A stretch of DNA of 64,000 nucleotides from assembly GCA_014377485.1 (NCBI GenBank), contig JACMPM010000052.1:1-64000 (forward strand). Direction: 5' to 3'. Below are positions 1 to 64,000 of this stretch, in pieces; position 1 is the first letter of the stretch, and every line of letters begins with the position of its first letter. The stretch comes from Bacteriovorax sp. (GTDB lineage: Bacteria > Bdellovibrionota > Bacteriovoracia > Bacteriovoracales > Bacteriovoracaceae). Made by a program: the position numbers and the translations under genes. The notes beneath the pieces are model-generated. The model did not search any database. It saw only the letters and a list, made by a program, of their open reading frames with translations, and was not told the DNA's origin.

Positions 1-116
1 TTGAAATTCAAGAAAAAAATGAGAAAAGACAGTTGGATATAATTTCTAGGCTGGAGATTGAATTTAATCAAGATATAGTCTCGGCGCTTACCGCTTCTAA
101 GTCTGAAACTTTTTAA
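1..116 (+). CDS. C-terminal end of an unidentified protein (partial)
   Basis: An open frame enters from the left edge (codons from base 3) and stops at TAA 114-116, giving the last 37 residues, which are charged and probably helical (EIQEKNEKRQLDIIS...). No family can be named from this tail. It converges with the RodZ-like gene; the 95 bases between them hold no clear terminator. Confidence 0.45.
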   Translation, partial: EIQEKNEKRQLDIISRLEIEFNQDIVSALTASKSETF

Positions 117-211
117 AGAATTTTCTAATTTTTATACATAGTAATTTGCCATAGAAAGGCTGAAATTCGTTAAACAAAACTTAACAAAGCAAAACTCCGA
201 AGAAAGAATTC

Positions 212-1360
212 TTAATTATGATTAGTCTTTATATACTCATCACTTGCTATTACCGTTCCATCTTTTTGGAAAACAAAGAGCGGATACATGTATTTAGTTT
301 TAACTTCTTCAGGAAAAACCAAGTTCTTAATACTGCTTTTGTCATTTAAAGAAATCAGCTTGTTATTGTAAAATATTTTAACTGCGCTGGTATTTTTTAA
401 AAAAAGACGAATATTTTCTCCACTTATAAAGACTCTGCGCCCCTGACGAAGAACATATTTTTTAATTTCTTTATCGTCAACCTTATAAGTAATCCAAGAG
501 TCTCCGTCGACAGCGTTGATAAAGATATTATCAATTCCTTTATTCAAGCTAACTTTATAACGAGCAGGTAAAATTTCATCTAATTTGTCATCGGTAACTG
601 AATTATCAACTGTGAATTGCTTAATTGTTTTAGTGAAACTTTTAAAATTGACATCTTTAATAGTGATTTCACTTTTCTCATTAATTTTTGTTAGTTTCGG
701 TTTTACCAATACGGCCTCTACTGACTTTAAAATAACTTTCGTCTCTGCAATATTCGCCACCACTTCTTTAGGTATAACAACTTTAGGTATTGATTCAATT
801 TCTTGCAGTTTTGCAATCAAAGCTTTTCCTTGCTTTAAACGATTATTGGCCGTGCGATCTACAGAATATTTTGCATAAGATACAATGGCAGCGACAATTA
901 AAATACCAGCAATTACTTTTGCAACTTTTGCTAATAAAACAACTGAGAATACAGGTCCATTATTTTTCGTTTCTAGAGGTGTCGAGGTGATCAGAGTAAG
1001 AGAATTTCTTACAGATTCGATTTTGATTTCTTGATTTTCACTTTTTGTAGTTTTGTTATTGAGATTATAAGTAGCTTCAAGAAGATCGAGGGCCTCTCCT
1101 CTATTGATCCCTAGAATTTTAGCAGAAGAAGTAACAAACCCGCGAACGTAAATCTTATTTGGTAGTTTGGCTAATTCGTTATTTTCAAGATGCTCAAGCA
1201 ATCCAATATGAATTTTTGTTTGAAAGGCCATGTTTTTTAAGTTCAGACCTTTTTCTTCGCGTTTTGTACGCAAGAGTTCTCCAATAGAGACAGCATTCCC
1301 TGCTATTATTTGTTGACTCTCATTTATGGTAAAAGGTATATCGTTTAATTCTTCAATCAT
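212..1360 (-). CDS. RodZ-like helix-turn-helix membrane protein
   Basis: RodZ proteins link the MreB cytoskeleton to the envelope and have a cytoplasmic helix-turn-helix, one membrane helix and a periplasmic beta domain. All three parts are visible in this 382-residue protein: an HTH_25-type domain at about 24-95 (SIGELLRTKREEKGLNLKN, then a YVRGFV motif), a membrane segment at about 138-163, a charged linker, and a C-terminal beta domain at about 275-345 (DSWITYKVDD, then RQGRRVFISGENIRLFLKN) like the DUF4115 domain. The ATG has only a weak purine stretch upstream. A strong terminator separates it from the upstream peptidase gene, so it is probably transcribed alone. Role in cell shape is inferred from the family. 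Confidence 0.75.
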   Translation of the reverse strand: MIEELNDIPFTINESQQIIAGNAVSIGELLRTKREEKGLNLKNMAFQTKIHIGLLEHLENNELAKLPNKIYVRGFVTSSAKILGINRGEALDLLEATYNLNNKTTKSENQEIKIESVRNSLTLITSTPLETKNNGPVFSVVLLAKVAKVIAGILIVAAIVSYAKYSVDRTANNRLKQGKALIAKLQEIESIPKVVIPKEVVANIAETKVILKSVEAVLVKPKLTKINEKSEITIKDVNFKSFTKTIKQFTVDNSVTDDKLDEILPARYKVSLNKGIDNIFINAVDGDSWITYKVDDKEIKKYVLRQGRRVFISGENIRLFLKNTSAVKIFYNNKLISLNDKSSIKNLVFPEEVKTKYMYPLFVFQKDGTVIASDEYIKTNHN

Positions 1361-1463
1361 AATTTTTTAAAGCTTCTTGATTCATTTTTTTTAAGTTATT
1401 GAAAATTTTACTATTAAAAAGCAATCATGTGTTGCCGGTAATTTTTGCTTCAACAAACTAAAA

Positions 1464-1508
1464 AAAGACCACTTTTCTCAAATATTATGTTTGAGAAAAG
1501 TGGTCTTT
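1464..1508 (-). terminator. Rho-independent terminator after the M48-like peptidase gene
   Basis: A perfect 19-bp inverted repeat (1464-1482 and 1490-1508) encloses a 7-base loop. Read on the minus strand it is followed by a run of seven T. It lies 23 bases past the stop of the peptidase gene and before the RodZ-like gene. Confidence 0.9.
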
Positions 1509-1531
1509 AAATTAGACAATTCTTCAATTAA

Positions 1532-2413
1532 TTAAGGCTTGAACCAACAAAGTGGACGGTTACCAATCTGATCTCCGTTTCGCAAAGAGCATACCGCGAT
1601 ATTGGCATCTGTTTGTGAAACTATTTCAGCAAATCCATGATCACATAATGAAGCCTGGTAATAAGTATCTAGCCGGCATTGTGCTTGAGGGTGAGCATCA
1701 AATGTGTGTGCTACGATTGTTTTGTCCGGAGTAACAAAACTGACTTGAGAAGTGGCTTGGGTAATGGCATTTAAAAGCCTCCCAAGCGCCAAACCGGCCA
1801 TTGCCGATCTTTCGCAAATTGCAATTTCGTCTGCGTTTTTATAAACCATCTGACATTTATTAACTACATCAATTGGAATTTGTATATTTTGCATAATGCT
1901 TAAATTATTTGATCCTTCAAAATAATGACGTAAACATTTCATAGTTCCCCAATAATCAGCCTGTCCTTCGTTGGCCGCCCAAATCAGCGAACCATTAGCT
2001 GGGTCGCTCTTTCTAGGAGCTCCGCCTAAGTGATGACCTAATTCATGACAGGCAACCAGGGCCATTGCATCTTCAGTAGTTTCTGGATGTCGCGCTAGTC
2101 CTCCAAACATATGTATTGTATCCACCCCTTGTGTATTTTGGTCCGCGTAGGCATTTACGGTTGAATCAGTCCAAAGACGATCAATAACAAATTTCCTTCC
2201 AGTTTTGGCAACGGCACCTGAATACAAAGACAAAATTTTATCCATGACATTGTTAAATTGAACTTCTGAAATTCCCCCCAGCTGCTTTTCACCAACAGGA
2301 ATTTGCAAATTATTTTCTTCCATGAAACCTGATTGACCGTGAAGATCGCAGGCCATTGCAGAAAATGCTAAAAGATTTAAAAACAAGATAGAGAATTTTA
2401 ACCAGATTTTCAT
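1532..2413 (-). CDS. Secreted M48-like zinc metallopeptidase
   Basis: This 293-residue protein starts with a signal peptide (about 1-21, hydrophobic core then AMAC). A zinc site HELGH is at 123-127, and NEGQAD supplies a likely third ligand, Glu149; spacing and the E-x-x-x-D pattern match M48-type gluzincins. It should therefore be an exported peptidase. The cysteine at the signal-peptide end is preceded by AMA, a poor lipobox, so a soluble form is more likely than a lipoprotein. The C-terminal half holds several Cys, suggesting disulphides outside the cytoplasm. It is a single-gene unit with its own terminator. The substrate is unknown. Confidence 0.75.
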   Translation of the reverse strand: MKIWLKFSILFLNLLAFSAMACDLHGQSGFMEENNLQIPVGEKQLGGISEVQFNNVMDKILSLYSGAVAKTGRKFVIDRLWTDSTVNAYADQNTQGVDTIHMFGGLARHPETTEDAMALVACHELGHHLGGAPRKSDPANGSLIWAANEGQADYWGTMKCLRHYFEGSNNLSIMQNIQIPIDVVNKCQMVYKNADEIAICERSAMAGLALGRLLNAITQATSQVSFVTPDKTIVAHTFDAHPQAQCRLDTYYQASLCDHGFAEIVSQTDANIAVCSLRNGDQIGNRPLCWFKP

Positions 2414-2609
2414 TTTAGTATCCTTCTAAAAAATATCCCATCATTAGGATAAATGATTCACAAGGTGGTCGAACACTTTGCAAACAAATGTTGATATATT
2501 TATTTCTTTATCTCAATTGCTACTTACTAAATATTTAACTCAAATATTTAGTATTACGAAACTGATGTTGGAAAAGTTAAGAACGGTATTGATAATTTGA
2601 TGAAGCTAA

Positions 2610-2855
2610 CTAACCTTTTTTGGTTATCTCAATCATAGTTCTACCGATAATTTCAGTTGTTGTAATGTATTTAGGAATTAATTTGTGAAGAATAGGCATT
2701 AAGGGCTTGGCAATAGTACAGATAATTCTATAAGACTTCGTTTTAGATATTGCTCCATTCTTGGCTCGATGTGACCTTACGTTAGCAGCCGGAAAAATGC
2801 TCGCAGACGCCTCCGAATAGACAACCTTAACTATAGTCCATTGGTCTGCAATATG
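2610..2855 (-). pseudogene. Relic of an NAD-dependent epimerase-like gene (C-terminal part only)
   Basis: On the minus strand about 80 codons stay open to TAG 2610-2612 and read like the end of the NAD(P)-binding epimerase family: GAISKTKSYRI, then PLMPILHKLIPKYITTTEI, GRTMIEITKKG. That Ser-Lys-Thr plus PKYxTTTExxGRxM pattern is the familiar tail of those roughly 220-residue proteins. The frame is closed by TAG at 2856-2858 and has no usable start, so the N-terminal two thirds, with the Rossmann glycine loop, are missing. The assignment is from memory of the family pattern. Confidence 0.6.
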
Positions 2856-2862
2856 CTATAAT
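2854..2862 (+). promoter_or_regulatory. Extended -10 promoter element, probably giving a leaderless mRNA
   Basis: TGCTATAAT is an ideal extended -10 (TG-n-TATAAT). It ends six bases before the ATG at 2869, so transcription should begin at or next to the start codon. No good -35 is seen; the TG extension would compensate. The same TGCTATAAT with a six-base gap precedes the receiver gene at 19050. Confidence 0.6.
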
Positions 2863-2868
2863 AGGTCT

Positions 2869-3303
2869 ATGGATCCAGTAAAAAAATTAACGTGGCTCAA
2901 TTATTTCATTTGTCTGATAGGATTTGTGGCAGAAATAATTTTTACCATCAAACTTAATCCTCATGAAAATTCCGTTTTTATATTTCTCATCGTCTGGGGA
3001 ACACTTCCTCTGGTCACCCTTCTTCTTTTTCTTATTAAAACTCCTCGACTACTGTACTCAATGTCCAGAACTCTTGTTCAAACATCAGCAGTTGTAGGCT
3101 TTGGAATGATTTATAAAATTAACTCCATTTATATACATCCTGATCCTCGAGGGGCCATCGCTCTTACCACTATTCCTATTATTCAAACCATAGGGGCACT
3201 TTTTATTGGATTAGTCATAAAGATCGCTTCCCAAAAGTACTATCGCTCCATGACCAGTCAGGAAGAGCTTGAAGATGAAGATGAAGATGAGTATTTATCG
3301 TAA
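2869..3303 (+). CDS. Small integral membrane protein of unknown function
   Basis: This 144-residue protein is mostly hydrophobic, with about four membrane segments (roughly 8-28, 34-56, 70-88 and 102-121). It ends in an acidic tail (EELEDEDEDEYLS). I do not recognise the family. Translation probably starts at the very 5' end of the mRNA: the extended -10 lies six bases upstream and there is no proper Shine-Dalgarno sequence. The following nuclease-family gene is on the same strand after about 40 bases. Confidence 0.7.
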   Translation: MDPVKKLTWLNYFICLIGFVAEIIFTIKLNPHENSVFIFLIVWGTLPLVTLLLFLIKTPRLLYSMSRTLVQTSAVVGFGMIYKINSIYIHPDPRGAIALTTIPIIQTIGALFIGLVIKIASQKYYRSMTSQEELEDEDEDEYLS

Positions 3304-3342
3304 ATTTTAAAATCAAATTTATTCATATAAAAAGAGAATAGT

Positions 3343-4251
3343 ATTAAAATTTGTTCTTATAATTTAGAAAATCTTTATATCGGTCTCGACAAGCACGAAG
3401 GAGAAGATCTGGGCGAAATGCCTGAAAAGGATTGGCAACTTCTCTCGATCTCACTAAATCAAAAAAACAAGACACTTAGCAAGGTTTTGGATCTGGCGAA
3501 AATAATCCTAACAATTGATGCCGATGTATTTTGCCTGCAAGAAATCATTTCAAAAACAAGTCTAGATAATTTCAACACCCATTTTCTAAATAACAAATAT
3601 GAAGTCGTTCTAGAAGAAAGCAATTCAAATAGATCTATATTTGTTGGTTTTTTAATTAGAAAAGGAATTGAGTATGATGTGTCTAGTTATAGCCATTGGA
3701 AAATGAGAAATAACGGACTAGCTTCGAGAAACCTTACCGCCTTAATCATTAAAAAAAATAATCATCCCACTTTGGTTTTATTAGGTGCTCATTTAAAAAG
3801 CAAACGAGTAGATGACAAGCGTTCAAACACTTACAGCTTGCGGGAATTGGAAGTTTCTTTACTCGGTGAAATTCACTCTGATCTTGCACTAAAGTACCCC
3901 TGTCCCATCTTAATTTTGGGGGATATGAATGCCAACTTTAACCTGGAACCCGAATTTCATCCTTTGCATAAAAAATATTTCTTAGACTTTGTAAAAGAAA
4001 AATACAAAGAAAATTACGTCAGCGTTGGAACATTTACCACTAACTATCTCGAAACGAAGTTGCAGCATTTAGATTTTATACTGATCGAAAAAAAGTATTT
4101 GGATCTTATTGAACTGGCCGCATCCGATATTTATCTTTATGAAAATGAATACGGTGACCGCATTTCATTACCTTTCAATAAAATAGAAAGATTATACCTG
4201 CCGAGTGATCATTGCCCGATTATCGTTAAAATAAATTTAAAAACAAATTAG
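3343..4251 (+). CDS. Endonuclease/exonuclease/phosphatase family enzyme, probable ATT start
   Basis: The protein belongs to the EEP superfamily of metal-dependent phosphodiesterases and phosphatases. Conserved sites are FCLQE (metal-binding Glu), LILGDMNANF (catalytic Asp/Asn) and PSDHCPI near the end. The family's first motif, the catalytic Asn in SYNLENLY, lies in frame upstream of the first ATG (3418). There is no ATG, GTG or TTG between that motif and the stop TAA at 3328-3330. ATT at 3343, right where the family's usual MKICSYN start falls and preceded by AAAGAGAA, is the best start and gives 302 residues. A start at 3418 would delete a catalytic strand. It ends with a 4-bp stop-to-stop overlap with the osmC-like gene. 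DNase, sphingomyelinase-like and inositol phosphatase roles cannot be separated here. Confidence 0.75.
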   Translation: MKICSYNLENLYIGLDKHEGEDLGEMPEKDWQLLSISLNQKNKTLSKVLDLAKIILTIDADVFCLQEIISKTSLDNFNTHFLNNKYEVVLEESNSNRSIFVGFLIRKGIEYDVSSYSHWKMRNNGLASRNLTALIIKKNNHPTLVLLGAHLKSKRVDDKRSNTYSLRELEVSLLGEIHSDLALKYPCPILILGDMNANFNLEPEFHPLHKKYFLDFVKEKYKENYVSVGTFTTNYLETKLQHLDFILIEKKYLDLIELAASDIYLYENEYGDRISLPFNKIERLYLPSDHCPIIVKINLKTN

Positions 4252-4691
4252 AGATCAAATTTCGATTCACCGGTAAAAACACTCTCTTCGTTTAGAATTA
4301 CTTCGTATGTAATCGGGCATGCCTTACTGAGCATATAGCTAACACCACAATACTTTGTCATTGAAGCAGTGCAAGCTTTGATAGCGGATTCTTTTTTGAG
4401 TCCACCTATCATTTTGAAAATTAAATTGATTGAGGTAAAATACGATGGAGTGGTATTAGTTAACTCTGCAGTAGTTTTAATATCTAGTGTGAGCAAATCT
4501 TCTTTGTGCCCCTCCAGTATCGAAACAATATCCATTCCAGCACAAGCACTAATTGAATTAAGAAGCATTTCTTTTGGATTTGGGCCTCTATTTAGCCCCC
4601 CTAGTTCAAATGGTACGTCCAGTGATGTTTCATGTCCACGAACTGTTCCTGTAAAGTTTAATTTAGAATTCCATGTAACATTTGCTTCCAT
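4248..4691 (-). CDS. OsmC/Ohr-family peroxide-resistance protein
   Basis: OsmC-type proteins reduce organic hydroperoxides with two cysteines. Here the first is Cys50 in SISACAGMD and the second Cys115 in TKYCGVSYML; length (147) and the GPNPKEMLLNSI segment fit the family. The ATG has a good ribosome site (AAGGAC, five bases away). A TATAAT-like box at 4769-4774 on this strand may be its promoter. It is closer to the OsmC/YhfA-like group than to Ohr, though I cannot be sure. Confidence 0.85.
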   Translation of the reverse strand: MEANVTWNSKLNFTGTVRGHETSLDVPFELGGLNRGPNPKEMLLNSISACAGMDIVSILEGHKEDLLTLDIKTTAELTNTTPSYFTSINLIFKMIGGLKKESAIKACTASMTKYCGVSYMLSKACPITYEVILNEESVFTGESKFDL

Positions 4692-5042
4692 TATTAGTCC
4701 TTAGTTATTTGCTTTATTTTCATACCGTAAATAATCTTCTCTTACTTCTACAAAAAATCTAATTTAATATTATAGATTTATAGAAATATTAGCAGAAGCA
4801 CTTGTTTTTAGATTGAGGAGCTAGTGTAGTGAATGTGTATTGAATTACACATATGGACAGACCTTAGAGTATTATCAAGCCTATGGACCTAATCCTCAAA
4901 AATGTGGCATTTCAAAAAACATTAATCTACTTAAATTTTCTTTTGAAATAGAATTCAAATCATGGATGCTGTGACTGGTAATTTTCTCAACGAATACTAC
5001 ACAAATGGAGTTTCAGAGTATACTAGGATAAATTTTTAATCA
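4692..5042. other. Intergenic stretch, no gene recognised
   Basis: About 350 AT-rich bases lie between the start of the osmC-like gene and the end of the glycosyltransferase gene. Apart from a possible -10 (4769-4774, minus strand) I see no start with a ribosome site, no open frame with family features, and no convincing terminator. Confidence 0.4.
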
Positions 5043-6020
5043 TTATCTTATATTTTTCTTATTATTAAATTCATCATACCTGGCCAGAAAATAACCTAAA
5101 TACCAGCGAAGCTTAAGTTCAGAATCAAATATATTTTTTGACTCACTTAGAGTTATACAATTATCCAAATGAGCATAAATTGCTTTTAAAATATTTTTAT
5201 AATTCCATCTGGGAATTCCAAACCAGAGTTTGTCATGGGATTTTTCATATTCCTTTAAAAAATAAAATTGCCTGGCCGAGTAACCAGACCAAAACATCCA
5301 ATAGCGAAAATATTTTTTATTAAGTCTTGATTCAGGTACCCAATGCAATATACGTAGAGTCGGAAAATACCAACCAGAAAAACCAGCTTTGAGCAAACGA
5401 TGTTGCATATCGAAGTCTTCACATCCTAAGGCTTTTCTTATTCCTGAACGTCCAAGTATGTTGTCAAATTCACCGACAGTATTGATTGCAGATCTTTTTA
5501 CTACACAGTTCCCTCCCCAGAAAATTGCATCTTCCAAGCTAAGTGGTTGCTGTTGAATTTTTTCATCATGACAAGCAATAATAGAAATAGAATTACTTGG
5601 TGGCAGCCACTCTGGAGGCAATACTTCAAAATCCGCGATATGGTGACCAGCGCAAAAATCAAATTCTTTTTCATCTCTTTTTTTAGAAAATTCAATAAGC
5701 CAATCGGTCGAAATAATTTCGTCATCATCAAAAAATGCTATCCACTCACCTAGGCCCTTCGAAATTCCAAGATTAAGTGCATAGGATTTTCCAGGCACGT
5801 ATTCTTCAAAGTAAAGAATTGGAATTGGTGAAATTTTTTGAAAATATTCTACGACTTCTTTTGAATTATCATTACAAGCATTCGCAACAATATAGGCTTG
5901 AACATCAATCTCATCATTTGTTTGTAGTTTTACTAAACTCGTTAGAGTTCTTTGGAGAAGTCCCGACCTGGATCGATTGTGAGTTGGTATAACTAAATCT
6001 ATACTAATTTTTGTTTTCAT
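5043..6020 (-). CDS. Glycosyltransferase family 2 (GT-A fold)
   Basis: Family 2 enzymes move a sugar from a nucleotide sugar to a glycan or lipid acceptor. The protein shows the N-terminal nucleotide-binding strand IDLVIPTHNRS, the metal-binding FFDDDE (DxD-type), a WGGNCVVKRSA segment and CEDFDMQHRLLKAG (ED motif with the likely catalytic base). No membrane helix is seen. A longer frame opens at 6086, but ATG 6020 has AGGAG five bases upstream and begins the conserved domain directly (MKTKISIDLVIP), so I chose it (325 residues). It stands alone, so the glycan is unknown; O-antigen or capsule assembly is a guess. Confidence 0.85.
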   Translation of the reverse strand: MKTKISIDLVIPTHNRSRSGLLQRTLTSLVKLQTNDEIDVQAYIVANACNDNSKEVVEYFQKISPIPILYFEEYVPGKSYALNLGISKGLGEWIAFFDDDEIISTDWLIEFSKKRDEKEFDFCAGHHIADFEVLPPEWLPPSNSISIIACHDEKIQQQPLSLEDAIFWGGNCVVKRSAINTVGEFDNILGRSGIRKALGCEDFDMQHRLLKAGFSGWYFPTLRILHWVPESRLNKKYFRYWMFWSGYSARQFYFLKEYEKSHDKLWFGIPRWNYKNILKAIYAHLDNCITLSESKNIFDSELKLRWYLGYFLARYDEFNNKKNIR

Positions 6021-6397
6021 TGTGCTCCTATCTCGTATGCACTCACCAACTTTATTATCAAAGTTTGTGATAATTTGAAAAATCATATTTTGATATATAT
6101 TAAATAACGATAGTTTTATAATTTATCATGTCTGTTGGAAGTGAAGTTTTCTGCGGTAAAAAAAAACTGCAATGGAAGAATAAAACTATAGGTCTGCCTG
6201 AAAACCGAAGCTTTTTAAGATTATTTTCGAGTATGGTTTTATTAAATTTTTCAATGAAAAGTGAAGCTACGTTTGTATCGAAAAAGCTATTACAAACTTG
6301 CCTGTTTCTGCAACGTAAACTGGAATGATGTTTTTGATTCTTCCTTAAAAGTTGCTCATATCTGCCTTTTTTAAAATAAACTATTGTTTTAAGATGC
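6021..6397. other. Intergenic stretch with a doubtful 66-codon frame
   Basis: About 375 bases separate the glycosyltransferase start from the 62-residue protein gene. A plus-strand frame 6128-6328 follows a TATAAT (6117-6122) five bases before its ATG, which resembles the leaderless promoters elsewhere in the window. Its product is low-complexity, matches nothing I know, and is not supported enough to call a gene. Confidence 0.35.
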
Positions 6398-6586
6398 TTA
6401 GTCCATGGTCAATAGTTTTTCGCGTACCTTTACAAAACTCTCACCACTTTTATTGCTAATTTTATAAATCCATTCATTGTTTGTTTTATCCCAAACTGCG
6501 CTTACGACTTTAAATTTCTTTAAAGGTTCTCCAGGCACTGACATAAATAATACGTCATCCCCGTCTATAAATAGTTTTTCCGGCAT
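6398..6586 (-). CDS. Small hypothetical protein, beta-rich
   Basis: A 62-residue product (MPEKLFIDGDDVLFMSVPGE...) with alternating hydrophobic and charged residues suggesting a small beta barrel such as an SH3-like fold. GAGGAG lies eight bases before the ATG at 6586; an ATG two codons upstream (6592) is only two bases from GAGGAG and so less likely. It lies downstream of gltX on the same strand, but beyond the gltX terminator. Function unknown. Confidence 0.6.
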   Translation of the reverse strand: MPEKLFIDGDDVLFMSVPGEPLKKFKVVSAVWDKTNNEWIYKISNKSGESFVKVREKLLTMD

Positions 6587-6617
6587 CTGCATAACTCCTC
6601 ATCTAAAAATTTCATAA

Positions 6618-6646
6618 CCAAAAAAAAGGCTCCTCAAAGGAAGCCT
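6618..6646 (-). terminator. Rho-independent terminator of gltX
   Basis: On the minus strand AGGCTTCC and GGAGCCT form a seven-bp stem with one bulged base around a five-base loop, followed by eight T. It lies eight bases past the gltX stop. Confidence 0.85.
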
Positions 6647-6653
6647 CATGTTT

Positions 6654-8090
6654 CTACAAATGTATTCTCTTCTCTAATATCTCAATCGGCGTCAGGGGAA
6701 TAATAAACTTTAAATCCGGCCCATGCGCCTGATGAGTAAGCACTGCTCTCATCCCCATGAACAATTGCTTCCCTTTAATCTTAAGTTCACCCTTAACGTG
6801 TGTACTCCAATTATTCAGGTCTTCTTCCGTCACAAATTTTTTACCGGCCGCCTTTGCATTCGCAATCTCAATTTCAAGATACTCGCGAATCTTTGGAGTA
6901 GTCTCCCAAGATTTCGCATCTATGTATTCCGCATCAGCAGAAACTTCTAATGAAAATAAAACATCTATTTGCGAAGTTATTTCGGTGAATAGATTTATTT
7001 TTTCTCTAAAGATTGTCATGCAATTCATTTTCCAAGCATGATCCATTTTATGAAATGGGTGTTCTGCCGGAATAACTTTTTCCACTTCACCTAAAACAGT
7101 TTCAACAGGAAGCTTATGAATATGCTGACCGTTGATAAAATTTAATTTAATAATATCGTAAATGGCCGAAGCTTTTGTAAAACGCTCTAAATTAAACATT
7201 ATCCCTAGCGAGTGAACATCAAAAACATCAGTTTCATCAGGATGTGACCAACCCAAAAGACATAAATAATTTAATAGTGCAGCTGGAAGGTAATGCATTT
7301 CTTTATACAGATTTACTGAAGTCGCTCCGTGACGTTTCGATAATTTCTGACGGTCTTCTCCAATAAGAAGTGAGCCGTGAGCAAATTCCGGAGGAGTCAC
7401 TCCAAAAGCTTCATAGATCATTAATTGTCTAAGCGTATTTGGTAAATGCTCTTCGGCGCGGATAACGTGCGTGATCTTCATAGTGGCATCATCAACCACT
7501 ACCGCGAAATTATAAACAGGAATACCGTTTGCGCGAATGATGACAAAGTCCCCTACCATTCCTTCCGGGAAAACGACGTGGCCTCTTACATGATCATTAA
7601 AAGCGTAAGCTTTTTTTGGAGCTTTAAAACGAATGACAGCAACTTCTCCGGCCGCTTGGCGAGATGCCACAACTTCTTTAGATAAATCTCTACATTTTCC
7701 ATCGTATTGAGGATCGCGTTTTTCAGCTAATGCTATTTCATTTTTTAATGTCAATTCAGCTTCTGTGCAAAAACAATGATACGCATGACCTGCATCTAAA
7801 AGTTTTTCTCCCCAAGCTTTATAGATATGTCCACGTTCAGATTGTCTGTACGGACCAAACTCTCCACCGACATCAGGACCTTCATCATGAGTGATGCCAA
7901 GCCATTTTAAGTCTTCAATTTGTGAAATTTCAAATTTTCTCTCCGAGCGTTCAGTATCAGTGTCTTCAATGCGTAGAATATATTTTCCACCCATAGCTTT
8001 TGCGTAAAGATAATTATACATGGCCGTTCTCGCACCACCGATGTGTAAATAACCAGTAGGAGAAGGGGCAAAGCGCACGCGAACAGTCAT
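6654..8090 (-). CDS. gltX: Glutamyl-tRNA synthetase
   Basis: Class I synthetase that charges tRNA-Glu in the cytoplasm. The HIGH signature is HIGG at 16-19 (PTGYLHIGGART) and the KMSKS loop is KLSKR at 249-253. Cys106, Cys108 and Cys133 with Tyr129 resemble the zinc site of the E. coli enzyme. Length (478) is normal, and the C-terminal helical anticodon-binding half ends with HGPDLKFIIPLTPIEILEKR. It is a single-gene unit closed by its own terminator. Whether it also charges tRNA-Gln for amidation cannot be judged here. Confidence 0.97.
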   Translation of the reverse strand: MTVRVRFAPSPTGYLHIGGARTAMYNYLYAKAMGGKYILRIEDTDTERSERKFEISQIEDLKWLGITHDEGPDVGGEFGPYRQSERGHIYKAWGEKLLDAGHAYHCFCTEAELTLKNEIALAEKRDPQYDGKCRDLSKEVVASRQAAGEVAVIRFKAPKKAYAFNDHVRGHVVFPEGMVGDFVIIRANGIPVYNFAVVVDDATMKITHVIRAEEHLPNTLRQLMIYEAFGVTPPEFAHGSLLIGEDRQKLSKRHGATSVNLYKEMHYLPAALLNYLCLLGWSHPDETDVFDVHSLGIMFNLERFTKASAIYDIIKLNFINGQHIHKLPVETVLGEVEKVIPAEHPFHKMDHAWKMNCMTIFREKINLFTEITSQIDVLFSLEVSADAEYIDAKSWETTPKIREYLEIEIANAKAAGKKFVTEEDLNNWSTHVKGELKIKGKQLFMGMRAVLTHQAHGPDLKFIIPLTPIEILEKRIHL

Positions 8091-8161
8091 AAAAAACTCC
8101 AGGAATCCCGTAATCAGGAAAACATTATTTTAACAGAAAAAGAATGCTTTTACGAATGAAA

Positions 8162-9604
8162 CTAATAGACCAGAAGGCGAGGTTCGGTCATTTCTTCGAT
8201 AGCGTAGCGCAATCCTTCTCTACCCAGGCCTGAATCTTTCACACCACCATAAGGCATAGAGTCGACTCTGAAGCCAGGTATGCCATTGATGATCAAGGCC
8301 CCAACTTCTAGATGCTCATGAGCGTATTTCATCTGAGAGATTTGATTGGTATATAAACCTGCTTGCAGACCGTAGCGCGACCGATTGATAACGCGAATGA
8401 CTTCGTCGAAATATTGAACTTTTTCGATTATAGCGATTGGACCGAACGCCTCTTCACTAACTATTTTCATATCTTCTTGGGTGTTAGTTAGAAGAGTTGG
8501 TGCAAACAAATTGTGGTTGAGATCAATAATATCTCCGCCAAATACTACCTGCGCTCCTTTAATCCTGGCTTCGTTTATCCAGGTTTGCAGTCGCTCCAAA
8601 TGATTTCGGTCAATGATCGGACCGATAGTCACGCCTTCTTCTACGGGGGATCCCATTTTTAATTCGCTCACTGCTATTTTAAATTTTTCTATAAATTGAT
8701 CAAAGATGGAATGATCAACAAAAATTCTCTGAACTGAAATACAAACTTGGCCTGAATAATTATAAGATCCAAAAGCAATCATCTTTGAAGCTTCATCAAG
8801 GTCAGCTGTGCGATCGACAATCACCGCCGCATTTCCACCCAATTCCAAAACAACTTTTTTCTTTCCTGCCTTTGCTTTTAAACTCCATCCCACATCGGCT
8901 GATCCGGTAAAAGATAACATCTTAATACGGTCATCTTTGAGCATCAGTTCTGCTTCCTCATTTCTACAAACCACAACATTTAAAACTCCAGGAGGAAGCC
9001 CCACGCGTTTACATAACGATGCCAACGCCAGTGCCGTAAGCGGAGTAAAAGGAGATGGCTTTAAAATGACTGAACAGCCTGCTGCTAATGCTGGAGCTAT
9101 TTTATGCAAGGCCAGGTTAAGTGGAAAATTAAATGGAGAGATGGCCAGTACCGGCCCAATCGGAACGCGTTTAGTGAAGGCTGATTTTCCCGCACCTATT
9201 CCGTAATCCATCGCAACGACTTCTCCCGAAATTCTCATTGCTTCTTCAGCTGCCAGTTGTAAAACCATTAGAGAGCGCTCGATTTCCGCTTTAGCGTAAT
9301 CAACTGGTTTTCCCGCTTCAGAGACAATCAGATTGATAAATTTTTCTCTTTCTAATTGAAGACCATCTCTAATTTTTAACAGAAAATCATGTCTTTCTTT
9401 TGCAGAATATTTTGAATAAGTTTGAAAGCCTTGAACCGAATTTGAAATGGCAAATTGCACTTCGCTGGCATCAGCATAAGGAATAGTGGCAATAACATTT
9501 AGATCAAATTTATTGGTAACGCTTAAAACATTTGTAGTGGAATGACCGATCCATTCGTTATTGATAAAACTTCTGGCCTGTAAAATATCGCGATTTAATT
9601 CCAT
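8162..9604 (-). CDS. NAD(P)-dependent aldehyde dehydrogenase
   Basis: It oxidises an aldehyde to a carboxylate with NAD(P). All active-site elements are present: Asn159 in SPFNFP, LKPSPFTPL, the FTGSADVGW loop, Glu254 in LELGGN and the nucleophile Cys288 in SGQVCIS. The 480-residue length and closing VDSMPYGGVKDSGLGREG are typical. The sequence recalls the lactaldehyde/GapN-like group more than betaine or succinate-semialdehyde enzymes, but substrate is not certain. It lies 71 bases upstream of gltX on the same strand. Confidence 0.9.
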   Translation of the reverse strand: MELNRDILQARSFINNEWIGHSTTNVLSVTNKFDLNVIATIPYADASEVQFAISNSVQGFQTYSKYSAKERHDFLLKIRDGLQLEREKFINLIVSEAGKPVDYAKAEIERSLMVLQLAAEEAMRISGEVVAMDYGIGAGKSAFTKRVPIGPVLAISPFNFPLNLALHKIAPALAAGCSVILKPSPFTPLTALALASLCKRVGLPPGVLNVVVCRNEEAELMLKDDRIKMLSFTGSADVGWSLKAKAGKKKVVLELGGNAAVIVDRTADLDEASKMIAFGSYNYSGQVCISVQRIFVDHSIFDQFIEKFKIAVSELKMGSPVEEGVTIGPIIDRNHLERLQTWINEARIKGAQVVFGGDIIDLNHNLFAPTLLTNTQEDMKIVSEEAFGPIAIIEKVQYFDEVIRVINRSRYGLQAGLYTNQISQMKYAHEHLEVGALIINGIPGFRVDSMPYGGVKDSGLGREGLRYAIEEMTEPRLLVY

Positions 9605-9660
9605 TCTTCAATCCATTTGAAAAAGATGATGACAAGAATAGAGTCTAACCAATAATTTGG

Positions 9661-9915
9661 CTAAATGCCAAAGGGGGAATCTTCAGCAGAGGATTGAGTT
9701 TTGGAACGTGAAGCAAGACCGCGAGCAAAATCTAAATGCTCCCGCAGGAATCTTCGTTCGCCAATATGAAAAAGTTCGATCGTATGAACATGGCATAACT
9801 TAATTGGAGCTACAGCGTTTTTAAAAACTTTATATAAGTTGTTGCTGGTGAGAATTTTTTTGGGCCCATTCTTAAAAAGATAGTCTTCACCCTCTGCTCT
9901 GCAAACTTCACACAT
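9661..9915 (-). CDS. Small Cys/His protein, possible zinc-binding
   Basis: An 84-residue protein beginning MCEVCRAEGEDYLFKNG and continuing with LCHVHTIELFHIGERRFLREH. The CxxC near the start plus CxxH suggest one zinc site. The C-terminal 20 residues are rich in Ser, Arg and Lys and look disordered. Function is unknown. It sits 56 bases upstream of the aldehyde dehydrogenase on the same strand and could be co-transcribed. Confidence 0.7.
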   Translation of the reverse strand: MCEVCRAEGEDYLFKNGPKKILTSNNLYKVFKNAVAPIKLCHVHTIELFHIGERRFLREHLDFARGLASRSKTQSSAEDSPFGI

Positions 9916-9925
9916 ATATCATTCC

Positions 9926-10007
9926 TTAAATGTTCATACTTGATTAATTATATCGGTTTGTTCGACCAAATCTTTAGTTGATCTTGAATATAAATTAAAT
10001 GTTCATA
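9926..10007. repeat. 13-bp direct repeat in the upstream region of a divergent gene pair
   Basis: TTAAATGTTCATA occurs at 9926-9938 and again at 9995-10007, 69 bases apart. They lie between the small Cys/His gene (minus) and the PAP2 gene (plus). The rest of the 299-base gap is featureless. A regulator site is possible but unproven. Confidence 0.35.
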
Positions 10008-10214
10008 TATTCTGATGACTTCAACCACTTATTCTATATAAATTATTGTTTTAGCCATTTAGGTCAAATCAAAAATTTGCCCATAATATGGTACAACGCC
10101 TCAAGTGCCTCAGTTTTTACTCAAATGAAGCCTCTTCGAAATAATATTTTTCAATAGTCCTTCCCTATCAATTTTCGTATGATTCACTCGAATCAAAATT
10201 AACGGAGTATCCGC

Positions 10215-10922
10215 TTGGGCAAGAAAACTTTATGGGCCAGCGTTCTGGCATTATTTATAGTTTTAGCCTTCTTTGAGTTCACCAACACTGACCTCTTAAT
10301 TCAAGAACATCTCTATCTTTCTGCTGAAAAAACCTGGGTTTTAAAAGATCCGAAACTTCTCTACAGAGCAATCTTTTATACTGGAATAAAAATTCCTATT
10401 TTTATTATTGGTTTTGGAGCCTTGGCTGCTTCCCTCATTTCGTGGAGAAAAAAAAAGTGGAATGAGTACAGAAAAGGTCTGATCATTATTTCATTAAGTT
10501 TAATTATCCTTCCTCTTTCGGTAGCAGTTATTGGGAAAAATTTTACCAACGTTCAATGCCCCGACGACCTCAATCATTTCGCGGGAAAAATTCCATACGT
10601 AAAACTATTCGATAACTATCCAGTCAACCCTAACTCTCCCGACGGAAAATTTCCTAGAGGCCATTGTTTTCCCGCAGGTCATGCCTCTGGAGGTTTTGCA
10701 CTCTTAGCTTTAGTTTGTTTTTTTAAAGAAAAAAGAAATAAAATCCTGGCCTTCATTTTTGCCATGTCTACGGGATGGATAATGGGAGTTTACCAAATGC
10801 TTCGCGGGGCCCATTTTTTAAGTCATCACTTAGTTACAATGATCTTAGCTCTAATATTAGTTTCTACCTTAAACCTTCTTATCAAGGACTTTTCAAATGA
10901 AAGCACTCAAACTAAAAAGTAA
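10215..10922 (+). CDS. PAP2-family membrane phosphatase (COG3907-like)
   Basis: PAP2 enzymes dephosphorylate lipids or lipid-linked substrates at the periplasmic face. This 235-residue protein has a signal-anchor helix (about 8-24), further helices, the CPDDL segment, the PSGH-like motif FPRGHCFPAGHASGGFALLAL and the last motif RGAHFLSHHLVT; both catalytic His are present. That layout matches the COG3907 group that includes lipid A and undecaprenyl-diphosphate phosphotransferase relatives. The start is TTG, with GGAG eight bases upstream. The gene overlaps the transketolase start by 26 bases, so translation is probably coupled, although the two functions are unrelated. Confidence 0.8.
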   Translation: MGKKTLWASVLALFIVLAFFEFTNTDLLIQEHLYLSAEKTWVLKDPKLLYRAIFYTGIKIPIFIIGFGALAASLISWRKKKWNEYRKGLIIISLSLIILPLSVAVIGKNFTNVQCPDDLNHFAGKIPYVKLFDNYPVNPNSPDGKFPRGHCFPAGHASGGFALLALVCFFKEKRNKILAFIFAMSTGWIMGVYQMLRGAHFLSHHLVTMILALILVSTLNLLIKDFSNESTQTKK

Positions 10923-12885
10923 ATTAGCACCAACTCCGACTAAAACTCCTAAGTATGCTCTCACTGTAAAAGATCACTCGAATAATGACGTCGTTCTTGG
11001 CGATCCGCGAGCAACAAGAGCTCTTGTCGCTTTAATGAATCAACATGCAACCATTGGCGGCGCTGCTGCTCATTGGGGTGGTCCTGCAGGCTTTGCTGAG
11101 ATGGTATCAGCAGTTCACGGAATTTTGTTCAAAGACAAAACTAAAAACTGGTATGAAACATACAACTTCGTAAACGATGCCGGTCACGCTGAAAACGGAA
11201 TTTATGCTTTGAGAGCAAATTACGGATTTGATAATTTAACATTTAAAGATTTGAGATTATTCCGCTCGATTGAAAGTAAACTCACCGGCCACGGTGAAGC
11301 TCACTTAAATCCAGAAGGTGTTTTTATTTCTAACGGTCCATTGGGTTCAGGACTCCCGCAAGCCCAGGGACTCGCTATTGCCGATAAAATTTTAGGTAAT
11401 AAAAGAACTACCATTTGTTTACTCTCTGATGGTGGAGCGATGGAAGGAGAGGCAAAAGAATCCTTCGCGGCCATTCCGGGACTTGCAGAAAAAAATAGAA
11501 TCAATCCATTCGTTTTAATAATCTCAGACAATAATACAAAACTTGGTGGGCGTATTGATGACGATAGTTTTTCAATGACTCCAACTTTTAATTCACTGGC
11601 AGCACTTGGATGGAATTTAATGAGAGAAGAAGAAGGTCACAATCTTCAAAAAGTTTATACAACAATTGAAAAAGCAATTGCAGAAACCGAAAAAACTGGA
11701 AAACCGGTGGCCGTCGTTTTGAAAACAATTAAAGGTTACGGAGTTCAGTCGACTATGGATTCAGCCAGCGGAGGACACGGTTATCCATTGGGATCATATG
11801 ATGATAAATTAGTAGGCTTTGTAAAAGAAATATATAACGGTGAAGCACCGGCAGAATTCACAGATTGGGCACAAGAAATTCTTAACTTAAAACCTATCGC
11901 CGCAGCGGCCAATCCAAATGCACCAAAGACTGAAAAAGTTCAGGATGGATTTGCCAGAGCAGTTATCAGAGCAGCGAAAGAAGGATTTCCAGTTTATTCG
12001 ATTTCTTCTGATTTACAAAGTTCAACCGGGATCAAGGCCTTTCATAAAGAATTTCCAACTCATTATATCGATCTGGGAATTGCAGAATCAAACATGGTTT
12101 CTTCGGCTATCGGTTTATCAAAACAGGGATTAATTCCAATCGTAGATACTTTCGCTCAATTCGGTATCACTAAAGGAAATCTACCATTCATCATGGCGGG
12201 ACTCTCAGAAGGGCCAGTGATCGCACTTTTTTCTCACACTGGATTTCAAGATGCTGCAGATGGAGCAAGTCACCAGGCTACAACTTATTTTGCAGCTCTC
12301 TCTTCTATTCCTCATATCACTGTTGTTAACTGTGCTTGTTCAAGTGAAGCTGAAAGTTTGATGTATGAAGCAATCACTACATTTGCAAAAGATAGAGAAG
12401 CAGGAAAAACACCAAACTCTGTTGTCTTCTTTTTAGGAAGAGAAAATCATCCTGTAAGTTATGTAGAAGGAATGAAATACGTTTGGGATAAGGCCAATGT
12501 GCTTACATCAGGATCTGACGTAACAATTGTTGCAGCAGGACCAATGGTTGGAAAAGCTCTTGAAGCCAGCAGACTACTTAGTGCTCAAAATATCACTGCT
12601 ACAGTCATTAATCATTCGTTCGTGAATCACGTAGATATTGAAACTTTAAAAACTTCACTAAAAGCGACGAAAGGAAAACTTATCACGATCGAAGATCACC
12701 AGGTTCTTGGTGGAATGGGTTCAATGATTATTCATGCACTCCACACTCATGGAGTGGAATTCAAATCTAAAACCTTAGGGATTCAAGGGGAATTTGGACA
12801 GTCTGCTTACAAAGCGGATCAACTTTATGCTCGCTTTGATTTAAGTGCCCAAGGGATCGTAAAAGCTTTCTCTAGTATGAACTAG
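10897..12885 (+). CDS. tkt: Transketolase
   Basis: Thiamine-diphosphate enzyme of the pentose phosphate pathway that moves two-carbon units between sugar phosphates. The N-terminal half carries the cofactor site (GPLGSGLPQAQGLA, then DGGAMEGEAKESF and ISDNNTKLGG, the GDG-type motif with N). The pyrimidine domain has DLGIAESNMVSSAIGL with the cofactor-activating Glu, and the C-terminal domain has ITIEDHQVLGGMGS. At 662 residues it is full length. AAGGAC precedes the ATG by seven bases, inside the PAP2 gene. The N-terminal 30 residues, rich in Lys and Pro, are unusual. It ends in a four-bp overlap with the convergent lipoprotein gene. Confidence 0.93.
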   Translation: MKALKLKSKLAPTPTKTPKYALTVKDHSNNDVVLGDPRATRALVALMNQHATIGGAAAHWGGPAGFAEMVSAVHGILFKDKTKNWYETYNFVNDAGHAENGIYALRANYGFDNLTFKDLRLFRSIESKLTGHGEAHLNPEGVFISNGPLGSGLPQAQGLAIADKILGNKRTTICLLSDGGAMEGEAKESFAAIPGLAEKNRINPFVLIISDNNTKLGGRIDDDSFSMTPTFNSLAALGWNLMREEEGHNLQKVYTTIEKAIAETEKTGKPVAVVLKTIKGYGVQSTMDSASGGHGYPLGSYDDKLVGFVKEIYNGEAPAEFTDWAQEILNLKPIAAAANPNAPKTEKVQDGFARAVIRAAKEGFPVYSISSDLQSSTGIKAFHKEFPTHYIDLGIAESNMVSSAIGLSKQGLIPIVDTFAQFGITKGNLPFIMAGLSEGPVIALFSHTGFQDAADGASHQATTYFAALSSIPHITVVNCACSSEAESLMYEAITTFAKDREAGKTPNSVVFFLGRENHPVSYVEGMKYVWDKANVLTSGSDVTIVAAGPMVGKALEASRLLSAQNITATVINHSFVNHVDIETLKTSLKATKGKLITIEDHQVLGGMGSMIIHALHTHGVEFKSKTLGIQGEFGQSAYKADQLYARFDLSAQGIVKAFSSMN

Positions 12886-13613
12886 AGTAAAATTGATCTT
12901 ATGAAAGTTTCTTTTCGAGTTGTATATTCGCGGCCAGTACATTTAATGTATTGGCTGCGCTCTTTTTCAACGCCTAAATTATTTGCGTCCGTCACTTGTA
13001 AAATATTAGTGTAGATTGTAACGAGCTGAGCGTCTTGAGGGTCGTACCCACCTGTGCTGTTTGCAATTTTTGTATTGATTTGGACACTATCAAAACCACT
13101 GACATTATCATGAGAGAATTTAACAAAATAAATTTTATTCGAATTAATTGGAATTGTAGAATTTTTAATTTGTTTAGTTGGATCTGCAATGACAGCAGGA
13201 CAAACTTCAGACAGAGCAATTGTAGTATCGGTGATTACATCAATAAATTCATTGGTGCTCTCTGGAGCACTATAATAGAGATCAGGGTTGGATGATAAGA
13301 TTTCAGCAATAAGGCTTTTTGTCTCAATGACTTTTTGCTTACAGTCTTTTCTTTCAAGTGAAAAATTATAAGCGATTCTTTTTGGAGTTGTTCCACTAAT
13401 ACTTGTTGCAAGAAATGCTCTTTTCTTTCCAAGAGCTGTGCAAATTCTTAAAGCAATGGGTAACTCAGTTGCGTTTATTGGGGCCGAGGGCGGTTCTTCT
13501 AGCCCAGCAATATTGCCAAGTGGTGGAAGTTTACCAAATAACCTTTGTGTACGAACCTTTCCACAACTGATTAAACTTAAAGAAAGACAAAGAATAATGA
13601 GAGTTCTAATCAT
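12882..13613 (-). CDS. Lipoprotein of an unrecognised family, paralogue A
   Basis: A 243-residue lipoprotein with a clean signal (MIRTLIILCLSLSLISCGK, Cys17). It is clearly paralogous to the lipoprotein at 15216-15929: both have an R-I-C-x-A-L-x-K-K-R-x-F block, a DxITDxxIAxxxxC block and GVEKERxxxxxCxG near the end. The three shared Cys suggest conserved disulphides. The two genes flank the beta-rich protein at 13768-15219, which this one diverges from. I do not know the family and propose no enzyme activity. It ends with a four-bp stop overlap with transketolase. Confidence 0.75.
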   Translation of the reverse strand: MIRTLIILCLSLSLISCGKVRTQRLFGKLPPLGNIAGLEEPPSAPINATELPIALRICTALGKKRAFLATSISGTTPKRIAYNFSLERKDCKQKVIETKSLIAEILSSNPDLYYSAPESTNEFIDVITDTTIALSEVCPAVIADPTKQIKNSTIPINSNKIYFVKFSHDNVSGFDSVQINTKIANSTGGYDPQDAQLVTIYTNILQVTDANNLGVEKERSQYIKCTGREYTTRKETFIRSILL

Positions 13614-13767
13614 CTAAACAATCCTTATAACTGATATAATTAAATACAGTATAGGAATTTAGCCTATTTTTAGTCAACTCTTATGAATTCTGTAAAAATT
13701 ACTCGGGAGACGTTCTATTTACCTAATGAAATCCCCTGATTTTCACGAAAATAAGTATGGAGTCTAT

Positions 13768-15219
13768 ATGCCATACCTAATAAAATTTATTCTTTTATTC
13801 TCGCTGATATTTATAGCCCAGATCAGCTCGCTGGTGGCCGCTGATTTAGAGACAACCTTAAACAGAAACCAAAGCTACAAGTCGTTTTCTGATAACTTGA
13901 ATAAAAATCAAGAGGCGAGAAAAGTGGCCGAGCAACTCAAGCTCAAACTAGGCGAAGGTCCAGCTCAAGAACCAAAATTAATTTTCGAAGATAAGGTGGA
14001 TGACAAGCCATGTGCCCACTGCCCTAAGTTTTTAAACCTGACCAATGAAGTTAATAAAATCGTCGCAAAGATAAAGGTCAGTGATTCAATAATAGAAGCA
14101 AACGAACAATTGATTCAGGTGAATAAATTAAAATTTCTTTATTACGTCGTTCGTTCAGAAAGTGATTCTGGAGAAGTTAATTGTAAAAAACGAGGAGAGA
14201 AAGATAATCTTAAATCTCCCATGATAGACGGACAAATCAAAACTGTTACTGAAACAATAATGAATATATCAGCAGTCACCGATGTTCAATTCATCCCTAA
14301 GGGTAATGAAGAAGTTTATTATTACTATCGTGGTGAGGGTGCCAGAAGCAACGTTATTATCGAAGTGAAGATGAATAAAGATGGCACGAGTAGAATGCGC
14401 TATTTTGATTACCAAGCAAGAGACGGCTCTTCTCGCAATCATAATCTTCCCGAGCTCTCTTCGCCTAGCGGCTCATTGACGAAGAACCAAAAGAATACTA
14501 ATGGGAACTATTTCAACGCAGAGGTCGATCTTAAAACTGGAGATAATTTACTTCCGAAAGATATAAATTTTGTAACAGCAGGAACCCAGGCTAAACTGGC
14601 AGAAGATCTCAACTTGAATACTAAGCATATTTTTAATTATAATAAGCAATCTACGACAATCTCACTTGCAGACGATAAAGGCAGCGAGATTGCCTCTGTA
14701 TCCGGGTCATTTGTACCATCGGGTAAAAAATCTGTTGTCGCCACACTCCCAATGGAAGTAACAATTGATGGTGACAATGTAATGAAACTTAGAGGAAGTA
14801 TTGCGAATGAATTTTCAATAGGCGGAGGTTCAAGCAATATTGGACTGGAATCAAAACGGACAGTAAAGCTAGGACTGACTGACAAAAATAACGAATATCT
14901 AACAATTAAAGCTGACTCTTTGAGCAGTGGTGCGCAAGTAATAGAATTCTCCAGCAAATACAAAGTTGGAGAAAGCAGCAGCATTGGTGCAGGTTACCAA
15001 CAGTCGAACGACGGTACTAAAAATTTTAATATAAACAATGTGGCTAAACTAGATTATGGAACTCTCACAACTTCGTTTGGACGAAGTAATACTGGAACTA
15101 CTTATGTTCAAACTCAGTTAGAAAACAAAATCAGCGAGACCAGCTCTATGGTAGTGACTATTAAAACTGATTCTCAAAGAGAAAAATCTTTTATGTATCA
15201 ATTTAAGAAAGTTTTTTAA
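13768..15219 (+). CDS. Exported beta-rich protein, possibly an outer-membrane barrel
   Basis: This 483-residue protein has a signal peptide (MPYLIKFILLFSLIFIAQIS, cut after VAA). A longer frame from 13726 exists, but GGAG lies five bases before ATG 13768, which begins the signal exactly. An N-terminal helical part with CAHC and further Cys is followed from about residue 170 by short alternating beta strands rich in Ser, Asn, Gly and Thr, ending in Phe (MYQFKKVF), as outer-membrane barrels do. No family is recognised. It lies between two paralogous lipoproteins and overlaps one of them by four bp, suggesting a common surface function. Confidence 0.65.
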   Translation: MPYLIKFILLFSLIFIAQISSLVAADLETTLNRNQSYKSFSDNLNKNQEARKVAEQLKLKLGEGPAQEPKLIFEDKVDDKPCAHCPKFLNLTNEVNKIVAKIKVSDSIIEANEQLIQVNKLKFLYYVVRSESDSGEVNCKKRGEKDNLKSPMIDGQIKTVTETIMNISAVTDVQFIPKGNEEVYYYYRGEGARSNVIIEVKMNKDGTSRMRYFDYQARDGSSRNHNLPELSSPSGSLTKNQKNTNGNYFNAEVDLKTGDNLLPKDINFVTAGTQAKLAEDLNLNTKHIFNYNKQSTTISLADDKGSEIASVSGSFVPSGKKSVVATLPMEVTIDGDNVMKLRGSIANEFSIGGGSSNIGLESKRTVKLGLTDKNNEYLTIKADSLSSGAQVIEFSSKYKVGESSSIGAGYQQSNDGTKNFNINNVAKLDYGTLTTSFGRSNTGTTYVQTQLENKISETSSMVVTIKTDSQREKSFMYQFKKVF

Positions 15220-15929
15220 AAAGGTGTAAGAGATCCTGTCCAAGATTGTTTCATTACTTGAATTTTTTTACCGTCACAAATAGTATTTCGAACACGTTCT
15301 TTCTCAACACCAAAAAATTTAAACTCTGCTTGAGTGGTTTGTGTAATGACTGAAATGCCTTCTGCTCCCGCAATACTAAAAGCACCTTTACTATCACTGA
15401 GTTCTTTTAGAACTTCATAGCGGTCGTAGTTCTCAGCTATAAGGAAATTGACCGTGTATCTAAGAGAGCTTGTTTTGAAAGAATTTGAAACGTTGTCACT
15501 AACCGCCAGAGACAAACAAATATCATTCATTGCAATGCTTTGGTCTGTGATTATATCGTTAAAATAATTTTCTCTTGGTGAAACCGCAGAATCTAAGTAT
15601 TGCAGTGAGGATCCGATAATAAATGCCTCAAAAGATGAATCCAAAGTTGTGATTCCCTGACAATTTACAATTGATCCTTGAAATTTAAATTTATCTTGTC
15701 TGTCATAACGGCCCTGAATAAACTCGCGCTTCTTTTTTAAAGCGGCACAAATTCTTCGGCCGATTACTAATTCAGACTGAATAAAGGGACGCTCTTTTGA
15801 AAAAGTCATATTGCCAATTTGAGAACCAGTATTGATATTTTCAATTTTTTGAGAAAGCTTACAGCTCACTGAAAAAAAAAGACTGATTAAAATAATGCCG
15901 GTTCTTTTTAGATTAAGATTTTTTTTCAC
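15216..15929 (-). CDS. Lipoprotein of an unrecognised family, paralogue B
   Basis: This 237-residue paralogue of the lipoprotein at 12882-13613 shares the RRICAALKKKREF block, NDIITDQSIAMNDIC and FGVEKERVRNTICDG. The signal ends FFSVSC with Cys23, a slightly poor lipobox. The start is GTG, preceded by GAGGGAG. It begins 12 bases after the 50-codon frame at 15942-16094, with which it may form an operon, and converges with the beta-rich protein by a four-bp overlap. Identity between paralogues looks modest overall, so this is an old duplication. Confidence 0.72.
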   Translation of the reverse strand: MKKNLNLKRTGIILISLFFSVSCKLSQKIENINTGSQIGNMTFSKERPFIQSELVIGRRICAALKKKREFIQGRYDRQDKFKFQGSIVNCQGITTLDSSFEAFIIGSSLQYLDSAVSPRENYFNDIITDQSIAMNDICLSLAVSDNVSNSFKTSSLRYTVNFLIAENYDRYEVLKELSDSKGAFSIAGAEGISVITQTTQAEFKFFGVEKERVRNTICDGKKIQVMKQSWTGSLTPF

Positions 15930-15941
15930 ACGCTCTCCCTC

Positions 15942-16094
15942 TTAAAACTCTAAGAATAAAGTTTCATCGCCAATCATTGTATATAATGATTGTCGCTCAG
16001 ATTTCCAAAAAGAGAAGAGCCAATTAGTAAAAATAATTCTTACACTGAAAATTTCGATTGAAGAGAGCGGCCAGTTTGGAATTTCAATATTCAT
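15942..16094 (-). CDS. Possible 50-residue protein ahead of lipoprotein B
   Basis: An ATG with AAGGA six bases upstream opens a 50-codon frame (MNIEIPNWPLSSIEI...) rich in Ile, Phe and Trp. It ends 12 bases before the GTG of lipoprotein B. The middle holds a hydrophobic IFSVRIIFTNWLFSFW stretch that could sit at a membrane. No relatives are known to me. The frame contains a perfect 8-bp inverted repeat (15971-15978 and 15985-15992), so it might instead be an untranslated leader. Confidence 0.4.
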   Translation of the reverse strand: MNIEIPNWPLSSIEIFSVRIIFTNWLFSFWKSERQSLYTMIGDETLFLEF

Positions 16095-16200
16095 AAAAAT
16101 CCTTTTTATGAGTTTATAAATCTGAAATTAAATACCATGCTCCGGTAAATCGACAAAGGAAGAAAATGTTAATTCTTATTGAGGAAAACTAAATGAAAAA

Positions 16201-16644
16201 TTAAAAATCGCCGGGGGCACATTGTAGACAAGTTAGCTCAAGTTTTCTCCAGCGATCGACTACGCTTTTTCGGTCATCTACCACGAACAATACTTGATAG
16301 TTTTGCTTTATCTCGTTTAAAAAAATCTCTTCTTTCACATCCGAATCTTCTCTATGGTCCAGAACTCCCCGCATAAAGAGGTGCTCATAAGCTACCTGGT
16401 GCTTTTTTAACCAATTCTCAGTAGGTTTTCTCCAAGGCTCTCCCCTTCCAGTAACAAAAATAATTTTGTAACCTCGGGCCGCCATTGCTTCCATTAATTC
16501 AAAACACCAATGATTAAGTTCATCGTGAACCATTAATTCATTAAAACTTTTCCAATTTTTATTCGCACCTTGAACATGGTGAACTCGGTGTTCAACGTCA
16601 CAAAGAGTTCCATCCAAATCGACTAAAATGGCTTTTTGAATCAT
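16201..16644 (-). CDS. HAD-superfamily phosphatase, polynucleotide kinase-phosphatase-like
   Basis: A 147-residue hydrolase with the HAD nucleophile motif LVDLDGTLCD (Asp9 and Asp11), motif II in FVTGRGEPWRKPTENWL and motif III/IV in FVVDDRKSVVDRWR. The size and the WRKPTENWL region resemble the phosphatase domain of phage T4 polynucleotide kinase. The start at ATG 16644 is chosen over an upstream in-frame TTG because GGAG lies nine bases before it and the gap from the transporter stop is two bases. It is probably co-transcribed with the MFS gene. The substrate is not known. Confidence 0.75.
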   Translation of the reverse strand: MIQKAILVDLDGTLCDVEHRVHHVQGANKNWKSFNELMVHDELNHWCFELMEAMAARGYKIIFVTGRGEPWRKPTENWLKKHQVAYEHLFMRGVLDHREDSDVKEEIFLNEIKQNYQVLFVVDDRKSVVDRWRKLELTCLQCAPGDF

Positions 16645-16646
16645 TT

Positions 16647-17969
16647 TTAAAATCTCCAAAATTTATTAAACTCACCCCGATAATAGAAAATCAGTACTAC
16701 GCTCATCACCATATTTAAAAAACCTAAGACTCCAAAAATAATTGAAAGTGATAAGTGTTGCTGGTGAAGAATCATTAATAAGACTGAAACGGAAACCATG
16801 GCAAGAGCATTGATAATATTATTTCCAGCAATAATTCGAGAAAGTTCAAGCCCGGAAGTAATCCGTTGCAATTCTGCAAACTGAGGCACGGTAAATACCC
16901 CTCCGAATAACGACAAAAAGAAAAGATCGAGAATGATTCGGGTACTCATTTTTAATTGAAAAAAATCATGAATATTAACTTCTCCGTTGAGTGTGGCGAG
17001 GATACCCATCATTGAACTTTGCTTTTGAATAAGATTTAACACTAAAGCAATATCAAAAATAAAAAAAGTCATTGCGATCAGACTTAATGGAATAAGTGCA
17101 CGATAAACTCTTCCTGAGGTAATTCTATCCAGCGCAAATGGACCTACTCCCATTCCGATGGTAAAAGTAAAAAGCATCAAAGTGGCAACATGTTCATTGC
17201 CATGAAAAATATTTTTTGAAATTAATGGCAATAACGATAAAAGTCCCGCTCCTAAAAACCAAAACCATGACAAACCAATAATTAAAATCCCCACCATTGA
17301 ATTTTTAAAAACCAGTTTTAAAATATCACGAGTTGAAGTTCTGAAATTCCAATCGACGGCAGTGGATTCCGTGACAACTTCACTACTCTCGAGGGGCTTA
17401 AGCCGGTTAGCGGCCATTAATCCCAAAGTCGCAAAAAGCACTAAAAGAAATTTCAGGGCCCAAAGATTGCTTTGATTGGAAGCTGCCAATCCACCGAGGA
17501 TTGTTCCAATAAGAATGGCGATAAATGTTCCTGAACTTATCAAGGCGTTGGAGAAAACTAAATTCTCTTTTTTTGTATAATTGGGAATGAGTGAATACTT
17601 GAGTGGTCCAAAGAAAGTCGAGTGCAGACCAAAAAGAAATAAGACAAATATAAGTAAGGGGTAATTTTTTAAGGTCAGACCCATAATCGCAAGCATTGAA
17701 ATAAGAATTTCAAATTTCTTAATAATTTTGACCAGCATGGTTTTTTCAAAGCGATCGGCAATTTGCCCTGATGTGGCGGAAAGAAAAAAGAACGGCAGAA
17801 TAAAAACCCCGCCTGATAAAGCAACAAGCGCTGACGAATTGATTCCAAATAAACTCACCCCTTGATAAGTTATCAAAATGATCAGGGCATTTTTAAAGAC
17901 ATTATCATTCAGGGCGCCGAAAAATTGTGTCCAGAACAGCGACCAGAGATCACTTGAAATTTTTTTCAT
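16647..17969 (-). CDS. MFS transporter, LplT-like (lysophospholipid flipping)
   Basis: A 440-residue protein with about 12 membrane helices. The N-terminus FWTQFFGALNDNVFKNALIILITYQG is the hallmark of LplT and the transporter half of acyltransferase fusions that move lysophospholipids across the inner membrane for re-acylation. The family motif GQIADRFEK (MFS motif A) is in the loop after helix 2. No acyltransferase domain or aas-like gene adjoins it here, unlike the usual arrangement. The HAD phosphatase gene follows after two bases. There is no obvious ribosome site. Confidence 0.78.
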   Translation of the reverse strand: MKKISSDLWSLFWTQFFGALNDNVFKNALIILITYQGVSLFGINSSALVALSGGVFILPFFFLSATSGQIADRFEKTMLVKIIKKFEILISMLAIMGLTLKNYPLLIFVLFLFGLHSTFFGPLKYSLIPNYTKKENLVFSNALISSGTFIAILIGTILGGLAASNQSNLWALKFLLVLFATLGLMAANRLKPLESSEVVTESTAVDWNFRTSTRDILKLVFKNSMVGILIIGLSWFWFLGAGLLSLLPLISKNIFHGNEHVATLMLFTFTIGMGVGPFALDRITSGRVYRALIPLSLIAMTFFIFDIALVLNLIQKQSSMMGILATLNGEVNIHDFFQLKMSTRIILDLFFLSLFGGVFTVPQFAELQRITSGLELSRIIAGNNIINALAMVSVSVLLMILHQQHLSLSIIFGVLGFLNMVMSVVLIFYYRGEFNKFWRF

Positions 17970-18014
17970 AGAATTAAATTAACAATATTTGAAGAAAAAT
18001 GATATTTATAAGAT

Positions 18015-18656
18015 ATGAAACTTTATCACTATGTTCACTGCCCATTTTGTATTCGCGTCCGCATGGGATTTGGGCTGCTTGGTATTTCCTATGAATCGAA
18101 GGTCCTGCCCTATTATGACGAACAAACTCCTATCAAGTTAACAGGCACAAAAATGCTACCCATTCTGGAAATATCAGAGGGCAACGCCATAAACGAAAGC
18201 TTAAATATTCTTAAAAAATTTGATCCTCAAAATCTCCTGGCTTGGCAAGTCCAGGATTTACTTTCCAATGAAGTTGAAACTCTAATTACAAACTTAGGAA
18301 GCCAGGTTAATTCACTTTGTATGCCCTATTGGATTTGGATGCCAGAATTTGATCCGGAGTCTAGAAAATATTTTCAAACTAAAAAAGAAATTAAACGCGG
18401 ACCATTTAAAAATCTTATTAAGAATAAAGAAATTCATTTAAAAATTCTCAATGATATTTTATTCAATGAACTCGAAGTTAAGCTCACTCCCTTTTATAAT
18501 AGTTCTACTTTAACGATTGTTGATATTATGATCGCTTCACATATATGGGGGATGTATATTTTTCCTGAATTTCAATTTTCTGTGAAAATGCATCAGTATT
18601 TACAGTCAGTAAAACACCAGACTCATTTTGATTATCATCACGATTTTTGGAAATAA
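18015..18656 (+). CDS. grxB: Glutaredoxin 2
   Basis: Glutaredoxin 2 is a GST-shaped glutathione-dependent disulphide reductase. The N-terminal thioredoxin fold contains CPFC (9-12) in YVHCPFCIRVRMGFGLLG, where E. coli has CPYC, and the KMLPILE strand with the cis-proline. The all-helical C-terminal half (NSLCMPYWIWMPEFD and ...TIVDIMIASHIWGMYIFPEF) matches the Grx2 family, and the length (213) fits. There is no visible ribosome site; TATTTA, preceded by TG, lies six bases before the ATG, so this may be another leaderless message. Confidence 0.88.
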   Translation: MKLYHYVHCPFCIRVRMGFGLLGISYESKVLPYYDEQTPIKLTGTKMLPILEISEGNAINESLNILKKFDPQNLLAWQVQDLLSNEVETLITNLGSQVNSLCMPYWIWMPEFDPESRKYFQTKKEIKRGPFKNLIKNKEIHLKILNDILFNELEVKLTPFYNSSTLTIVDIMIASHIWGMYIFPEFQFSVKMHQYLQSVKHQTHFDYHHDFWK

Positions 18657-18666
18657 TTAATAATTT

Positions 18667-19050
18667 TTAAGAAAGTCTCATCAAATGATTCTTAACCAGC
18701 ATCGCTACTTCTGCTATATCGAATGGCTTAAAGATAATTGCACGAGGTTTATAACGATTTAAATCCTCTCTTGGATAGTCGTGATAACCGGTGATGAAAA
18801 AAAATGGAGTAAAATCTGAGCGTTCTTGAAGCTTATGAATAAACTCAAGGCCAGACATATTAGGCATGGCTATATCAGTAATAATAAAATCAACTTTATT
18901 AGTAGTTAGGAAGTTAAGGGCCAGAATTCCATCTTTCGCTGTGTAAACTTGGAATGATAAATCCTCTAAACTTTCTTTAAAAAGTTCAAGAATATCAGCA
19001 TCATCGTCAACGACTAATACTGTTTGAGCGGCTTTAACTTTTAACACCAT
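18667..19050 (-). CDS. Single-domain response regulator
   Basis: A CheY-like receiver of 127 residues with no output domain. The acidic pocket is VVDDDAD, the phosphoacceptor Asp is in IITDIAMPNMSGLEF, Thr/Ser in FFITGY and the Lys in FKPFD. It could act by phosphotransfer or by binding a partner. No kinase adjoins. The gene converges with grxB (ten-base gap). TGCTATAAT six bases before the ATG indicates a leaderless mRNA. Confidence 0.88.
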   Translation of the reverse strand: MVLKVKAAQTVLVVDDDADILELFKESLEDLSFQVYTAKDGILALNFLTTNKVDFIITDIAMPNMSGLEFIHKLQERSDFTPFFFITGYHDYPREDLNRYKPRAIIFKPFDIAEVAMLVKNHLMRLS

Positions 19051-19056
19051 GATATT

Positions 19057-19065
19057 ATTATAGCA
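19057..19065 (-). promoter_or_regulatory. Extended -10 promoter for the receiver gene, probably leaderless
   Basis: On the minus strand TGCTATAAT is followed by six bases and the ATG at 19050. A TTGTAT at a 16-base spacing can act as -35. The nine bases and the gap are identical in form to those before the gene at 2869. Confidence 0.65.
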
Positions 19066-19166
19066 GTAATTTTATTGAATACAAGGGCAATAATTATTTG
19101 GTTGACTACTCAAACTTTTATAGTAAAACTGAAACAAATATCCCTCAATCAAGTCAGGCGTCGTTT

Positions 19167-21116
19167 ATGCTTAAATTTACTCTCCTAGTGGCCACTCTTT
19201 TTTCTCTATATGCACCCTTTGCAATATCACAAACACCTTCAATAAAAAGTTCTGAAAGTAACGAGCAGTCTCCTCGTTTTGCGATTCACCTTCTCGATTA
19301 CCTGGCACATGATTATGGTGGAGCTGTTGCTCACGGAAAAGTAATCTCTGCTTCTGAATATTCTGAACAAAAAGAATTTGTAGCAAAAGTTTTTGAACTC
19401 GCAGGAACTTTGCCAGAAATAAAAAATGATAAAAAAACATATGACAAAATTGTAAAACTTAAGTCTATGATCGATTCAAAGACAGAAGCAGTTGACGTGG
19501 CACTTCAATCTCGCGACATCCAAAAAGATTTAATAAGTATAACAAAGATAAGCTTAGCTCCAATCAATCAACCTTCACTTACTAATGGTAAATTATTATT
19601 TGAACAAAGCTGTGTAACATGTCACGGACAAAACGGTTTGGGAGATGGTCCTGGTGGAGTTGGCTTAGAACCAAAACCAGCAAATTTTCATAAAGCTGAA
19701 CGCATGAGTGAGATCTCTGCGTTTCATTCATACAATACCATTCGCTTGGGAGTTCCAGGAACTGGAATGCCTGCTTGGGATAAATTCAGTGATAAAGAAG
19801 TTTGGGATCTTTCATTTTATATTATGTCCCTAAGACATCAAGAAACGGCTAAAGCCGCTGCAGCTTCAAATATTATCAGCACCGACACAATCACACTTGA
19901 AGAAGCTGCCACTTTATCAGACACAGAATTAAAAGAAAAATTTAACGAGAAAGATGATAATAAAAAAAATCTTGCCTTGGCACTTTTAAGAACAAAAAAT
20001 GACAATACTTCCGGCGGCCAATTTATTGTTAAAGCCAAGACTTATTTGAATCAGGCTTTTGCTGCTTATAAAAATAATTCTAAAGACGATGCAAAACGCT
20101 TTGCCATTCAAGCATACCTTGAAGGGATAGAACCTATTGAGCCGATGATTAAAGCAAACAATCCTCTTCTGGTTGTAAAAATTGAAACAGAGATGGGAAA
20201 GCTTAGACAAATTATTGCTAATCCTAACGGGTCAGTTAAAGAGTTAGCCGCTCAAATGATTGTGACTCAAGATGTTTTCTCTGAAGTTGAAGATACTATC
20301 CGAGCCAAAGAATTGAGTTTTGGAGTAGCATTCTCTGGAGCTTTTGCCATAATTTTGCGCGAAGGTTTTGAAGCAGTCCTTATTATATTAACTCTTCTAA
20401 GTGTCATCAAAGCTTTTGGAAGTAGAAAAGCAGCACTTTGGGTACATGCCGGATGGGCGTCGGCTCTTTTCTTAGGGTTCGTAGCTTGGTTTCTCTCTGG
20501 TACACTAATGAAAATGAGTGGAGCAAGCCGAGAAGTGATGGAAGCCGCTACTTCAGCTGTTGCAGTTGTCATACTTCTCTATTTTGGTTTTTGGCTTCAT
20601 CGTCAAACTGAAATTTCTCGTTGGAAAAAATTTATTCACGAAAAAGTTCAAGGTGCTTTAGATAATAAAAACCTTTTTGGGTTATTCTCGATAGCATTCA
20701 TCTCTGTATTCCGCGAAGCCTTTGAAACAGTTCTCTTCATCCGTGCCCTTTGGTTTCAGACCAATACGGACGGAAAAAATGCAATCAGTTTGGGACTCAT
20801 TGCTGCCCTAGCACTGATTTTTTTATTCTCTTTCTTCGCACTTCGCTACTCTAAAAAATTACCTGTGCGAGAACTCTTTAAGATCTCTTCAGTTTTAACC
20901 AGCATTCTGGCCTTCATTCTCGCTGGAAAAGCCGTTCACTCAATGCAAGAAGCAGGCATTTTAAATATTACGATTCTACCTTGGAATATTCGTTTTGATA
21001 CGATTGGACTTTTTCCAACATGGCAGACGATTAGCGCGCAAGTTTTAACTTTCGCTCTGGCGATGATTTTAATTAATATCAATACAAAAAAAGCAGTGGT
21101 TAACAATAGAGCCTAA
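19167..21116 (+). CDS. Cytochrome c - FTR1 iron permease fusion
   Basis: A 649-residue exported or membrane protein for iron uptake. A signal peptide (MLKFTLLVATLFSLYAPFAIS) is followed by a cytochrome c domain with haem site CVTCH (149-153) and a methionine-bearing GTGMPAW ligand region. A helical periplasmic part follows, then an FTR1/EfeU permease with REGFE at 398-402 and REAFE at 516-520, the two iron-carrying REExE-type motifs. FTR1 permeases import ferric iron formed by a partner oxidase; the fused cytochrome suggests coupling of Fe(II) oxidation to electron transfer (inference). An upstream TTG frame (19098) is rejected because ATG 19167 starts the signal exactly. A hairpin terminator overlaps the stop. 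Confidence 0.88.
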   Translation: MLKFTLLVATLFSLYAPFAISQTPSIKSSESNEQSPRFAIHLLDYLAHDYGGAVAHGKVISASEYSEQKEFVAKVFELAGTLPEIKNDKKTYDKIVKLKSMIDSKTEAVDVALQSRDIQKDLISITKISLAPINQPSLTNGKLLFEQSCVTCHGQNGLGDGPGGVGLEPKPANFHKAERMSEISAFHSYNTIRLGVPGTGMPAWDKFSDKEVWDLSFYIMSLRHQETAKAAAASNIISTDTITLEEAATLSDTELKEKFNEKDDNKKNLALALLRTKNDNTSGGQFIVKAKTYLNQAFAAYKNNSKDDAKRFAIQAYLEGIEPIEPMIKANNPLLVVKIETEMGKLRQIIANPNGSVKELAAQMIVTQDVFSEVEDTIRAKELSFGVAFSGAFAIILREGFEAVLIILTLLSVIKAFGSRKAALWVHAGWASALFLGFVAWFLSGTLMKMSGASREVMEAATSAVAVVILLYFGFWLHRQTEISRWKKFIHEKVQGALDNKNLFGLFSIAFISVFREAFETVLFIRALWFQTNTDGKNAISLGLIAALALIFLFSFFALRYSKKLPVRELFKISSVLTSILAFILAGKAVHSMQEAGILNITILPWNIRFDTIGLFPTWQTISAQVLTFALAMILININTKKAVVNNRA

Positions 21117-21146
21117 TAAGACTGCAACTTGTTGTCTTATTTTTTA
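21115..21146 (+). terminator. Terminator of the cytochrome c-FTR1 gene
   Basis: AATAAGAC (21115-21122) and GTCTTATT (21134-21141) form an 8-bp stem with an 11-base loop, followed by a T run. The left arm includes part of the stop codon, and the right arm lies over the end of the convergent ABC1-kinase gene. Confidence 0.65.
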
Positions 21147-23296
21147 AAGAAGGATTTAAAAAGTTCAACACATGAATTCCTGGCCCCAATCGCACCTAAT
21201 TTTACCAGGTCGATTTTAGTCAAAGGGTAATTATAAGTTCGATCTACGATTGAATGAACCAGGTTTTTGACAGCGCTTTTAACCACGACGTCTTTAAACA
21301 TTTCTGTCTCACCTATACTTTCTGGAAGTTGTTTCAAAAGGAGTGAGCCTCTGGCAAAGGCTCCAAGCTTATCTGAAACAAAATAATTTTTTTGTACACA
21401 CCAAGCAACCCATTCTTCGGCTTGTTTACCTGGATTCTTTTTTAACTCTGCTTCAATGTCTTTCATTAGAGTTGCTCGTATTGCAGTATCTTTTGAATTC
21501 ATGGAGGCCATCAATCCGTCAGTAATAGTTGCAGGAGATTTCAAATAGGCACCGGCCCCTAGCAGAATAAATGCCCGTTGATCTTCTCTAGTTAGAGTAG
21601 ATGATAATCCAAAATCATAAAGTAATACTTTGATCTTATTATCTTCTTCAATTAAAACAATTCTAAAATTACCTTGGTGAAGATCGGCATTTAAATAACC
21701 ACTTCTAAAAAGTGCTTCTTCAAACCACATGCGAAGCATTTCTTCGGCCACAATTTTTTTTGCTCCCACATCAGTGAGCTCTGAAAATTTAACTCCCCCC
21801 GTGACAAATTCTTGTATATGAAGATTTGATTTTCCTTTTGGAGGAATATAAACTTCGGGAACTTTCATTTCGAGCATATGATACTTAGGATTAGCACTAA
21901 CCTTCACTGAACGTGTATAGACTTCATCAGCCTTCAATTGGCGTTCAACTGCTAGGCTTAAGTCCACTTCGTCATCTAAAAATTTTTCAACGCTATCAAT
22001 AAGAGTGCCCATCACTTTAATATCTTGAAAACCTTCTTGTAAAAATATTTTTTCATTATCAGGAACAAACCTTCTAAGGATGGCAATGTCTTCTTTACAG
22101 CGTTGGGCGACTCCGGGCTTTAAAAGACGCATGGCCACAACTTTCTCGACATCTTCATGAACAAGAATAGCCTTATTTACTTGAGCAATGGTTCCTGTTC
22201 CTAAAGGTTTTTCGGTAATCGATTTAATTTCAAAACCACCTAGATCAGTTCTTACGACCTCCCGAACCAAATGAATCGGAACTGGTTTACCGGAAGATTC
22301 AAGGATGGCCATAATTTTTGAAAACTCTTCACCAACACCTTTTTCTTTTCCTATTTGTTGTAAAACTTTTCCAAGTCCCGGACCAGTATTTTGAAACACC
22401 GTATTTATGACAGTCTCTTGGGTCATCTTAGGGCCGGCCGTCACTAATTCAGACATGATCGTTTTAATAACATCGTCAGGAAGTTTATTAAAATAATAGT
22501 CCATAAACTTAACGACTAATCTAATTTGGGTATTTTTCATATCAACTTGACCGGATTTAGCGATCTCTGAACCGATATTTCGTATCGATAACTCGTGTTT
22601 TTTTAGCTTACTCTCCACAATTGAGACAATTTTTAAAATTTTCTCATCCTCACTGCCAGCAAACTCAACAACACTTTCTAATTCAGGAAATGTTGGATGA
22701 AGATTAAATTCTGCTCCTAAAAGCTTCTCTGCCGCTTTGTCATAGTTTGCAGCCATTGCTGCTTTTTTATCAGCTGCTAAATTCTTATAAAATGGAGATA
22801 CCATTTTTAAGCCTTCAAGCAAGTCCACTTTAAGTTTTGGCTTAGGTAGCTTTTCAACTTCTGCATTTAAAAAAGTCAATTCTTCTTTAAGCGTCCAGAT
22901 GGGAGCACTTACAATCCTAGTGAATGTATTTTCACCTTTTTTTTCTGCGCGAATATTTGCTAAAAGTACCGGATAAATTTTATTAAAATAATTTGTGGCA
23001 TCGTTATAAATTTTAATTTTATAACTATCATCACTATTGGTAGCTTCAATTAAATATTTCAAAAGGTTTTCTTGAACGATTTTTATTTCAGCTTTTCGAT
23101 CTGAACTTATCCCGGATATAAAATGTGTTTTGAATTCTTCGATTAACTGATCGATGTCTGAATTGGCAACTGTCCTTGAACTTTCAAAATGTTCTTTTGA
23201 ATCAGATCCGACAGGAGCTTTAAAGTTTGAACAAGCAGTCGCAAAAAGTGTGAGTGAAGCGACTAAGACGATAATTCTATTGAGTTTCTTTTTCAT
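21137..23296 (-). CDS. ABC1/UbiB-family atypical kinase with a lipoprotein signal
   Basis: UbiB/ADCK proteins are atypical kinases or ATPases linked to isoprenoid lipid metabolism and normally face the cytoplasm or matrix. The 719-residue product has the family core in its second half: an alanine-poor nucleotide loop LGTGTIAQVNKA, a Lys-like MRLLKPGV strand, the catalytic LNADLHQGNF and the metal-binding LLYDFGLSS. The first 22 residues (MKKKLNRIIVLVASLTLFAT, then AC) look like a lipoprotein signal with Cys22, followed by a long helical region (about 30-310). Export would be at odds with ATP use. It is the last gene of a five-gene envelope operon. Confidence 0.75.
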   Translation of the reverse strand: MKKKLNRIIVLVASLTLFATACSNFKAPVGSDSKEHFESSRTVANSDIDQLIEEFKTHFISGISSDRKAEIKIVQENLLKYLIEATNSDDSYKIKIYNDATNYFNKIYPVLLANIRAEKKGENTFTRIVSAPIWTLKEELTFLNAEVEKLPKPKLKVDLLEGLKMVSPFYKNLAADKKAAMAANYDKAAEKLLGAEFNLHPTFPELESVVEFAGSEDEKILKIVSIVESKLKKHELSIRNIGSEIAKSGQVDMKNTQIRLVVKFMDYYFNKLPDDVIKTIMSELVTAGPKMTQETVINTVFQNTGPGLGKVLQQIGKEKGVGEEFSKIMAILESSGKPVPIHLVREVVRTDLGGFEIKSITEKPLGTGTIAQVNKAILVHEDVEKVVAMRLLKPGVAQRCKEDIAILRRFVPDNEKIFLQEGFQDIKVMGTLIDSVEKFLDDEVDLSLAVERQLKADEVYTRSVKVSANPKYHMLEMKVPEVYIPPKGKSNLHIQEFVTGGVKFSELTDVGAKKIVAEEMLRMWFEEALFRSGYLNADLHQGNFRIVLIEEDNKIKVLLYDFGLSSTLTREDQRAFILLGAGAYLKSPATITDGLMASMNSKDTAIRATLMKDIEAELKKNPGKQAEEWVAWCVQKNYFVSDKLGAFARGSLLLKQLPESIGETEMFKDVVVKSAVKNLVHSIVDRTYNYPLTKIDLVKLGAIGARNSCVELFKSFFKK

Positions 23297-23311
23297 GAGA
23301 AACCTATCGGA

Positions 23312-24862
23312 TCAATTTTTTCTCACATTAAAAAGAAGTGGTGAATCTTGAGCGGTAACGACGATATCGCCCAAGCTCATTTTTTCAGTGGGGCTTAATG
23401 TAATTTCAAGATGATAATTACCAGGAACTAAATCAATATCTATAAGTCTTATTTCATTTGGTAAAGTTGACCAATATCGTGTGTCTGCTTTTTCTGATTC
23501 TTCGATTAATTTTGCGGCACCCATATATTGGATCAGGGCTGCGTTTTTTGCCAAAAAGTTATTGTCTCCTTTCTTCCCTCCCCCAAAAGCCTTATAAGTC
23601 GCAAAAGAGGCTGCGATCGCTGTAGCATGCTTAGCGGCCAGCCTGAATCCTACTCTGGTATAAATCCATGCAGAGCCTTCAAACACTGCTTCTTCGGCAA
23701 TGTCGCCAAGAGGATTTATGAGGGGAATTTCTTTAGTCAAAACTTCTTTATTGTCTTTGTCGAATACCACCAACATTTGTTTTTTGGGTGGACTGTTATT
23801 TATAATTTTGGGCAACTCAAACCCTACCCCAATAGTTTTCAGAGCGAGACTGGCCACAGCAATTCCAGCAAAGGCTCCGCCGGGATTATAAGAATTACGA
23901 CTTGGCATTAATCCTAAAACTTCTGCGACAAAAAGAGCGACGACTGGCTCTTTCGATAAAAAATCTAAACTGTAATAACTTTTATCTGCCACCTTTTCTG
24001 CAATCATTCCTTTTTCAATAACTAGGGTAACTGGTGTTTTAATATCTATTAATTTTTTCTTGCTGGTCTTAGTAAGTCTTGCAATATTCTGGGCAAGATA
24101 CTCTTGGATATTTTTTTGAAGATCTGATTCCTGAATGTATTTTTTCTTCACTTCAGCAACGGATTGGCTGGCCAGCTTATCATAGTCTTTTTTAAAAGAC
24201 TGGTACTGAAGATTAAACGTCGGATAAGTATTATAGTTTTTAAAGAGCACTTCACTGGCATCTTTATAAAGCTGCAAAGCAATCTGCTTATCTTCACGCG
24301 TTCCAACTATTTCGTGAATTTTAGCCCCATAGATTTTTAAGAGCAGGTCATTTTTATAAACACTTTTACCAAGTCGATCTTCTTTGATTGAACTTAAAAA
24401 ACTATCCCAAGCAAGAACTTCGGCACGAGCTTTAAAAAGATCGTCGCGCTTGCCAGTCTTTTGGAAATTTAAAATGGCATTAAGCGAGAGATAAAAATGA
24501 AGCATAGAGCGCTCGTAAATCTCTCCGTAAAAAATATCGAAATTATCATTGAGGAAAGTTTTCTCGGCTTTTTTAGAAGCACTAACAGTATAGAGCTGAG
24601 CTGATAGAGTACGGGCTTCATCAAACGTAAGCGAAGATATTTCAAATTCACCTTTGGCGTGAAGGAGCATTCCTTTTTCCATCAAGGCCAGAAGTTTTTC
24701 GTCTTTGTCCTGATAAAATTTAGATTTTTCGATAAACTGCAGGCCTTGATCGTAAGCACCTGTCATATAAAAAGTTCGAAGTTCCCGTCTTTCATCTCGC
24801 CCGCCGCTAGAGCAGGCGGACAAGATGATTAAGAGGAAACCTAATATATATTGATTTTTCAC
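23312..24862 (-). CDS. COG3014-like lipoprotein
   Basis: A 516-residue lipoprotein with signal MKNQYILGFLLIILSACSSG (Cys17). A TPR-like helical first half (about 25-210) is followed by a conserved central region with a glycine-rich hydrophobic stretch (PGGAFAGIAVASLALKTIG) and a beta-rich end. The pattern and neighbours fit the uncharacterised COG3014 family, which travels with LpoB and LPP20-like genes. A longer frame from 24934 would overlap lpoB by 65 bases; the GTG at 24862, eight bases past the lpoB stop, gives a normal signal peptide. Function unknown; envelope or cell-wall role inferred from its neighbours. Confidence 0.75.
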   Translation of the reverse strand: MKNQYILGFLLIILSACSSGGRDERRELRTFYMTGAYDQGLQFIEKSKFYQDKDEKLLALMEKGMLLHAKGEFEISSLTFDEARTLSAQLYTVSASKKAEKTFLNDNFDIFYGEIYERSMLHFYLSLNAILNFQKTGKRDDLFKARAEVLAWDSFLSSIKEDRLGKSVYKNDLLLKIYGAKIHEIVGTREDKQIALQLYKDASEVLFKNYNTYPTFNLQYQSFKKDYDKLASQSVAEVKKKYIQESDLQKNIQEYLAQNIARLTKTSKKKLIDIKTPVTLVIEKGMIAEKVADKSYYSLDFLSKEPVVALFVAEVLGLMPSRNSYNPGGAFAGIAVASLALKTIGVGFELPKIINNSPPKKQMLVVFDKDNKEVLTKEIPLINPLGDIAEEAVFEGSAWIYTRVGFRLAAKHATAIAASFATYKAFGGGKKGDNNFLAKNAALIQYMGAAKLIEESEKADTRYWSTLPNEIRLIDIDLVPGNYHLEITLSPTEKMSLGDIVVTAQDSPLLFNVRKN

Positions 24863-24869
24863 TAAGTAA

Positions 24870-25484
24870 TTACCAGCCCATTTTCTTTTGTTCAGAGTAT
24901 TTTGAAAGTTTAGTACGAGTTCTGAATATCTCAAGTCCGCTCTGGATATCAGTTATACGAAGATTGACTGTGTACTGCTTAATCGTTTTCCCGTCGCGAG
25001 TTTCTGGTTTCATGTAAACGTTACCGAAAATCATCAGGTCAGCGCCAGTTTGCTTTCCAACTTTCTTTGCCGTTTTAGGATCGACCATTCCATCGTTTTG
25101 GTAAGTTATTTCTTTTAAAATTCCTTCACGAGCTGCAGCGTCTACTAAAGTGAAATCACCTTGTTTAGAAATTTCATTCAAGAGTTCGTCGTTTAAATCA
25201 TTGATAGGAAAATAGGCTTCTGAAGTTAAATTTTGAACTTCACCGACAAACAACTTCAATTGTTTTCCGTGTTCAGTCATATATCGTTTAAGGCCTTTGT
25301 GTTCACTCATCTCTTTCATAGCATCGCGAATAACATTTTCAGTATCGGCCTGTACCCATTGATCAGTTATCGTTAAGGCTTTCTCATCTGAAACTTTATT
25401 GTCTACTCTTTCTGCTTTGAAAGAACTACAACTTGCAAAACTTAATAAACTCGCAAGTACCAGAGTTGTCTTCAAAAAATTCAT
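24870..25484 (-). CDS. LpoB-like penicillin-binding-protein activator lipoprotein
   Basis: LpoB is an outer-membrane lipoprotein that reaches through peptidoglycan to activate the synthase PBP1b. This 204-residue protein has a lipoprotein signal (Cys19 in FASCSS) and the family fold: KLFVGEVQNLTSEAYFPIN, a FTLVDAAAREGILKE helix, the KKVGKQTGADLMIFGNV strand and YTVNLRITDIQSGLEIFRTRTKLSK. It lacks the long proline-rich linker of the E. coli protein. GGGAG precedes the ATG. Gene order with COG3014 and LPP20-like proteins is known in other proteobacteria. Confidence 0.85.
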   Translation of the reverse strand: MNFLKTTLVLASLLSFASCSSFKAERVDNKVSDEKALTITDQWVQADTENVIRDAMKEMSEHKGLKRYMTEHGKQLKLFVGEVQNLTSEAYFPINDLNDELLNEISKQGDFTLVDAAAREGILKEITYQNDGMVDPKTAKKVGKQTGADLMIFGNVYMKPETRDGKTIKQYTVNLRITDIQSGLEIFRTRTKLSKYSEQKKMGW

Positions 25485-25532
25485 TATCTATCTCCCTTAA
25501 ATCTAATATTAATTCGATTATTTATTTGTTAA

Positions 25533-26234
25533 CTACAGTTCGCCACGACGAGCTTTAATGAAATTATCAGAAACATTTTGCAGAGCCTTCTTCACAGTTT
25601 CTTTTGCTTCTGGATCTTCAACTTTTTTAGCGACGAAACTTGCTGCCTCATCAACTGATTTTCTTAAACGGTCAGCTTCCATACGGATTAGAACAGCGCA
25701 TGTGAAAGCTTTGAAATCTTCTTTTGCTCCCAAGCTTTTTTTGTATTCTCTTTGTTCCCAGTAAGTTTTTACAACTGAAGCTCCGTGAATAATCGACTGT
25801 ACTTTTTCAGCCAAAGTATTTTCCATATATTCTTTAAGCGGAGAAAGTTTTGGACTATTTAAATCAATTGAAGCATTCCCTTCTTGAGTCGTAGCAAGTG
25901 TTTTTTCGATAAAAGTTGTGATCTCGCTGGCGATATCAACACGGGCATTGGCCTTGGCAATATCACAAGCTACGCTGCGAGTGACTTTTGGTTCAGTCTC
26001 GTTAGAAAAAAATCTATTTTTATCCAGGTCTTTTTCATTTTGTTTTGCCCAAACTTCAGCGTCTTCAATCCATCCTGGGCGGAAATTAGAGCTGGCGTCA
26101 CGCACTTCGTACTCTCTTTTGATGTCCGTGTGTTTAACTTCCTCTAATGGACGCTCAACAACTTCAACTTTCTTAGGTGTACTCGAACAGGCCACCAGGC
26201 TTAAGAGAAAGATACTCGCTAGAATTTTTTTCAT
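25533..26234 (-). CDS. LPP20-family lipoprotein
   Basis: A 233-residue lipoprotein (MKKILASIFLLSLVACSS, Cys16). The domain resembles LPP20: RPGWIEDAEVWAKQ, then a conserved helix in which Ala-rich ANARVDIASEITTFIEKTL follows a Cys-bearing CDIAKA. AGGAG lies about eight bases before the ATG. LPP20 is an outer-membrane lipoprotein in Helicobacter of unclear function. It lies between another LPP20-like protein and LpoB in the operon. Confidence 0.8.
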   Translation of the reverse strand: MKKILASIFLLSLVACSSTPKKVEVVERPLEEVKHTDIKREYEVRDASSNFRPGWIEDAEVWAKQNEKDLDKNRFFSNETEPKVTRSVACDIAKANARVDIASEITTFIEKTLATTQEGNASIDLNSPKLSPLKEYMENTLAEKVQSIIHGASVVKTYWEQREYKKSLGAKEDFKAFTCAVLIRMEADRLRKSVDEAASFVAKKVEDPEAKETVKKALQNVSDNFIKARRGEL

Positions 26235-26264
26235 AAAAACATCTCCTGTTTTAAATCCGTAAAA

Positions 26265-27224
26265 TTAATCTTCAAACTTCAAATTAGAAAGTTGTTCTAA
26301 ATTATCTTGTAGGGCCTCTTTAATATCTGGAATAGCCTTCTCTATTGCCTGGTCACTGTTTCTTGCCGTTTGCTCGCTCAAGGCACTGAGTTTGCCCATT
26401 ACTTGCGACTTTGAATTAATGAGTTCGAGGCGAAATTGTACATTAAGTTTTTTAAATCCTTCAACTTTCAAATACTGCTCTTCCGTCACTATCTCTGAAC
26501 GCAAAGTGTATTTAGGAGATAACTTCTTTGAAACGATCACTACTTTTAAGGGTGAAAGCAAGTCGATTAGAACATGATTGAGTTTGGCCGGAAGTTTTTT
26601 GTCGATAGTAACGAGGACCATTTTCACCGGAACGAGTTTATTAATTTTATCCTGGATGGTTTCTTTTTTAACTTTGAGTTTTAATGGCATATGCGACACT
26701 AAAGTATAGCGGTCATTCAAAGCTTCAATCAAAACTAGATTTTTCATCATCTTGGGATAAGTAAAGCGCGAGTTTAATTCCAGGAGTTGCGAGTCTTCAG
26801 TATCTAAATCTTCAATTTTTTCTTTTAACAACTTTGCCGTTTTAGAGCGATCAAGGGTCATCAACACATAAGTGTGCCCTCCTACTTGCTCTTGCTTTTT
26901 AATTTCCAACCCGCTGATCATTTCGCTGGTTTCTTCACTCATGGTCCTACTAGTCCATTCATCAAAACTTCCCATGCTGGCATTGATGCCTTTTTGTTCT
27001 GATGAAGTTGATACTTGAGATTTAGAATTAATTTTGTTTTGAAAAAATTTTGCCACTTCCGATCGCGCGTCACTGAGGGCATCGGCCAGTGTTTCGCCCT
27101 CGCCAACTGCACATAAATAGTCTTTATCACAACCTGTGGCCTTCATATAATCTGAAAACCAGTCCGGAGCTCCAGCTTGGGCCGCTAGAGATACGAACAT
27201 GGTAAATGCGAGTAAAAATTTCAT
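26265..27224 (-). CDS. LPP20-like exported protein, first gene of the envelope operon
   Basis: A 319-residue protein with a standard signal (MKFLLAFTMFVSLAAQAGA, then PDWF). The LPP20-type domain follows: CDKDYLCAVGEGETLADALSDARSEVAKFFQNKI. The second half is a mixed region that resembles outer-membrane assembly adaptor proteins (strand-helix patterns, LRSEIVTEEQY). An ATG 11 codons upstream (27257) would put residues before the signal, so I take 27224, although its ribosome site is weak. It heads the operon LPP20-like, LPP20, LpoB-like, COG3014, ABC1 kinase, all on one strand with gaps of 7 to 48 bases. Confidence 0.75.
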   Translation of the reverse strand: MKFLLAFTMFVSLAAQAGAPDWFSDYMKATGCDKDYLCAVGEGETLADALSDARSEVAKFFQNKINSKSQVSTSSEQKGINASMGSFDEWTSRTMSEETSEMISGLEIKKQEQVGGHTYVLMTLDRSKTAKLLKEKIEDLDTEDSQLLELNSRFTYPKMMKNLVLIEALNDRYTLVSHMPLKLKVKKETIQDKINKLVPVKMVLVTIDKKLPAKLNHVLIDLLSPLKVVIVSKKLSPKYTLRSEIVTEEQYLKVEGFKKLNVQFRLELINSKSQVMGKLSALSEQTARNSDQAIEKAIPDIKEALQDNLEQLSNLKFED

Positions 27225-27385
27225 ACTCAGAAATGCTAGCTGAAAGCGAGTCATCACACAATGATGGATTCTGCTACCGTACGCTTACTGCGTATGTAAA
27301 CATTACTGCTTAATGACATGGTGCTAGAGGTAAACACTCAGTTAATGTATAGATTACTTAACACTACAGCGACCAAAGAGGAATT

Positions 27386-28330
27386 ATGAAAAAAATTATC
27401 GTTACAGGCTTAATCCTGGCCGCAGCTACATCGCAAGTTAATGCTTCGGACATTACCCTTTCCAAGACTATTAAATCAGACCTTCGCTCTAAAATTGAAA
27501 GAGATCTTAACCTAATAGATAGTTTTAAATTTAAAACACAAGCTTCGCCACGAACTTTACAGGTTATGGGCATGAGTGCTTTAAACGGCCAAGCAGCATC
27601 TGAGTGGTTGAACAAGAGAGTTAATTATGTTGTGTCGGAAAATGCACTCTCTGTTTTTAATTTACTAGTAAAGCGAATTATTTTTATCGATAGAAAAGAT
27701 GTTGATTTTCCAAATGCCAATATCATTCCCTATTCATCAGATAAGTTTATTCAAAATAATTTTGTTGAGCTTAGTAGCGGCCTGAATGCTGAAGGCTCGT
27801 TTACGGTAATGAGCAATATTGGTTCTGCTCTTTACTTAGGTGGAAAAAAAGAAAGACAAGTTTATGGAATGAAAATTTCTCGCGGCTTACTTAGAGCTGC
27901 TGAGAAAGTCGCTATTACTTCACCGCGTGCAGGTATCATCCAGATTGGTGAAGGATTATTTGCTCCTGAACTTACAGTTAATAAAGATAATCAAGATGCA
28001 CTAGCTAACAGTATTTTTAGATTGGGAACTTTCTTCCATGAAGCTCGTCATAGTGATGGAAATGGTGTGAGTTTAAGTTTCATGCATACTAATTGCCCTG
28101 CTGGGCACGATTACGCGGGCCAGCCAGCATGTGATGAAAACTTAAATGGACCGTATACAGTTGGAACTTTAATGATGGCAGAAATGTCTAAGGCCTGTGA
28201 AGAAAACTGTTCTGAAAAGGACAAAGAAACGTTGAAAGTTCTTGTGCTTGATAGCGCCAGCAGAATTTTAACGATTACCCATAAAGGTGAAGTTTCAAAA
28301 GATTGGGATGCCACTCCAGAGAGTTTGTAA
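27386..28330 (+). CDS. Exported HExxH putative metalloprotease
   Basis: A 314-residue protein with signal MKKIIVTGLILAAATSQVNA. A zinc motif HEARH in TFFHEARHSDGNG is followed by a Cys-rich segment (HTNCPAGHDYAGQPACDEN, then KACEENC) that may hold disulphides or a third His ligand. I do not recognise the family. GAGGA lies a few bases before the ATG. The gene diverges from the LPP20 operon (128-base gap) and ends in a hairpin terminator. Activity is inferred from the motif only. Confidence 0.65.
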   Translation: MKKIIVTGLILAAATSQVNASDITLSKTIKSDLRSKIERDLNLIDSFKFKTQASPRTLQVMGMSALNGQAASEWLNKRVNYVVSENALSVFNLLVKRIIFIDRKDVDFPNANIIPYSSDKFIQNNFVELSSGLNAEGSFTVMSNIGSALYLGGKKERQVYGMKISRGLLRAAEKVAITSPRAGIIQIGEGLFAPELTVNKDNQDALANSIFRLGTFFHEARHSDGNGVSLSFMHTNCPAGHDYAGQPACDENLNGPYTVGTLMMAEMSKACEENCSEKDKETLKVLVLDSASRILTITHKGEVSKDWDATPESL

Positions 28331-28357
28331 GGTTCAATTCTTTATAGATATATCAAG

Positions 28358-28387
28358 GGTCTAGAGTCATATCTAGACTCTTTTTTT
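28358..28387 (+). terminator. Terminator of the HExxH protein gene
   Basis: GTCTAGA and TCTAGAC (28359-28365, 28372-28378) form a perfect 7-bp stem with a six-base loop, extended by a wobble pair and followed by TC and seven T. Confidence 0.85.
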
Positions 28388-28467
28388 CGTCCGATCTTTT
28401 TACTAAAGTATTATATCTTTCCCGCCGAGAAGTCTTCAAACGCTAAATCTATTGCTAAGGAAGATTT

Positions 28468-29013
28468 ATGAAAGTTCTAATGGTTTCTCTAATTGCTTCA
28501 ACTCTATCAACTTCACTCATGGCGAAAGTAATAAACCCACTAGAAGATGGATATGCTGCTCCTATTGTCGATCTAATAGCTGATACCAATTACAGTCAAG
28601 ATATGAAAGTTACTTACTTAACAAAATTATTAGACCAACAACAAAAGTCATATGACGATAAAATAACTTTTCTTGAAACTGAACTTCGTAAAACAAAAGA
28701 TCGTTTAATTGAAAAATCAATGAACCAGGAAAAAATCGAAGAAGCAATGATTGTGAAATACAGTGCTGAATCTGTTTTTTTAAAAAGAGAACTCGCTTAT
28801 AAGACAAAATCATTACTTGAATACCAAAGACAAATAGAAAAAATGAAGCCAGCTGAAGACTTGAAAAATATGATCAAGCTCAATACTGAACTCGCTTCAG
28901 AGTTGAGAAGAACTGAAGACCAAATCGCCATCATGCAATTGAAACATATTGAGGGCATGCCCGGTGCAAACTCTGGTTCTCGTCTTCCTGCCAGCGTAAA
29001 AGAAGGAAAATAA
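28468..29013 (+). CDS. Periplasmic coiled-coil protein
   Basis: A 181-residue protein with a signal peptide (MKVLMVSLIASTLSTSLMA, cut before KVINP). From about 45 to 165 it is a nearly continuous heptad-bearing helix rich in Glu, Lys and Leu (KSYDDKITFLETELRKTKDRL and onward). It has no catalytic motif. AAGGAAG precedes the ATG and a strong terminator follows, so it is transcribed singly or read through from upstream. Family unknown. Confidence 0.7.
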   Translation: MKVLMVSLIASTLSTSLMAKVINPLEDGYAAPIVDLIADTNYSQDMKVTYLTKLLDQQQKSYDDKITFLETELRKTKDRLIEKSMNQEKIEEAMIVKYSAESVFLKRELAYKTKSLLEYQRQIEKMKPAEDLKNMIKLNTELASELRRTEDQIAIMQLKHIEGMPGANSGSRLPASVKEGK

Positions 29014-29033
29014 ATAAATATTGAGACAGTCCG

Positions 29034-29065
29034 AAGGCAAGGTTAATACGACCTTGCCTTTTTTT
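29034..29065 (+). terminator. Terminator of the coiled-coil gene
   Basis: AAGGCAAGGT (29034-29043) and ACCTTGCCTT (29051-29060) make a perfect ten-bp stem with a seven-base loop and a T run of seven. Confidence 0.92.
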
Positions 29066-29254
29066 ATTGCCACTTTTCCCTATTATTTTCAACTCACCAA
29101 AAAGTCCAAAAAACACTTCTAAGCCATTATAAATTTTAACTATTCTGCATTTCTCTTTGTAGTCCATTGTGGATAACGCTCAATTCTTTAGAATAGACAC
29201 AAATCAACTGAGGTTTTGTCTGTTGTACGTTTGCCGTTTAGAACAAAAACCCTC

Positions 29255-30028
29255 ATGTCAAAAAAAGAAACCAATATGAGAACACTGTCGATTATGGCCT
29301 TTGCCAGCTTTTTAATTCTCTGGGGTATTTACTCTTATTTAAGAGATGACACTGTTGCAGCTAATAAAGTTACCAATACAGGTACGCACGGACGTCATCA
29401 TCTTGCAGCTAACGATCCCGATTCACCTGTCTATCAAAAGAAGCTACGCGAACTCGATAAAATCGGAAGTGTTATCAACGAAAAAAACGTTGATATCGAT
29501 TCTGAAACTAAAGACCAGATTAAAGTAGCTAAAAAAGTCTTTGATGTTGCACAGAATTTATCTGAAAAACAACATCTTTTAGAACAAAGCTTTATGGATC
29601 GCGCCAGCTCAATTAAAGATATTAAAAGACTTCAAAATGAAATTGTTGATATCAAAAATAAGCTTAAAACAGAAACAACTAACACTGAAAAGTGGGATCC
29701 TAAATTTGTCTATTATTTAATGTTGCAGGAAAATTACACATACGGGGAAATCAATAACATTAAGTCGCTCAGTGAAAATGGACTGAATCCTGAAGAAATT
29801 AATTACATCACTGAATTAATTAAAGAAGATACTTTTTCAGACAGAATCACTGCTTTCAAAGGCCAGGGCAATGTCGGAAGAGCCGTTGCTTCTCTTAAGA
29901 AAAAACCAAAAGAAAAAGATGAATTCATCGACGGCGCGGAAGTTGGTGAAAGCAGCGAATCGAAACTCATTGAAATGAATTATAATCAGGAAGATAAAGA
30001 GGAAATGGTCTATGGAAACAATCAATAA
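29255..30028 (+). CDS. Single-pass membrane protein with helical periplasmic or cytoplasmic domain
   Basis: A 257-residue protein with one N-terminal membrane helix (about 10-28: LSIMAFASFLILWGIYSYL) and a long charged, mostly helical region with coiled-coil potential, ending in an acidic tail. Family unknown. The start is unsettled: TTG 29216, ATG 29255 and ATG 29276 are all in frame and none has a strong ribosome site; ATG 29255 is a compromise. It is followed on the same strand by the two-TM IAGP protein, and the two probably form one unit. The stop lies in a run of five TAA triplets. Confidence 0.6.
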   Translation: MSKKETNMRTLSIMAFASFLILWGIYSYLRDDTVAANKVTNTGTHGRHHLAANDPDSPVYQKKLRELDKIGSVINEKNVDIDSETKDQIKVAKKVFDVAQNLSEKQHLLEQSFMDRASSIKDIKRLQNEIVDIKNKLKTETTNTEKWDPKFVYYLMLQENYTYGEINNIKSLSENGLNPEEINYITELIKEDTFSDRITAFKGQGNVGRAVASLKKKPKEKDEFIDGAEVGESSESKLIEMNYNQEDKEEMVYGNNQ

Positions 30029-30040
30029 TAATAATAATAA
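30026..30040 (+). repeat. (TAA)5 microsatellite forming five in-frame stops
   Basis: Five TAA triplets run from 30026 to 30040, followed by CAA and another TAA. The first is the stop of the upstream gene, so its end is a stack of stops in one frame. In the other relevant frame the same tract would code for a poly-Asn run upstream of the next gene's true start. Confidence 0.85.
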
Positions 30041-30074
30041 CAATAATCAACCTAACAATAATTACGAGGGTCCT

Positions 30075-30581
30075 ATGTCAACTACCAAAAAGCGCTTACC
30101 TATTGTCAGTTTATTTCTCGGAGAGAAAAAGTTTTTGATCAACACTGATTTTCAAATTCAGTTTATCGCCTCGCTGCTTCTCATTTCCATTGTGTCGATG
30201 TCGATCATCTATCTGGCCAACGACTATTTCTTTCATTCATATATGCAGAAAGGTCAGCTTTTGAATTTACCTCCTGATCACCCGTATTTCTTAATGATTC
30301 ATGAACAGAAAGCATTTATGACGAAAGTCTTTATTGCAGTGGCCTTAAGTATTTCTAGTGTGGCGATTCTTTGGGGATTATTTTACTCTCATAAAATTGC
30401 AGGACCATTGTACCGCTTACAACGTTATTTTACTGATGCTGCCATTGATAATACTGCATTGAAAAATAAAATTTATTTCCGCGATGATGACTTTTTTCAG
30501 GAAGTGCCGGATTCTATCAACCGCTATATTGATAGTGTGAATGATAAAAACCAAAACGTTAAACACGAAAAAGTTGCGTAA
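30075..30581 (+). CDS. Two-TM signalling-type membrane protein with IAGP motif
   Basis: A 168-residue protein with two membrane helices (about 25-47 and 80-103), a short outside loop, and SHKIAGPLYRLQRYF straight after the second helix. This S-x-x-IAGP-x-x-R motif is seen in HAMP-like linkers of sensor proteins from predatory and delta-type bacteria, but here nothing follows except an acidic-aromatic tail. I choose ATG 30075 (GAGG five bases upstream) over ATG 30012, which would add a poly-Asn stretch from the TAA repeat. Probably works with the preceding gene. Confidence 0.7.
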   Translation: MSTTKKRLPIVSLFLGEKKFLINTDFQIQFIASLLLISIVSMSIIYLANDYFFHSYMQKGQLLNLPPDHPYFLMIHEQKAFMTKVFIAVALSISSVAILWGLFYSHKIAGPLYRLQRYFTDAAIDNTALKNKIYFRDDDFFQEVPDSINRYIDSVNDKNQNVKHEKVA

Positions 30582-30586
30582 GTAAT

Positions 30587-30994
30587 CTATTCGATGAACT
30601 CTTGGAAGTTTGATTTGATATTTTCTAGTTCAACTTGCTCAAAGAAAACTTCCGGCGTCGTTCCCCACAAAGCCTGGGGCCACGCTTGATCGTTTTCAAA
30701 CCGAGCGATAACATGAATATGAAGCTGACGAACAATATTTCCAAGGGCTCCTATATTGATTTTTGTGGGTTGATAATATCGTTTTAAAAACTCGGAAACA
30801 ATCGTCACTTCTTCCATCAGCATACATTGTTCTTCGTGGGTTAGATCCATCAACTCGACCGCTCTGGATTTTCTGGGGACTAAAACAAACCACGGATTAT
30901 CTTTATCATTTTTCACATAAAGCTTACTCAATTCCATGTCGGCAATTAAATAAGAGTCTTTTTCTAATTCTGGATCAACACTAAACAGATTCAT
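30587..30994 (-). CDS. HIT-family nucleotide hydrolase
   Basis: HIT proteins hydrolyse or transfer nucleotides from dinucleoside polyphosphates or AMP conjugates. The triad is QLHIHVIARF with an Asn/Gly loop (GALGNIV) before it. At 135 residues it is typical in size. The closing WPQALWG resembles a small proteobacterial HIT subgroup. AAGGA lies seven bases before the ATG, and pdxH ends 22 bases upstream, so the pair is probably co-transcribed. Confidence 0.85.
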   Translation of the reverse strand: MNLFSVDPELEKDSYLIADMELSKLYVKNDKDNPWFVLVPRKSRAVELMDLTHEEQCMLMEEVTIVSEFLKRYYQPTKINIGALGNIVRQLHIHVIARFENDQAWPQALWGTTPEVFFEQVELENIKSNFQEFIE

Positions 30995-31016
30995 ACTTTC
31001 ATCCTTGAAAATAATA

Positions 31017-31619
31017 TTATGGCTGAAGTCTACTTACTTCCCATTTTTGATTTTTTAATTGATAAAGAAAACGATCGTTCAAACGATTGTCTCCGTAAAG
31101 GAAAAATTCATACTCGTACGGCTCAACTAAAAAACCACCCCAATTCTCCGGTAGTGGAATTGGCTTCCCTTCAAATTTTTCTACAGTCTCATTATACTTC
31201 AGAAGAAGAGCAGCTTTGTCAGAAATGGGCTCGCTTTGATGAGATAAATAAGAAGCGATTTGGCTTTCACGATCGCGAGAGTGAAAATAACTTGTAGAGT
31301 CTTCGTGGCTCATTTTGGAAACTCGCCCATGAATGCGAACTTGTTTTTTAGAAACATGCCAATAAAACGCCAGGGCAATTTCAGGGTTATCACTTAAGTC
31401 TTTGGCCTTTGGACTTAAATAATTTGTATAGAAAACAATTTTATTATCAGATATCCCTTTATATAAAAGATAACGGGTATTAGGCCTGTTCTTCTCATGG
31501 TCATAAGTTGAAACGGCCATAGCAAAAGCATTTTGCTCAACGGTCTCTGCTTTTTCAAACCATTCGACAAAGCTGGTTAAAGCATTTTCTTTCAGTGAAT
31601 AGTTGAGTAATTCATCCAT
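31017..31619 (-). CDS. pdxH: Pyridoxamine 5'-phosphate oxidase
   Basis: FMN enzyme that makes pyridoxal 5'-phosphate from the pyridoxine or pyridoxamine phosphates. Recognised by NTRYLLYKGISDN, FYTNYLSPKAKDL, the dimer-forming VRIHGRVSKMS, HSRDRESQIASYLSHQSEPI and the C-terminal DNRLNDRFLYQ...WEVSRLQP. At 200 residues it is slightly shorter than E. coli PdxH, lacking N-terminal residues. The HIT gene follows closely. Confidence 0.93.
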   Translation of the reverse strand: MDELLNYSLKENALTSFVEWFEKAETVEQNAFAMAVSTYDHEKNRPNTRYLLYKGISDNKIVFYTNYLSPKAKDLSDNPEIALAFYWHVSKKQVRIHGRVSKMSHEDSTSYFHSRDRESQIASYLSHQSEPISDKAALLLKYNETVEKFEGKPIPLPENWGGFLVEPYEYEFFLYGDNRLNDRFLYQLKNQKWEVSRLQP

Positions 31620-31718
31620 TTTGCGGCGACCTTTGTATGTGCATATTAAAGACTATAATATCTTTACTATAATTCTTTTAGGGATAACCTTGAAAGAAGA
31701 AAATGAGAAAATAAATTA

Positions 31719-33059
31719 GTGAATAAATTAAAAATTTTAATTGCTGACGACGAAGAAATGCTTCGCGACCTCTACGAAATGATTCTTGAGTCGGAATTCT
31801 CCTGTGAAACGACCAAGGTTTCATCTGGAACGGATGCCATTAATGCCTTAAAAAGCTCTGCTCAGTTTGATATTATTATCTCTGACTATAATATGCCGGG
31901 GGGAACTGGCGGCCAAGTCTATCTTTTTAATAAAAATCAAACCAATGTGCCATTTTTTCTTTTTTCTGGCGGTGAGCTCGGTGACTTTAACGAGTTCAAA
32001 GATTTTCATGAGACCAATCGACTAAACCAATTCTTCAATAAACCCTTTAACGACCGCGACTTATTAGATGCCGTAGCAAAAATTAATATAAGTCCAGCGG
32101 TTAGTGAAATCACAACTAATGATCAATTTATAAAAGTTAAACTCTCTTACTATGCTCTACATTCAAAAAGTTCAGCTGAAGTCTATTTAAAACTTAGTGA
32201 TAATAAATATACAAAAATTATCAATGCCAATGAAGATAATATTCCAGACAAGGACTTGTTAGAGCATTATTTAAAAAAAGATATTGATTATATTTATGTT
32301 GAAAGAAGTTTTTTTAAACTCTTTCTCAACGATGTTTTCAATAAATTTTACGGAAATATTGATGGGGAGAAAAAAGCTGAAACCCTCTATCAGGTTTCAG
32401 GACTTAACTTTCATGTCAGTTTCGAAGGCCTGAATGATGTCGGCATTTCTAGCCAGCATATTGAAAAAGTCAATGAAGTGATTGAAGAGACCATTGACTC
32501 ACTTTTAAAGAACCCAAGAAGTAAAAATCAATTTCTTAAACTTTGTGAGAATGAAGGCTTTGTTATTGGACACTCCATGCTGATTATGTACATAGCGGGA
32601 AGAATATGCAGAGAAACAAACCTCAATTTTGCTTCGACAATGAAAAAAATTTGTTCTGCTGCCTTTTACCATGATTTAAGCTTATTTGAATTGGATGTTC
32701 AGCACGATGAAATGAAACTTAATGAGATCAGTGATGTTGCTTTATTAAAACAAATTATCGAACACCCTCTTTCTTCGGCAAACTATCTACAAGACAATAT
32801 TGAATTGCTGGAAGATACCAAAAAAATAATTGTAGAACATCATGAAATGCCCAACGGGGACGGATACCCTAAAAAACTAACGGCTTCTCAAATTTCTCCG
32901 TTGAGCTGCTTATTTATTCTTTCACAACAAATTACATTCTGCTTAATTCGAAATAATTTCTCACCGGAACGATTAAGGGATTTTCTGAAAAATTCAGAAA
33001 GTGCTTATAATCAGGGAAATTTTGCAAAATTTTTTATCGTCGCCGAAACTATTTTCTAA
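31719..33059 (+). CDS. Response regulator with HD-GYP domain (c-di-GMP phosphodiesterase)
   Basis: A receiver (about 5-120; DDEEM pocket, phosphoacceptor in IIISDYNMPGG, KPF end) joins a linker and an HD-GYP domain with FYHDLS and HHEMPNGDGYP. HD-GYP enzymes break down cyclic di-GMP. The first metal ligands look reduced (HDLS rather than HDIG), so activity is likely but not certain. The start is GTG. Two TATAAT-like boxes lie in the 100 bases upstream. It overlaps the RlmC-like gene end by 11 bases. A decayed relative lies at 45318-45993. Confidence 0.88.
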   Translation: MNKLKILIADDEEMLRDLYEMILESEFSCETTKVSSGTDAINALKSSAQFDIIISDYNMPGGTGGQVYLFNKNQTNVPFFLFSGGELGDFNEFKDFHETNRLNQFFNKPFNDRDLLDAVAKINISPAVSEITTNDQFIKVKLSYYALHSKSSAEVYLKLSDNKYTKIINANEDNIPDKDLLEHYLKKDIDYIYVERSFFKLFLNDVFNKFYGNIDGEKKAETLYQVSGLNFHVSFEGLNDVGISSQHIEKVNEVIEETIDSLLKNPRSKNQFLKLCENEGFVIGHSMLIMYIAGRICRETNLNFASTMKKICSAAFYHDLSLFELDVQHDEMKLNEISDVALLKQIIEHPLSSANYLQDNIELLEDTKKIIVEHHEMPNGDGYPKKLTASQISPLSCLFILSQQITFCLIRNNFSPERLRDFLKNSESAYNQGNFAKFFIVAETIF

Positions 33060-34185
33060 TCAGGCACATGAGAGTTTCATAATGGGCCGTGTAAGGAAAC
33101 ATATCAAAAATCTGCAGGCTTTGGATTTGATAATTAGGCTCCAATTCGCTAAAGTCTCTGGCCAAGCTCGAGGCATTACAACTTGAGTAATATATAAATT
33201 GAGGTGCAATAGATTCAATCATTTTTATGATACAAGAATTTAAACCTCTTCTGGGTGGATTGACTAAAACAGCTTCAAACTTTTTAGGAAATTTCTTTAA
33301 GTACTCTTCAACATCCATTGCGTAAAAATCAATTTTGCTTTTATTGGTTAAAACTGACCTCTTGGCACAATCAATGGCCTCTTTAGAAATTTCTACACCT
33401 GTAACATCGGGACAATGTCTGGAAGCATAAAAGGAGAAAGCCCCTACACCGCAATAGAGATCGATTAAAGAGCTGGGTAAATCAATAGCGACAGAATCGG
33501 CAACAGCGCTATAGAGGAGTTGGGCAATCTGAGGTGTGACTTGAAAAAAGCTTCGCGCCCCCAATGCCAGTTTAAATTCATCAAATTGATGAATGATCGC
33601 CGATTCAAAAGAGAGAACGATTTCTTCATCTCCTTCAATAATCGCCTGGTGGATAGGCTGAATATTGGCAGTTATGACTTTGATCTTCGAAGACATTGCC
33701 TGCATATCCGCTGTCGACTGCTTTAATCGATCAAGAGACTCTTTTGACCGTAAAACAAAACGTAGTAAAAACTCAGCTGAATCACTCTCCCCACTTTTAG
33801 AAAGGAGAAGATATTTAAGTTCACCAGTTTTGGTTTTGAGGTCATAAGGAATAATTTTGTATTTCTTGAGAATATCGCGAATCCCTGACAGTAGAGAATT
33901 AATTCCTACTGCATGCAGTGGGCAAACTTCTAGTTCTCGAGGAGTTCCATCGCTATGATAAAAACCAAAAGTTAATTCATTATCTTTTGAAAAGACTGCA
34001 AACTTAGCTTTGCTGCGAGATCCTGTTGCATCGTGCTCTAATCCAACAGTCGGTTTGAATAAAATATTATTTTGAGGGAAAAGCTTTTTAAGTTCGCTTT
34101 CTTTTAAAAGCAAAGTGTTCGTATAACTTTTATCTAAAAGATTACAAGAACGGCAATGAGATTGTAGAAAGTAGGTACATTTCAT
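33049..34185 (-). CDS. rlmC: 23S rRNA (uracil-C5) methyltransferase, RlmC-like
   Basis: An SAM enzyme of the TrmA/RlmC/RlmD group that methylates uracil C5 in RNA. It begins MKCTYFLQSHCRSCNLL, the iron-sulphur Cys cluster pattern of RlmC, then shows QVTPQIAQLLY, DLYCGVGAFSFYAS, NPPRRGL and SSCNASSLARDF with the catalytic Cys. A frame opening four codons earlier (34197) is rejected because that ATG lies inside a TATAAT promoter box. RlmC fits best, although TrmA-like specificity cannot be ruled out. Confidence 0.85.
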   Translation of the reverse strand: MKCTYFLQSHCRSCNLLDKSYTNTLLLKESELKKLFPQNNILFKPTVGLEHDATGSRSKAKFAVFSKDNELTFGFYHSDGTPRELEVCPLHAVGINSLLSGIRDILKKYKIIPYDLKTKTGELKYLLLSKSGESDSAEFLLRFVLRSKESLDRLKQSTADMQAMSSKIKVITANIQPIHQAIIEGDEEIVLSFESAIIHQFDEFKLALGARSFFQVTPQIAQLLYSAVADSVAIDLPSSLIDLYCGVGAFSFYASRHCPDVTGVEISKEAIDCAKRSVLTNKSKIDFYAMDVEEYLKKFPKKFEAVLVNPPRRGLNSCIIKMIESIAPQFIYYSSCNASSLARDFSELEPNYQIQSLQIFDMFPYTAHYETLMCLIRK

Positions 34186-34195
34186 GATAAATTTC

Positions 34196-34204
34196 ATTAT
34201 ATCA
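34196..34204 (-). promoter_or_regulatory. Extended -10 promoter of the RlmC-like gene, near-leaderless
   Basis: On the minus strand TGATATAAT (TG-n-TATAAT) ends ten bases before the ATG at 34185, placing the expected transcription start about three bases before it. There is no ribosome site in between. The box covers the upstream in-frame ATG. Confidence 0.55.
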
Positions 34205-34225
34205 CAAAATACCTAGGAAGATTCT

Positions 34226-34813
34226 ATGAATTACACTTTACTTGGTTCTCTTACATCACCTTATGTCAGAAAAATACGTCTACTTCTTCATGGCACACCA
34301 TATGAATTAAAAGTCGTAAATTATATGGAAGAAGAGGGAAATGATTATTTAAAATCAATAAATCCCGTAAACAAATTGCCTGTTTTAATTGATGGGGAAA
34401 AAACCATACTGGATTCCAGAGTCATCTTTAACTATTTGAGCAATAAAAATAAATGGATCAAACTTACAATTGATGAAGAGAATATCCTCACTGCAATCGA
34501 CGGAGCGATGGACTCTGCTGTCAACCTCTTCATGCTACGCCGTGGAGGTCTGGACCTAAATTCCGGCAATGGTCTTGTGGAACGACATAAAGCTCGCATT
34601 CCCCATATCCTAGACTATCTTACTCCTTGGGTAAGAACTCTCGATGATAAAAATCCAGCTCATTGGAATTTTTTAACCATGAGTTTATACAGTTTATTAT
34701 ATTGGTATGATTTTAGAGAAGTGGGTAGTTTGAAAAATCATCAAGATTTAAAAATCTTTTTAGAGAAATTTAAAAATGCACCTGGGGTTGCCGAAACAAC
34801 GATCCCAACTTAG
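34226..34813 (+). CDS. Glutathione S-transferase-like protein
   Basis: A 195-residue protein with a thioredoxin-fold N-terminal GST domain: LLGSLTSPYVRKIRLLLHG (Ser/Tyr glutathione region), NPVNKLPVLID with the cis-proline and LDSRVIFNYL. The helical C-terminal domain follows. The genuine substrate is unknown. AGGAAG lies five bases before the ATG. It ends in a four-bp stop-to-stop overlap with the QEGLA gene. Confidence 0.82.
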   Translation: MNYTLLGSLTSPYVRKIRLLLHGTPYELKVVNYMEEEGNDYLKSINPVNKLPVLIDGEKTILDSRVIFNYLSNKNKWIKLTIDEENILTAIDGAMDSAVNLFMLRRGGLDLNSGNGLVERHKARIPHILDYLTPWVRTLDDKNPAHWNFLTMSLYSLLYWYDFREVGSLKNHQDLKIFLEKFKNAPGVAETTIPT

Positions 34814-36102
34814 GACGCTTTCTTCTCATTAATTTTATCATCAGATTTCTTCTGCATAATATCTTCTAACTTCATGCGGTTTAAGAAATTCGAGAACGCC
34901 ATCCAAATCGCAAGTCCATTGAGATCGCGAATTTGTGGTGGCAGATATTTTGGCAGAGAGATGACGCCTTCTTTATGGTAGTCATACAACACTGGCAGAT
35001 CTTCCAACGTAGCTTTACCCGTAAAAAGGAAAGGAATAAGATCGGCCCTTCCTTCTTTAATCGTTGTTCGCATAAAATTATAAATCATCACAAAGCCTTT
35101 TAGATAGGCAATGTCTTTAGTAAATGGTGAACCGCCTTCGAGGCTTGCTCCACGAAAAATTCTTCCGGCATTTCTTATGGCCTGTTGATCAGCTTGTCCC
35201 TTGTCTCTGAAAAAAGCGATAAGTTCAAGAAGATTGGCTCCATCTTCTGCCATTTGACAGGCAATCAAGCGGTCATTTAATCGTTTTGCTCTTCTTGGGA
35301 AAAGTGCAAAATTAAAAAGCTCCATGGTAACTGCCAGACCTTCTTGAGTGACAGTAGAGCACGGCGGACCTTTTGATAGCCATTTAGCATAAGGTTGATT
35401 GAGACCATTAAGAGTTGTTCCCAAATGAACCCAGCCTTCATGCACTTCAAAAATATCCAGGTCTCTTTTGGAGAACATCATGCCTTTTTTAATTTTTATA
35501 TAATCAGCACCTGCAGAGGCATCAGAAATAATCCCATCGGAAAGTTTAACTTTTATATTTTCGCCTTTAAAAAAGTTTTCCAGACGAATTGTAAGTTGTT
35601 CGACAACAGCTTCAGCCGTCATATTTTTTTCGTAAGCTTCACCTAACTGGGTTTCATCTAACGAATTGAGAAGTGTATTCATAATACTGGCTAGATCAGA
35701 TAATTTGGTTTTACCATCGTTCATTAATTCAGTTGGACTGCCATAAAGTTTTTTTGAATAATCGTAGAATTCCGGCTTCCCTCTATTCATTAGCATGCGG
35801 ACGACGTCCTCATACTGCAGACAATTGCGGATAAGAATAGCTCCTAAAGGATCACTGACCCCGAGCTCTTTGGTGATCTTAAAGCGAAGTTCTTTAAATT
35901 CTTGTAATTTTTTTTCCGGGTCATATTTTAAAGGACGATCGCGATAATCAATTTTGGGCATTTCTTTGAATTTATTTTTTATGATGAAATCTTCAATATC
36001 ATCATTCCATTTTATGGCATCTAAAATTTGAATAGGCTTCTGAGCGGCGTTGAGAAGAAGTGAGAAATCGAGAATGGTATTTTTATATTTTAAATCGCTC
36101 AA
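34810..36102 (-). CDS. DUF1704 QEGLA-motif putative metallopeptidase
   Basis: A 430-residue relative of the DUF1704 family, which includes eukaryotic tyrosine carboxypeptidases that act on tubulin. The signature HEGWVHLGT (HExxxH zinc site) is followed by TVTQEGLAVTMELF. The second ligand region and the EKNMTAEAVVEQL helix fit the family. Bacterial substrates are unknown. The start is TTG with AAGGTG five bases upstream; it overlaps the stop of a tiny signal-peptide frame (36099-36200) by four bases. Confidence 0.8.
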   Translation of the reverse strand: MSDLKYKNTILDFSLLLNAAQKPIQILDAIKWNDDIEDFIIKNKFKEMPKIDYRDRPLKYDPEKKLQEFKELRFKITKELGVSDPLGAILIRNCLQYEDVVRMLMNRGKPEFYDYSKKLYGSPTELMNDGKTKLSDLASIMNTLLNSLDETQLGEAYEKNMTAEAVVEQLTIRLENFFKGENIKVKLSDGIISDASAGADYIKIKKGMMFSKRDLDIFEVHEGWVHLGTTLNGLNQPYAKWLSKGPPCSTVTQEGLAVTMELFNFALFPRRAKRLNDRLIACQMAEDGANLLELIAFFRDKGQADQQAIRNAGRIFRGASLEGGSPFTKDIAYLKGFVMIYNFMRTTIKEGRADLIPFLFTGKATLEDLPVLYDYHKEGVISLPKYLPPQIRDLNGLAIWMAFSNFLNRMKLEDIMQKKSDDKINEKKAS

Positions 36103-36200
36103 GGATTCACCTTTTCTGCTTCACTTTCAACCGCGAGCAAGTTGGCGGAACACAAAGAAAAGGTAATAAGAATAATTGCCCTAAGGCACATACAGTTCAT
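36099..36200 (-). CDS. Possible tiny ORF with a signal-peptide-like sequence
   Basis: A 33-codon frame (MNCMCLRAIILITFSLCSAN and 13 more residues) ends in TGA overlapping the TTG start of the QEGLA gene, the geometry of translational coupling. It looks like a signal peptide (Leu/Ile core, then LLAVES) with almost no mature part. The ribosome site is poor. It may be a leader peptide, the relic of a lost exported protein, or chance. Confidence 0.3.
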   Translation of the reverse strand: MNCMCLRAIILITFSLCSANLLAVESEAEKVNP

Positions 36201-36280
36201 TGTAGACTTATCGACAAATCCGGACATAAACTTGAGTTTATTTGTATGGTTTTAAAACGAGGCAAAATAACAGCTAAATA

Positions 36281-37201
36281 ATGAAAAGTAGAAACGGTTC
36301 CTATAAAAAAATTCTAATAGATTCTGAGACCTTAAAGGCCCACGGCATAGTCTTGCGAACCAATCTCGAAGCTCTTAAAAAACTTAGTCTATCGCCCCAG
36401 GACTTCACTACTCTTTATTTGCTATTGTTCTTAAGAATTAAACACCCCAAGAATTGGATTCAGAAAAAAACGAAAAAACACAATTTCGAATTAAAATGTG
36501 AAAAATTTGGGCCAGAACTTCTTTCGATTATTCCCGATAGCTTTGGCTTGAATGATTGGGAAAAAGAAAAATTAAAAGGACTAACTACTTTTGATCTTTT
36601 TAGTTATTTTAACCTCAAGGCCATTCCTGAATCTATTAATAAAACAATAATTCATTGGCTGAAGGGAATCTGGAGCATTGAAATGCTCGAGCATATTCCT
36701 AGTCCTCGTGAACTATTGCGCCTTCAAGTAAAAAACACTCGATGTATTACAGTTATAACCGATCCCTTAGCAATAGATTCATTAGTGCTTGATTGCCGGG
36801 ACCCACTGAGCTTTGTCCTGCACGATCTTATGCATGCAGATCAATTTTTTAGCCAGATAGAATCTCAAAAAGGCCAACTTGGTTTTTACTATCTCATCAA
36901 TTCAATTTACGACCAGCAAGATCTTCGCAATCTAATTAAAAGCGATGATAATTTTAAAAAGGAATTTGAGTACGTGGCCTCTGATATGAATGCCTATGTT
37001 ATTCATTTATTTAAATGCCTTAAATCTTCAATTTCTAGAATAGATAGCGAAGATGTTTTTTTTAATAATCTACTTTTGTGGTGGAAGATGAATGATGATG
37101 AGAAAAAATCATCTCATAAACTCAACACTCCTCATTTTAACCATCTGGATGAAATGATCTTAAAAAAATTCTTCGAAAACAATCAGGAGATTCTTCAGTG
37201 A
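36281..37201 (+). CDS. Conserved-looking helical protein with HDxxH motif
   Basis: A 306-residue, mainly helical protein. Its most distinctive part is LDCRDPLSFVLHDLMHADQFF, an HDxxH pair suggestive of a metal site, in the style of Coq4 or HD-like hydrolases, but spacing to the following Glu differs from Coq4. I recognise no family. It is translationally coupled to the FMN-reductase gene, whose GTG overlaps its stop, and menB follows. No clear ribosome site precedes the ATG. Confidence 0.7.
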   Translation: MKSRNGSYKKILIDSETLKAHGIVLRTNLEALKKLSLSPQDFTTLYLLLFLRIKHPKNWIQKKTKKHNFELKCEKFGPELLSIIPDSFGLNDWEKEKLKGLTTFDLFSYFNLKAIPESINKTIIHWLKGIWSIEMLEHIPSPRELLRLQVKNTRCITVITDPLAIDSLVLDCRDPLSFVLHDLMHADQFFSQIESQKGQLGFYYLINSIYDQQDLRNLIKSDDNFKKEFEYVASDMNAYVIHLFKCLKSSISRIDSEDVFFNNLLLWWKMNDDEKKSSHKLNTPHFNHLDEMILKKFFENNQEILQ

Positions 37202-37782
37202 AATCAGTTAAAAAAAATATTTTAATAATCAATGGAAGTCTAGGCGGAGCCACTGGTAATACTTCGGTCTTAATCGAGACTGCTAAAAAGTATCTTTCTG
37301 TTCATGGCGCTAATATTGATATTTTACATTTGGAAGAAAATGAAGATGATTTAAAAACTAAATTAACCTGGGCCCATGGATTTATTTTTACTTCGGGCAC
37401 TTATTGGGATAGCTGGGGAAGCCCAATGCAAAAATTTTTGGAAACGACTACCCAGTATGAAGCTAGTGATCTTTTTCTTTATAAACCTGCAAGCGTCATG
37501 ATAAGTATGCATTCTGTGGGCGGAAAAGGAGTGCTCTCCCGGCTTCAAGGTGTTTTAAATACAATGGGGCTAAACATTCCTCCCATGAGTGGATTTGTCT
37601 ATTCTTTAGCTACTCATATAGCCCTAACAATTAACGAGAGTCAGAAAGATTTCAATGACGATTTCTGGAGCTTGGAAGATATTGAAATCGTCATTCACAA
37701 CCTGATGACTGCGACTCAACATAAGCATGATTTCAAGTCATGGCCTGTTGATAGCAAGGATCCACAACGAAGATGGCTTTAG
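37198..37782 (+). CDS. NAD(P)H-dependent FMN reductase-like flavoprotein
   Basis: A 194-residue flavodoxin-fold protein: the phosphate loop LIINGSLGGATGNTSVL, then HGFIFTSGTYWDSWGSPMQKFLE and SMHSVGGKGVLSRLQGVLNTMG. It resembles NADPH-dependent FMN reductases and the WrbA/azoreductase neighbourhood. The start is GTG in GTGA, overlapping the stop of the HDxxH gene, so the two products are probably made together. Electron acceptor unknown. Confidence 0.82.
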   Translation: MKSVKKNILIINGSLGGATGNTSVLIETAKKYLSVHGANIDILHLEENEDDLKTKLTWAHGFIFTSGTYWDSWGSPMQKFLETTTQYEASDLFLYKPASVMISMHSVGGKGVLSRLQGVLNTMGLNIPPMSGFVYSLATHIALTINESQKDFNDDFWSLEDIEIVIHNLMTATQHKHDFKSWPVDSKDPQRRWL

Positions 37783-37843
37783 AGTTGACGGACAGACATC
37801 AATTGAATTTAATAACTAAAAAGACCCTTCAAACGGAGCCTAT

Positions 37844-38755
37844 ATGATTTCAGAAATATTTAATCCCAAGTTATGGATGGAAGTTCCAGGCTTTAAATTT
37901 CAAGACATCACTTATCACCGAGCTCTTGATCAAGGGACAGTGAGAATTGCAATCAATCGCCCTGAAGTAAGAAATGCATTCAGACCTCAAACTGTAGATG
38001 AACTCTATTTTGCCCTCGATCACGCAAGAGTCTCTGCTGACATCGGTGTTGTTTTATTAACAGGCAACGGACCTTCTCCAAAAGATGCCGGCTGGGCGTT
38101 CTGCTCGGGTGGTGACCAGCGCATTCGTGGAAAAGATGGATACAAATACGAAGGCGCTGACAGTAATGGTACGGGAAATTCCAAAGTCGATCTTGGCCGC
38201 TTAGGTCGCTTACATATTCTAGAAGTTCAACGCCTCATTCGTTTCATGCCAAAAATTGTCGTGGCCGTAGTTCCTGGTTGGGCAGTTGGCGGTGGCCACT
38301 CACTTCATGTCGTTTGTGACCTGACTCTTGCTTCAGCGGAGCATGCCGTCTTTAAACAAACAGATCCTGATGTAGCTAGTTTTGATTCAGGTTATGGATC
38401 AGCTTATCTCGCTCGCATGGTGGGACAAAAACGCGCTCGTGAAATATTCTTTTTAGGAAGAAATTATAGCGCTCAAGAAGCTTTTGATATGGGAATGGTA
38501 AACGCTGTCATCCCTCATAAAGAATTAGAAAACGTTGCTCTTGATTGGGCACGCGAAATGAATTCAAAGTCTCCCACTGCCATGAGAATGTTAAAATACG
38601 GATTTAATATGATTGATGATGGCTTAGTAGGGCAGCAACTTTTTGCGGGTGAAGCAACCAGGCTAGCTTATGGAACTGAAGAAGCAATGGAAGGCCGAAA
38701 CGCTTTTGTAGAAAAGAGAGCACGAGATTTCTCTAAGTATCCTTGGCATTATTAA
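37844..38755 (+). CDS. menB: 1,4-dihydroxy-2-naphthoyl-CoA synthase
   Basis: Crotonase-fold enzyme that closes the second ring in menaquinone synthesis. Diagnostic are the long insert GGDQRIRGKDGYKYEG, the oxyanion region PGWAVGGGHSLHVVCDLT, FKQTDPDVASFDSGYGSAYLARMVGQKRARE and the tail RNAFVEKRARDFSKYPW. At 303 residues it is the longer MenB type. GGAG lies five bases before the ATG. No other men genes are in the window. Confidence 0.93.
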   Translation: MISEIFNPKLWMEVPGFKFQDITYHRALDQGTVRIAINRPEVRNAFRPQTVDELYFALDHARVSADIGVVLLTGNGPSPKDAGWAFCSGGDQRIRGKDGYKYEGADSNGTGNSKVDLGRLGRLHILEVQRLIRFMPKIVVAVVPGWAVGGGHSLHVVCDLTLASAEHAVFKQTDPDVASFDSGYGSAYLARMVGQKRAREIFFLGRNYSAQEAFDMGMVNAVIPHKELENVALDWAREMNSKSPTAMRMLKYGFNMIDDGLVGQQLFAGEATRLAYGTEEAMEGRNAFVEKRARDFSKYPWHY

Positions 38756-38885
38756 TATGAATATTGTCTATTTAATACCTTATAACTATTGATTAGTTTT
38801 ATTCCCGCTATATTAATAGCAGCTCAATTTAAGTTCCCCATAGCAATTGTAGCTGGTGAAATTAAAAGTTATTTGTAAAAAGCCA

Positions 38886-39041
38886 TTAATATTTTTCAAG
38901 TTGGTACTTTGCCCAATACCACCCAGCAATACTAAAAATAAAGCCGACCATAAGTCCCGTACCAAATCCAACAAAATCCCCCAACCATCCTCCAACCATT
39001 CCAAAGACAGTTGAAGCCAAAGTTTTTATTATAAATTTCAT
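38886..39041 (-). CDS. 51-residue glycine-rich membrane protein
   Basis: A small gene six bases beyond the stop of the DUF523/DUF1722 gene, with AGGA four bases before its ATG. The product (MKFIIKTLASTVFGMVGGWL, then GDFVGFGTGLMVGFIFSIAG) has two adjacent hydrophobic stretches full of GxxxG-type spacing, resembling a glycine-zipper membrane protein. A different frame over the same bases (38813-39004) lacks these features. It ends a seven-gene minus-strand run. Confidence 0.7.
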   Translation of the reverse strand: MKFIIKTLASTVFGMVGGWLGDFVGFGTGLMVGFIFSIAGWYWAKYQLEKY

Positions 39042-39047
39042 ATTTTC

Positions 39048-39995
39048 CTATTGACCCTTCATTAGTGCTTTAGGAAATGGATTAAAAAGATGTTGTTTTA
39101 AAATATAATTTTTTTGATATTTAAAAGATAAGAATTCCAAAAGTTTGAGTACTGCCAGGTAAGGTATTAAATCATTGCGGTAATTTTCCAACATTTCCAT
39201 AAATACTTTTTTATCACTACTGGTAAGATCATTTTTAAAAAAACCAAATAGATGCATTATTGAATTCACTCGATTTTTTTTCGAAGGGAGTAACTCAAGC
39301 ATTTTCATCATAAGCTCAAGATATTCCAAATATTTTTCAGAAAAATTTTCATTGGTGGTATTGGCTGCTATTTTTCCAAGACCTCGCATTAAGTCTTGAT
39401 GATATTCCATAAAAATAAATTTATGATTTTGATGGAATTCTTGAAAGCTTGAAAGTTTAAACGTTATATTTTGAAATCGATGATAAATAAAAATCGTTCT
39501 CAAAAAATTCTCGCGGTGACTAAGGTCTTGAAATCTACCTGAGTCTATAATGGGTAAAAAAGGATAAGCTTTTTTCAATTCTGCTGCAAATAATCCAAGA
39601 CCATGTACGCCAGGCAATAGCTCTCCATTTTCATTGTGAATTTTTACACGTTCAAAACCACAGCTTGGAGACTTTTTCATCAAGATAAATCCTGATAACT
39701 GCGGCAAATTTAAAATAAGTCTTTGAGCTGTTGTTATTGCATTTTCAGTATGATCAAAATGATCTTTTTTAGATATCATTCTTATCTGATTATCAATCTG
39801 TTGAAGTTGAACAGGAGGTCTTGGAATTCCTAAATTCATTTCGACTTCCGGGCATATCGAATGAAAGTCAACTTCTGACTTAAGTGTACTAGCTATCCAA
39901 TTATCTAACTTGTGACCACCGTCAAAACGAACCTTTTGTCCTAATAGACAGGCACTGACTCCGATAATAGGACGTAGTTCTGTAGAGTTTGTCAT
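39048..39995 (-). CDS. DUF523-DUF1722 protein (YbgA-like)
   Basis: The 315-residue protein has an N-terminal DUF523 domain (IGVSACLLGQKVRFDGGHK, CPEVEMNLGIPRPPVQL and the Cys in SPSCG) and a helical DUF1722 domain (FQEFHQNHKFIFMEYHQDLMRGLGKIA). Biochemical role is unknown; YbgA relatives often adjoin DNA photolyase, which is not here. The Cys could bind metal. The ATG overlaps the stop of the DUF962 gene by four bases (ATGA). Confidence 0.88.
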   Translation of the reverse strand: MTNSTELRPIIGVSACLLGQKVRFDGGHKLDNWIASTLKSEVDFHSICPEVEMNLGIPRPPVQLQQIDNQIRMISKKDHFDHTENAITTAQRLILNLPQLSGFILMKKSPSCGFERVKIHNENGELLPGVHGLGLFAAELKKAYPFLPIIDSGRFQDLSHRENFLRTIFIYHRFQNITFKLSSFQEFHQNHKFIFMEYHQDLMRGLGKIAANTTNENFSEKYLEYLELMMKMLELLPSKKNRVNSIMHLFGFFKNDLTSSDKKVFMEMLENYRNDLIPYLAVLKLLEFLSFKYQKNYILKQHLFNPFPKALMKGQ

Positions 39996-40441
39996 AAACT
40001 TTTTCTTTTATCTGTTAAAAATTTCATCACCCAGATCGGGCCTATTAGTAAAAAAACTAGGTCGGCCAAAAAAGAAGGCTTCTTCCCTTCTATCTTGTGT
40101 CCAATGAATTGGAAAATCCAGGCAACTATAAAAATGAGTAAACATAAAAGAAAAAATCTTGGTCTTAAATATTCCAACAATAGTGATTGAGGCAAAAAAA
40201 ACATCACCATTAAAATAAAAATTTTTAAGTTTTTAAAACTTGCATAAAAGATTAGAGCACCAAGTATCGCAAAGAAACTCCAGTCGAGCCATAAAGGCCA
40301 GGTCTCTGGCACTGGAATAGCCTTTAGAAGGCCTAGAACGCTAAACATGATTGCTGGCACACAAAATTTATGAATAAGGATATTCGTCGGATTTTGATGA
40401 GACTGTGCATAGACATCCAAATACTTTTCAAATCTGCTCAT
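39992..40441 (-). CDS. DUF962/Mpo1-like membrane protein
   Basis: A 149-residue protein with about four membrane helices, matching the DUF962 family (yeast Mpo1, a dioxygenase of fatty-acid alpha-oxidation): YAQSHQNPTNILIHKFCVP near the start and WIFQFIGHKIEGKKPSFLADLVFLLIGPIW. The conserved His in IHK and FIGHK are those proposed for the iron site. It lies between rmuC and the DUF523 gene in one operon. Confidence 0.85.
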   Translation of the reverse strand: MSRFEKYLDVYAQSHQNPTNILIHKFCVPAIMFSVLGLLKAIPVPETWPLWLDWSFFAILGALIFYASFKNLKIFILMVMFFLPQSLLLEYLRPRFFLLCLLIFIVAWIFQFIGHKIEGKKPSFLADLVFLLIGPIWVMKFLTDKRKSL

Positions 40442-40449
40442 GCTTGTAC

Positions 40450-41652
40450 CTATTCTAAAAGTTTATCGATTTTTACATCTGAAATTTGCTCAAAGCGGTC
40501 AGTAATTTTATTAGTTGTAATATGAATTTCTTTAACATCTTTGCTGACAGTATCAATATGAGTTGCAAGTGCATCCCAACGCTTTTTATAACGGCCAAAT
40601 TCATCTGCAAGTTTGTTGAGCTCCTGATGAATAACATTTGTATATTTACTGCGCTCAATATTGTTGAGTACAACTTGAACAGTGGTTATCATTGCCATAA
40701 AAGTAGTTGGACTTGTGATCCATACTTTTTTCGAGTGAGCGTAATCGATAATGTCTCCGTGATAGGCATAGAGTTCGGCGAAGATCGCTTCGGCCGGTAA
40801 AAAAAGAACTGCTTGATCTGCGGTAACATCGCGTATGATATATTTTGAAGCGATATCATCAATATGTTTTTTTAAATTGCTTTTGAAATCTTTCACGAAT
40901 TCTTTACGTTCAGTTTCATGAAATGATGTATCGAACATTCTTCTAAAGTTTTCAAGTGGAAACTTTGAATCGACGACCAGACTTCCTGTTGGCTCTGGAA
41001 GGAAAATAATAGAATCAGCAATTTTCCCATTTGGAAGTGTATATTGAAGTTGATAAACTTTATCATTTTTTTCTCCAAAAACAGCGGTCAAAACCTGCTG
41101 TAATTGAACTTCGCCAAAAATACCGCGGCTTTTTTTATCAGTTAATACATCCTGAAGAGAGACGACGTTCGCCGACAAGGACTCAATTTTTTTCTGAGCT
41201 TCATCTATTTTAGCTAGCCTTTCAACAACATTATTAAATGTTTCATTGGTCTTTTTGAAACCTTGATCCAGGTTTTCTTTAACTCGATCTGAAATTTCAT
41301 TAAGCTTAATTTGCAGGTCTTTATTTATTTTTTCATTCATGCTTACCAATTGACTGGTAATCGCTTGTTGAAAATTTGAAAAGTGCAGAATAATATCCTG
41401 AGTGCTTTTATTTTGTTCGGCAGTAATTTTTTTAAATTTTTCTTCGATGATTTCTGAAACTTGAAATTTGGTGATTTCTTTCTGCCCTTCAAAACGTTGA
41501 ACCATGATTGTTTCGAGCTGAATTAATTTATCTGATATAGGTTTGGTAGCATTGGAAATATCTGCAGTTAAAAAACTAAAATCTGTTTTGTTAATTTTTA
41601 AAAGAACAAAAATAACTAATGCAATATTGACGGCCACTAATAAAATAGTCAT
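40450..41652 (-). CDS. rmuC: RmuC family DNA recombination protein
   Basis: RmuC limits DNA inversion at short repeats and has a nuclease-like core. The protein has an N-terminal membrane anchor (about 1-18), a coiled coil (about 40-170), and the conserved core: RGIFGEVQLQQVL, LPNGKIADSIIFLPE, VVDSKFPLENFRRM, VLFLPAEAIFAELYAY and the segment VWITSPTTFMAMITTVQ. At 400 residues it is normal. The DUF962 gene follows after eight bases. Confidence 0.93.
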   Translation of the reverse strand: MTILLVAVNIALVIFVLLKINKTDFSFLTADISNATKPISDKLIQLETIMVQRFEGQKEITKFQVSEIIEEKFKKITAEQNKSTQDIILHFSNFQQAITSQLVSMNEKINKDLQIKLNEISDRVKENLDQGFKKTNETFNNVVERLAKIDEAQKKIESLSANVVSLQDVLTDKKSRGIFGEVQLQQVLTAVFGEKNDKVYQLQYTLPNGKIADSIIFLPEPTGSLVVDSKFPLENFRRMFDTSFHETERKEFVKDFKSNLKKHIDDIASKYIIRDVTADQAVLFLPAEAIFAELYAYHGDIIDYAHSKKVWITSPTTFMAMITTVQVVLNNIERSKYTNVIHQELNKLADEFGRYKKRWDALATHIDTVSKDVKEIHITTNKITDRFEQISDVKIDKLLE

Positions 41653-41714
41653 GAAATCTCCTGAGATAGATTGAGAGATACTATCATGTTAAGAGTGGCT
41701 TCGTGAATAATTAC

Positions 41715-43103
41715 TTACTCGAATAATCTTAAAAACTTAAAGGATACCTTACTCAACCATGTTGAATATGGAGGAAAATATAAACTAGTTAGAGTGAAGC
41801 GCCCCTGAATAAGAACTGATTTTTCATGGGAAAAAGCCTTAAAACCAAAATGCCCATGATAACTTCCCTGTCCCGAATGACCAACTCCACCAAAAGGTAA
41901 ATTTGGATTTGCCAGGTGAAGAACCACGTGATTAATAACAGCTCCGCCGGAAGTTGTGGAACTCAATACATATTTAATAAAATCTTTTTGCTTAGAAAAA
42001 ATATATAAGGACAGTGGTTTTGTTCCTGAACGTATGTGATTGATAACTTCATCTATCTTTTTATAAGTTAAAACTGGAAGGATCGGTCCAAAGATTTCAT
42101 CTTCCATAATGGGATTATTTAAAGTCGTTTCAATAACAGTTGGAGGAATATAATTTTGATCGCTGAAGGCTTCACCATCTAACAAATTCTTTTCTCTTTG
42201 AATCTTGGCAGTTAATCTTTTAAAGCTTTCAGAGTCAATCAATCTGGCATAATCAGGATTTAACAATCGTTCGCTGCTTGTTTCACCATAATTTTTTTTA
42301 ATCTGTTCAGTAAAAAGATTTAGAAACTTCTCTTTTAATTCTTCTGGGATAAAAAGATAATCTGGAGCAACGCATGTTTGTCCTCCATTCATATATTTCC
42401 CCCACGCCAAACGCGATACTGCCATTTCCAAATCTACTTCCCGGTCAATAATCACAGGGGATTTTCCACCTAGTTCAAGAGTCACAGAAGCTAAGTTGTT
42501 TGCAGCGGCTGCCATAATTTTTTTTCCGACAGCAATACTGCCTGTGAAAAAAATATGATCAAAAGGAAGTTCTAAAAGTTCTTCAGCAATATTAACTTCA
42601 CCGAGCACCAGAACTATCTCAGATGGGCTAAAAACAGAATCAATTATTTCTTTTAAAATTTTGCCGGTGTGTGGAGTTTTTTCAGATGGTCTGGCAATCA
42701 CACAATTACCCGAGGCAATTGCAGCAATCATTGGATTAAGCAGAAGAGAAAATGGATAATTCCAAGGAGAAAGAATGAGAACAACACCACGAGCTTCATA
42801 ATGAAGTTCAGATCTGGAGCCTATTAAAACAATCGGAGTCGGTACTTTTTTTGGTTTCATCCAATTTTTTAAATGTTTTATGGCAAAATTGAGTTCATCT
42901 AGTACAGGATGAATTTCAGTCAGTTCACTTTCAGCGTAAGGCTTTTTAAAATCATTGAACATGGCCAGCTTGATGTCTTCACGACGTCTAAGCAATTCCG
43001 CTTTAAGACTCTGGAGTTTTACTCTGCGCTCTTTATAATTTGTCTTTGAAACATTCCAACGATTATTAGTTTGTGCTTTAAAAAGTACTGCTAAATCATC
43101 CAT
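41715..43103 (-). CDS. Aldehyde dehydrogenase, class 3 / coniferyl-aldehyde type
   Basis: A 462-residue ALDH with Asn115 (SPWNYP), FTGSIAVGKKIM, Glu210 (LELGGKSP) and Cys244 (NGGQTCVAP). It lacks the longer N-terminal segment of class 1/2 enzymes and ends in a hydrophobic tail (LTSLYFPPYSTWL), as in fatty-aldehyde or coniferyl-type enzymes. Substrate is likely a long-chain or aromatic aldehyde (inference). It sits 13 bases after msrA and 62 bases before rmuC. Confidence 0.88.
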   Translation of the reverse strand: MDDLAVLFKAQTNNRWNVSKTNYKERRVKLQSLKAELLRRREDIKLAMFNDFKKPYAESELTEIHPVLDELNFAIKHLKNWMKPKKVPTPIVLIGSRSELHYEARGVVLILSPWNYPFSLLLNPMIAAIASGNCVIARPSEKTPHTGKILKEIIDSVFSPSEIVLVLGEVNIAEELLELPFDHIFFTGSIAVGKKIMAAAANNLASVTLELGGKSPVIIDREVDLEMAVSRLAWGKYMNGGQTCVAPDYLFIPEELKEKFLNLFTEQIKKNYGETSSERLLNPDYARLIDSESFKRLTAKIQREKNLLDGEAFSDQNYIPPTVIETTLNNPIMEDEIFGPILPVLTYKKIDEVINHIRSGTKPLSLYIFSKQKDFIKYVLSSTTSGGAVINHVVLHLANPNLPFGGVGHSGQGSYHGHFGFKAFSHEKSVLIQGRFTLTSLYFPPYSTWLSKVSFKFLRLFE

Positions 43104-43116
43104 TCAAAAAATCCCT

Positions 43117-43605
43117 TTAGTTTCTTAAAATATGGCACATATATCCGTCCGGATTTTTATCCAAATAATCCTGATGATAAATTTCTGCAGAATAAAATTC
43201 ACGGGCCTCGAGAACTTGAGTAACGACTGGATCTTTAAAAACTTTAGATTCATTTAGTTTTTTAATCACTTCGATGGCAATTTTTTTCTGTTCGTCATTA
43301 TAAGTAAAAATAACAGAACGGTATTGTGTTCCGATGTCGTTATGTTGACGGTTTACGGTAGTGGGGTCATGCAGACGAAAAAAAACTTCTAAAACTTTTT
43401 CATAGCTGATGATGTCCGGATCGAATTCCACCAAGACCACTTCAGCGTGCCCAGTTGTTCCAGAACAAACCAGAGGATAAGTTGGATCTTTCACAACTCC
43501 GCCTGAGTAGCCAACATCCGTGGATTTAACCCCTTCTATTTTTTTTAAAATGTGCTCAACGCCCCAAAAACAACCAGCTCCTAAAAGTGCTTTTTCTGTA
43601 CTCAT
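43117..43605 (-). CDS. msrA: Peptide methionine-S-sulfoxide reductase
   Basis: Repairs oxidised methionine. The active site is GAGCFWG (catalytic Cys12), then GVKSTDVGYSGG, HAEVVLVEFDP, FFRLHDPTTVNRQHNDIGTQYRS and the C-terminal EIYHQDYLDKNPDGYMCH. Start at ATG 43605 (GGAG upstream) is preferred over the in-frame ATG at 43635. Adjacent genes are a membrane protein 16 bases upstream and the aldehyde dehydrogenase downstream; an oxidative or carbonyl-stress operon is plausible. Confidence 0.95.
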   Translation of the reverse strand: MSTEKALLGAGCFWGVEHILKKIEGVKSTDVGYSGGVVKDPTYPLVCSGTTGHAEVVLVEFDPDIISYEKVLEVFFRLHDPTTVNRQHNDIGTQYRSVIFTYNDEQKKIAIEVIKKLNESKVFKDPVVTQVLEAREFYSAEIYHQDYLDKNPDGYMCHILRN

Positions 43606-43621
43606 TCTTCGCTCCAAAATA

Positions 43622-43981
43622 TTAAGTGAGAGCATAAATGATCAGGCCCATTATCATAAAACCGATCAAATCTCCCCCGTAGTCTATCCAAAAATTCTTT
43701 TTAGACCAACCATTAACTGCATAGTGTTTAGCTGATGTAGCAGCTGCAATCATAAGCCAGCAGCCCAAACTTATTTTCATCATTTGTACTAATGTAAATA
43801 TATCCAGCAACCTCTGTATGACATCCAATCCCCATGCATTAAAAAGGGAACCAAGAAATATGAGTCCTATGGTCTTGAAACCATAAATTCTTTTTTGGGC
43901 AATGCTTTTTTGCCAGAATAGATAAAAAAGACTATTGATCAAAGCAGCAACCGGTAGGTGATACCATTCACTTAGGCCCAT
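43622..43981 (-). CDS. Small four-helix membrane protein, DUF1761-like
   Basis: A 119-residue protein with about four membrane helices (roughly 8-25, 35-52, 68-85 and 100-117), with the W..N..W-type spacing of DUF1761 proteins. GGAG lies six bases before the ATG. It heads the seven-gene run that includes msrA, ALDH and rmuC. Function unknown; the family match is only tentative. Confidence 0.6.
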   Translation of the reverse strand: MGLSEWYHLPVAALINSLFYLFWQKSIAQKRIYGFKTIGLIFLGSLFNAWGLDVIQRLLDIFTLVQMMKISLGCWLMIAAATSAKHYAVNGWSKKNFWIDYGGDLIGFMIMGLIIYALT

Positions 43982-44040
43982 TCTTGCTCCAGATTAAAAT
44001 TGGTGTTGATTCTTTACTTATTTTAGATAATAAAAAGCAA

Positions 44041-44688
44041 ATGATCAAAAATTCTCATTACACATATGACTACTTTCAGCCTGAAGAGTACAGATTCTCT
44101 CTGGATTCAGTTTTTCTTGCTCAAAAAGTGGCAAAATTGATTCAAAGCGAAGCTGAAATCACAAAATGGAAGGTTTTAGATCTTTGTGCGGGATGCGGTA
44201 TTATTGGCCTAGAACTCTCAATTCATGTCAAAGCTCAGATGAATATCGATTTTTTAGAAGTTCAAGAAATCTATCGATCATTTTTCGATAAAAACAAAGA
44301 AATGATTTATCCGAGAGCTGGTAGAGACCAACTTCGCTTTTTAAATATTAATTATCAAAAACTACTGGAAGTTGAATTTCAAAACTCTTACGATTTAATA
44401 GTTTCAAACCCTCCTTATTTCTTTAAAGACGAAGGACTTTTATCTCCCAACGATTTTAAAAACCGTTGCCGATTTTTTCTCGATAGTGATTTTAAAACTT
44501 TGATATATGCCATAGTGTTCGTCTTAAAACCCAATTCGTCTGCTTATATATTAGTTCGCTCTGGAGTTCACCATGGTAGAACTCCTATTGATGAAATTAT
44601 TAAGCTGTTAGGAAATAGTGGAAGTGCGAAGATCATTGATAATATCCGCGGAACTGATATCGTTGAAATCAGAAAAGAAATTCGTTAA
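44041..44688 (+). CDS. TrmN6-like tRNA1(Val) adenine-N6 methyltransferase
   Basis: An SAM-dependent methyltransferase with VLDLCAGCGIIGLELSIH and the N6-adenine motif SNPPYF. The start HYTYDYFQPEEYRFSLDSVFLA resembles TrmN6/YfiC (FxxHxxRCAMKVGTD position). A TTG further upstream (43984) extends the frame, but it lies in the ribosome-binding region of the divergent gene and adds no family sequence, so I use ATG 44041 (215 residues). GATAAT nine bases before the ATG may serve as a near-leaderless promoter. Ends in an 81-base antisense overlap with the TatD gene. Confidence 0.75.
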   Translation: MIKNSHYTYDYFQPEEYRFSLDSVFLAQKVAKLIQSEAEITKWKVLDLCAGCGIIGLELSIHVKAQMNIDFLEVQEIYRSFFDKNKEMIYPRAGRDQLRFLNINYQKLLEVEFQNSYDLIVSNPPYFFKDEGLLSPNDFKNRCRFFLDSDFKTLIYAIVFVLKPNSSAYILVRSGVHHGRTPIDEIIKLLGNSGSAKIIDNIRGTDIVEIRKEIR

Positions 44689-45303
44689 GTTCGAGAAGAA
44701 TAATTCCTCACAAGTCTTGCCATCGATATTGAGACTGAGTACTGCTTTTTGATACAAATCGACTAGTGTGAATTCGGTTTGGTCGTCTGTTTCTAGAAAA
44801 ATTTTTTCTCTCGGAAGTAATTTCATTACTTCATTTGCAAGAGTCTTAGAATTAAAGAGTCTGCTTCCAAATGAGAAATAACAATCGTATTTTAAAAAAG
44901 ATCGGGCAATTTCAAAATCTCCTGCGAAATCGTGTAACAGAATTCTCCCTTTATACTTTTTTGCCTTTAATATTTTTAAAAGGTCAGCTTCAGCTTTTAC
45001 GCAATGAAGAATTAAGGGTCGTTGGACTTCAAGTGCCCAGTCCATATGCCAACCCAAAACTATTTCTTGAATATCGCAATTAACAATCCCCTTTCTTCTT
45101 CGATCAAGACCGCATTCACCAATGGCGAGAGTTTTTTTCTGGAATTGCATTTTTAATTTTAAAAATTTTTCAGCACAAAGAGTTTCATTAAAGGGCGTCT
45201 TTAATTCCCAAGGATGAATCCCTAAAGAGTGCTTGCCTACTAAAAAACGCAATTGATCAGTACAATCAACTAACAAGTTATGTGTATGTATATCGATCAA
45301 CAT
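44608..45303 (-). CDS. TatD-family metal-dependent hydrolase
   Basis: A TIM-barrel hydrolase, possibly a nuclease, recognised by DIHTHNL (metal HxH), AIGECGLDRRRKG (Glu ligand), RPLILHCVKAEADLL, GRILLHDFAGD and the late FLETDDQT (Asp ligand). At 231 residues it is shorter than E. coli TatD (260), with short loops. The last 27 codons overlap the end of the convergent methyltransferase gene. It follows the decayed response-regulator relic. Confidence 0.82.
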   Translation of the reverse strand: MLIDIHTHNLLVDCTDQLRFLVGKHSLGIHPWELKTPFNETLCAEKFLKLKMQFQKKTLAIGECGLDRRRKGIVNCDIQEIVLGWHMDWALEVQRPLILHCVKAEADLLKILKAKKYKGRILLHDFAGDFEIARSFLKYDCYFSFGSRLFNSKTLANEVMKLLPREKIFLETDDQTEFTLVDLYQKAVLSLNIDGKTCEELFFSNLTNFFSDFNDISSADIINDLRTSTIS

Positions 45304-45317
45304 GAATTAATCAATCC

Positions 45318-45993
45318 TTACTTGATATCTAAAAGCGAGAAGGGAATTCTTGAAAAATGAAAGACCTTAAATTTTCTTCGGGACTTACTTATATATTCTT
45401 CAACATCCCATTTAGGATTGGCAAGTATGTACTCAGTTAAATCATTAACAATAATAAAAACTACTGACAATGGAGGAATTTTTTGGAAGCCACATCTGCT
45501 GGAATTTCACGCAAACCTTCAATGCTGCGAGCGGCGATAATAGGATACTCAAAAATCATTTTGTAGTCGATCGGAGAAAGTGTTTTTTTTTGTAATATAA
45601 GAGCTTCATGGCCATATCTTTAAGATAAGCTGCGTAAACGAACTTCTCAAGAGTTTTATCTGTATTCCATTCTATCTGCATGCAAATGGCGGTCGAAATA
45701 TTAATCAGCATATTAATATGAGTGATAATGTAATTATCAATGTTGCGATCAATTTTCATTTGCGTGAAAAGATGTTTCAAAAAATTCCTGCAAATCGTTT
45801 TTGAAAGCGATCGACAAATTGAGGTGTAATAATTCAGCTAATAATTACAAAAGGTGCATTTTTATTTGGATTATCTGGAGCTGCAATTAAAAACTTTTCA
45901 ACTTCAGCGCCATTACGATTTTCAAGATTAATTTCGAGAAAAATTAAGGAATAGGAATTGGCATATAAGACCTTCTCTGGCTAAAGAATATCT
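45318..45993 (-). pseudogene. Decayed response regulator with HD-GYP-type output
   Basis: Translation in three frames gives collinear pieces of one protein. First the middle of a receiver: YSLIFLEINLENRNGAEVEKFL, then PFVIIS, a TGA, and ITPQFVDRFQKRFAG. Next, in another frame, an HD-like helix (KFVYAAYLKDMAMKLLYYKK), then after an A9 slip TLSPIDYKMIFEYPIIAARSIEG. Last comes IPPLSVVFIIVNDLTEYIL and a TAA at 45318-45320. The first third of the receiver and the HHExxxGxGYP stretch are missing. It aligns in order with the intact REC-HD-GYP gene at 31719. The adjacent sensor kinase, 16 bases upstream, may have lost its partner. Confidence 0.8.
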
Positions 45994-46008
45994 AAAGAAG
46001 AAAACTTA

Positions 46009-47679
46009 TTAGTCAGATTTTTTGGGAAGCTCAATGATAAATGTAGTATGAATAGCATTACTGTCAATTGTAAATCGGCCGTTGTGAGATTCAATAATTC
46101 CCTTAGAAATACTTAGTCCTAATCCAGTGCCTTTTCCAACAGCCTTTGTAGTAAAAAAAGGCTGCATCATTTTTTGAATAATGGCTTCAGGAATTTTTTT
46201 ACCGCTATCGGAAATAGCAATAGTAACTCTGTCCCCCATGTCAGTGATTTTTATCTCAATCCATTTTCCATTTGTGTCTTCCAGAGCATCCAGAGAATTA
46301 TTTAAAAGATTCATAATGACCTGTACAATTTGAACTTCACGGCATTCGATAATTAAATCTTGAAAAGGTATAATCCGTAACGCAATTCCATTATTTTTTA
46401 ATCGTTCGCCACAAAGATCAAGAATACTATCAATAATATGTTTAATCGAAATGGCGACAGCAGGATCATTAAATGAATCTCTTGCAAATGTGCGGAGCCC
46501 TTTAATAATTTTAGCTATACGATCAACCGTCTTGATAATTTTATCAAGAGAGTCATTTAACTTTTTGTCAGATTCAATTTCGCTAGTAGGCCTCTTTATG
46601 GTCATAGCTAATGCAGAAATAATGGTGAGTGGATTATTAATCTCGTGAGCTATCCCACTGGCCATTTCTCCCAATGAAGATAACTTGGCAGACTGAATCG
46701 CTAGTTTTCTTTGTTCTTCAACTAACTCCAAAGAATGGAGAAAATTAAGAAGAAAAAATGCAAATCCCGAAAATAAAACCAAGATCAAAATGATATAAAT
46801 GAAGGTTCTTAATTTCCAAGCATATAAAAAGTCTTTAACTGCAAGTCCAACCAAAACGGTAAAGTGATAGTTGCCAATTTTACGACCAGTCACAATTCTC
46901 TCAACGTTATCAATACGAGAAGAAGAAAGATAAGAAGTAGAATGGTTACTTCCGTTTACCAAATCATCAATTTGAGGCGCGAGTTTAATAACTTTTCCAA
47001 AATGTTCATCAGACCAAGGTATGCGGGCGTAAACAAAATGATCAAAACCATAAAGAGTAATGACTCCCTTGGGTCCTATATTGATAGCAGAAAACATTTC
47101 ACGGTAAAAATCGAGAGGAATTGTCGCCAGAATAAGTCCCCTAAATTTTCCAACCTTAGAAAGTATGGGTCTAGCAAGAACCATCACCCATTTTCCTGTA
47201 GTTTTGCTAATAACCGGCCTAGATATCTTTAATTCATCCTTATTACTATTTTTCAGGTATTGAAAATATTCTCTATCGCGAAGATTAGATTTAGCAAGAA
47301 AACCTAAATCATCTCCGATAAATTCTCCATCTTGGTCTACAGCTTTAATGCTTAAAACTTCAGGGAGTCTGTTTTTGTGGTTAAGTAGTAATTTATTATA
47401 TGTATAACTCTTTTTGGGTGTGAGCACTTGATCGATAGAAAATTGATCTTGTAATTCCATGAGGATTAAGTCTATTTTTTTAAATGAAGTTGAGATTTGT
47501 CCTTCTAAAACTTCAGTTAGATTACTTGATTGAACCTTGGCACTATGCATTTCACTTTTATAAGACATGTAAGACTCAAATAGAAATACCGCTACAACAA
47601 AGATCCCAACGATCATTGAAACTATGAAAATTCTTGAGTTTTTTGAATGTTTAATGAGGTTTATGTATTTATTAATCAT
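46009..47679 (-). CDS. Sensor histidine kinase with extracytoplasmic Cache-like domain
   Basis: A 556-residue membrane kinase: TM1 at about 17-36, a periplasmic sensor domain of about 250 residues that looks like dCache/CHASE (LRDREYFQYLKNSN, ISRPVISKTTGKWVMVLARPI), TM2 at about 290-313, then HisKA (LGEMASGIAHEINNPLTII, phospho-His) and an HATPase domain (MNLLNNSLDALED, SDSGKKIP, GTGLGLSISKGIIE). Catalytic residues look intact. The sensed ligand is unknown. Downstream lies a broken response-regulator gene; upstream, divergent, the clan CD pair. Confidence 0.9.
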   Translation of the reverse strand: MINKYINLIKHSKNSRIFIVSMIVGIFVVAVFLFESYMSYKSEMHSAKVQSSNLTEVLEGQISTSFKKIDLILMELQDQFSIDQVLTPKKSYTYNKLLLNHKNRLPEVLSIKAVDQDGEFIGDDLGFLAKSNLRDREYFQYLKNSNKDELKISRPVISKTTGKWVMVLARPILSKVGKFRGLILATIPLDFYREMFSAINIGPKGVITLYGFDHFVYARIPWSDEHFGKVIKLAPQIDDLVNGSNHSTSYLSSSRIDNVERIVTGRKIGNYHFTVLVGLAVKDFLYAWKLRTFIYIILILVLFSGFAFFLLNFLHSLELVEEQRKLAIQSAKLSSLGEMASGIAHEINNPLTIISALAMTIKRPTSEIESDKKLNDSLDKIIKTVDRIAKIIKGLRTFARDSFNDPAVAISIKHIIDSILDLCGERLKNNGIALRIIPFQDLIIECREVQIVQVIMNLLNNSLDALEDTNGKWIEIKITDMGDRVTIAISDSGKKIPEAIIQKMMQPFFTTKAVGKGTGLGLSISKGIIESHNGRFTIDSNAIHTTFIIELPKKSD

Positions 47680-47807
47680 GTGTATGGAATTATAAATGTC
47701 TATTGAATGACCCGTCTATTGATTTTCCCTATAAAAAATACAATCTCTCACCATTTTTTTTGCCATTTGTTATTATACGGCCACTTATTTAAAGAGAGGA
47801 TATATAT

Positions 47808-49145
47808 ATGATCAATCGATTACTTGTAGTGACTACTGCTGCATTTGTTATGGCATCTGCTTTCGGTGCTACCTCAATTAAGAGTACAGAAAGAAAACTT
47901 TATACTGCTTCAAATTCAACTGAGGCAATCTTAGAATTCAATGGAATAGTTCAATATGAATCTGCTCGTACTCCTGTCGAAAAGACAATGAGAAATCAAA
48001 TTGAAGCCCAACTTGATCATATCATTGGCCCAATGTCTGAAGCTCAATACACTGCTGTTCCAAAAGGTGATCATATTGTCACGGACATTAAAATAGTAAA
48101 AAAGGACAAAACTACTTTAACAATAAGTTATAAATATAAAGGTACAATCGTACTTCAAAATGGACCCAAAGATACTTATACTATTTTATTACCAGTTAAT
48201 CCAAAAACAATTTATGCTGCAGCTATGGTAGGAGACGAAAATCCATGTACTGATGAACATTACCAGACTGAAGGTGACTTCTGGTATTTCTGGAGTCCAA
48301 GCCGTCCAGGCTGTAAGCTAAAAGAAGGAAAAGACTATAATATTGTAAACGCAAAAATCCAAAGAATTGTGAATTCTAAATTATCTTATCCGGAGTACCA
48401 AAATCTTCCGGACGAAAAAGGAAATATTACTATCCACGTTTTATTCGGAATGGATGATCCAACTCTAAGTAGAAATCCATTAAGTAGTACTGATATTAAT
48501 GCTGTTAACTATCGTACTTTCAGAAATTATCTATTAAAAAATGGATATAAGGCGACGACATGGACCGATAATCAAGTTAATGCCATTGCTAAAACTCTCG
48601 ATGGAGCCGCTCCGTTTGTAGAAACAATCCAAAAAGAAAAAATCGTTTATCGTTTCTTTTATGCTCCTACTGGAATTGATGAAGAGGCCCTTGGATTTCA
48701 TTGGTTCTATAAAGACGCTCTGGAAAATGCTTCTATCGTAATGTACGAAGGTCATTCAGGTCTTGGTGGACATTTAGATCTTGATTCAATTGAACAAAAT
48801 CTTGGTGAAACAATTAAATTCTCTAAAAGATACCAAATTTATTTTTTTGATAGTTGTACATCATACAAATATTACAACACTGCTTACTTCGAAAGAAAGA
48901 TTAATGCAAAAGATCTAAAAGGAACGAAGAAGTTAGATATCTTTACCAATGGATTATCTACTGCCTTCGATGCTATGCCAGCTGCAAGTGCTGCCCTAGA
49001 TATGGCCTTGGAAAAAGCTTTGAATTTAGCTCAGACTGGAAATGGATTTGTAAGCTATCAAACTCTTGCGAAACAAATAGATTCTGATAATTTGTTTGGC
49101 GTAAATGGTGATGAAGACAATGTTACTCCTTCAAAGATTAAATAA
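47808..49145 (+). CDS. Exported clan CD (caspase/gingipain-like) putative cysteine peptidase
   Basis: A 445-residue protein with signal MINRLLVVTTAAFVMASAFG. The second half has the clan CD layout: a hydrophobic strand leading to His316 in IVMYEGHSGLGGH, then a strand leading to Cys350 in YFFDSCTSYKYY. The first half (about 20-280) is beta-rich with a Cys pair and looks like a prodomain or binding part. It is not a canonical member of any peptidase family I recognise. GAGAGGA lies before the ATG. The clostripain-like gene starts 41 bases before its end. Activity is inferred from the dyad only. Confidence 0.7.
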   Translation: MINRLLVVTTAAFVMASAFGATSIKSTERKLYTASNSTEAILEFNGIVQYESARTPVEKTMRNQIEAQLDHIIGPMSEAQYTAVPKGDHIVTDIKIVKKDKTTLTISYKYKGTIVLQNGPKDTYTILLPVNPKTIYAAAMVGDENPCTDEHYQTEGDFWYFWSPSRPGCKLKEGKDYNIVNAKIQRIVNSKLSYPEYQNLPDEKGNITIHVLFGMDDPTLSRNPLSSTDINAVNYRTFRNYLLKNGYKATTWTDNQVNAIAKTLDGAAPFVETIQKEKIVYRFFYAPTGIDEEALGFHWFYKDALENASIVMYEGHSGLGGHLDLDSIEQNLGETIKFSKRYQIYFFDSCTSYKYYNTAYFERKINAKDLKGTKKLDIFTNGLSTAFDAMPAASAALDMALEKALNLAQTGNGFVSYQTLAKQIDSDNLFGVNGDEDNVTPSKIK

Positions 49146-50622
49146 TCTAGTCCTTTTTCTTGTCATACTGGGTTCGGTCAGCGTAAATGCTGCCGAAACC
49201 AAATGGGAAGTGGCGATCGTCTTTCGTGGTGAAGGCGAAGATCAACAGTTTCAAAAAGATGTTGATGATAATATTTTAGAACTTGCCCGCCTAAACCCAA
49301 GTGCCACTTTAAAAATTGGTCTTTACAGAGAAATTGAAGGTAAGAGTTATTCTTACTTCCCAAATGGGCCAAGTAAAAAAGATATATCTCTTGGAGATTT
49401 ACTTTACCGCCAGGATTTAAATCAATTAAAGGTTCCTGGAACCTTTAAAACAAATGCCGGTGTTGAGTTAAAATCTTTCTTGAAATTTTTTTATAAAGAA
49501 TCAAATTCCAAAAGAGCTTTAATTATTTATTCTCATGGTAGAGGTGCTGATGGATTGAAGGGTTTATCTACAAAAGACCTTAAAGAAGATTTGCAATCTG
49601 CGCCTCATCTGGATCTTCTATGGTTTGATGCCTGTTTTATGTCCAACTTGGAATTTCTCTATGAACTTAGAAGTTTAAGTGACTATACCATTGCTTCAGA
49701 AGAAGCTGAGTTTGCTTCTGGATTACCTTTTCAAACGCTTTCACTCCTGCCTGCTTTATCGAGCGGAAAAGAAGCATCACTTGCTTTGGCAAAAAATTTT
49801 ATTGAGTCTTATTCTTATTTGAAAAATGGCAAGCAAAGAAATTATGTGAGTGTGAGTTCTGCTACTATATCCATAATTGAAAACAAAAAGCTAAAATCTC
49901 TTGCTGCTTCAATGAAGACTGTTTCAAATCTCTTTAAAAAATTATCTGCTGATCAAAAAATTAAACTTAATAAATTATTAATTAATAAAGCTTCTATGGA
50001 CGACAAATCGATGATCGATCTGGGGTTATTCCTAATTGAGATGCGTCGTCTTAATAATAGTGTAGAGATTGATAACAAACTCACCTCTCTTATACGACTT
50101 TTGAACATCGAAGCTGTCAAAGAATTAAAAACCAATCCTCGTATACACCTTCATTCCCCTGATAATTCAATGAAAACCCAAATGGTTTTTGGATTTAATA
50201 ATTGGATGACTGGAAGTAAGAAAGATTTCTCTGAAGGTGAAATTTACAGTACTATTTTAAAAAACGATGGATTCATTGCAGGCCCTAAGAATGAACAATG
50301 GCCTATGAAAAACTTAAGTGAGAACTCCGAGCTGGTTATCACACCCTTTGCACCTGGAATAAACGTTTTTAATTACTATTTTATGAATAATCAGAATGGA
50401 AAATTATTAACAGAAGCTCAAAGCGTTTCTCGTACTCACGATATCGTTGAATCTGTGGCCGATACTATTGCAACCCCACTTGTTTACACCGCCTACACTC
50501 AGCAAATTGGTTCAAAGGCCGAACGCTACACTGGTCTTAATATCACTATACCTGGGGCTGTTCCTTCAATCGATTATTTTGAATTAGAATTTAATCAACT
50601 CGCAGAGTGGTTAAGTTTATAG
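49105..50622 (+). CDS. Exported clostripain-like (C11) cysteine peptidase
   Basis: A 505-residue protein beginning with a signal peptide (LNNLVLFLVILGSVSVNAAE). The C11 catalytic pair is visible: His144 in LIIYSHGRGADG and Cys177 in LLWFDACFMSNLE. C11 enzymes cut after Arg or Lys and are often self-activated and calcium-dependent. The ATG at 49105 overlaps the preceding clan CD gene by 41 bases; ATG 49111 and 49120 are also possible. The overlap means the two should be expressed together. hrpB follows 13 bases later. Confidence 0.82.
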   Translation: MVMKTMLLLQRLNNLVLFLVILGSVSVNAAETKWEVAIVFRGEGEDQQFQKDVDDNILELARLNPSATLKIGLYREIEGKSYSYFPNGPSKKDISLGDLLYRQDLNQLKVPGTFKTNAGVELKSFLKFFYKESNSKRALIIYSHGRGADGLKGLSTKDLKEDLQSAPHLDLLWFDACFMSNLEFLYELRSLSDYTIASEEAEFASGLPFQTLSLLPALSSGKEASLALAKNFIESYSYLKNGKQRNYVSVSSATISIIENKKLKSLAASMKTVSNLFKKLSADQKIKLNKLLINKASMDDKSMIDLGLFLIEMRRLNNSVEIDNKLTSLIRLLNIEAVKELKTNPRIHLHSPDNSMKTQMVFGFNNWMTGSKKDFSEGEIYSTILKNDGFIAGPKNEQWPMKNLSENSELVITPFAPGINVFNYYFMNNQNGKLLTEAQSVSRTHDIVESVADTIATPLVYTAYTQQIGSKAERYTGLNITIPGAVPSIDYFELEFNQLAEWLSL

Positions 50623-50635
50623 TAAACTTTGGATC

Positions 50636-53020
50636 ATGTTCACCACAACCAATTTACCGATTGATGCCATTAAGGAAAAAATTCTTTCTTCATTTGAATC
50701 TTACTCTAATATTATTTTAAAAGCTTCACCTGGGTCGGGTAAAACGACTCGTGTACCTCTTTATTTATTAGAAAAAACATCTAAGAAAATTTATATTCTT
50801 GAGCCAAGAAGATTGGCTGCCAAACTCGCGGCCATTCAAGTAGCACGTGAATTGGGCGAAGCTGTTGGTCAAAGAGTTGGCTATCTGTTTCGATACGAAA
50901 AAGCGATAAGTGATAAAACTCGAATTCTTTTTTTAACAGAAGGCACTTTTTTAAAAATTCTTTCTCAGAATAAAAACTTAAATGATGTCGGTCTGATTAT
51001 CCTGGATGAATTTCACGAAAGGCATTTAAGCACCGATGCAGCCCTTAGTTTTGTTACCAAACTGCAAAGAGAAAGCCGTCCGGATCTAAAAATAATGGTG
51101 ATGTCGGCAACAATTGAAACTGATAACTTGCAATCCTATCTAGAGCAGTCTTCAAGCACAACGACCATTGAATTAACAGCTCAGCGCTTTCCTCTGAAGT
51201 TAAATTATTTACCAAATATTACCAGCGTGGTTCAGGCTCCGCTTCAAAAGAAAGTTTACTCTGCCATTTTAGAAATCCTAAGTTCAGAGGAGCTTGGAGA
51301 TATTTTAGTTTTTCTCCCTGGCATGCGGGAGATACGGGATTGCCAGACTATTCTTGAAAATCTATGCAAGCATTATGAAATACTCTGTCTGGTTTTGCAC
51401 GGAGACCTGGATGCCGTTGAACAAGAGCAAGTTTTAGAGGTTGGGTCATATCGAAAAATAATACTTTCTACTAATATAGCAGAAAGTTCTGTGACAATTC
51501 CAGGCGTAAGCATCGTGCTGGATTCAGGTCTGCAAAGAGAGAGTTCATATAATTTTTTTTCTGGTCTTCCCGAATTAAATATTACAAAAATATCCAGGGC
51601 CTCTGCTACTCAGAGAGCAGGTAGAGCCAATCGCCAGGGAACGGGCCAATGTTTTCGGCTTTACGCTGAACTTGATTTTGATCAACGCCCTTATTTGCAA
51701 AAACCAGAAATTCTAAAAAGCGATCTTAGTGAACTTTCCTTAATGTCGCTTGAACTTTTTAACACATCCTTGGATAAACTTTCCTGGTTTGAAAATCCTC
51801 CATCTAAAGCGCTTAAAAATAGCCAGGATTTATTATTTGCCATTAATGCTGTTGATGGTTTTGGAAGTATCACTGCCATAGGGAGGAAAATACTCAAATA
51901 CCCCCTTCATCCGAGACTCGGCAGAATCCTGGCCGAGGCAGAAAATTTTTCTGCCTCGGCCCACAGAGAAGCCTTATCTTTTCTTGCAGAATTTTTAGGA
52001 GAAAAAAGCAAAGATCGATTTATTAAAATGTTATCTATTAACAAGAGTTCGGCTACTTCTTTAAAATCGAAGTGCCTGGAAGAAATTATTCTTACTGGCT
52101 TTCCAGACCGAGTTGCGCGGGCCAGGGGAGAAAAATATTTTGATGTCATCACTCAAAATGGGGAGACTCTAAAAATTGCTTCCCAAATAAGTCATGATTT
52201 TGATCCCAATCATTCTTTATGGATTGTTTTAGATTTAAATAATAAAGGCGAAGCTATGAAATGCATAGCGATTGAAGAAGACTGGCTTTATGACCTTGTA
52301 CCTTTTCCTATTGTTGAAGAAGACAAATATTTTTGGGATGAAAAAAATGAGCAAGTGCAAAAGACTGAACGGATACTTCTTGGAAAAATACTACTCTCCG
52401 AATCCAAGACCCAATCAAAAACAAGCAATAACGAAACAAAGAAAATCTTAATAGATAAAGCAACTGAATTTATTAAATCACTCCATGAAACACAAGAATA
52501 CGAGCGTCTTCTCACTCTTAATAAATTGTTGGATAAGATTGAACTCAATTTTTCAGAGCACAGTATTTTGAATGATTTTTTTAATGATCAACTCCACTTT
52601 AAATTAGAAGATAAAGAGCATCTTGCACGTTACTTTTTTTCTACACTCAAAGACTTAATTGATCCTAAAGATTTATATAATTTAGAAAGCGATTTTCCAT
52701 TGACCATACAATTGACTGATAGAAGAAAAATACCGATCGTCTATGACAGGACTCAAGATCCTTTCATTGAATCTTTTATTCAAGATTTTTATGGATTAAC
52801 AAAGACGCCAATTTTAGCTAAGGGAAAAATTCAACTCACTCTTAAACTCCAAGGTCCACACAAACTTGCCATTCAAGTCACTCAAGACCTTGCCAGCTTC
52901 TGGAAGAATACTTATCCCCAAATGTTTAAGGAATTATCCAGAGATTATCCTCGTCATCACTGGCCACTAACTCCAGAGAGTGCCCTGCCTATTTTGCTTA
53001 AACGGCAGCTGCCTAAATAA
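50636..53020 (+). CDS. hrpB: ATP-dependent helicase HrpB
   Basis: A 794-residue DExH helicase. Walker A is SPGSGKTT (about 31-38), motif II is LDEFHERH (DEFH), motif III MSATIE, motif V STNIAESSVTIP and motif VI QRAGRANRQGTG. The HrpB-type middle and C-terminal domains (PPSKALKNSQDLL, GRKILKYPLHPRLGRIL, HHWPLTPESA) confirm the subfamily. Its role is unclear, perhaps in RNA turnover. The end lies in an AT hairpin shared with the convergent HAD gene. Confidence 0.94.
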   Translation: MFTTTNLPIDAIKEKILSSFESYSNIILKASPGSGKTTRVPLYLLEKTSKKIYILEPRRLAAKLAAIQVARELGEAVGQRVGYLFRYEKAISDKTRILFLTEGTFLKILSQNKNLNDVGLIILDEFHERHLSTDAALSFVTKLQRESRPDLKIMVMSATIETDNLQSYLEQSSSTTTIELTAQRFPLKLNYLPNITSVVQAPLQKKVYSAILEILSSEELGDILVFLPGMREIRDCQTILENLCKHYEILCLVLHGDLDAVEQEQVLEVGSYRKIILSTNIAESSVTIPGVSIVLDSGLQRESSYNFFSGLPELNITKISRASATQRAGRANRQGTGQCFRLYAELDFDQRPYLQKPEILKSDLSELSLMSLELFNTSLDKLSWFENPPSKALKNSQDLLFAINAVDGFGSITAIGRKILKYPLHPRLGRILAEAENFSASAHREALSFLAEFLGEKSKDRFIKMLSINKSSATSLKSKCLEEIILTGFPDRVARARGEKYFDVITQNGETLKIASQISHDFDPNHSLWIVLDLNNKGEAMKCIAIEEDWLYDLVPFPIVEEDKYFWDEKNEQVQKTERILLGKILLSESKTQSKTSNNETKKILIDKATEFIKSLHETQEYERLLTLNKLLDKIELNFSEHSILNDFFNDQLHFKLEDKEHLARYFFSTLKDLIDPKDLYNLESDFPLTIQLTDRRKIPIVYDRTQDPFIESFIQDFYGLTKTPILAKGKIQLTLKLQGPHKLAIQVTQDLASFWKNTYPQMFKELSRDYPRHHWPLTPESALPILLKRQLPK

Positions 53021-53028
53021 GAAAAATC

Positions 53029-53877
53029 TTATTTATTAATTTGTATAAATTCAGAAAAAATTCGGGAACAAGTAGTGCTTTCAATCGGTTTAAAACTTTG
53101 TGAATTTTTATACATCATTCGAGAATAGTCATTCCACTCTCCACTTGAAAAATCTAGTTGTGCCTCTTGGATTTTAATAGCTTCGCTCCAAGACATTCCA
53201 CTTTGCTCTGTCTCAGTATAGGCTGCATTAAAAGCACTATTTAAAACTAATAATTTTTTTCGCGCTAAGCTCCACTCTCCTTCTGAGCGAGGTATATATT
53301 CTCCTGTCGAATGCTTGGCATCTGAAAACTTTTCAAAATGCTGAAAAGTTTTACCTATAAATAAAACATGCTCTTCTTGATTTTGATTCAGAACAAAATG
53401 TAATGTATCTTCGATCATAACGAGATTGCTTAGATCGGTGGTTATTTTTTTCAAGTCTTTTTTAAATCGCAAAGAAAATTTATTTGAAGGCAATGCACTT
53501 TCAACAATGGTGAGATCTTCTCTGTTTAATATTTTATAGGCTATATCTTCAAGCGATCGTCCATCGCTCAATTTGATTTGTCTAAGCAATGAATGATTGC
53601 GTGAGCTACTTCCTCCGCTGAAAAAAGAAATAGTCATTCCTTTTTTCTGCAATAACTCTTCTACAAATTGTTCTATTGCGTCGTGAACAAAATATTTTTT
53701 TCCTTCAACTTCAATAATTCGAGTGCCAATAAATTCTGGATTCACTTCAGATGTAATAGTCCAGTCAATATCAAAGACCACGTGCTTTTTTTCTTTTAAC
53801 GAGGCCGGTGTGCGGACCAATTGACCACATGAAAACAGTGATAAAAAAAATAGAGAAATTAAGAGAATTTTACTCAT
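53029..53877 (-). CDS. HAD-fold lipoprotein
   Basis: A 282-residue lipoprotein (MSKILLISLFFLSLFSCGQ, Cys17). The HAD nucleophile motif is VVFDIDWTIT with Asp36 and Asp38; SFFSGG gives motif II and MIEDTLHFV gives motif IV acids. Exported HAD phosphatases are less common than cytoplasmic ones; acid phosphatases of class B or C are the nearest known analogues. The C-terminal 90 residues are helical and unrecognised. Phosphatase activity is inferred. It converges with hrpB (eight-base gap). Confidence 0.75.
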   Translation of the reverse strand: MSKILLISLFFLSLFSCGQLVRTPASLKEKKHVVFDIDWTITSEVNPEFIGTRIIEVEGKKYFVHDAIEQFVEELLQKKGMTISFFSGGSSSRNHSLLRQIKLSDGRSLEDIAYKILNREDLTIVESALPSNKFSLRFKKDLKKITTDLSNLVMIEDTLHFVLNQNQEEHVLFIGKTFQHFEKFSDAKHSTGEYIPRSEGEWSLARKKLLVLNSAFNAAYTETEQSGMSWSEAIKIQEAQLDFSSGEWNDYSRMMYKNSQSFKPIESTTCSRIFSEFIQINK

Positions 53878-54069
53878 AAAGTCGTATCGGTTAAGAGTTA
53901 GAATTTTTAAGTACTTTGAAGCGATGAATTCACTCAGGTAATCAATCTAAGTCATAGAATAATGAAATGAACACCCAAAATTAACCTAAAAACGACTCGG
54001 CAATTGCTTTACTGTTTGATAAATAATGGTAGAAATAAGGCTCTTTAAACAATTTCCATAGGCAATAAA

Positions 54070-54753
54070 ATGCAAAATAATATAGTGGCTAAAGAAAAAA
54101 TTCTTCTCTTTTGGTCTGGTGGCAAAGATAGCGCTTTAGCACTTCATTATTTAAAGAAAGATCCTCGTTTTGAAATTATCGGTTTGGTGACTACCTTTGA
54201 TCGCGAAAAAAATACAGTTCGATTCCATGGCATCCCGGATAGTTTAATTATTGATCAGGCAAAAATGCTTAAACTGCCTTTGCAAAGAATTTTTCTTCCA
54301 AGCAACTGCACTAATGAAGAATACACTGAACATGTCGGAAAAATTCTCGCCATTTTTTCCAAACGTGGCATTTGCACTGTTGCCTTTGGAGATATTCATC
54401 AAGAAGAAATTAAAAAATTTCGTGAAGAGATGCTCTCTTCATTAAAAATGAAAGCCGTCTTTCCTCTTTGGGGAAAAAAATCAATTGATGTAAGTAGAGA
54501 ATTTTTAAATACAGGACACAAAGCCTTAGTGACTTCTATCATGACTGACAAACTCGACAATACCTTTTTAGCCTGTGAATTTGATCATGCTTATATTGAT
54601 AGACTGCCACAAGACGTTGATCACGCTGGCGAAAACGGGGAATTTCATACATTTGTAACTTACGGACCAAACTTTAAAATGCGTGTAGCTTTCTCAAAGG
54701 CCATTGCGACAATTGAAGGCCCTTATCTTGTTAGCTCGGTAAAAGAACCATAA
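54070..54753 (+). CDS. COG2102 PP-loop ATPase (diphthine ammonia ligase-like)
   Basis: A 227-residue adenine nucleotide alpha-hydrolase-fold protein. The PP-loop is FWSGGKDSALAL (16-21 SGGKDS), then RFHGIPDSLI, AFGDIHQEEI, FPLWGKKS and the closing DHAGENGEFHTFVTYGPNFK, which is the conserved end of the MJ0570/Dph6 group. Bacteria lack diphthamide, so the acceptor is unknown. It is transcribed alone and converges with the TraB-like gene. Confidence 0.85.
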   Translation: MQNNIVAKEKILLFWSGGKDSALALHYLKKDPRFEIIGLVTTFDREKNTVRFHGIPDSLIIDQAKMLKLPLQRIFLPSNCTNEEYTEHVGKILAIFSKRGICTVAFGDIHQEEIKKFREEMLSSLKMKAVFPLWGKKSIDVSREFLNTGHKALVTSIMTDKLDNTFLACEFDHAYIDRLPQDVDHAGENGEFHTFVTYGPNFKMRVAFSKAIATIEGPYLVSSVKEP

Positions 54754-54762
54754 TCAAAACAA

Positions 54763-55713
54763 TTAATGAATACTTATATCTGCCGACTCACCAAAAACTT
54801 TTTTGAACATTGGTCTTTGCTTTATCAAATGAGCAGCACCATAAACAACTAATACTTTATCGTATTTGTTTAATCTCATTTCAATTTGCTTCACTAAGAA
54901 TTGCTCTCGCAAGATATCCACGATATGGGCCATCTTATTTGACCACTTTGGCTCATGGTCTATTTGTGGATTAATCGTATCGTCAGTAATATCGATAAAA
55001 CGAAAATCCTCGCCCATTTTAGCTTTATATATTTTTTTGAACTTCGTTTCGCTCATGATAGTTGTTGCGCGAAATTTCTTAGATGCTCTAGCTAAGGCTT
55101 CCACCAGTTTTTTCTTCCAAGAAGCCATTAGTTCAGGGTTAGGCTTTATGTTAGCGCGTTTCCATTGAGGAATATTTCTTAAAGCAAAAAATGCAATTAA
55201 CTCATCATCCGTAATTAATCTTTTCTTTAAAGTTGAATGAATGGCAGCATCGCTTGGCTCTCCATAACTGAAAGGGATATTGGCCTTTATCGCCAGTGTA
55301 ATTGCATATGCGTCTTCAGAACAATTCATAAAATTATTTTTCAGACAATTATTGGCGTAAGTCACATCATCAGGATCAGAAATAATTGTAAAAGCACTTC
55401 CTTCGACTATTAAAAATTTTGGGTTAAAATCTTTAAATGCTTTTTCAATTGTATGATGTGTCGTATTCCCGGAACCATCAGTGTGAACTGCTGCCAGATA
55501 AATTAAATTTTTGTCACCATAATTATAACTTGAGATAAAAGGAGCTTTTAGATATTCCTGATATTCTAACGTTTGGCTGTAATTTTGGACTAAAGAAGAA
55601 TCCAGGTGAATATCTTCGTTGGTTGGTGTCTTATATTTTTCAAAATAAGCGCATCCACTAAGATTTATGATAAAAAGCATCACTGCACAAAGTGAATATT
55701 TGTTTAATTGCAT
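54763..55713 (-). CDS. TraB/GumN/Tiki-like lipoprotein
   Basis: A 316-residue lipoprotein (LSGCAYF, Cys21). Motifs fit the TraB/GumN (Tiki metalloprotease-like) superfamily: LIYLAAVHTDGSGNTTHHTIEK, FLIVEGSAF and the C-terminal VLVVYGAAHLIKQRPMF. These give the metal-binding His and Glu positions proposed for Tiki peptidases. Activity in bacteria is not established. Ends ten bases from the convergent COG2102 gene. Confidence 0.78.
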   Translation of the reverse strand: MQLNKYSLCAVMLFIINLSGCAYFEKYKTPTNEDIHLDSSLVQNYSQTLEYQEYLKAPFISSYNYGDKNLIYLAAVHTDGSGNTTHHTIEKAFKDFNPKFLIVEGSAFTIISDPDDVTYANNCLKNNFMNCSEDAYAITLAIKANIPFSYGEPSDAAIHSTLKKRLITDDELIAFFALRNIPQWKRANIKPNPELMASWKKKLVEALARASKKFRATTIMSETKFKKIYKAKMGEDFRFIDITDDTINPQIDHEPKWSNKMAHIVDILREQFLVKQIEMRLNKYDKVLVVYGAAHLIKQRPMFKKVFGESADISIH

Positions 55714-55754
55714 TAGATACTCCTGGCCATATATTTAATCAATCCAATACTAGC

Positions 55755-55783
55755 TTGTCCAGAATTAATAAAAATATTAGTAT
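55755..55783 (+). promoter_or_regulatory. Putative sigma-70-type promoter of the Old Yellow Enzyme gene
   Basis: TTGTCC (55755-55760) and TAGTAT (55778-55783) are separated by 17 bases. Transcription would start near 55790, just after the first in-frame ATG, leaving GGAG and the ATG at 55804 as the start region. Confidence 0.4.
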
Positions 55784-55803
55784 AAATTATGGAGAATAAT
55801 ATT

Positions 55804-56832
55804 ATGAGCTCAATGCTTTTCTCGCCATTAAAAATTCGTGAAACTCTTTTAAAAAATAGAATCATTGTTTCACCTATGTGCCAGTACTCTGCTCTCGAAG
55901 GAGTGGCCAATGACTGGCATCTAGTTCACCTGGGCTCAAGGGCCGTTGGAGGAGCGAGTTTAGTTTTTGTGGAGGCCACTGGTGTTGTTATGGAAGGAAG
56001 AATTAGTTATGGCTGTCTTGCATTGGAAAATAGTACACAGAAAGATGCTTTTATTAATATTACTAAATTTATCAAGTCACAAAATTCGATTCCCGGTATT
56101 CAACTCTCTCACTCCGGTAGAAAAGGCGAAGGCGAATGGGATATCTATGGCCCAAGCGCTGTGGCTTTTTCTGATCGCTACAAAACACCAAGGGCCCTGG
56201 AAACTAAAGAAATATACGCTCTCGCTGATAAATTTGTACAATCAGCTAAGCTTGCCCTCGAAGCTGGATTTGAAGTCATAGAAGCCCATATGGCCCACGG
56301 TTATTTAATGCACCAATTTTTATCGCCACTTTCAAATTTCAGGACAGATGAATTTGGTGGCTCACTTGAAAATAGAATGAGGCTACCACTATTAGTAGCA
56401 AAAGCATTAAGGGATTTCTGGCCTTCCGACAAAGCAGTATTTGTCCGCATTTCCGCCACTGACTGGACTGAAGGTGGTTGGGATTTAAATCAGAGTATAA
56501 TTCTTTGCCGTGAACTCAAAAAAATAGGAATTGATTTTATCGATGTATCAACTGGAGGCAATGTAGCGAAGGCTTCTATTCCGGTTGGCCCTGGGTATCA
56601 GGTCAAATTTGCCAGCGAGATTAAAAAGGAAGTTGGCATTTTAACTGGCGCAGTTGGCATGATAACAGAAGCTAAATTTGCTGAAGAAATTTTAATCAAT
56701 GAAAAAGCTGATGCCATATTATTTGCACACGAATTATTAAGAGAGCCATACTGGCCTATTAAGGCAGCATTGGAATTGGGAGATTCTCCCGCCATTCCGA
56801 AACAATATGAAAGAGCTTATTTAAAGAGTTAA
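55804..56832 (+). CDS. NADH:flavin oxidoreductase / Old Yellow Enzyme (YqjM-like)
   Basis: An FMN ene-reductase of the YqjM class: MLFSPLKIRETLLKNRI, SPMCQYSALEGVANDWHLVHLGSRA with the FMN-tuning Cys, IQLSHSGRKGE, VIEAHMAHGYLMHQFLSPLSNFRTDEFGGSLENRMRL (His pair) and RISATDW. I choose ATG 55804 (342 residues), which has GGAG nine bases upstream; the ATG five codons earlier probably overlaps the transcription start. The MFS gene follows after five bases, so the two likely share an mRNA. Confidence 0.92.
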   Translation: MSSMLFSPLKIRETLLKNRIIVSPMCQYSALEGVANDWHLVHLGSRAVGGASLVFVEATGVVMEGRISYGCLALENSTQKDAFINITKFIKSQNSIPGIQLSHSGRKGEGEWDIYGPSAVAFSDRYKTPRALETKEIYALADKFVQSAKLALEAGFEVIEAHMAHGYLMHQFLSPLSNFRTDEFGGSLENRMRLPLLVAKALRDFWPSDKAVFVRISATDWTEGGWDLNQSIILCRELKKIGIDFIDVSTGGNVAKASIPVGPGYQVKFASEIKKEVGILTGAVGMITEAKFAEEILINEKADAILFAHELLREPYWPIKAALELGDSPAIPKQYERAYLKS

Positions 56833-56837
56833 TAAAA

Positions 56838-58064
56838 ATGTTACCTGCGCTCAAACATCGAAATTACAAAGTCTATCTCAGTGGCCAATTCGTATCATTA
56901 ATTGGAACTTGGATGCAGCAAATCGCCATGAGTTGGATGGTGTATCGCTTGACCGGTTCTGCTTTTTGGTTAGGTATTTCAGGATTTGCTTCTCAAATAC
57001 CAATGTTTCTCTTCGGACTTTTTGCGGGTGTTATTGTCGATCATGTCGATCGCCATAAACTTCTCATTTGGACTCAATCACTCTCTGCCCTTCAAGCTTT
57101 TACTTTGGCGGCCCTGACCTTTTCAGGAAAAATAACACTCACTCAACTTATTATTCTTAACTTCACGTTGGGAATTATCAATTGTTTTGATATTACAGGC
57201 AGACAATCTTTTGTCATACAATTAATTAAAGATAAAAAAGATTTACCAAATGCCATAGCCATTAATTCTTCCATTGTTAACATGACCAGACTCATTGGGC
57301 CTGCAATCGCCGGAGCAACCATAGCGGCCCTTGGTGAAGGAATGTGTTTTCTTTTAAATGGTATAAGTTATATCGCAGTACTCTTTGCTCTTTTTAGTAT
57401 CAAAGTCGATAAAGTGAAAAAGCTAAAATTTAATATTCATAAAATTTTTGAAAATATTAATATTGGTTATCGTTCTACTTTTGATAATCCCTCAATAAGT
57501 GCTGCTATACTCTTTGTCGCCTTCACCTGCTTTTTTGGTACACCATACATCAATTTCATGCCTGCTCTTGCAGCTAAATTACCTAATGGAGGAGCACATA
57601 CATTTGGATGGATTTCTACTAGTACGGGTTTAGGTTCTTTAGTTGGAGCTCTCTATCTTGCTTACCGCAAGGGTCCTCCCGATCTTGCGGCAATTATTGG
57701 TTTTGGCGCTCTGGTAATGGGATTTTTCTTGATACTGCTCTCCCAAGTTCACACTTTGGGATTAGTACTTTGTGTTGTCTTTATGATTGGTCTTGGCATG
57801 ATGTTACAGTTGAGTTCAACCAATACTGTCATTCAAACTTTAGTAGATGATGATAAGCGTGGACGAGTCATGAGCTTTTTGACTCTCGCACTTTTTGGCA
57901 CAGCTCCATTTGGAAGTCTGTTAATGGGATCTATGGCCGAACATATAACTCTGGAGAAAACTTTTTTAATTAATGGAATAATTTGTTTTATCGGATCACT
58001 CTTTTTTATAAAAAGAGCAGCGAAAATCAACACCCATATTATTGCTTATGTTCAATTATCTTAG
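56838..58064 (+). CDS. MFS transporter (MFS_3/EntS-like group)
   Basis: A 408-residue protein with about 12 helices. The start HRNYKVYLSGQFVSLIGTWMQQIAMSWMVYRLTGSAFWLG is typical of the MFS_3 group with enterobactin-exporter-like proteins, and the first loop has AGVIVDHVDRHK (motif A). Likely an exporter of a small molecule, substrate unknown. Co-transcribed with the ene-reductase gene. Confidence 0.85.
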   Translation: MLPALKHRNYKVYLSGQFVSLIGTWMQQIAMSWMVYRLTGSAFWLGISGFASQIPMFLFGLFAGVIVDHVDRHKLLIWTQSLSALQAFTLAALTFSGKITLTQLIILNFTLGIINCFDITGRQSFVIQLIKDKKDLPNAIAINSSIVNMTRLIGPAIAGATIAALGEGMCFLLNGISYIAVLFALFSIKVDKVKKLKFNIHKIFENINIGYRSTFDNPSISAAILFVAFTCFFGTPYINFMPALAAKLPNGGAHTFGWISTSTGLGSLVGALYLAYRKGPPDLAAIIGFGALVMGFFLILLSQVHTLGLVLCVVFMIGLGMMLQLSSTNTVIQTLVDDDKRGRVMSFLTLALFGTAPFGSLLMGSMAEHITLEKTFLINGIICFIGSLFFIKRAAKINTHIIAYVQLS

Positions 58065-58067
58065 AAT

Positions 58068-58520
58068 TCAAGACAAGAGTTTATTAAGTGAGTTTGCAAA
58101 TTGCTGAACATCTTTTGGACCAAAAGTTGAGGGACCTCCCGTAATAGAGCCTCCATCGCGCAGCTCTTTCATAAAATCTCTCATCGATAAAATTTCACCA
58201 ATATTTTCTTCGGTATAAATTTCACCCCGTGGATTTATGGCGATCGCCAGTTTTTCTACTATTTTAGCGGCAAGTGGAATATCGGCGGTGATCACTAAGT
58301 CATTAGGACTTACATGATCGATAATATATTGATCGGCGACATCTAATCCCTTACCTACAATAATAAGCCTAATAAGGTCACTATGAGGAATGGTCAGATA
58401 GGAGTTTGCTACTAACATAAGTGCAATATTGAGGCGGAAAGAAGTTTTAAAAACGATCTCTTTGACTGCCTTGGGACAAGCATCGGCGTCTATCCAAATT
58501 TTACTAGGTTTCTGTTTCAT
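58068..58520 (-). CDS. YaiI/YqxD family (UPF0178/DUF188) protein
   Basis: A 150-residue PIN-like-fold protein with IWIDADACPKAVKEIVFK, VANSYLTIP, VGKGLDVADQYI, DLVITADIPLAAKIV and the FMKELRDGGSITGGPSTFGPKDVQQF tail, all diagnostic of the UPF0178 family. Function is not known. GAGGG lies five bases before the ATG. It converges with the MFS gene and its start lies close to the small secreted-protein gene on the other strand. Confidence 0.92.
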   Translation of the reverse strand: MKQKPSKIWIDADACPKAVKEIVFKTSFRLNIALMLVANSYLTIPHSDLIRLIIVGKGLDVADQYIIDHVSPNDLVITADIPLAAKIVEKLAIAINPRGEIYTEENIGEILSMRDFMKELRDGGSITGGPSTFGPKDVQQFANSLNKLLS

Positions 58521-58678
58521 TGGCCCTCACCGTAAGTCTTAATTGGTTCCTAACATTCTTTCATAAACTCAGCCAATTTGTATGTAAAAACTATAGACTT
58601 AAAAAAGTCCTCTTTACCCCAATTATTTTCAAGAGTAATACATGCAAAAAATATTTGTATAACACATTGGAGATTCTT

Positions 58679-59200
58679 ATGAAAAATTTATTTTTAGCCT
58701 CTATAATTCTTATGTCTACTAACGTCTTTGCTTCTAAAATAGTAACAATCAAAACGCTAACTAATCCAACGCTTGATTCTGCCAACAAAAATCTTGTTGG
58801 TCTAACCCTAGTTACCCATGCTGGAATGAAAAAAGTTATCGAACTTAAAGGTAAAGGAACAACACCTCAAGAAATTAGAGAAAATGCTGTTGCTCAGGCA
58901 CTTCACACCGTATGTGGATTTTTTGATGAAGGTGTAAGTATTGGTTTAAATACTAAAGATGAAAAAGGAACTTTGAACGCAATTACTGATCTGTTAGATA
59001 ATTCAGATTTAAGAAAAGAAGACGCTGATTACAAAACTCTAGCTCTTGCAGTTTCTAATATCAATAAGCAAGTTGGTGTTGAACTTTATAGCGGATCTGC
59101 TGGTGGTAATAATACTTCTGGAACTGTACTTGGTTTTTATGACGTAAAAAATAATGAGATTGCTGTATTTGCTAGTACAAATTGCGGAAGTGATGACTAA
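58679..59200 (+). CDS. Small secreted protein of unknown function
   Basis: A 173-residue protein with a signal peptide (MKNLFLASIILMSTNVFA). The frame extends to 58520, but ATG 58679 with GGAG six bases upstream is the natural start. The mature part has two Cys (HTVCGFF and STNCGS), likely a disulphide, in an alternating helix/strand pattern. No family recognised. A strong terminator follows. Confidence 0.75.
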   Translation: MKNLFLASIILMSTNVFASKIVTIKTLTNPTLDSANKNLVGLTLVTHAGMKKVIELKGKGTTPQEIRENAVAQALHTVCGFFDEGVSIGLNTKDEKGTLNAITDLLDNSDLRKEDADYKTLALAVSNINKQVGVELYSGSAGGNNTSGTVLGFYDVKNNEIAVFASTNCGSDD

Positions 59201-59216
59201 AAATTAATTTCTAACT

Positions 59217-59259
59217 ATTGCGCCAGTCTTTTTTTGTAATTAGCCTGGCGCAATTTTTT
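59217..59259 (+). terminator. Terminator after the small secreted-protein gene
   Basis: ATTGCGCCAG (59217-59226) and CTGGCGCAAT (59245-59254) form a perfect ten-bp stem, with a T-rich 18-base loop and a T run after it. Confidence 0.85.
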
Positions 59260-59274
59260 ATGCTTCACGTTTTA

Positions 59275-61236
59275 TTATTCATGTCTTAAAGCATCTATTG
59301 GATTTAAAAGAGAAGCCTTTCTTGCAGGGTAAATTCCAAAAATTACACCTATTGAAGCTGAAAAGAAAAAAGATAAAATAACTGACGAAGGTGAAATTGA
59401 AGTACTCCAACCTGAAAAATAATTAATTCCAACAGTAATCAACCAACCAAGTATAATCCCAATAACACCACCAACCGCACTGACCACAACTGATTCAGCC
59501 AAAAACTGAGCCAAAATATCCCAACGTCTGGCACCAATTGCTTTTCTCAATCCTATTTCTCGGGTTCTTTCAGTTACAGAAACGAGCATAATATTCATAA
59601 TACCAATTCCACCAACGATAAGTGAAATGGCCGCAATTGATGAAAGTAATAACGACATAGTTTGAGAACTCTGTTGTACGGCCGCTTGTATATCGGCCAT
59701 ATTTCTTATTTCAAATGTGCCTTTTTTTAGTGCAAGCGGAACTCTGTGGCGAGTGTTCATCATTTCAATAATCTTATCTTCAGCTAATTCCATTTTATCA
59801 GGGGCGGTAATTTCTAAATCAATAGAATCGACATAATCTTTTCCCAGCAACCTGTGCATGGCCGTTAAAACTGGTATAACCACGACATCATCTTGATCGC
59901 GAAAACCATTGGCACCTTTTTCGGGCAGAATGCCGATGACTTGAAAATTAACACGGTTAATTTTTATCATTTCACCGATAGGACTCTTTTTTCCAAAAAC
60001 TTCTCGCACCACAGTCATTCCAATTACTGCCACTCGCGCACGTTTTTGATTATCAATTTCAGTATAAAAGCGACCAATTTCCGGAGAGGCCGAGTGTATT
60101 AGAGCATAACTAGCGCTGCCACCAAGAATTTGCGTACTCCAATTCTTATTTTGAAAAGCAACTTGTCCACGACCACTCACATTGGAAGAAACATACTTAA
60201 CGAAATCAAGCTGATCTTTTATATATTGGCTGTCTTCTATACTTAGGCGTGTTGTTGTTCCCGATTCCTGAGAAACACCTCCCACTCTTACGGCCCCTGG
60301 TCTTAATACAAGTAGATTTGAACCTAATGAAGACAATTGAGTTTCAATCGCTTTCTGAGCACCTCTTCCGATGGCAAGCATGGCAATAACAGCTGCAACA
60401 CCAATTAAAATACCCAGCATCGATAAACCAGTTCGCACTTTATTAGCGGCTAAAGTTTTAAAACCTAGTTTTAAATACTCGATAGCTTCAAAAAGTATAT
60501 TTAGTTTTTTGTGTGGATCTTTAATTGTTTTATTTAATTCTTTATTATTATTTTTTTCTGGTAATGGTGCCATACGTTCATCAGACAGGACCGATCCATC
60601 TCGCATGCGAATTAACCGTTTCGCCTGCTGACCTACTTCTTCTTCGTGAGTAACAATAACAACCGTAATTCCCTGTTCATTTAATTCTTTTAAAATAGCT
60701 AAAATTTCTTTTTCACTAACTGAATCCAAATTTCCAGTGGGTTCATCTGCAAAAATAATTTGTGGTCTATTAATCAATGAACGCGCTATGGCTACACGCT
60801 GCTGCTGACCGCCTGAGAGTTCGTTGGGTTTATGAAAAATTCTCGTTCCCAAGCCCGTTCGATCCAGCAGATTCGTACCATATGAAGTACCTTCAGGAAG
60901 TCGCGAGTATAATAGAGGAAGTGTGACATTTTCTAATGCACTCATTCTAGGAAGAAGATTGAATTGTTGAAAAATAAATCCAATCGTTTCACGTCGTAAT
61001 ATAGCAAGGTCATCTTCCGAGAGATGAGAAACTTCACGTTCATTAATTTTATAAGACCCTTCACTCGGAACGTCTAATAAACCCAAAATATGCATTAAAG
61101 TTGATTTACCAGATCCAGACGGACCCATGATGGCCACATAATCGCCATCTTCAATAGTCAGGCTCACATCACGAAGAGCATAGACGATAGTATCGCCCAT
61201 TTTGTAACTCTTATTGATATTCGCTATGTTTAACAT
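59275..61236 (-). CDS. macB: MacB-like ABC transporter (ATPase-permease fusion)
   Basis: MacB energises export through a MacA-TolC channel. The N-terminal ATPase (about 1-230) has Walker A GPSGSGKST (38-46), the signature LSGGQQQRVAIARSL, Walker B IIFADEPTGNLDS and an H-loop. A linker leads to the permease: TM at about 270-290, a large periplasmic domain and three C-terminal helices with the FtsX-type SVTERTREIGLRKAIGARRWDI. At 653 residues it is full-length. Substrate may be a peptide, lipopeptide or macrolide. It is the last gene of the efflux operon. Confidence 0.93.
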   Translation of the reverse strand: MLNIANINKSYKMGDTIVYALRDVSLTIEDGDYVAIMGPSGSGKSTLMHILGLLDVPSEGSYKINEREVSHLSEDDLAILRRETIGFIFQQFNLLPRMSALENVTLPLLYSRLPEGTSYGTNLLDRTGLGTRIFHKPNELSGGQQQRVAIARSLINRPQIIFADEPTGNLDSVSEKEILAILKELNEQGITVVIVTHEEEVGQQAKRLIRMRDGSVLSDERMAPLPEKNNNKELNKTIKDPHKKLNILFEAIEYLKLGFKTLAANKVRTGLSMLGILIGVAAVIAMLAIGRGAQKAIETQLSSLGSNLLVLRPGAVRVGGVSQESGTTTRLSIEDSQYIKDQLDFVKYVSSNVSGRGQVAFQNKNWSTQILGGSASYALIHSASPEIGRFYTEIDNQKRARVAVIGMTVVREVFGKKSPIGEMIKINRVNFQVIGILPEKGANGFRDQDDVVVIPVLTAMHRLLGKDYVDSIDLEITAPDKMELAEDKIIEMMNTRHRVPLALKKGTFEIRNMADIQAAVQQSSQTMSLLLSSIAAISLIVGGIGIMNIMLVSVTERTREIGLRKAIGARRWDILAQFLAESVVVSAVGGVIGIILGWLITVGINYFSGWSTSISPSSVILSFFFSASIGVIFGIYPARKASLLNPIDALRHE

Positions 61237-62211
61237 TTATTTTCCACTACGGCTTTTTGGTGATCCCATCGGACTAAATGGATTAGAAGATCCAGATTTT
61301 TTATCGCTTATTTTAAACTGTTGAACCAAAATAATATCGCCTTCATTTAAGCCATTTATTATTTCAGTTTTTTTTCCGTCTGTTAAACCTAGCTGAACTT
61401 CATGTTCTATCGGTTTATTTTTCGGATCTTTTGGATCAGGAGTCATAACCAAACTTCGACCTTCAGTATTTTTAATGGCTTCAGTAGGTATGACAATTAT
61501 TTCACTTTTATTTTGAACATTAAAAGTCACATTAGCAGTCATACCGCTTCTCATATACGCCGGAGCAACATCAGGAAGAACATCTACAATATACGTTGTG
61601 ACATTGTTTACAGTTTTTGCATCAAAAGCAATTTGATCAACCTGTGCTTCAATCGTTTCTTCCGGATATGCATCGAGTGTTATTTTTGCTTTTTGTTTTA
61701 ATTTTATTTGAGCAATATCTGTTTCATCAACCTGAGCCTTTACTGTTAATCGATCAGACATAACAAGAATGGCTTCTGTTGTTGTGAAGGTCTGTCCCGA
61801 CTCAACATTTTTTTGAATAATCGTCCCGTTGATTGCAGCTAATATAGGAGTAGCACGATACATTTCTTCCCAGTCTTTAAGTTCTTGAGCACCTTTAGAA
61901 CTGGCAGCATCCAGCATCGCTGCTCTTTCCGTAGAACTCATCCAAGCAAGGATTTGTCCTTTTCTCACTTTAGCACCTTCAACAATTAAGACTTTTTCTA
62001 TTCTACCGGGAATAGGTGGTTTGATTTCAACTTTATTTTCAGGTTGAATAACACCGGTGCTTAGAATTTGAACCTTAATACTTCCTTTTTTTACTACATG
62101 CTCTACATAAGTCACTGCTGTTTCTGATTTATTTCCCAACAGTTTAAAACCTGCAAATCCAAGAATAAGAGTAACCACGAGCGTAATCCCAATTTTTTTT
62201 ATGTTAGTCAC
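61237..62211 (-). CDS. macA: MacA-like periplasmic adaptor (HlyD family)
   Basis: A 324-residue adaptor that joins the inner-membrane ABC protein to the TolC pore. After one N-terminal membrane helix it shows the lipoyl/barrel-sandwich halves (GVIQPENKVEIKPPIPGRIEKVL and ILAAINGTIIQKNVESGQ), the beta-barrel domain and the C-terminal strands (EVQLGLTDGKKTEIINGLNEGD). The coiled-coil hairpin is very short, so docking with TolC may be unusual. The start is GTG, overlapping the tolC stop as GTGA. It ends just before macB. Confidence 0.88.
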   Translation of the reverse strand: MTNIKKIGITLVVTLILGFAGFKLLGNKSETAVTYVEHVVKKGSIKVQILSTGVIQPENKVEIKPPIPGRIEKVLIVEGAKVRKGQILAWMSSTERAAMLDAASSKGAQELKDWEEMYRATPILAAINGTIIQKNVESGQTFTTTEAILVMSDRLTVKAQVDETDIAQIKLKQKAKITLDAYPEETIEAQVDQIAFDAKTVNNVTTYIVDVLPDVAPAYMRSGMTANVTFNVQNKSEIIVIPTEAIKNTEGRSLVMTPDPKDPKNKPIEHEVQLGLTDGKKTEIINGLNEGDIILVQQFKISDKKSGSSNPFSPMGSPKSRSGK

Positions 62212-63461
62212 GGAATAACCCCTTTTCCTTGTGCCTGCTCCCATGCAGCTTCAGCAATAACTCTTTCTCTTTCAGTTTGTAATAAAGTTTTTTGGCGAAT
62301 AATTAAATCATTTTCAATAGTGTCCCAATCGATAAATGATATCAGTCCATTATTGTATTGGGCCTTGGCGATTCTCTCTCTTGAACTAGCAGCAAGAAGA
62401 AACGCTTGATCGACTTCCATTTTCATTACCGCTTCAACATAAGTCGTATAGGATTTTTTTAAATTTGTGATACCTGTTTCTTCAGTATTTTTGCGAGTCA
62501 TGGCACTCGCGCGATAATCTTCGGTCGCACTTTTAGATGAATAAAAATCTTTTCCACCGTTAAATAGAGCAAAGGTAACCGCTGCTCCGACAACCCAGGT
62601 ACTGTTGGGTGTAAATGATTCTCGACCAGTTTTGCCTACGGTTTGAGTGAGGTTTAAAGAGGGATAAAAAGTTGAGTTAGTTAAATCAATTGTCGATTGG
62701 GCTAATTTTTCATTATAAAAAGCTTTTTTATAATCAGGTATGTCTTTTACTAAAGTTTTGTAATCAATTTTTCGATTGGATTCATAGGGAGGATTTTGGG
62801 TAGGAACATATCCTTCGACTTCGATTGAATTAAAATCTTCACGCCCTAAAACTCGCGCAAGTTGCGATTGATAAACCTCCAACGAATTAACGGCTTGCAG
62901 ATGGTCGTACTTTGATTGGGCCAGATAGGCCTTAGATAAATAGAGAGAACCAACATTCTCTCTACCGCTCTCAAATCGCAGTTGGACCAATTTTAAATTT
63001 GCCTCACGCCTCTTGGTAATATCTTCAGACAATTTTATATATTTTTGGGAATAAATTAAACCCATAAAGGCAGATTTCAAATCAAAACTAACTTTAGCCT
63101 TTACAGCTTCTAGATTGGCTTCTGAAGAAGATTCACTAAAACGGGCCTGATCAATTTTGGTCGAATCAGCGAACCCTGAAAATAAATTTTCAGTAGCATT
63201 AAGTGTGGCTGAAAAATATTTGGGCGAATTAGTTGAATCGTAACTATAGCCGGTAGTAGCACTAATCTGTGGAAAAAAGCCACTACGAGCTCCTTTAACT
63301 TGATAAGAAGAAGCCTGTAGCGAGCTTTTTGCCGAACTCAATTCTGAATTAACATTCTCTGTTTCTTGTCTTGCAGATTGCCAAGTGATTACATCAGCAC
63401 CTTTAACTCTCAAACTGCCTATTGTAATCAGGAAAGGCAAAAACCAGAAAGCTACCCGCAT
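62208..63461 (-). CDS. TolC-family outer-membrane efflux channel
   Basis: A 417-residue protein with a short signal peptide (MRVAFWFLPFLITIGSLRVKG). Two OEP repeats are visible: LSSAKSSLQASSYQVKGARSGFFPQISA, SYDSTNSPKYF and, in the second half, LAQSTIDLTNSTFYPSLNLT. Long helices and beta strands alternate as in TolC. It follows the 55-residue lipoprotein by three bases and overlaps macA by four, so the three gene products should be made together. Confidence 0.9.
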   Translation of the reverse strand: MRVAFWFLPFLITIGSLRVKGADVITWQSARQETENVNSELSSAKSSLQASSYQVKGARSGFFPQISATTGYSYDSTNSPKYFSATLNATENLFSGFADSTKIDQARFSESSSEANLEAVKAKVSFDLKSAFMGLIYSQKYIKLSEDITKRREANLKLVQLRFESGRENVGSLYLSKAYLAQSKYDHLQAVNSLEVYQSQLARVLGREDFNSIEVEGYVPTQNPPYESNRKIDYKTLVKDIPDYKKAFYNEKLAQSTIDLTNSTFYPSLNLTQTVGKTGRESFTPNSTWVVGAAVTFALFNGGKDFYSSKSATEDYRASAMTRKNTEETGITNLKKSYTTYVEAVMKMEVDQAFLLAASSRERIAKAQYNNGLISFIDWDTIENDLIIRQKTLLQTERERVIAEAAWEQAQGKGVIP

Positions 63462-63464
63462 TTT

Positions 63465-63632
63465 TTAGTTTTCCCAATCATTATGGAGTTTATTAAAAGT
63501 TGTAGGTGGTGTTTTATAAGTACTATTACTTGGTACACTCATTTCAGGCTTACTCGGGTTATACGGAGTTGAAGCGCAAGCAGTAAAGAGTACCATCATA
63601 ATCATTACTAAAATTCCGCTTATTGTTTTCAT
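63465..63632 (-). CDS. 55-residue lipoprotein in the efflux operon
   Basis: A small gene between the MarR gene and tolC. AGAGG lies six bases before the ATG. The product begins MKTISGILVMIMMVLFTACA (Cys19 after FTA) and the mature part is a Pro/Ser/Thr/Asn-rich 37-residue chain, as in short entericidin-like or channel-associated lipoproteins. It stops three bases before the tolC start, which supports translation. Role unknown. Confidence 0.7.
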   Translation of the reverse strand: MKTISGILVMIMMVLFTACASTPYNPSKPEMSVPSNSTYKTPPTTFNKLHNDWEN

Positions 63633-63642
63633 ATGCTACCTC

Positions 63643-64000
63643 TCATTTTGTAATCCTGCTGTCTTTTTCTCTTGCCGATAAAAATAATTTTTCAAGTGCT
63701 ATTAATCCACGTGTCAAGTCATCTCTATCGCGCTCGTCAAGACAACTTATTTGTTCTTTCAAGTTTGCTTGTGCATGCTTTCTTGTTTTCTTAAAATAAG
63801 CATCACCAATACTTGTCAACATCAAATGAAAATGTCTTCGATCATCAACGTTTGCTTCTCTCTTCACAAATCCTTTAGCCACTAGTCCGTCGATCATCTT
63901 CGACATCGCTGCCTGACTAGTTCCTTGAGTTTTTGCAATATCACAGGCCACATTATTGCCGCGAAATATACTAGCTAAAATTCTAAACTGTGGCACCGTT
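63643..64000 (-). CDS. MarR-family regulator (5' end beyond the window)
   Basis: A winged-helix regulator, incomplete at the right edge: the frame reads ...TVPQFRILASIFRGNN, the usual start of the MarR DNA-binding core, and stays open past base 64000. The recognition helix region TSQAAMSKMIDGLVAKGFVKREANVDDRRHFHLMLT and the C-terminal dimer helices are present. The lipoprotein, tolC, macA and macB genes follow on the same strand, so it probably regulates that export operon and may respond to its substrate. Confidence 0.88.
   Translation of the reverse strand, partial: TVPQFRILASIFRGNNVACDIAKTQGTSQAAMSKMIDGLVAKGFVKREANVDDRRHFHLMLTSIGDAYFKKTRKHAQANLKEQISCLDERDRDDLTRGLIALEKLFLSAREKDSRITK

Follow-up and report, generated by a model that had tools for sequence, protein, structure and literature searches.

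Two overlapping genes in the genome of a Bacteriovorax sp. raise the question of what enzymes they encode and whether their products work together. The genes lie in a window of 64,000 nucleotides (contig JACMPM010000052.1 of assembly GCA_014377485.1), and the initial annotation took them for a linked pair of secreted clan CD cysteine peptidases. The explanation that we favour, and regard as quite probable, is that the first gene, P1, and the second, P2, encode two structurally different exported cysteine peptidases of the caspase fold, which come from one coupled gene pair and act as one unit. P1 is an open reading frame with an ATG start at positions 47808–49145 of the forward strand and encodes 445 amino acids. 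P2, also with an ATG start, covers 49105–50622 on the same strand and encodes 505 amino acids, or 503 if translation begins at ATG 49111. Both frames are present exactly where the initial annotation had placed them. Rough dN/dS values are 0.08–0.17 for P1 and 0.12–0.25 for P2 where dS can be estimated, synonymous sites being near saturation. Both are under purifying selection. P1 and P2 are genuine genes, and neither is a chance reading frame. Each protein begins with an apparent Sec signal peptide as read by eye (residues ~1–20 in P1), which agrees with the secretion proposed for both products.

Translation of the two genes would be coupled. An overlap of 41 nt had been described, and this figure is correct if the first ATG of P2 (49105) is used. 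The true overlap is more probably 35 nt (49111–49145, forward strand), because all five closest pairs retain the in-frame ATG 49111, but only three of them (window, L033 and L035) have the ATG at −41. Among the 12 pairs compared, the five from the genus (window, L032, L033, L034 and L035) overlap by 35 nt when counted from the conserved ATG; the overlap is 23 nt in the distant pairs L038, L039 and L083, 4 nt in L042 and 1 nt in L043. In L036 and L049 the genes are separated by gaps of 8 and 36 nt, respectively.

What kind of protein is P1? Profile searches against Pfam, NCBIfam and PADLOC gave zero matches, and searches of the PDB sequences, run with the single P1 sequence and with a profile, returned implausible matches only (a zinc-finger protein and MCM4). 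Relatives of P1 are found in 37 of 129 genomes of the order and, when the family alignment was used for searching a phylum sample, in 97 of 291 Bdellovibrionota genomes. They occur also in Elusimicrobiota and in other Bdellovibrionota (named contigs). Within the genus the distribution is patchy (7 of 14 genomes). The initial annotation had pointed to His316 and Cys350 as a pair in the caspase/gingipain layout; these residues are at the named positions and are invariant in all 79 aligned members, down to about 27% identity, so that no relative lacking the pair was found. The other invariant residues are Gly315, Gly318, Leu319, Gly320, Gln343, Tyr355, Lys364 and Asp435. A Gly ahead of the catalytic His is a feature of clan CD (PMC12445089), and P1 has it as Gly315 in 79/79 members.

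The AlphaFold model of P1, made with 46 sequences (pLDDT 86.1, pTM 0.82), points to the same clan. An N-terminal domain (residues ~33–200) is followed by the putative catalytic domain (residues ~200–440), in which strands 310–314 and 343–347 end just before His316 and Cys350, as fits clan CD. Foldseek alone gave no match at E < 0.001 with the P1 model, nor did the viral structure library contain relatives at this threshold. When the Foldseek candidates were aligned with VIA-align, the ten best rows were all clan CD structures. More specifically, the top six rows are separase entries (Z 9.3–10.5, 3.1–3.5 Å, 162–173 residues, 9–13% identity), followed by RgpB (Z 7.9, 3.7 Å, 182 residues) and three caspases (Z 7.3–7.7, including caspase-8 at 7.7); unrelated Rossmann-like folds reach Z of 7.0 at most, below the clan CD rows. 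The match with separase is moderate, with Z of about 10 over 165 of the 445 residues. The predicted fold is thus nearest to clan CD structures and not to an unrelated fold. Among the proteins met here, P1 is the exported bacterial protein with a predicted fold closest to the separase protease domain, and this likeness bears on the origin of separase-type proteases.

At the level of sequence profiles, P1 reaches the threshold of no known family. The separase profile PF03568 matched neither P1 itself nor any of 46 members searched to E 0.1 or of 20 searched to E 10. The C25 profile reaches E 0.1 in four of 46 members, the best value being E 0.061 at 13 bits against a curated cut-off of 23; in L041 this weak match spans residues 322–379 and includes its His336 and Cys371. 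HMMER found no match of PF00656 (C14) in P1 or its relatives. In profile–profile alignment with hhalign, the catalytic domain of P1 scores 31.9 with bacterial C14 (E 0.0019 for a single pair), with the His and Cys motifs in register, as compared to 20.7 with C11 and 19.7 with C25. Reversed or column-shuffled controls give 12–18.5 for C25, 13–17 for C14 and 10–18 for C11, and the C14 score alone is clear of its controls. For scale, the known clan CD pairs score 25.1 (C25–C14), 22.4 (C25–C11) and 34.8 (C14–C11). Judged by these scores, P1 stands from the clan CD families at the distance at which those families stand from one another, because the P1–C14 value lies between those of C25–C14 and C14–C11. 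Descent of P1 from a duplicated and diverged C11 gene such as P2 was also considered and rejected, as hhalign does not support it. No CHAT domains were found in the 59 genomes searched.

The clan CD motif has been worded as His-Gly-spacer-Ala-Cys (PMC9499314), and P1 breaks it. His316 is followed by Ser in 78 of 79 members and by Ala in one, and the residue before Cys350 is Gly in 46, Ser in 31 and Ala in two. Since His-Ser and Asp-Ser-Cys are found in some C14 proteins of the phylum as well, the departure does not speak against clan CD membership but for a family of its own. One of these is a C14 caspase-type open frame of 799 aa in a Bdellovibrionota genome (L201 in G176), which carries His-Ser, not His-Gly, together with Asp-Ser-Cys.

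P1 shares something with each of three known families and differs from all of them. Separases (MEROPS C50) provide the best structural matches, but P1 is an exported bacterial protein of 445 aa that lacks the long helical region of separase and has His-Ser in place of His-Gly. With gingipains (MEROPS C25) it shares the RgpB fold match and the weak profile match over the dyad; unlike them, it is without the gingipain domain architecture and remains far below the curated C25 cut-off. True C25 proteins also occur in Bdellovibrionota and P1 is not among them. In the phylum sample, very long open frames (2300–3500 aa) that carry C25 domains of the gingipain type are frequent. Caspases, metacaspases and orthocaspases (MEROPS C14) share the fold match and the profile–profile register with P1, which differs from them in being exported and in having a large N-terminal domain with its own conserved signature. 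Clan CD comprises eight MEROPS families and a proposed ninth, YabG (PMC12445089). Our results indicate that P1 most likely belongs to a clan CD peptidase family that has not been described, of which it would be a founding-type member with a His316–Cys350 dyad. This agrees with the earlier view that P1 lies outside the known peptidase families: the dyad is invariant, the top matches of the model are separase, gingipain and caspases, and P1 passes none of the family profiles. In the literature searched on clan CD, separase, Bdellovibrio or clostripain, no such family or gene pair is named. P1 is a candidate further clan CD family, present in about one third of the sampled Bdellovibrionota genomes and unnamed in every library searched.

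If P1 is a peptidase, its specificity may be suggested by Asp229, which is found in 76 of 79 members and in the model sits at the start of the helix that follows the first core strand. In RgpB and the separases an acid at the corresponding point holds the substrate P1 arginine (PMC4626109). By topology, the position of Asp229 would be that of RgpB Asp163 and of the separase Glu (PMC4626109). Because that acid binds arginine in RgpB and separase, a preference of P1 for cutting after basic residues is a reasonable guess, with Asp229 as the candidate S1 acid. The position two before Cys350 is variable (Asn in 40, Gln in 26, Asp in nine and Glu in four of the 79 members).

The N-terminal domain contains one of the most conserved stretches of the family, CTDxHYxxEGDFWYFWxPxxxxGC (residues 147–169), which equals the catalytic motifs in strictness. 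No known motif among those searched matches it. Its terminal cysteines, Cys147 and Cys169, are each kept in 78 of 79 members; a disulphide between them would be in keeping with export of the protein. The signature may be a second functional site. As the most conserved stretch outside the dyad, explained by no protease family, it also speaks for a different interpretation: P1 could be a clan-CD-fold enzyme of another kind (transpeptidase or ligase) or a binding protein, with the dyad used for other chemistry. Some legumains are transpeptidases or ligases, and the Ser in place of Gly after His316 points in the same direction. However, His and Cys are invariant, a conserved acid is found at the expected S1 place, and His-Ser is also seen in L201, which is of the caspase type and comes from the same phylum. 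We therefore consider a non-proteolytic P1 quite improbable and continue with P1 as a putative peptidase. In some genomes the family is represented differently: G120 (L029) has about 5–8 P1-family places, and in G059 and G060 P1-type domains are found inside open frames of ~940–1450 aa.

Regarding P2, its description as a clostripain-like C11 protein with His144 and Cys177 is confirmed by several lines of evidence. It matches Pfam PF03415 (C11) with E 7.2e-24 and 85.4 bits (cut-off 25.8) and the PDB sequence 6n9j with E 2e-14. Its AlphaFold model (pLDDT 82.3) aligns with C11 structures at Z 26.5–28.3 over 299–316 residues (28.3 for 6n9j, 26.5 for clostripain 9cip). His144-Gly145, Asp175 and Cys177 (505-aa numbering) are invariant in 12 of 12 members; the motif is Asp-Ala-Cys177 in ten and Asp-Ser-Cys in L036 and L049. 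The Asp two before Cys matches the S1 acid Asp177 of PmC11. Thus P2 has in common with the clostripain family (MEROPS C11: PmC11, clostripain, BT_0727) the Pfam domain, the full fold and the His-Gly and Asp-Ala-Cys motifs.

P2 differs from PmC11 and clostripain in one respect: the P2 subfamily is without about 14 residues at their activation cut, and it was found only beside P1. In PmC11 the loop holds Lys147 and cleavage there frees the active site; the clostripain cleavage site Arg190 aligns with this Lys147 (PMC4850288). The P2 profile lacks 14 residues of the zymogen structure 6mzo directly after His-Gly, and the P2 subfamily is short there in all its members. P2 proteins of L038, L039, L083 and L144 are longer, with the extra residues further on, before the Cys strand. 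The measured unpaired C11 proteins of the phylum do have the loop: the His–Cys spacing is 33 in P2 as compared to 39–74 in these proteins, a range that covers proteins with a readable motif and leaves aside eleven that a simple pattern cannot read. P2 remains a C11 member despite the missing loop, because the activation loop is a feature of the studied members and not of the family definition. P2 is a new variant within a known family, a C11 subfamily that has lost its self-cleavage activation loop and was found only next to P1.

The two genes are linked well beyond this window. An unbiased search of the phylum found the P2 subfamily in 11 genomes of six families, and in each of the 11 the gene sits directly downstream of a P1 and shares its strand; adding the genus members G010 and G011, the arrangement is found in 13 of 13 distinct genomes. 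The subfamily was set by a score of more than 300 bits. Its members score 313–736 bits, and other C11 places ~76 or less, with the exception of a 142-bit fragment on a G165 contig that may be the rest of the truncated gene of that genome. The adjacency persists while the genes that flank the pair vary. Paired proteins cluster on the P1 tree (4 label changes versus 11.4 when shuffled), all in one part of 31 rows. A mirror-tree comparison of P1 and P2 gives r 0.79 over 12 pairs; this value is uncorrected for shared ancestry and is not counted as support. L041 has a P1 without adjacent P2, yet the same genome has a second P1 with P2 behind it (L144), which strengthens the pairing. The link that had been claimed between the genes is therefore upheld, since the pair recurs in different genera and families. 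The conserved adjacency shows linkage; it does not fix the kind of interaction. The pair is conserved and probably functional.

The dependence between the two genes is one-sided. The P2 subfamily was never found without P1 in the genomes searched, and most P1-bearing genomes have P1 without P2. Within the genus, L037:1–3400 (G013) has a P1 that is 77% identical, followed after about 30 bases by hrpB, which encodes a DEAH-box helicase, and no P2. Judged by gene order, this is a clean loss of P2 without decay of P1, because hrpB follows P1 directly there, whereas in the window it follows P2, 13 bases downstream. The unit is thus not obligatory for P1, which survives without P2. P1 is placed functionally upstream of P2 mainly because it is often alone while P2 was never found without it. 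From this gene content we infer that P1 acts upstream of P2 or that both act on shared substrates. P1 would be able to act alone and P2 would depend on it: P1 may mature or license P2, or P2 may complete what P1 starts.

How P2 is brought into action can be explained in more than one way. P1 might cut P2 after a basic residue and switch it on, replacing the lost self-cleavage loop. The one-sided dependence suits such a cascade, as do the absence from P2 of the loop that PmC11 and clostripain cut for self-activation (PMC4850288) and the conserved acid of P1 at the place where Arg-specific clan members have theirs. On the other hand, losing an inhibitory loop may equally yield a P2 that is active as made and requires no activator, and P2 showed no conserved site for such a cut. 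We regard the cascade as a tentative possibility. Its combination with the identity of P1, that is, a new clan CD family with the separase protease domain as nearest fold and, in addition, an exported two-enzyme cascade with P1 as activator of a C11 enzyme that no longer activates itself, is unlikely when taken as a whole. Processing of one product by the other, as suggested before, may occur, but not via the usual C11 route, because P2 is without that loop. The dedicated pairing of P1 with a loop-less C11 enzyme offers a direct test case for trans-activated bacterial protease pairs outside the cell.

It may also be that P1 and P2 degrade extracellular or prey protein independently of each other, as exoproteases without direct contact whose genes share an operon for the sake of co-regulation. 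Secreted proteases are commonly encoded side by side, both proteins have signal peptides, and both families are mostly alone elsewhere. Moreover, at L019:1450–3939 (forward strand) a distant P1 relative is followed 36 bases on by a gene for a trypsin-like serine protease. We give this explanation real weight, short of an even chance, but the strict restriction of the C11 subfamily to the slot behind P1 and the missing loop exceed what shared regulation would call for. Action of P1 and P2 as one unit, most likely on extracytoplasmic proteins, is in our opinion the better account.

A divergent sensor kinase had been noted beside the pair. It is present at 46009–47679 on the reverse strand, 128 bases from P1, and is a histidine kinase of the ordinary type (dCache_1, HisKA and HATPase_c). 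Its membership of the unit is not supported, and it was rejected as a partner, since it adjoins the pair only in the window and in the nearest relative, L032. Genes upstream in other pairs encode radical SAM (L033, L035) and PLD-like proteins (L038, L083). Scans for promoters and terminators gave results at chance level. The initial annotation had also considered a predatory or defensive use. That the pair and the kinase form a regulated predation or defence module could be proposed from the divergent arrangement in the window and in L032. We find this very improbable, as the remaining pairs have other upstream genes, the pair is absent from half of the genus and P1 occurs also in Elusimicrobiota. 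A defensive use has no support, with zero PADLOC matches, and the presence of P1 in 7 of 14 genus genomes and in Elusimicrobiota does not indicate a predatory one.

The slot behind P1 can be taken by a gene other than P2. At L040:6277–7395 (forward strand), the 3′ end of a P1 relative that has no P2 overlaps an unrelated gene, whose lipoprotein-like product has about 370 aa and no Pfam match.
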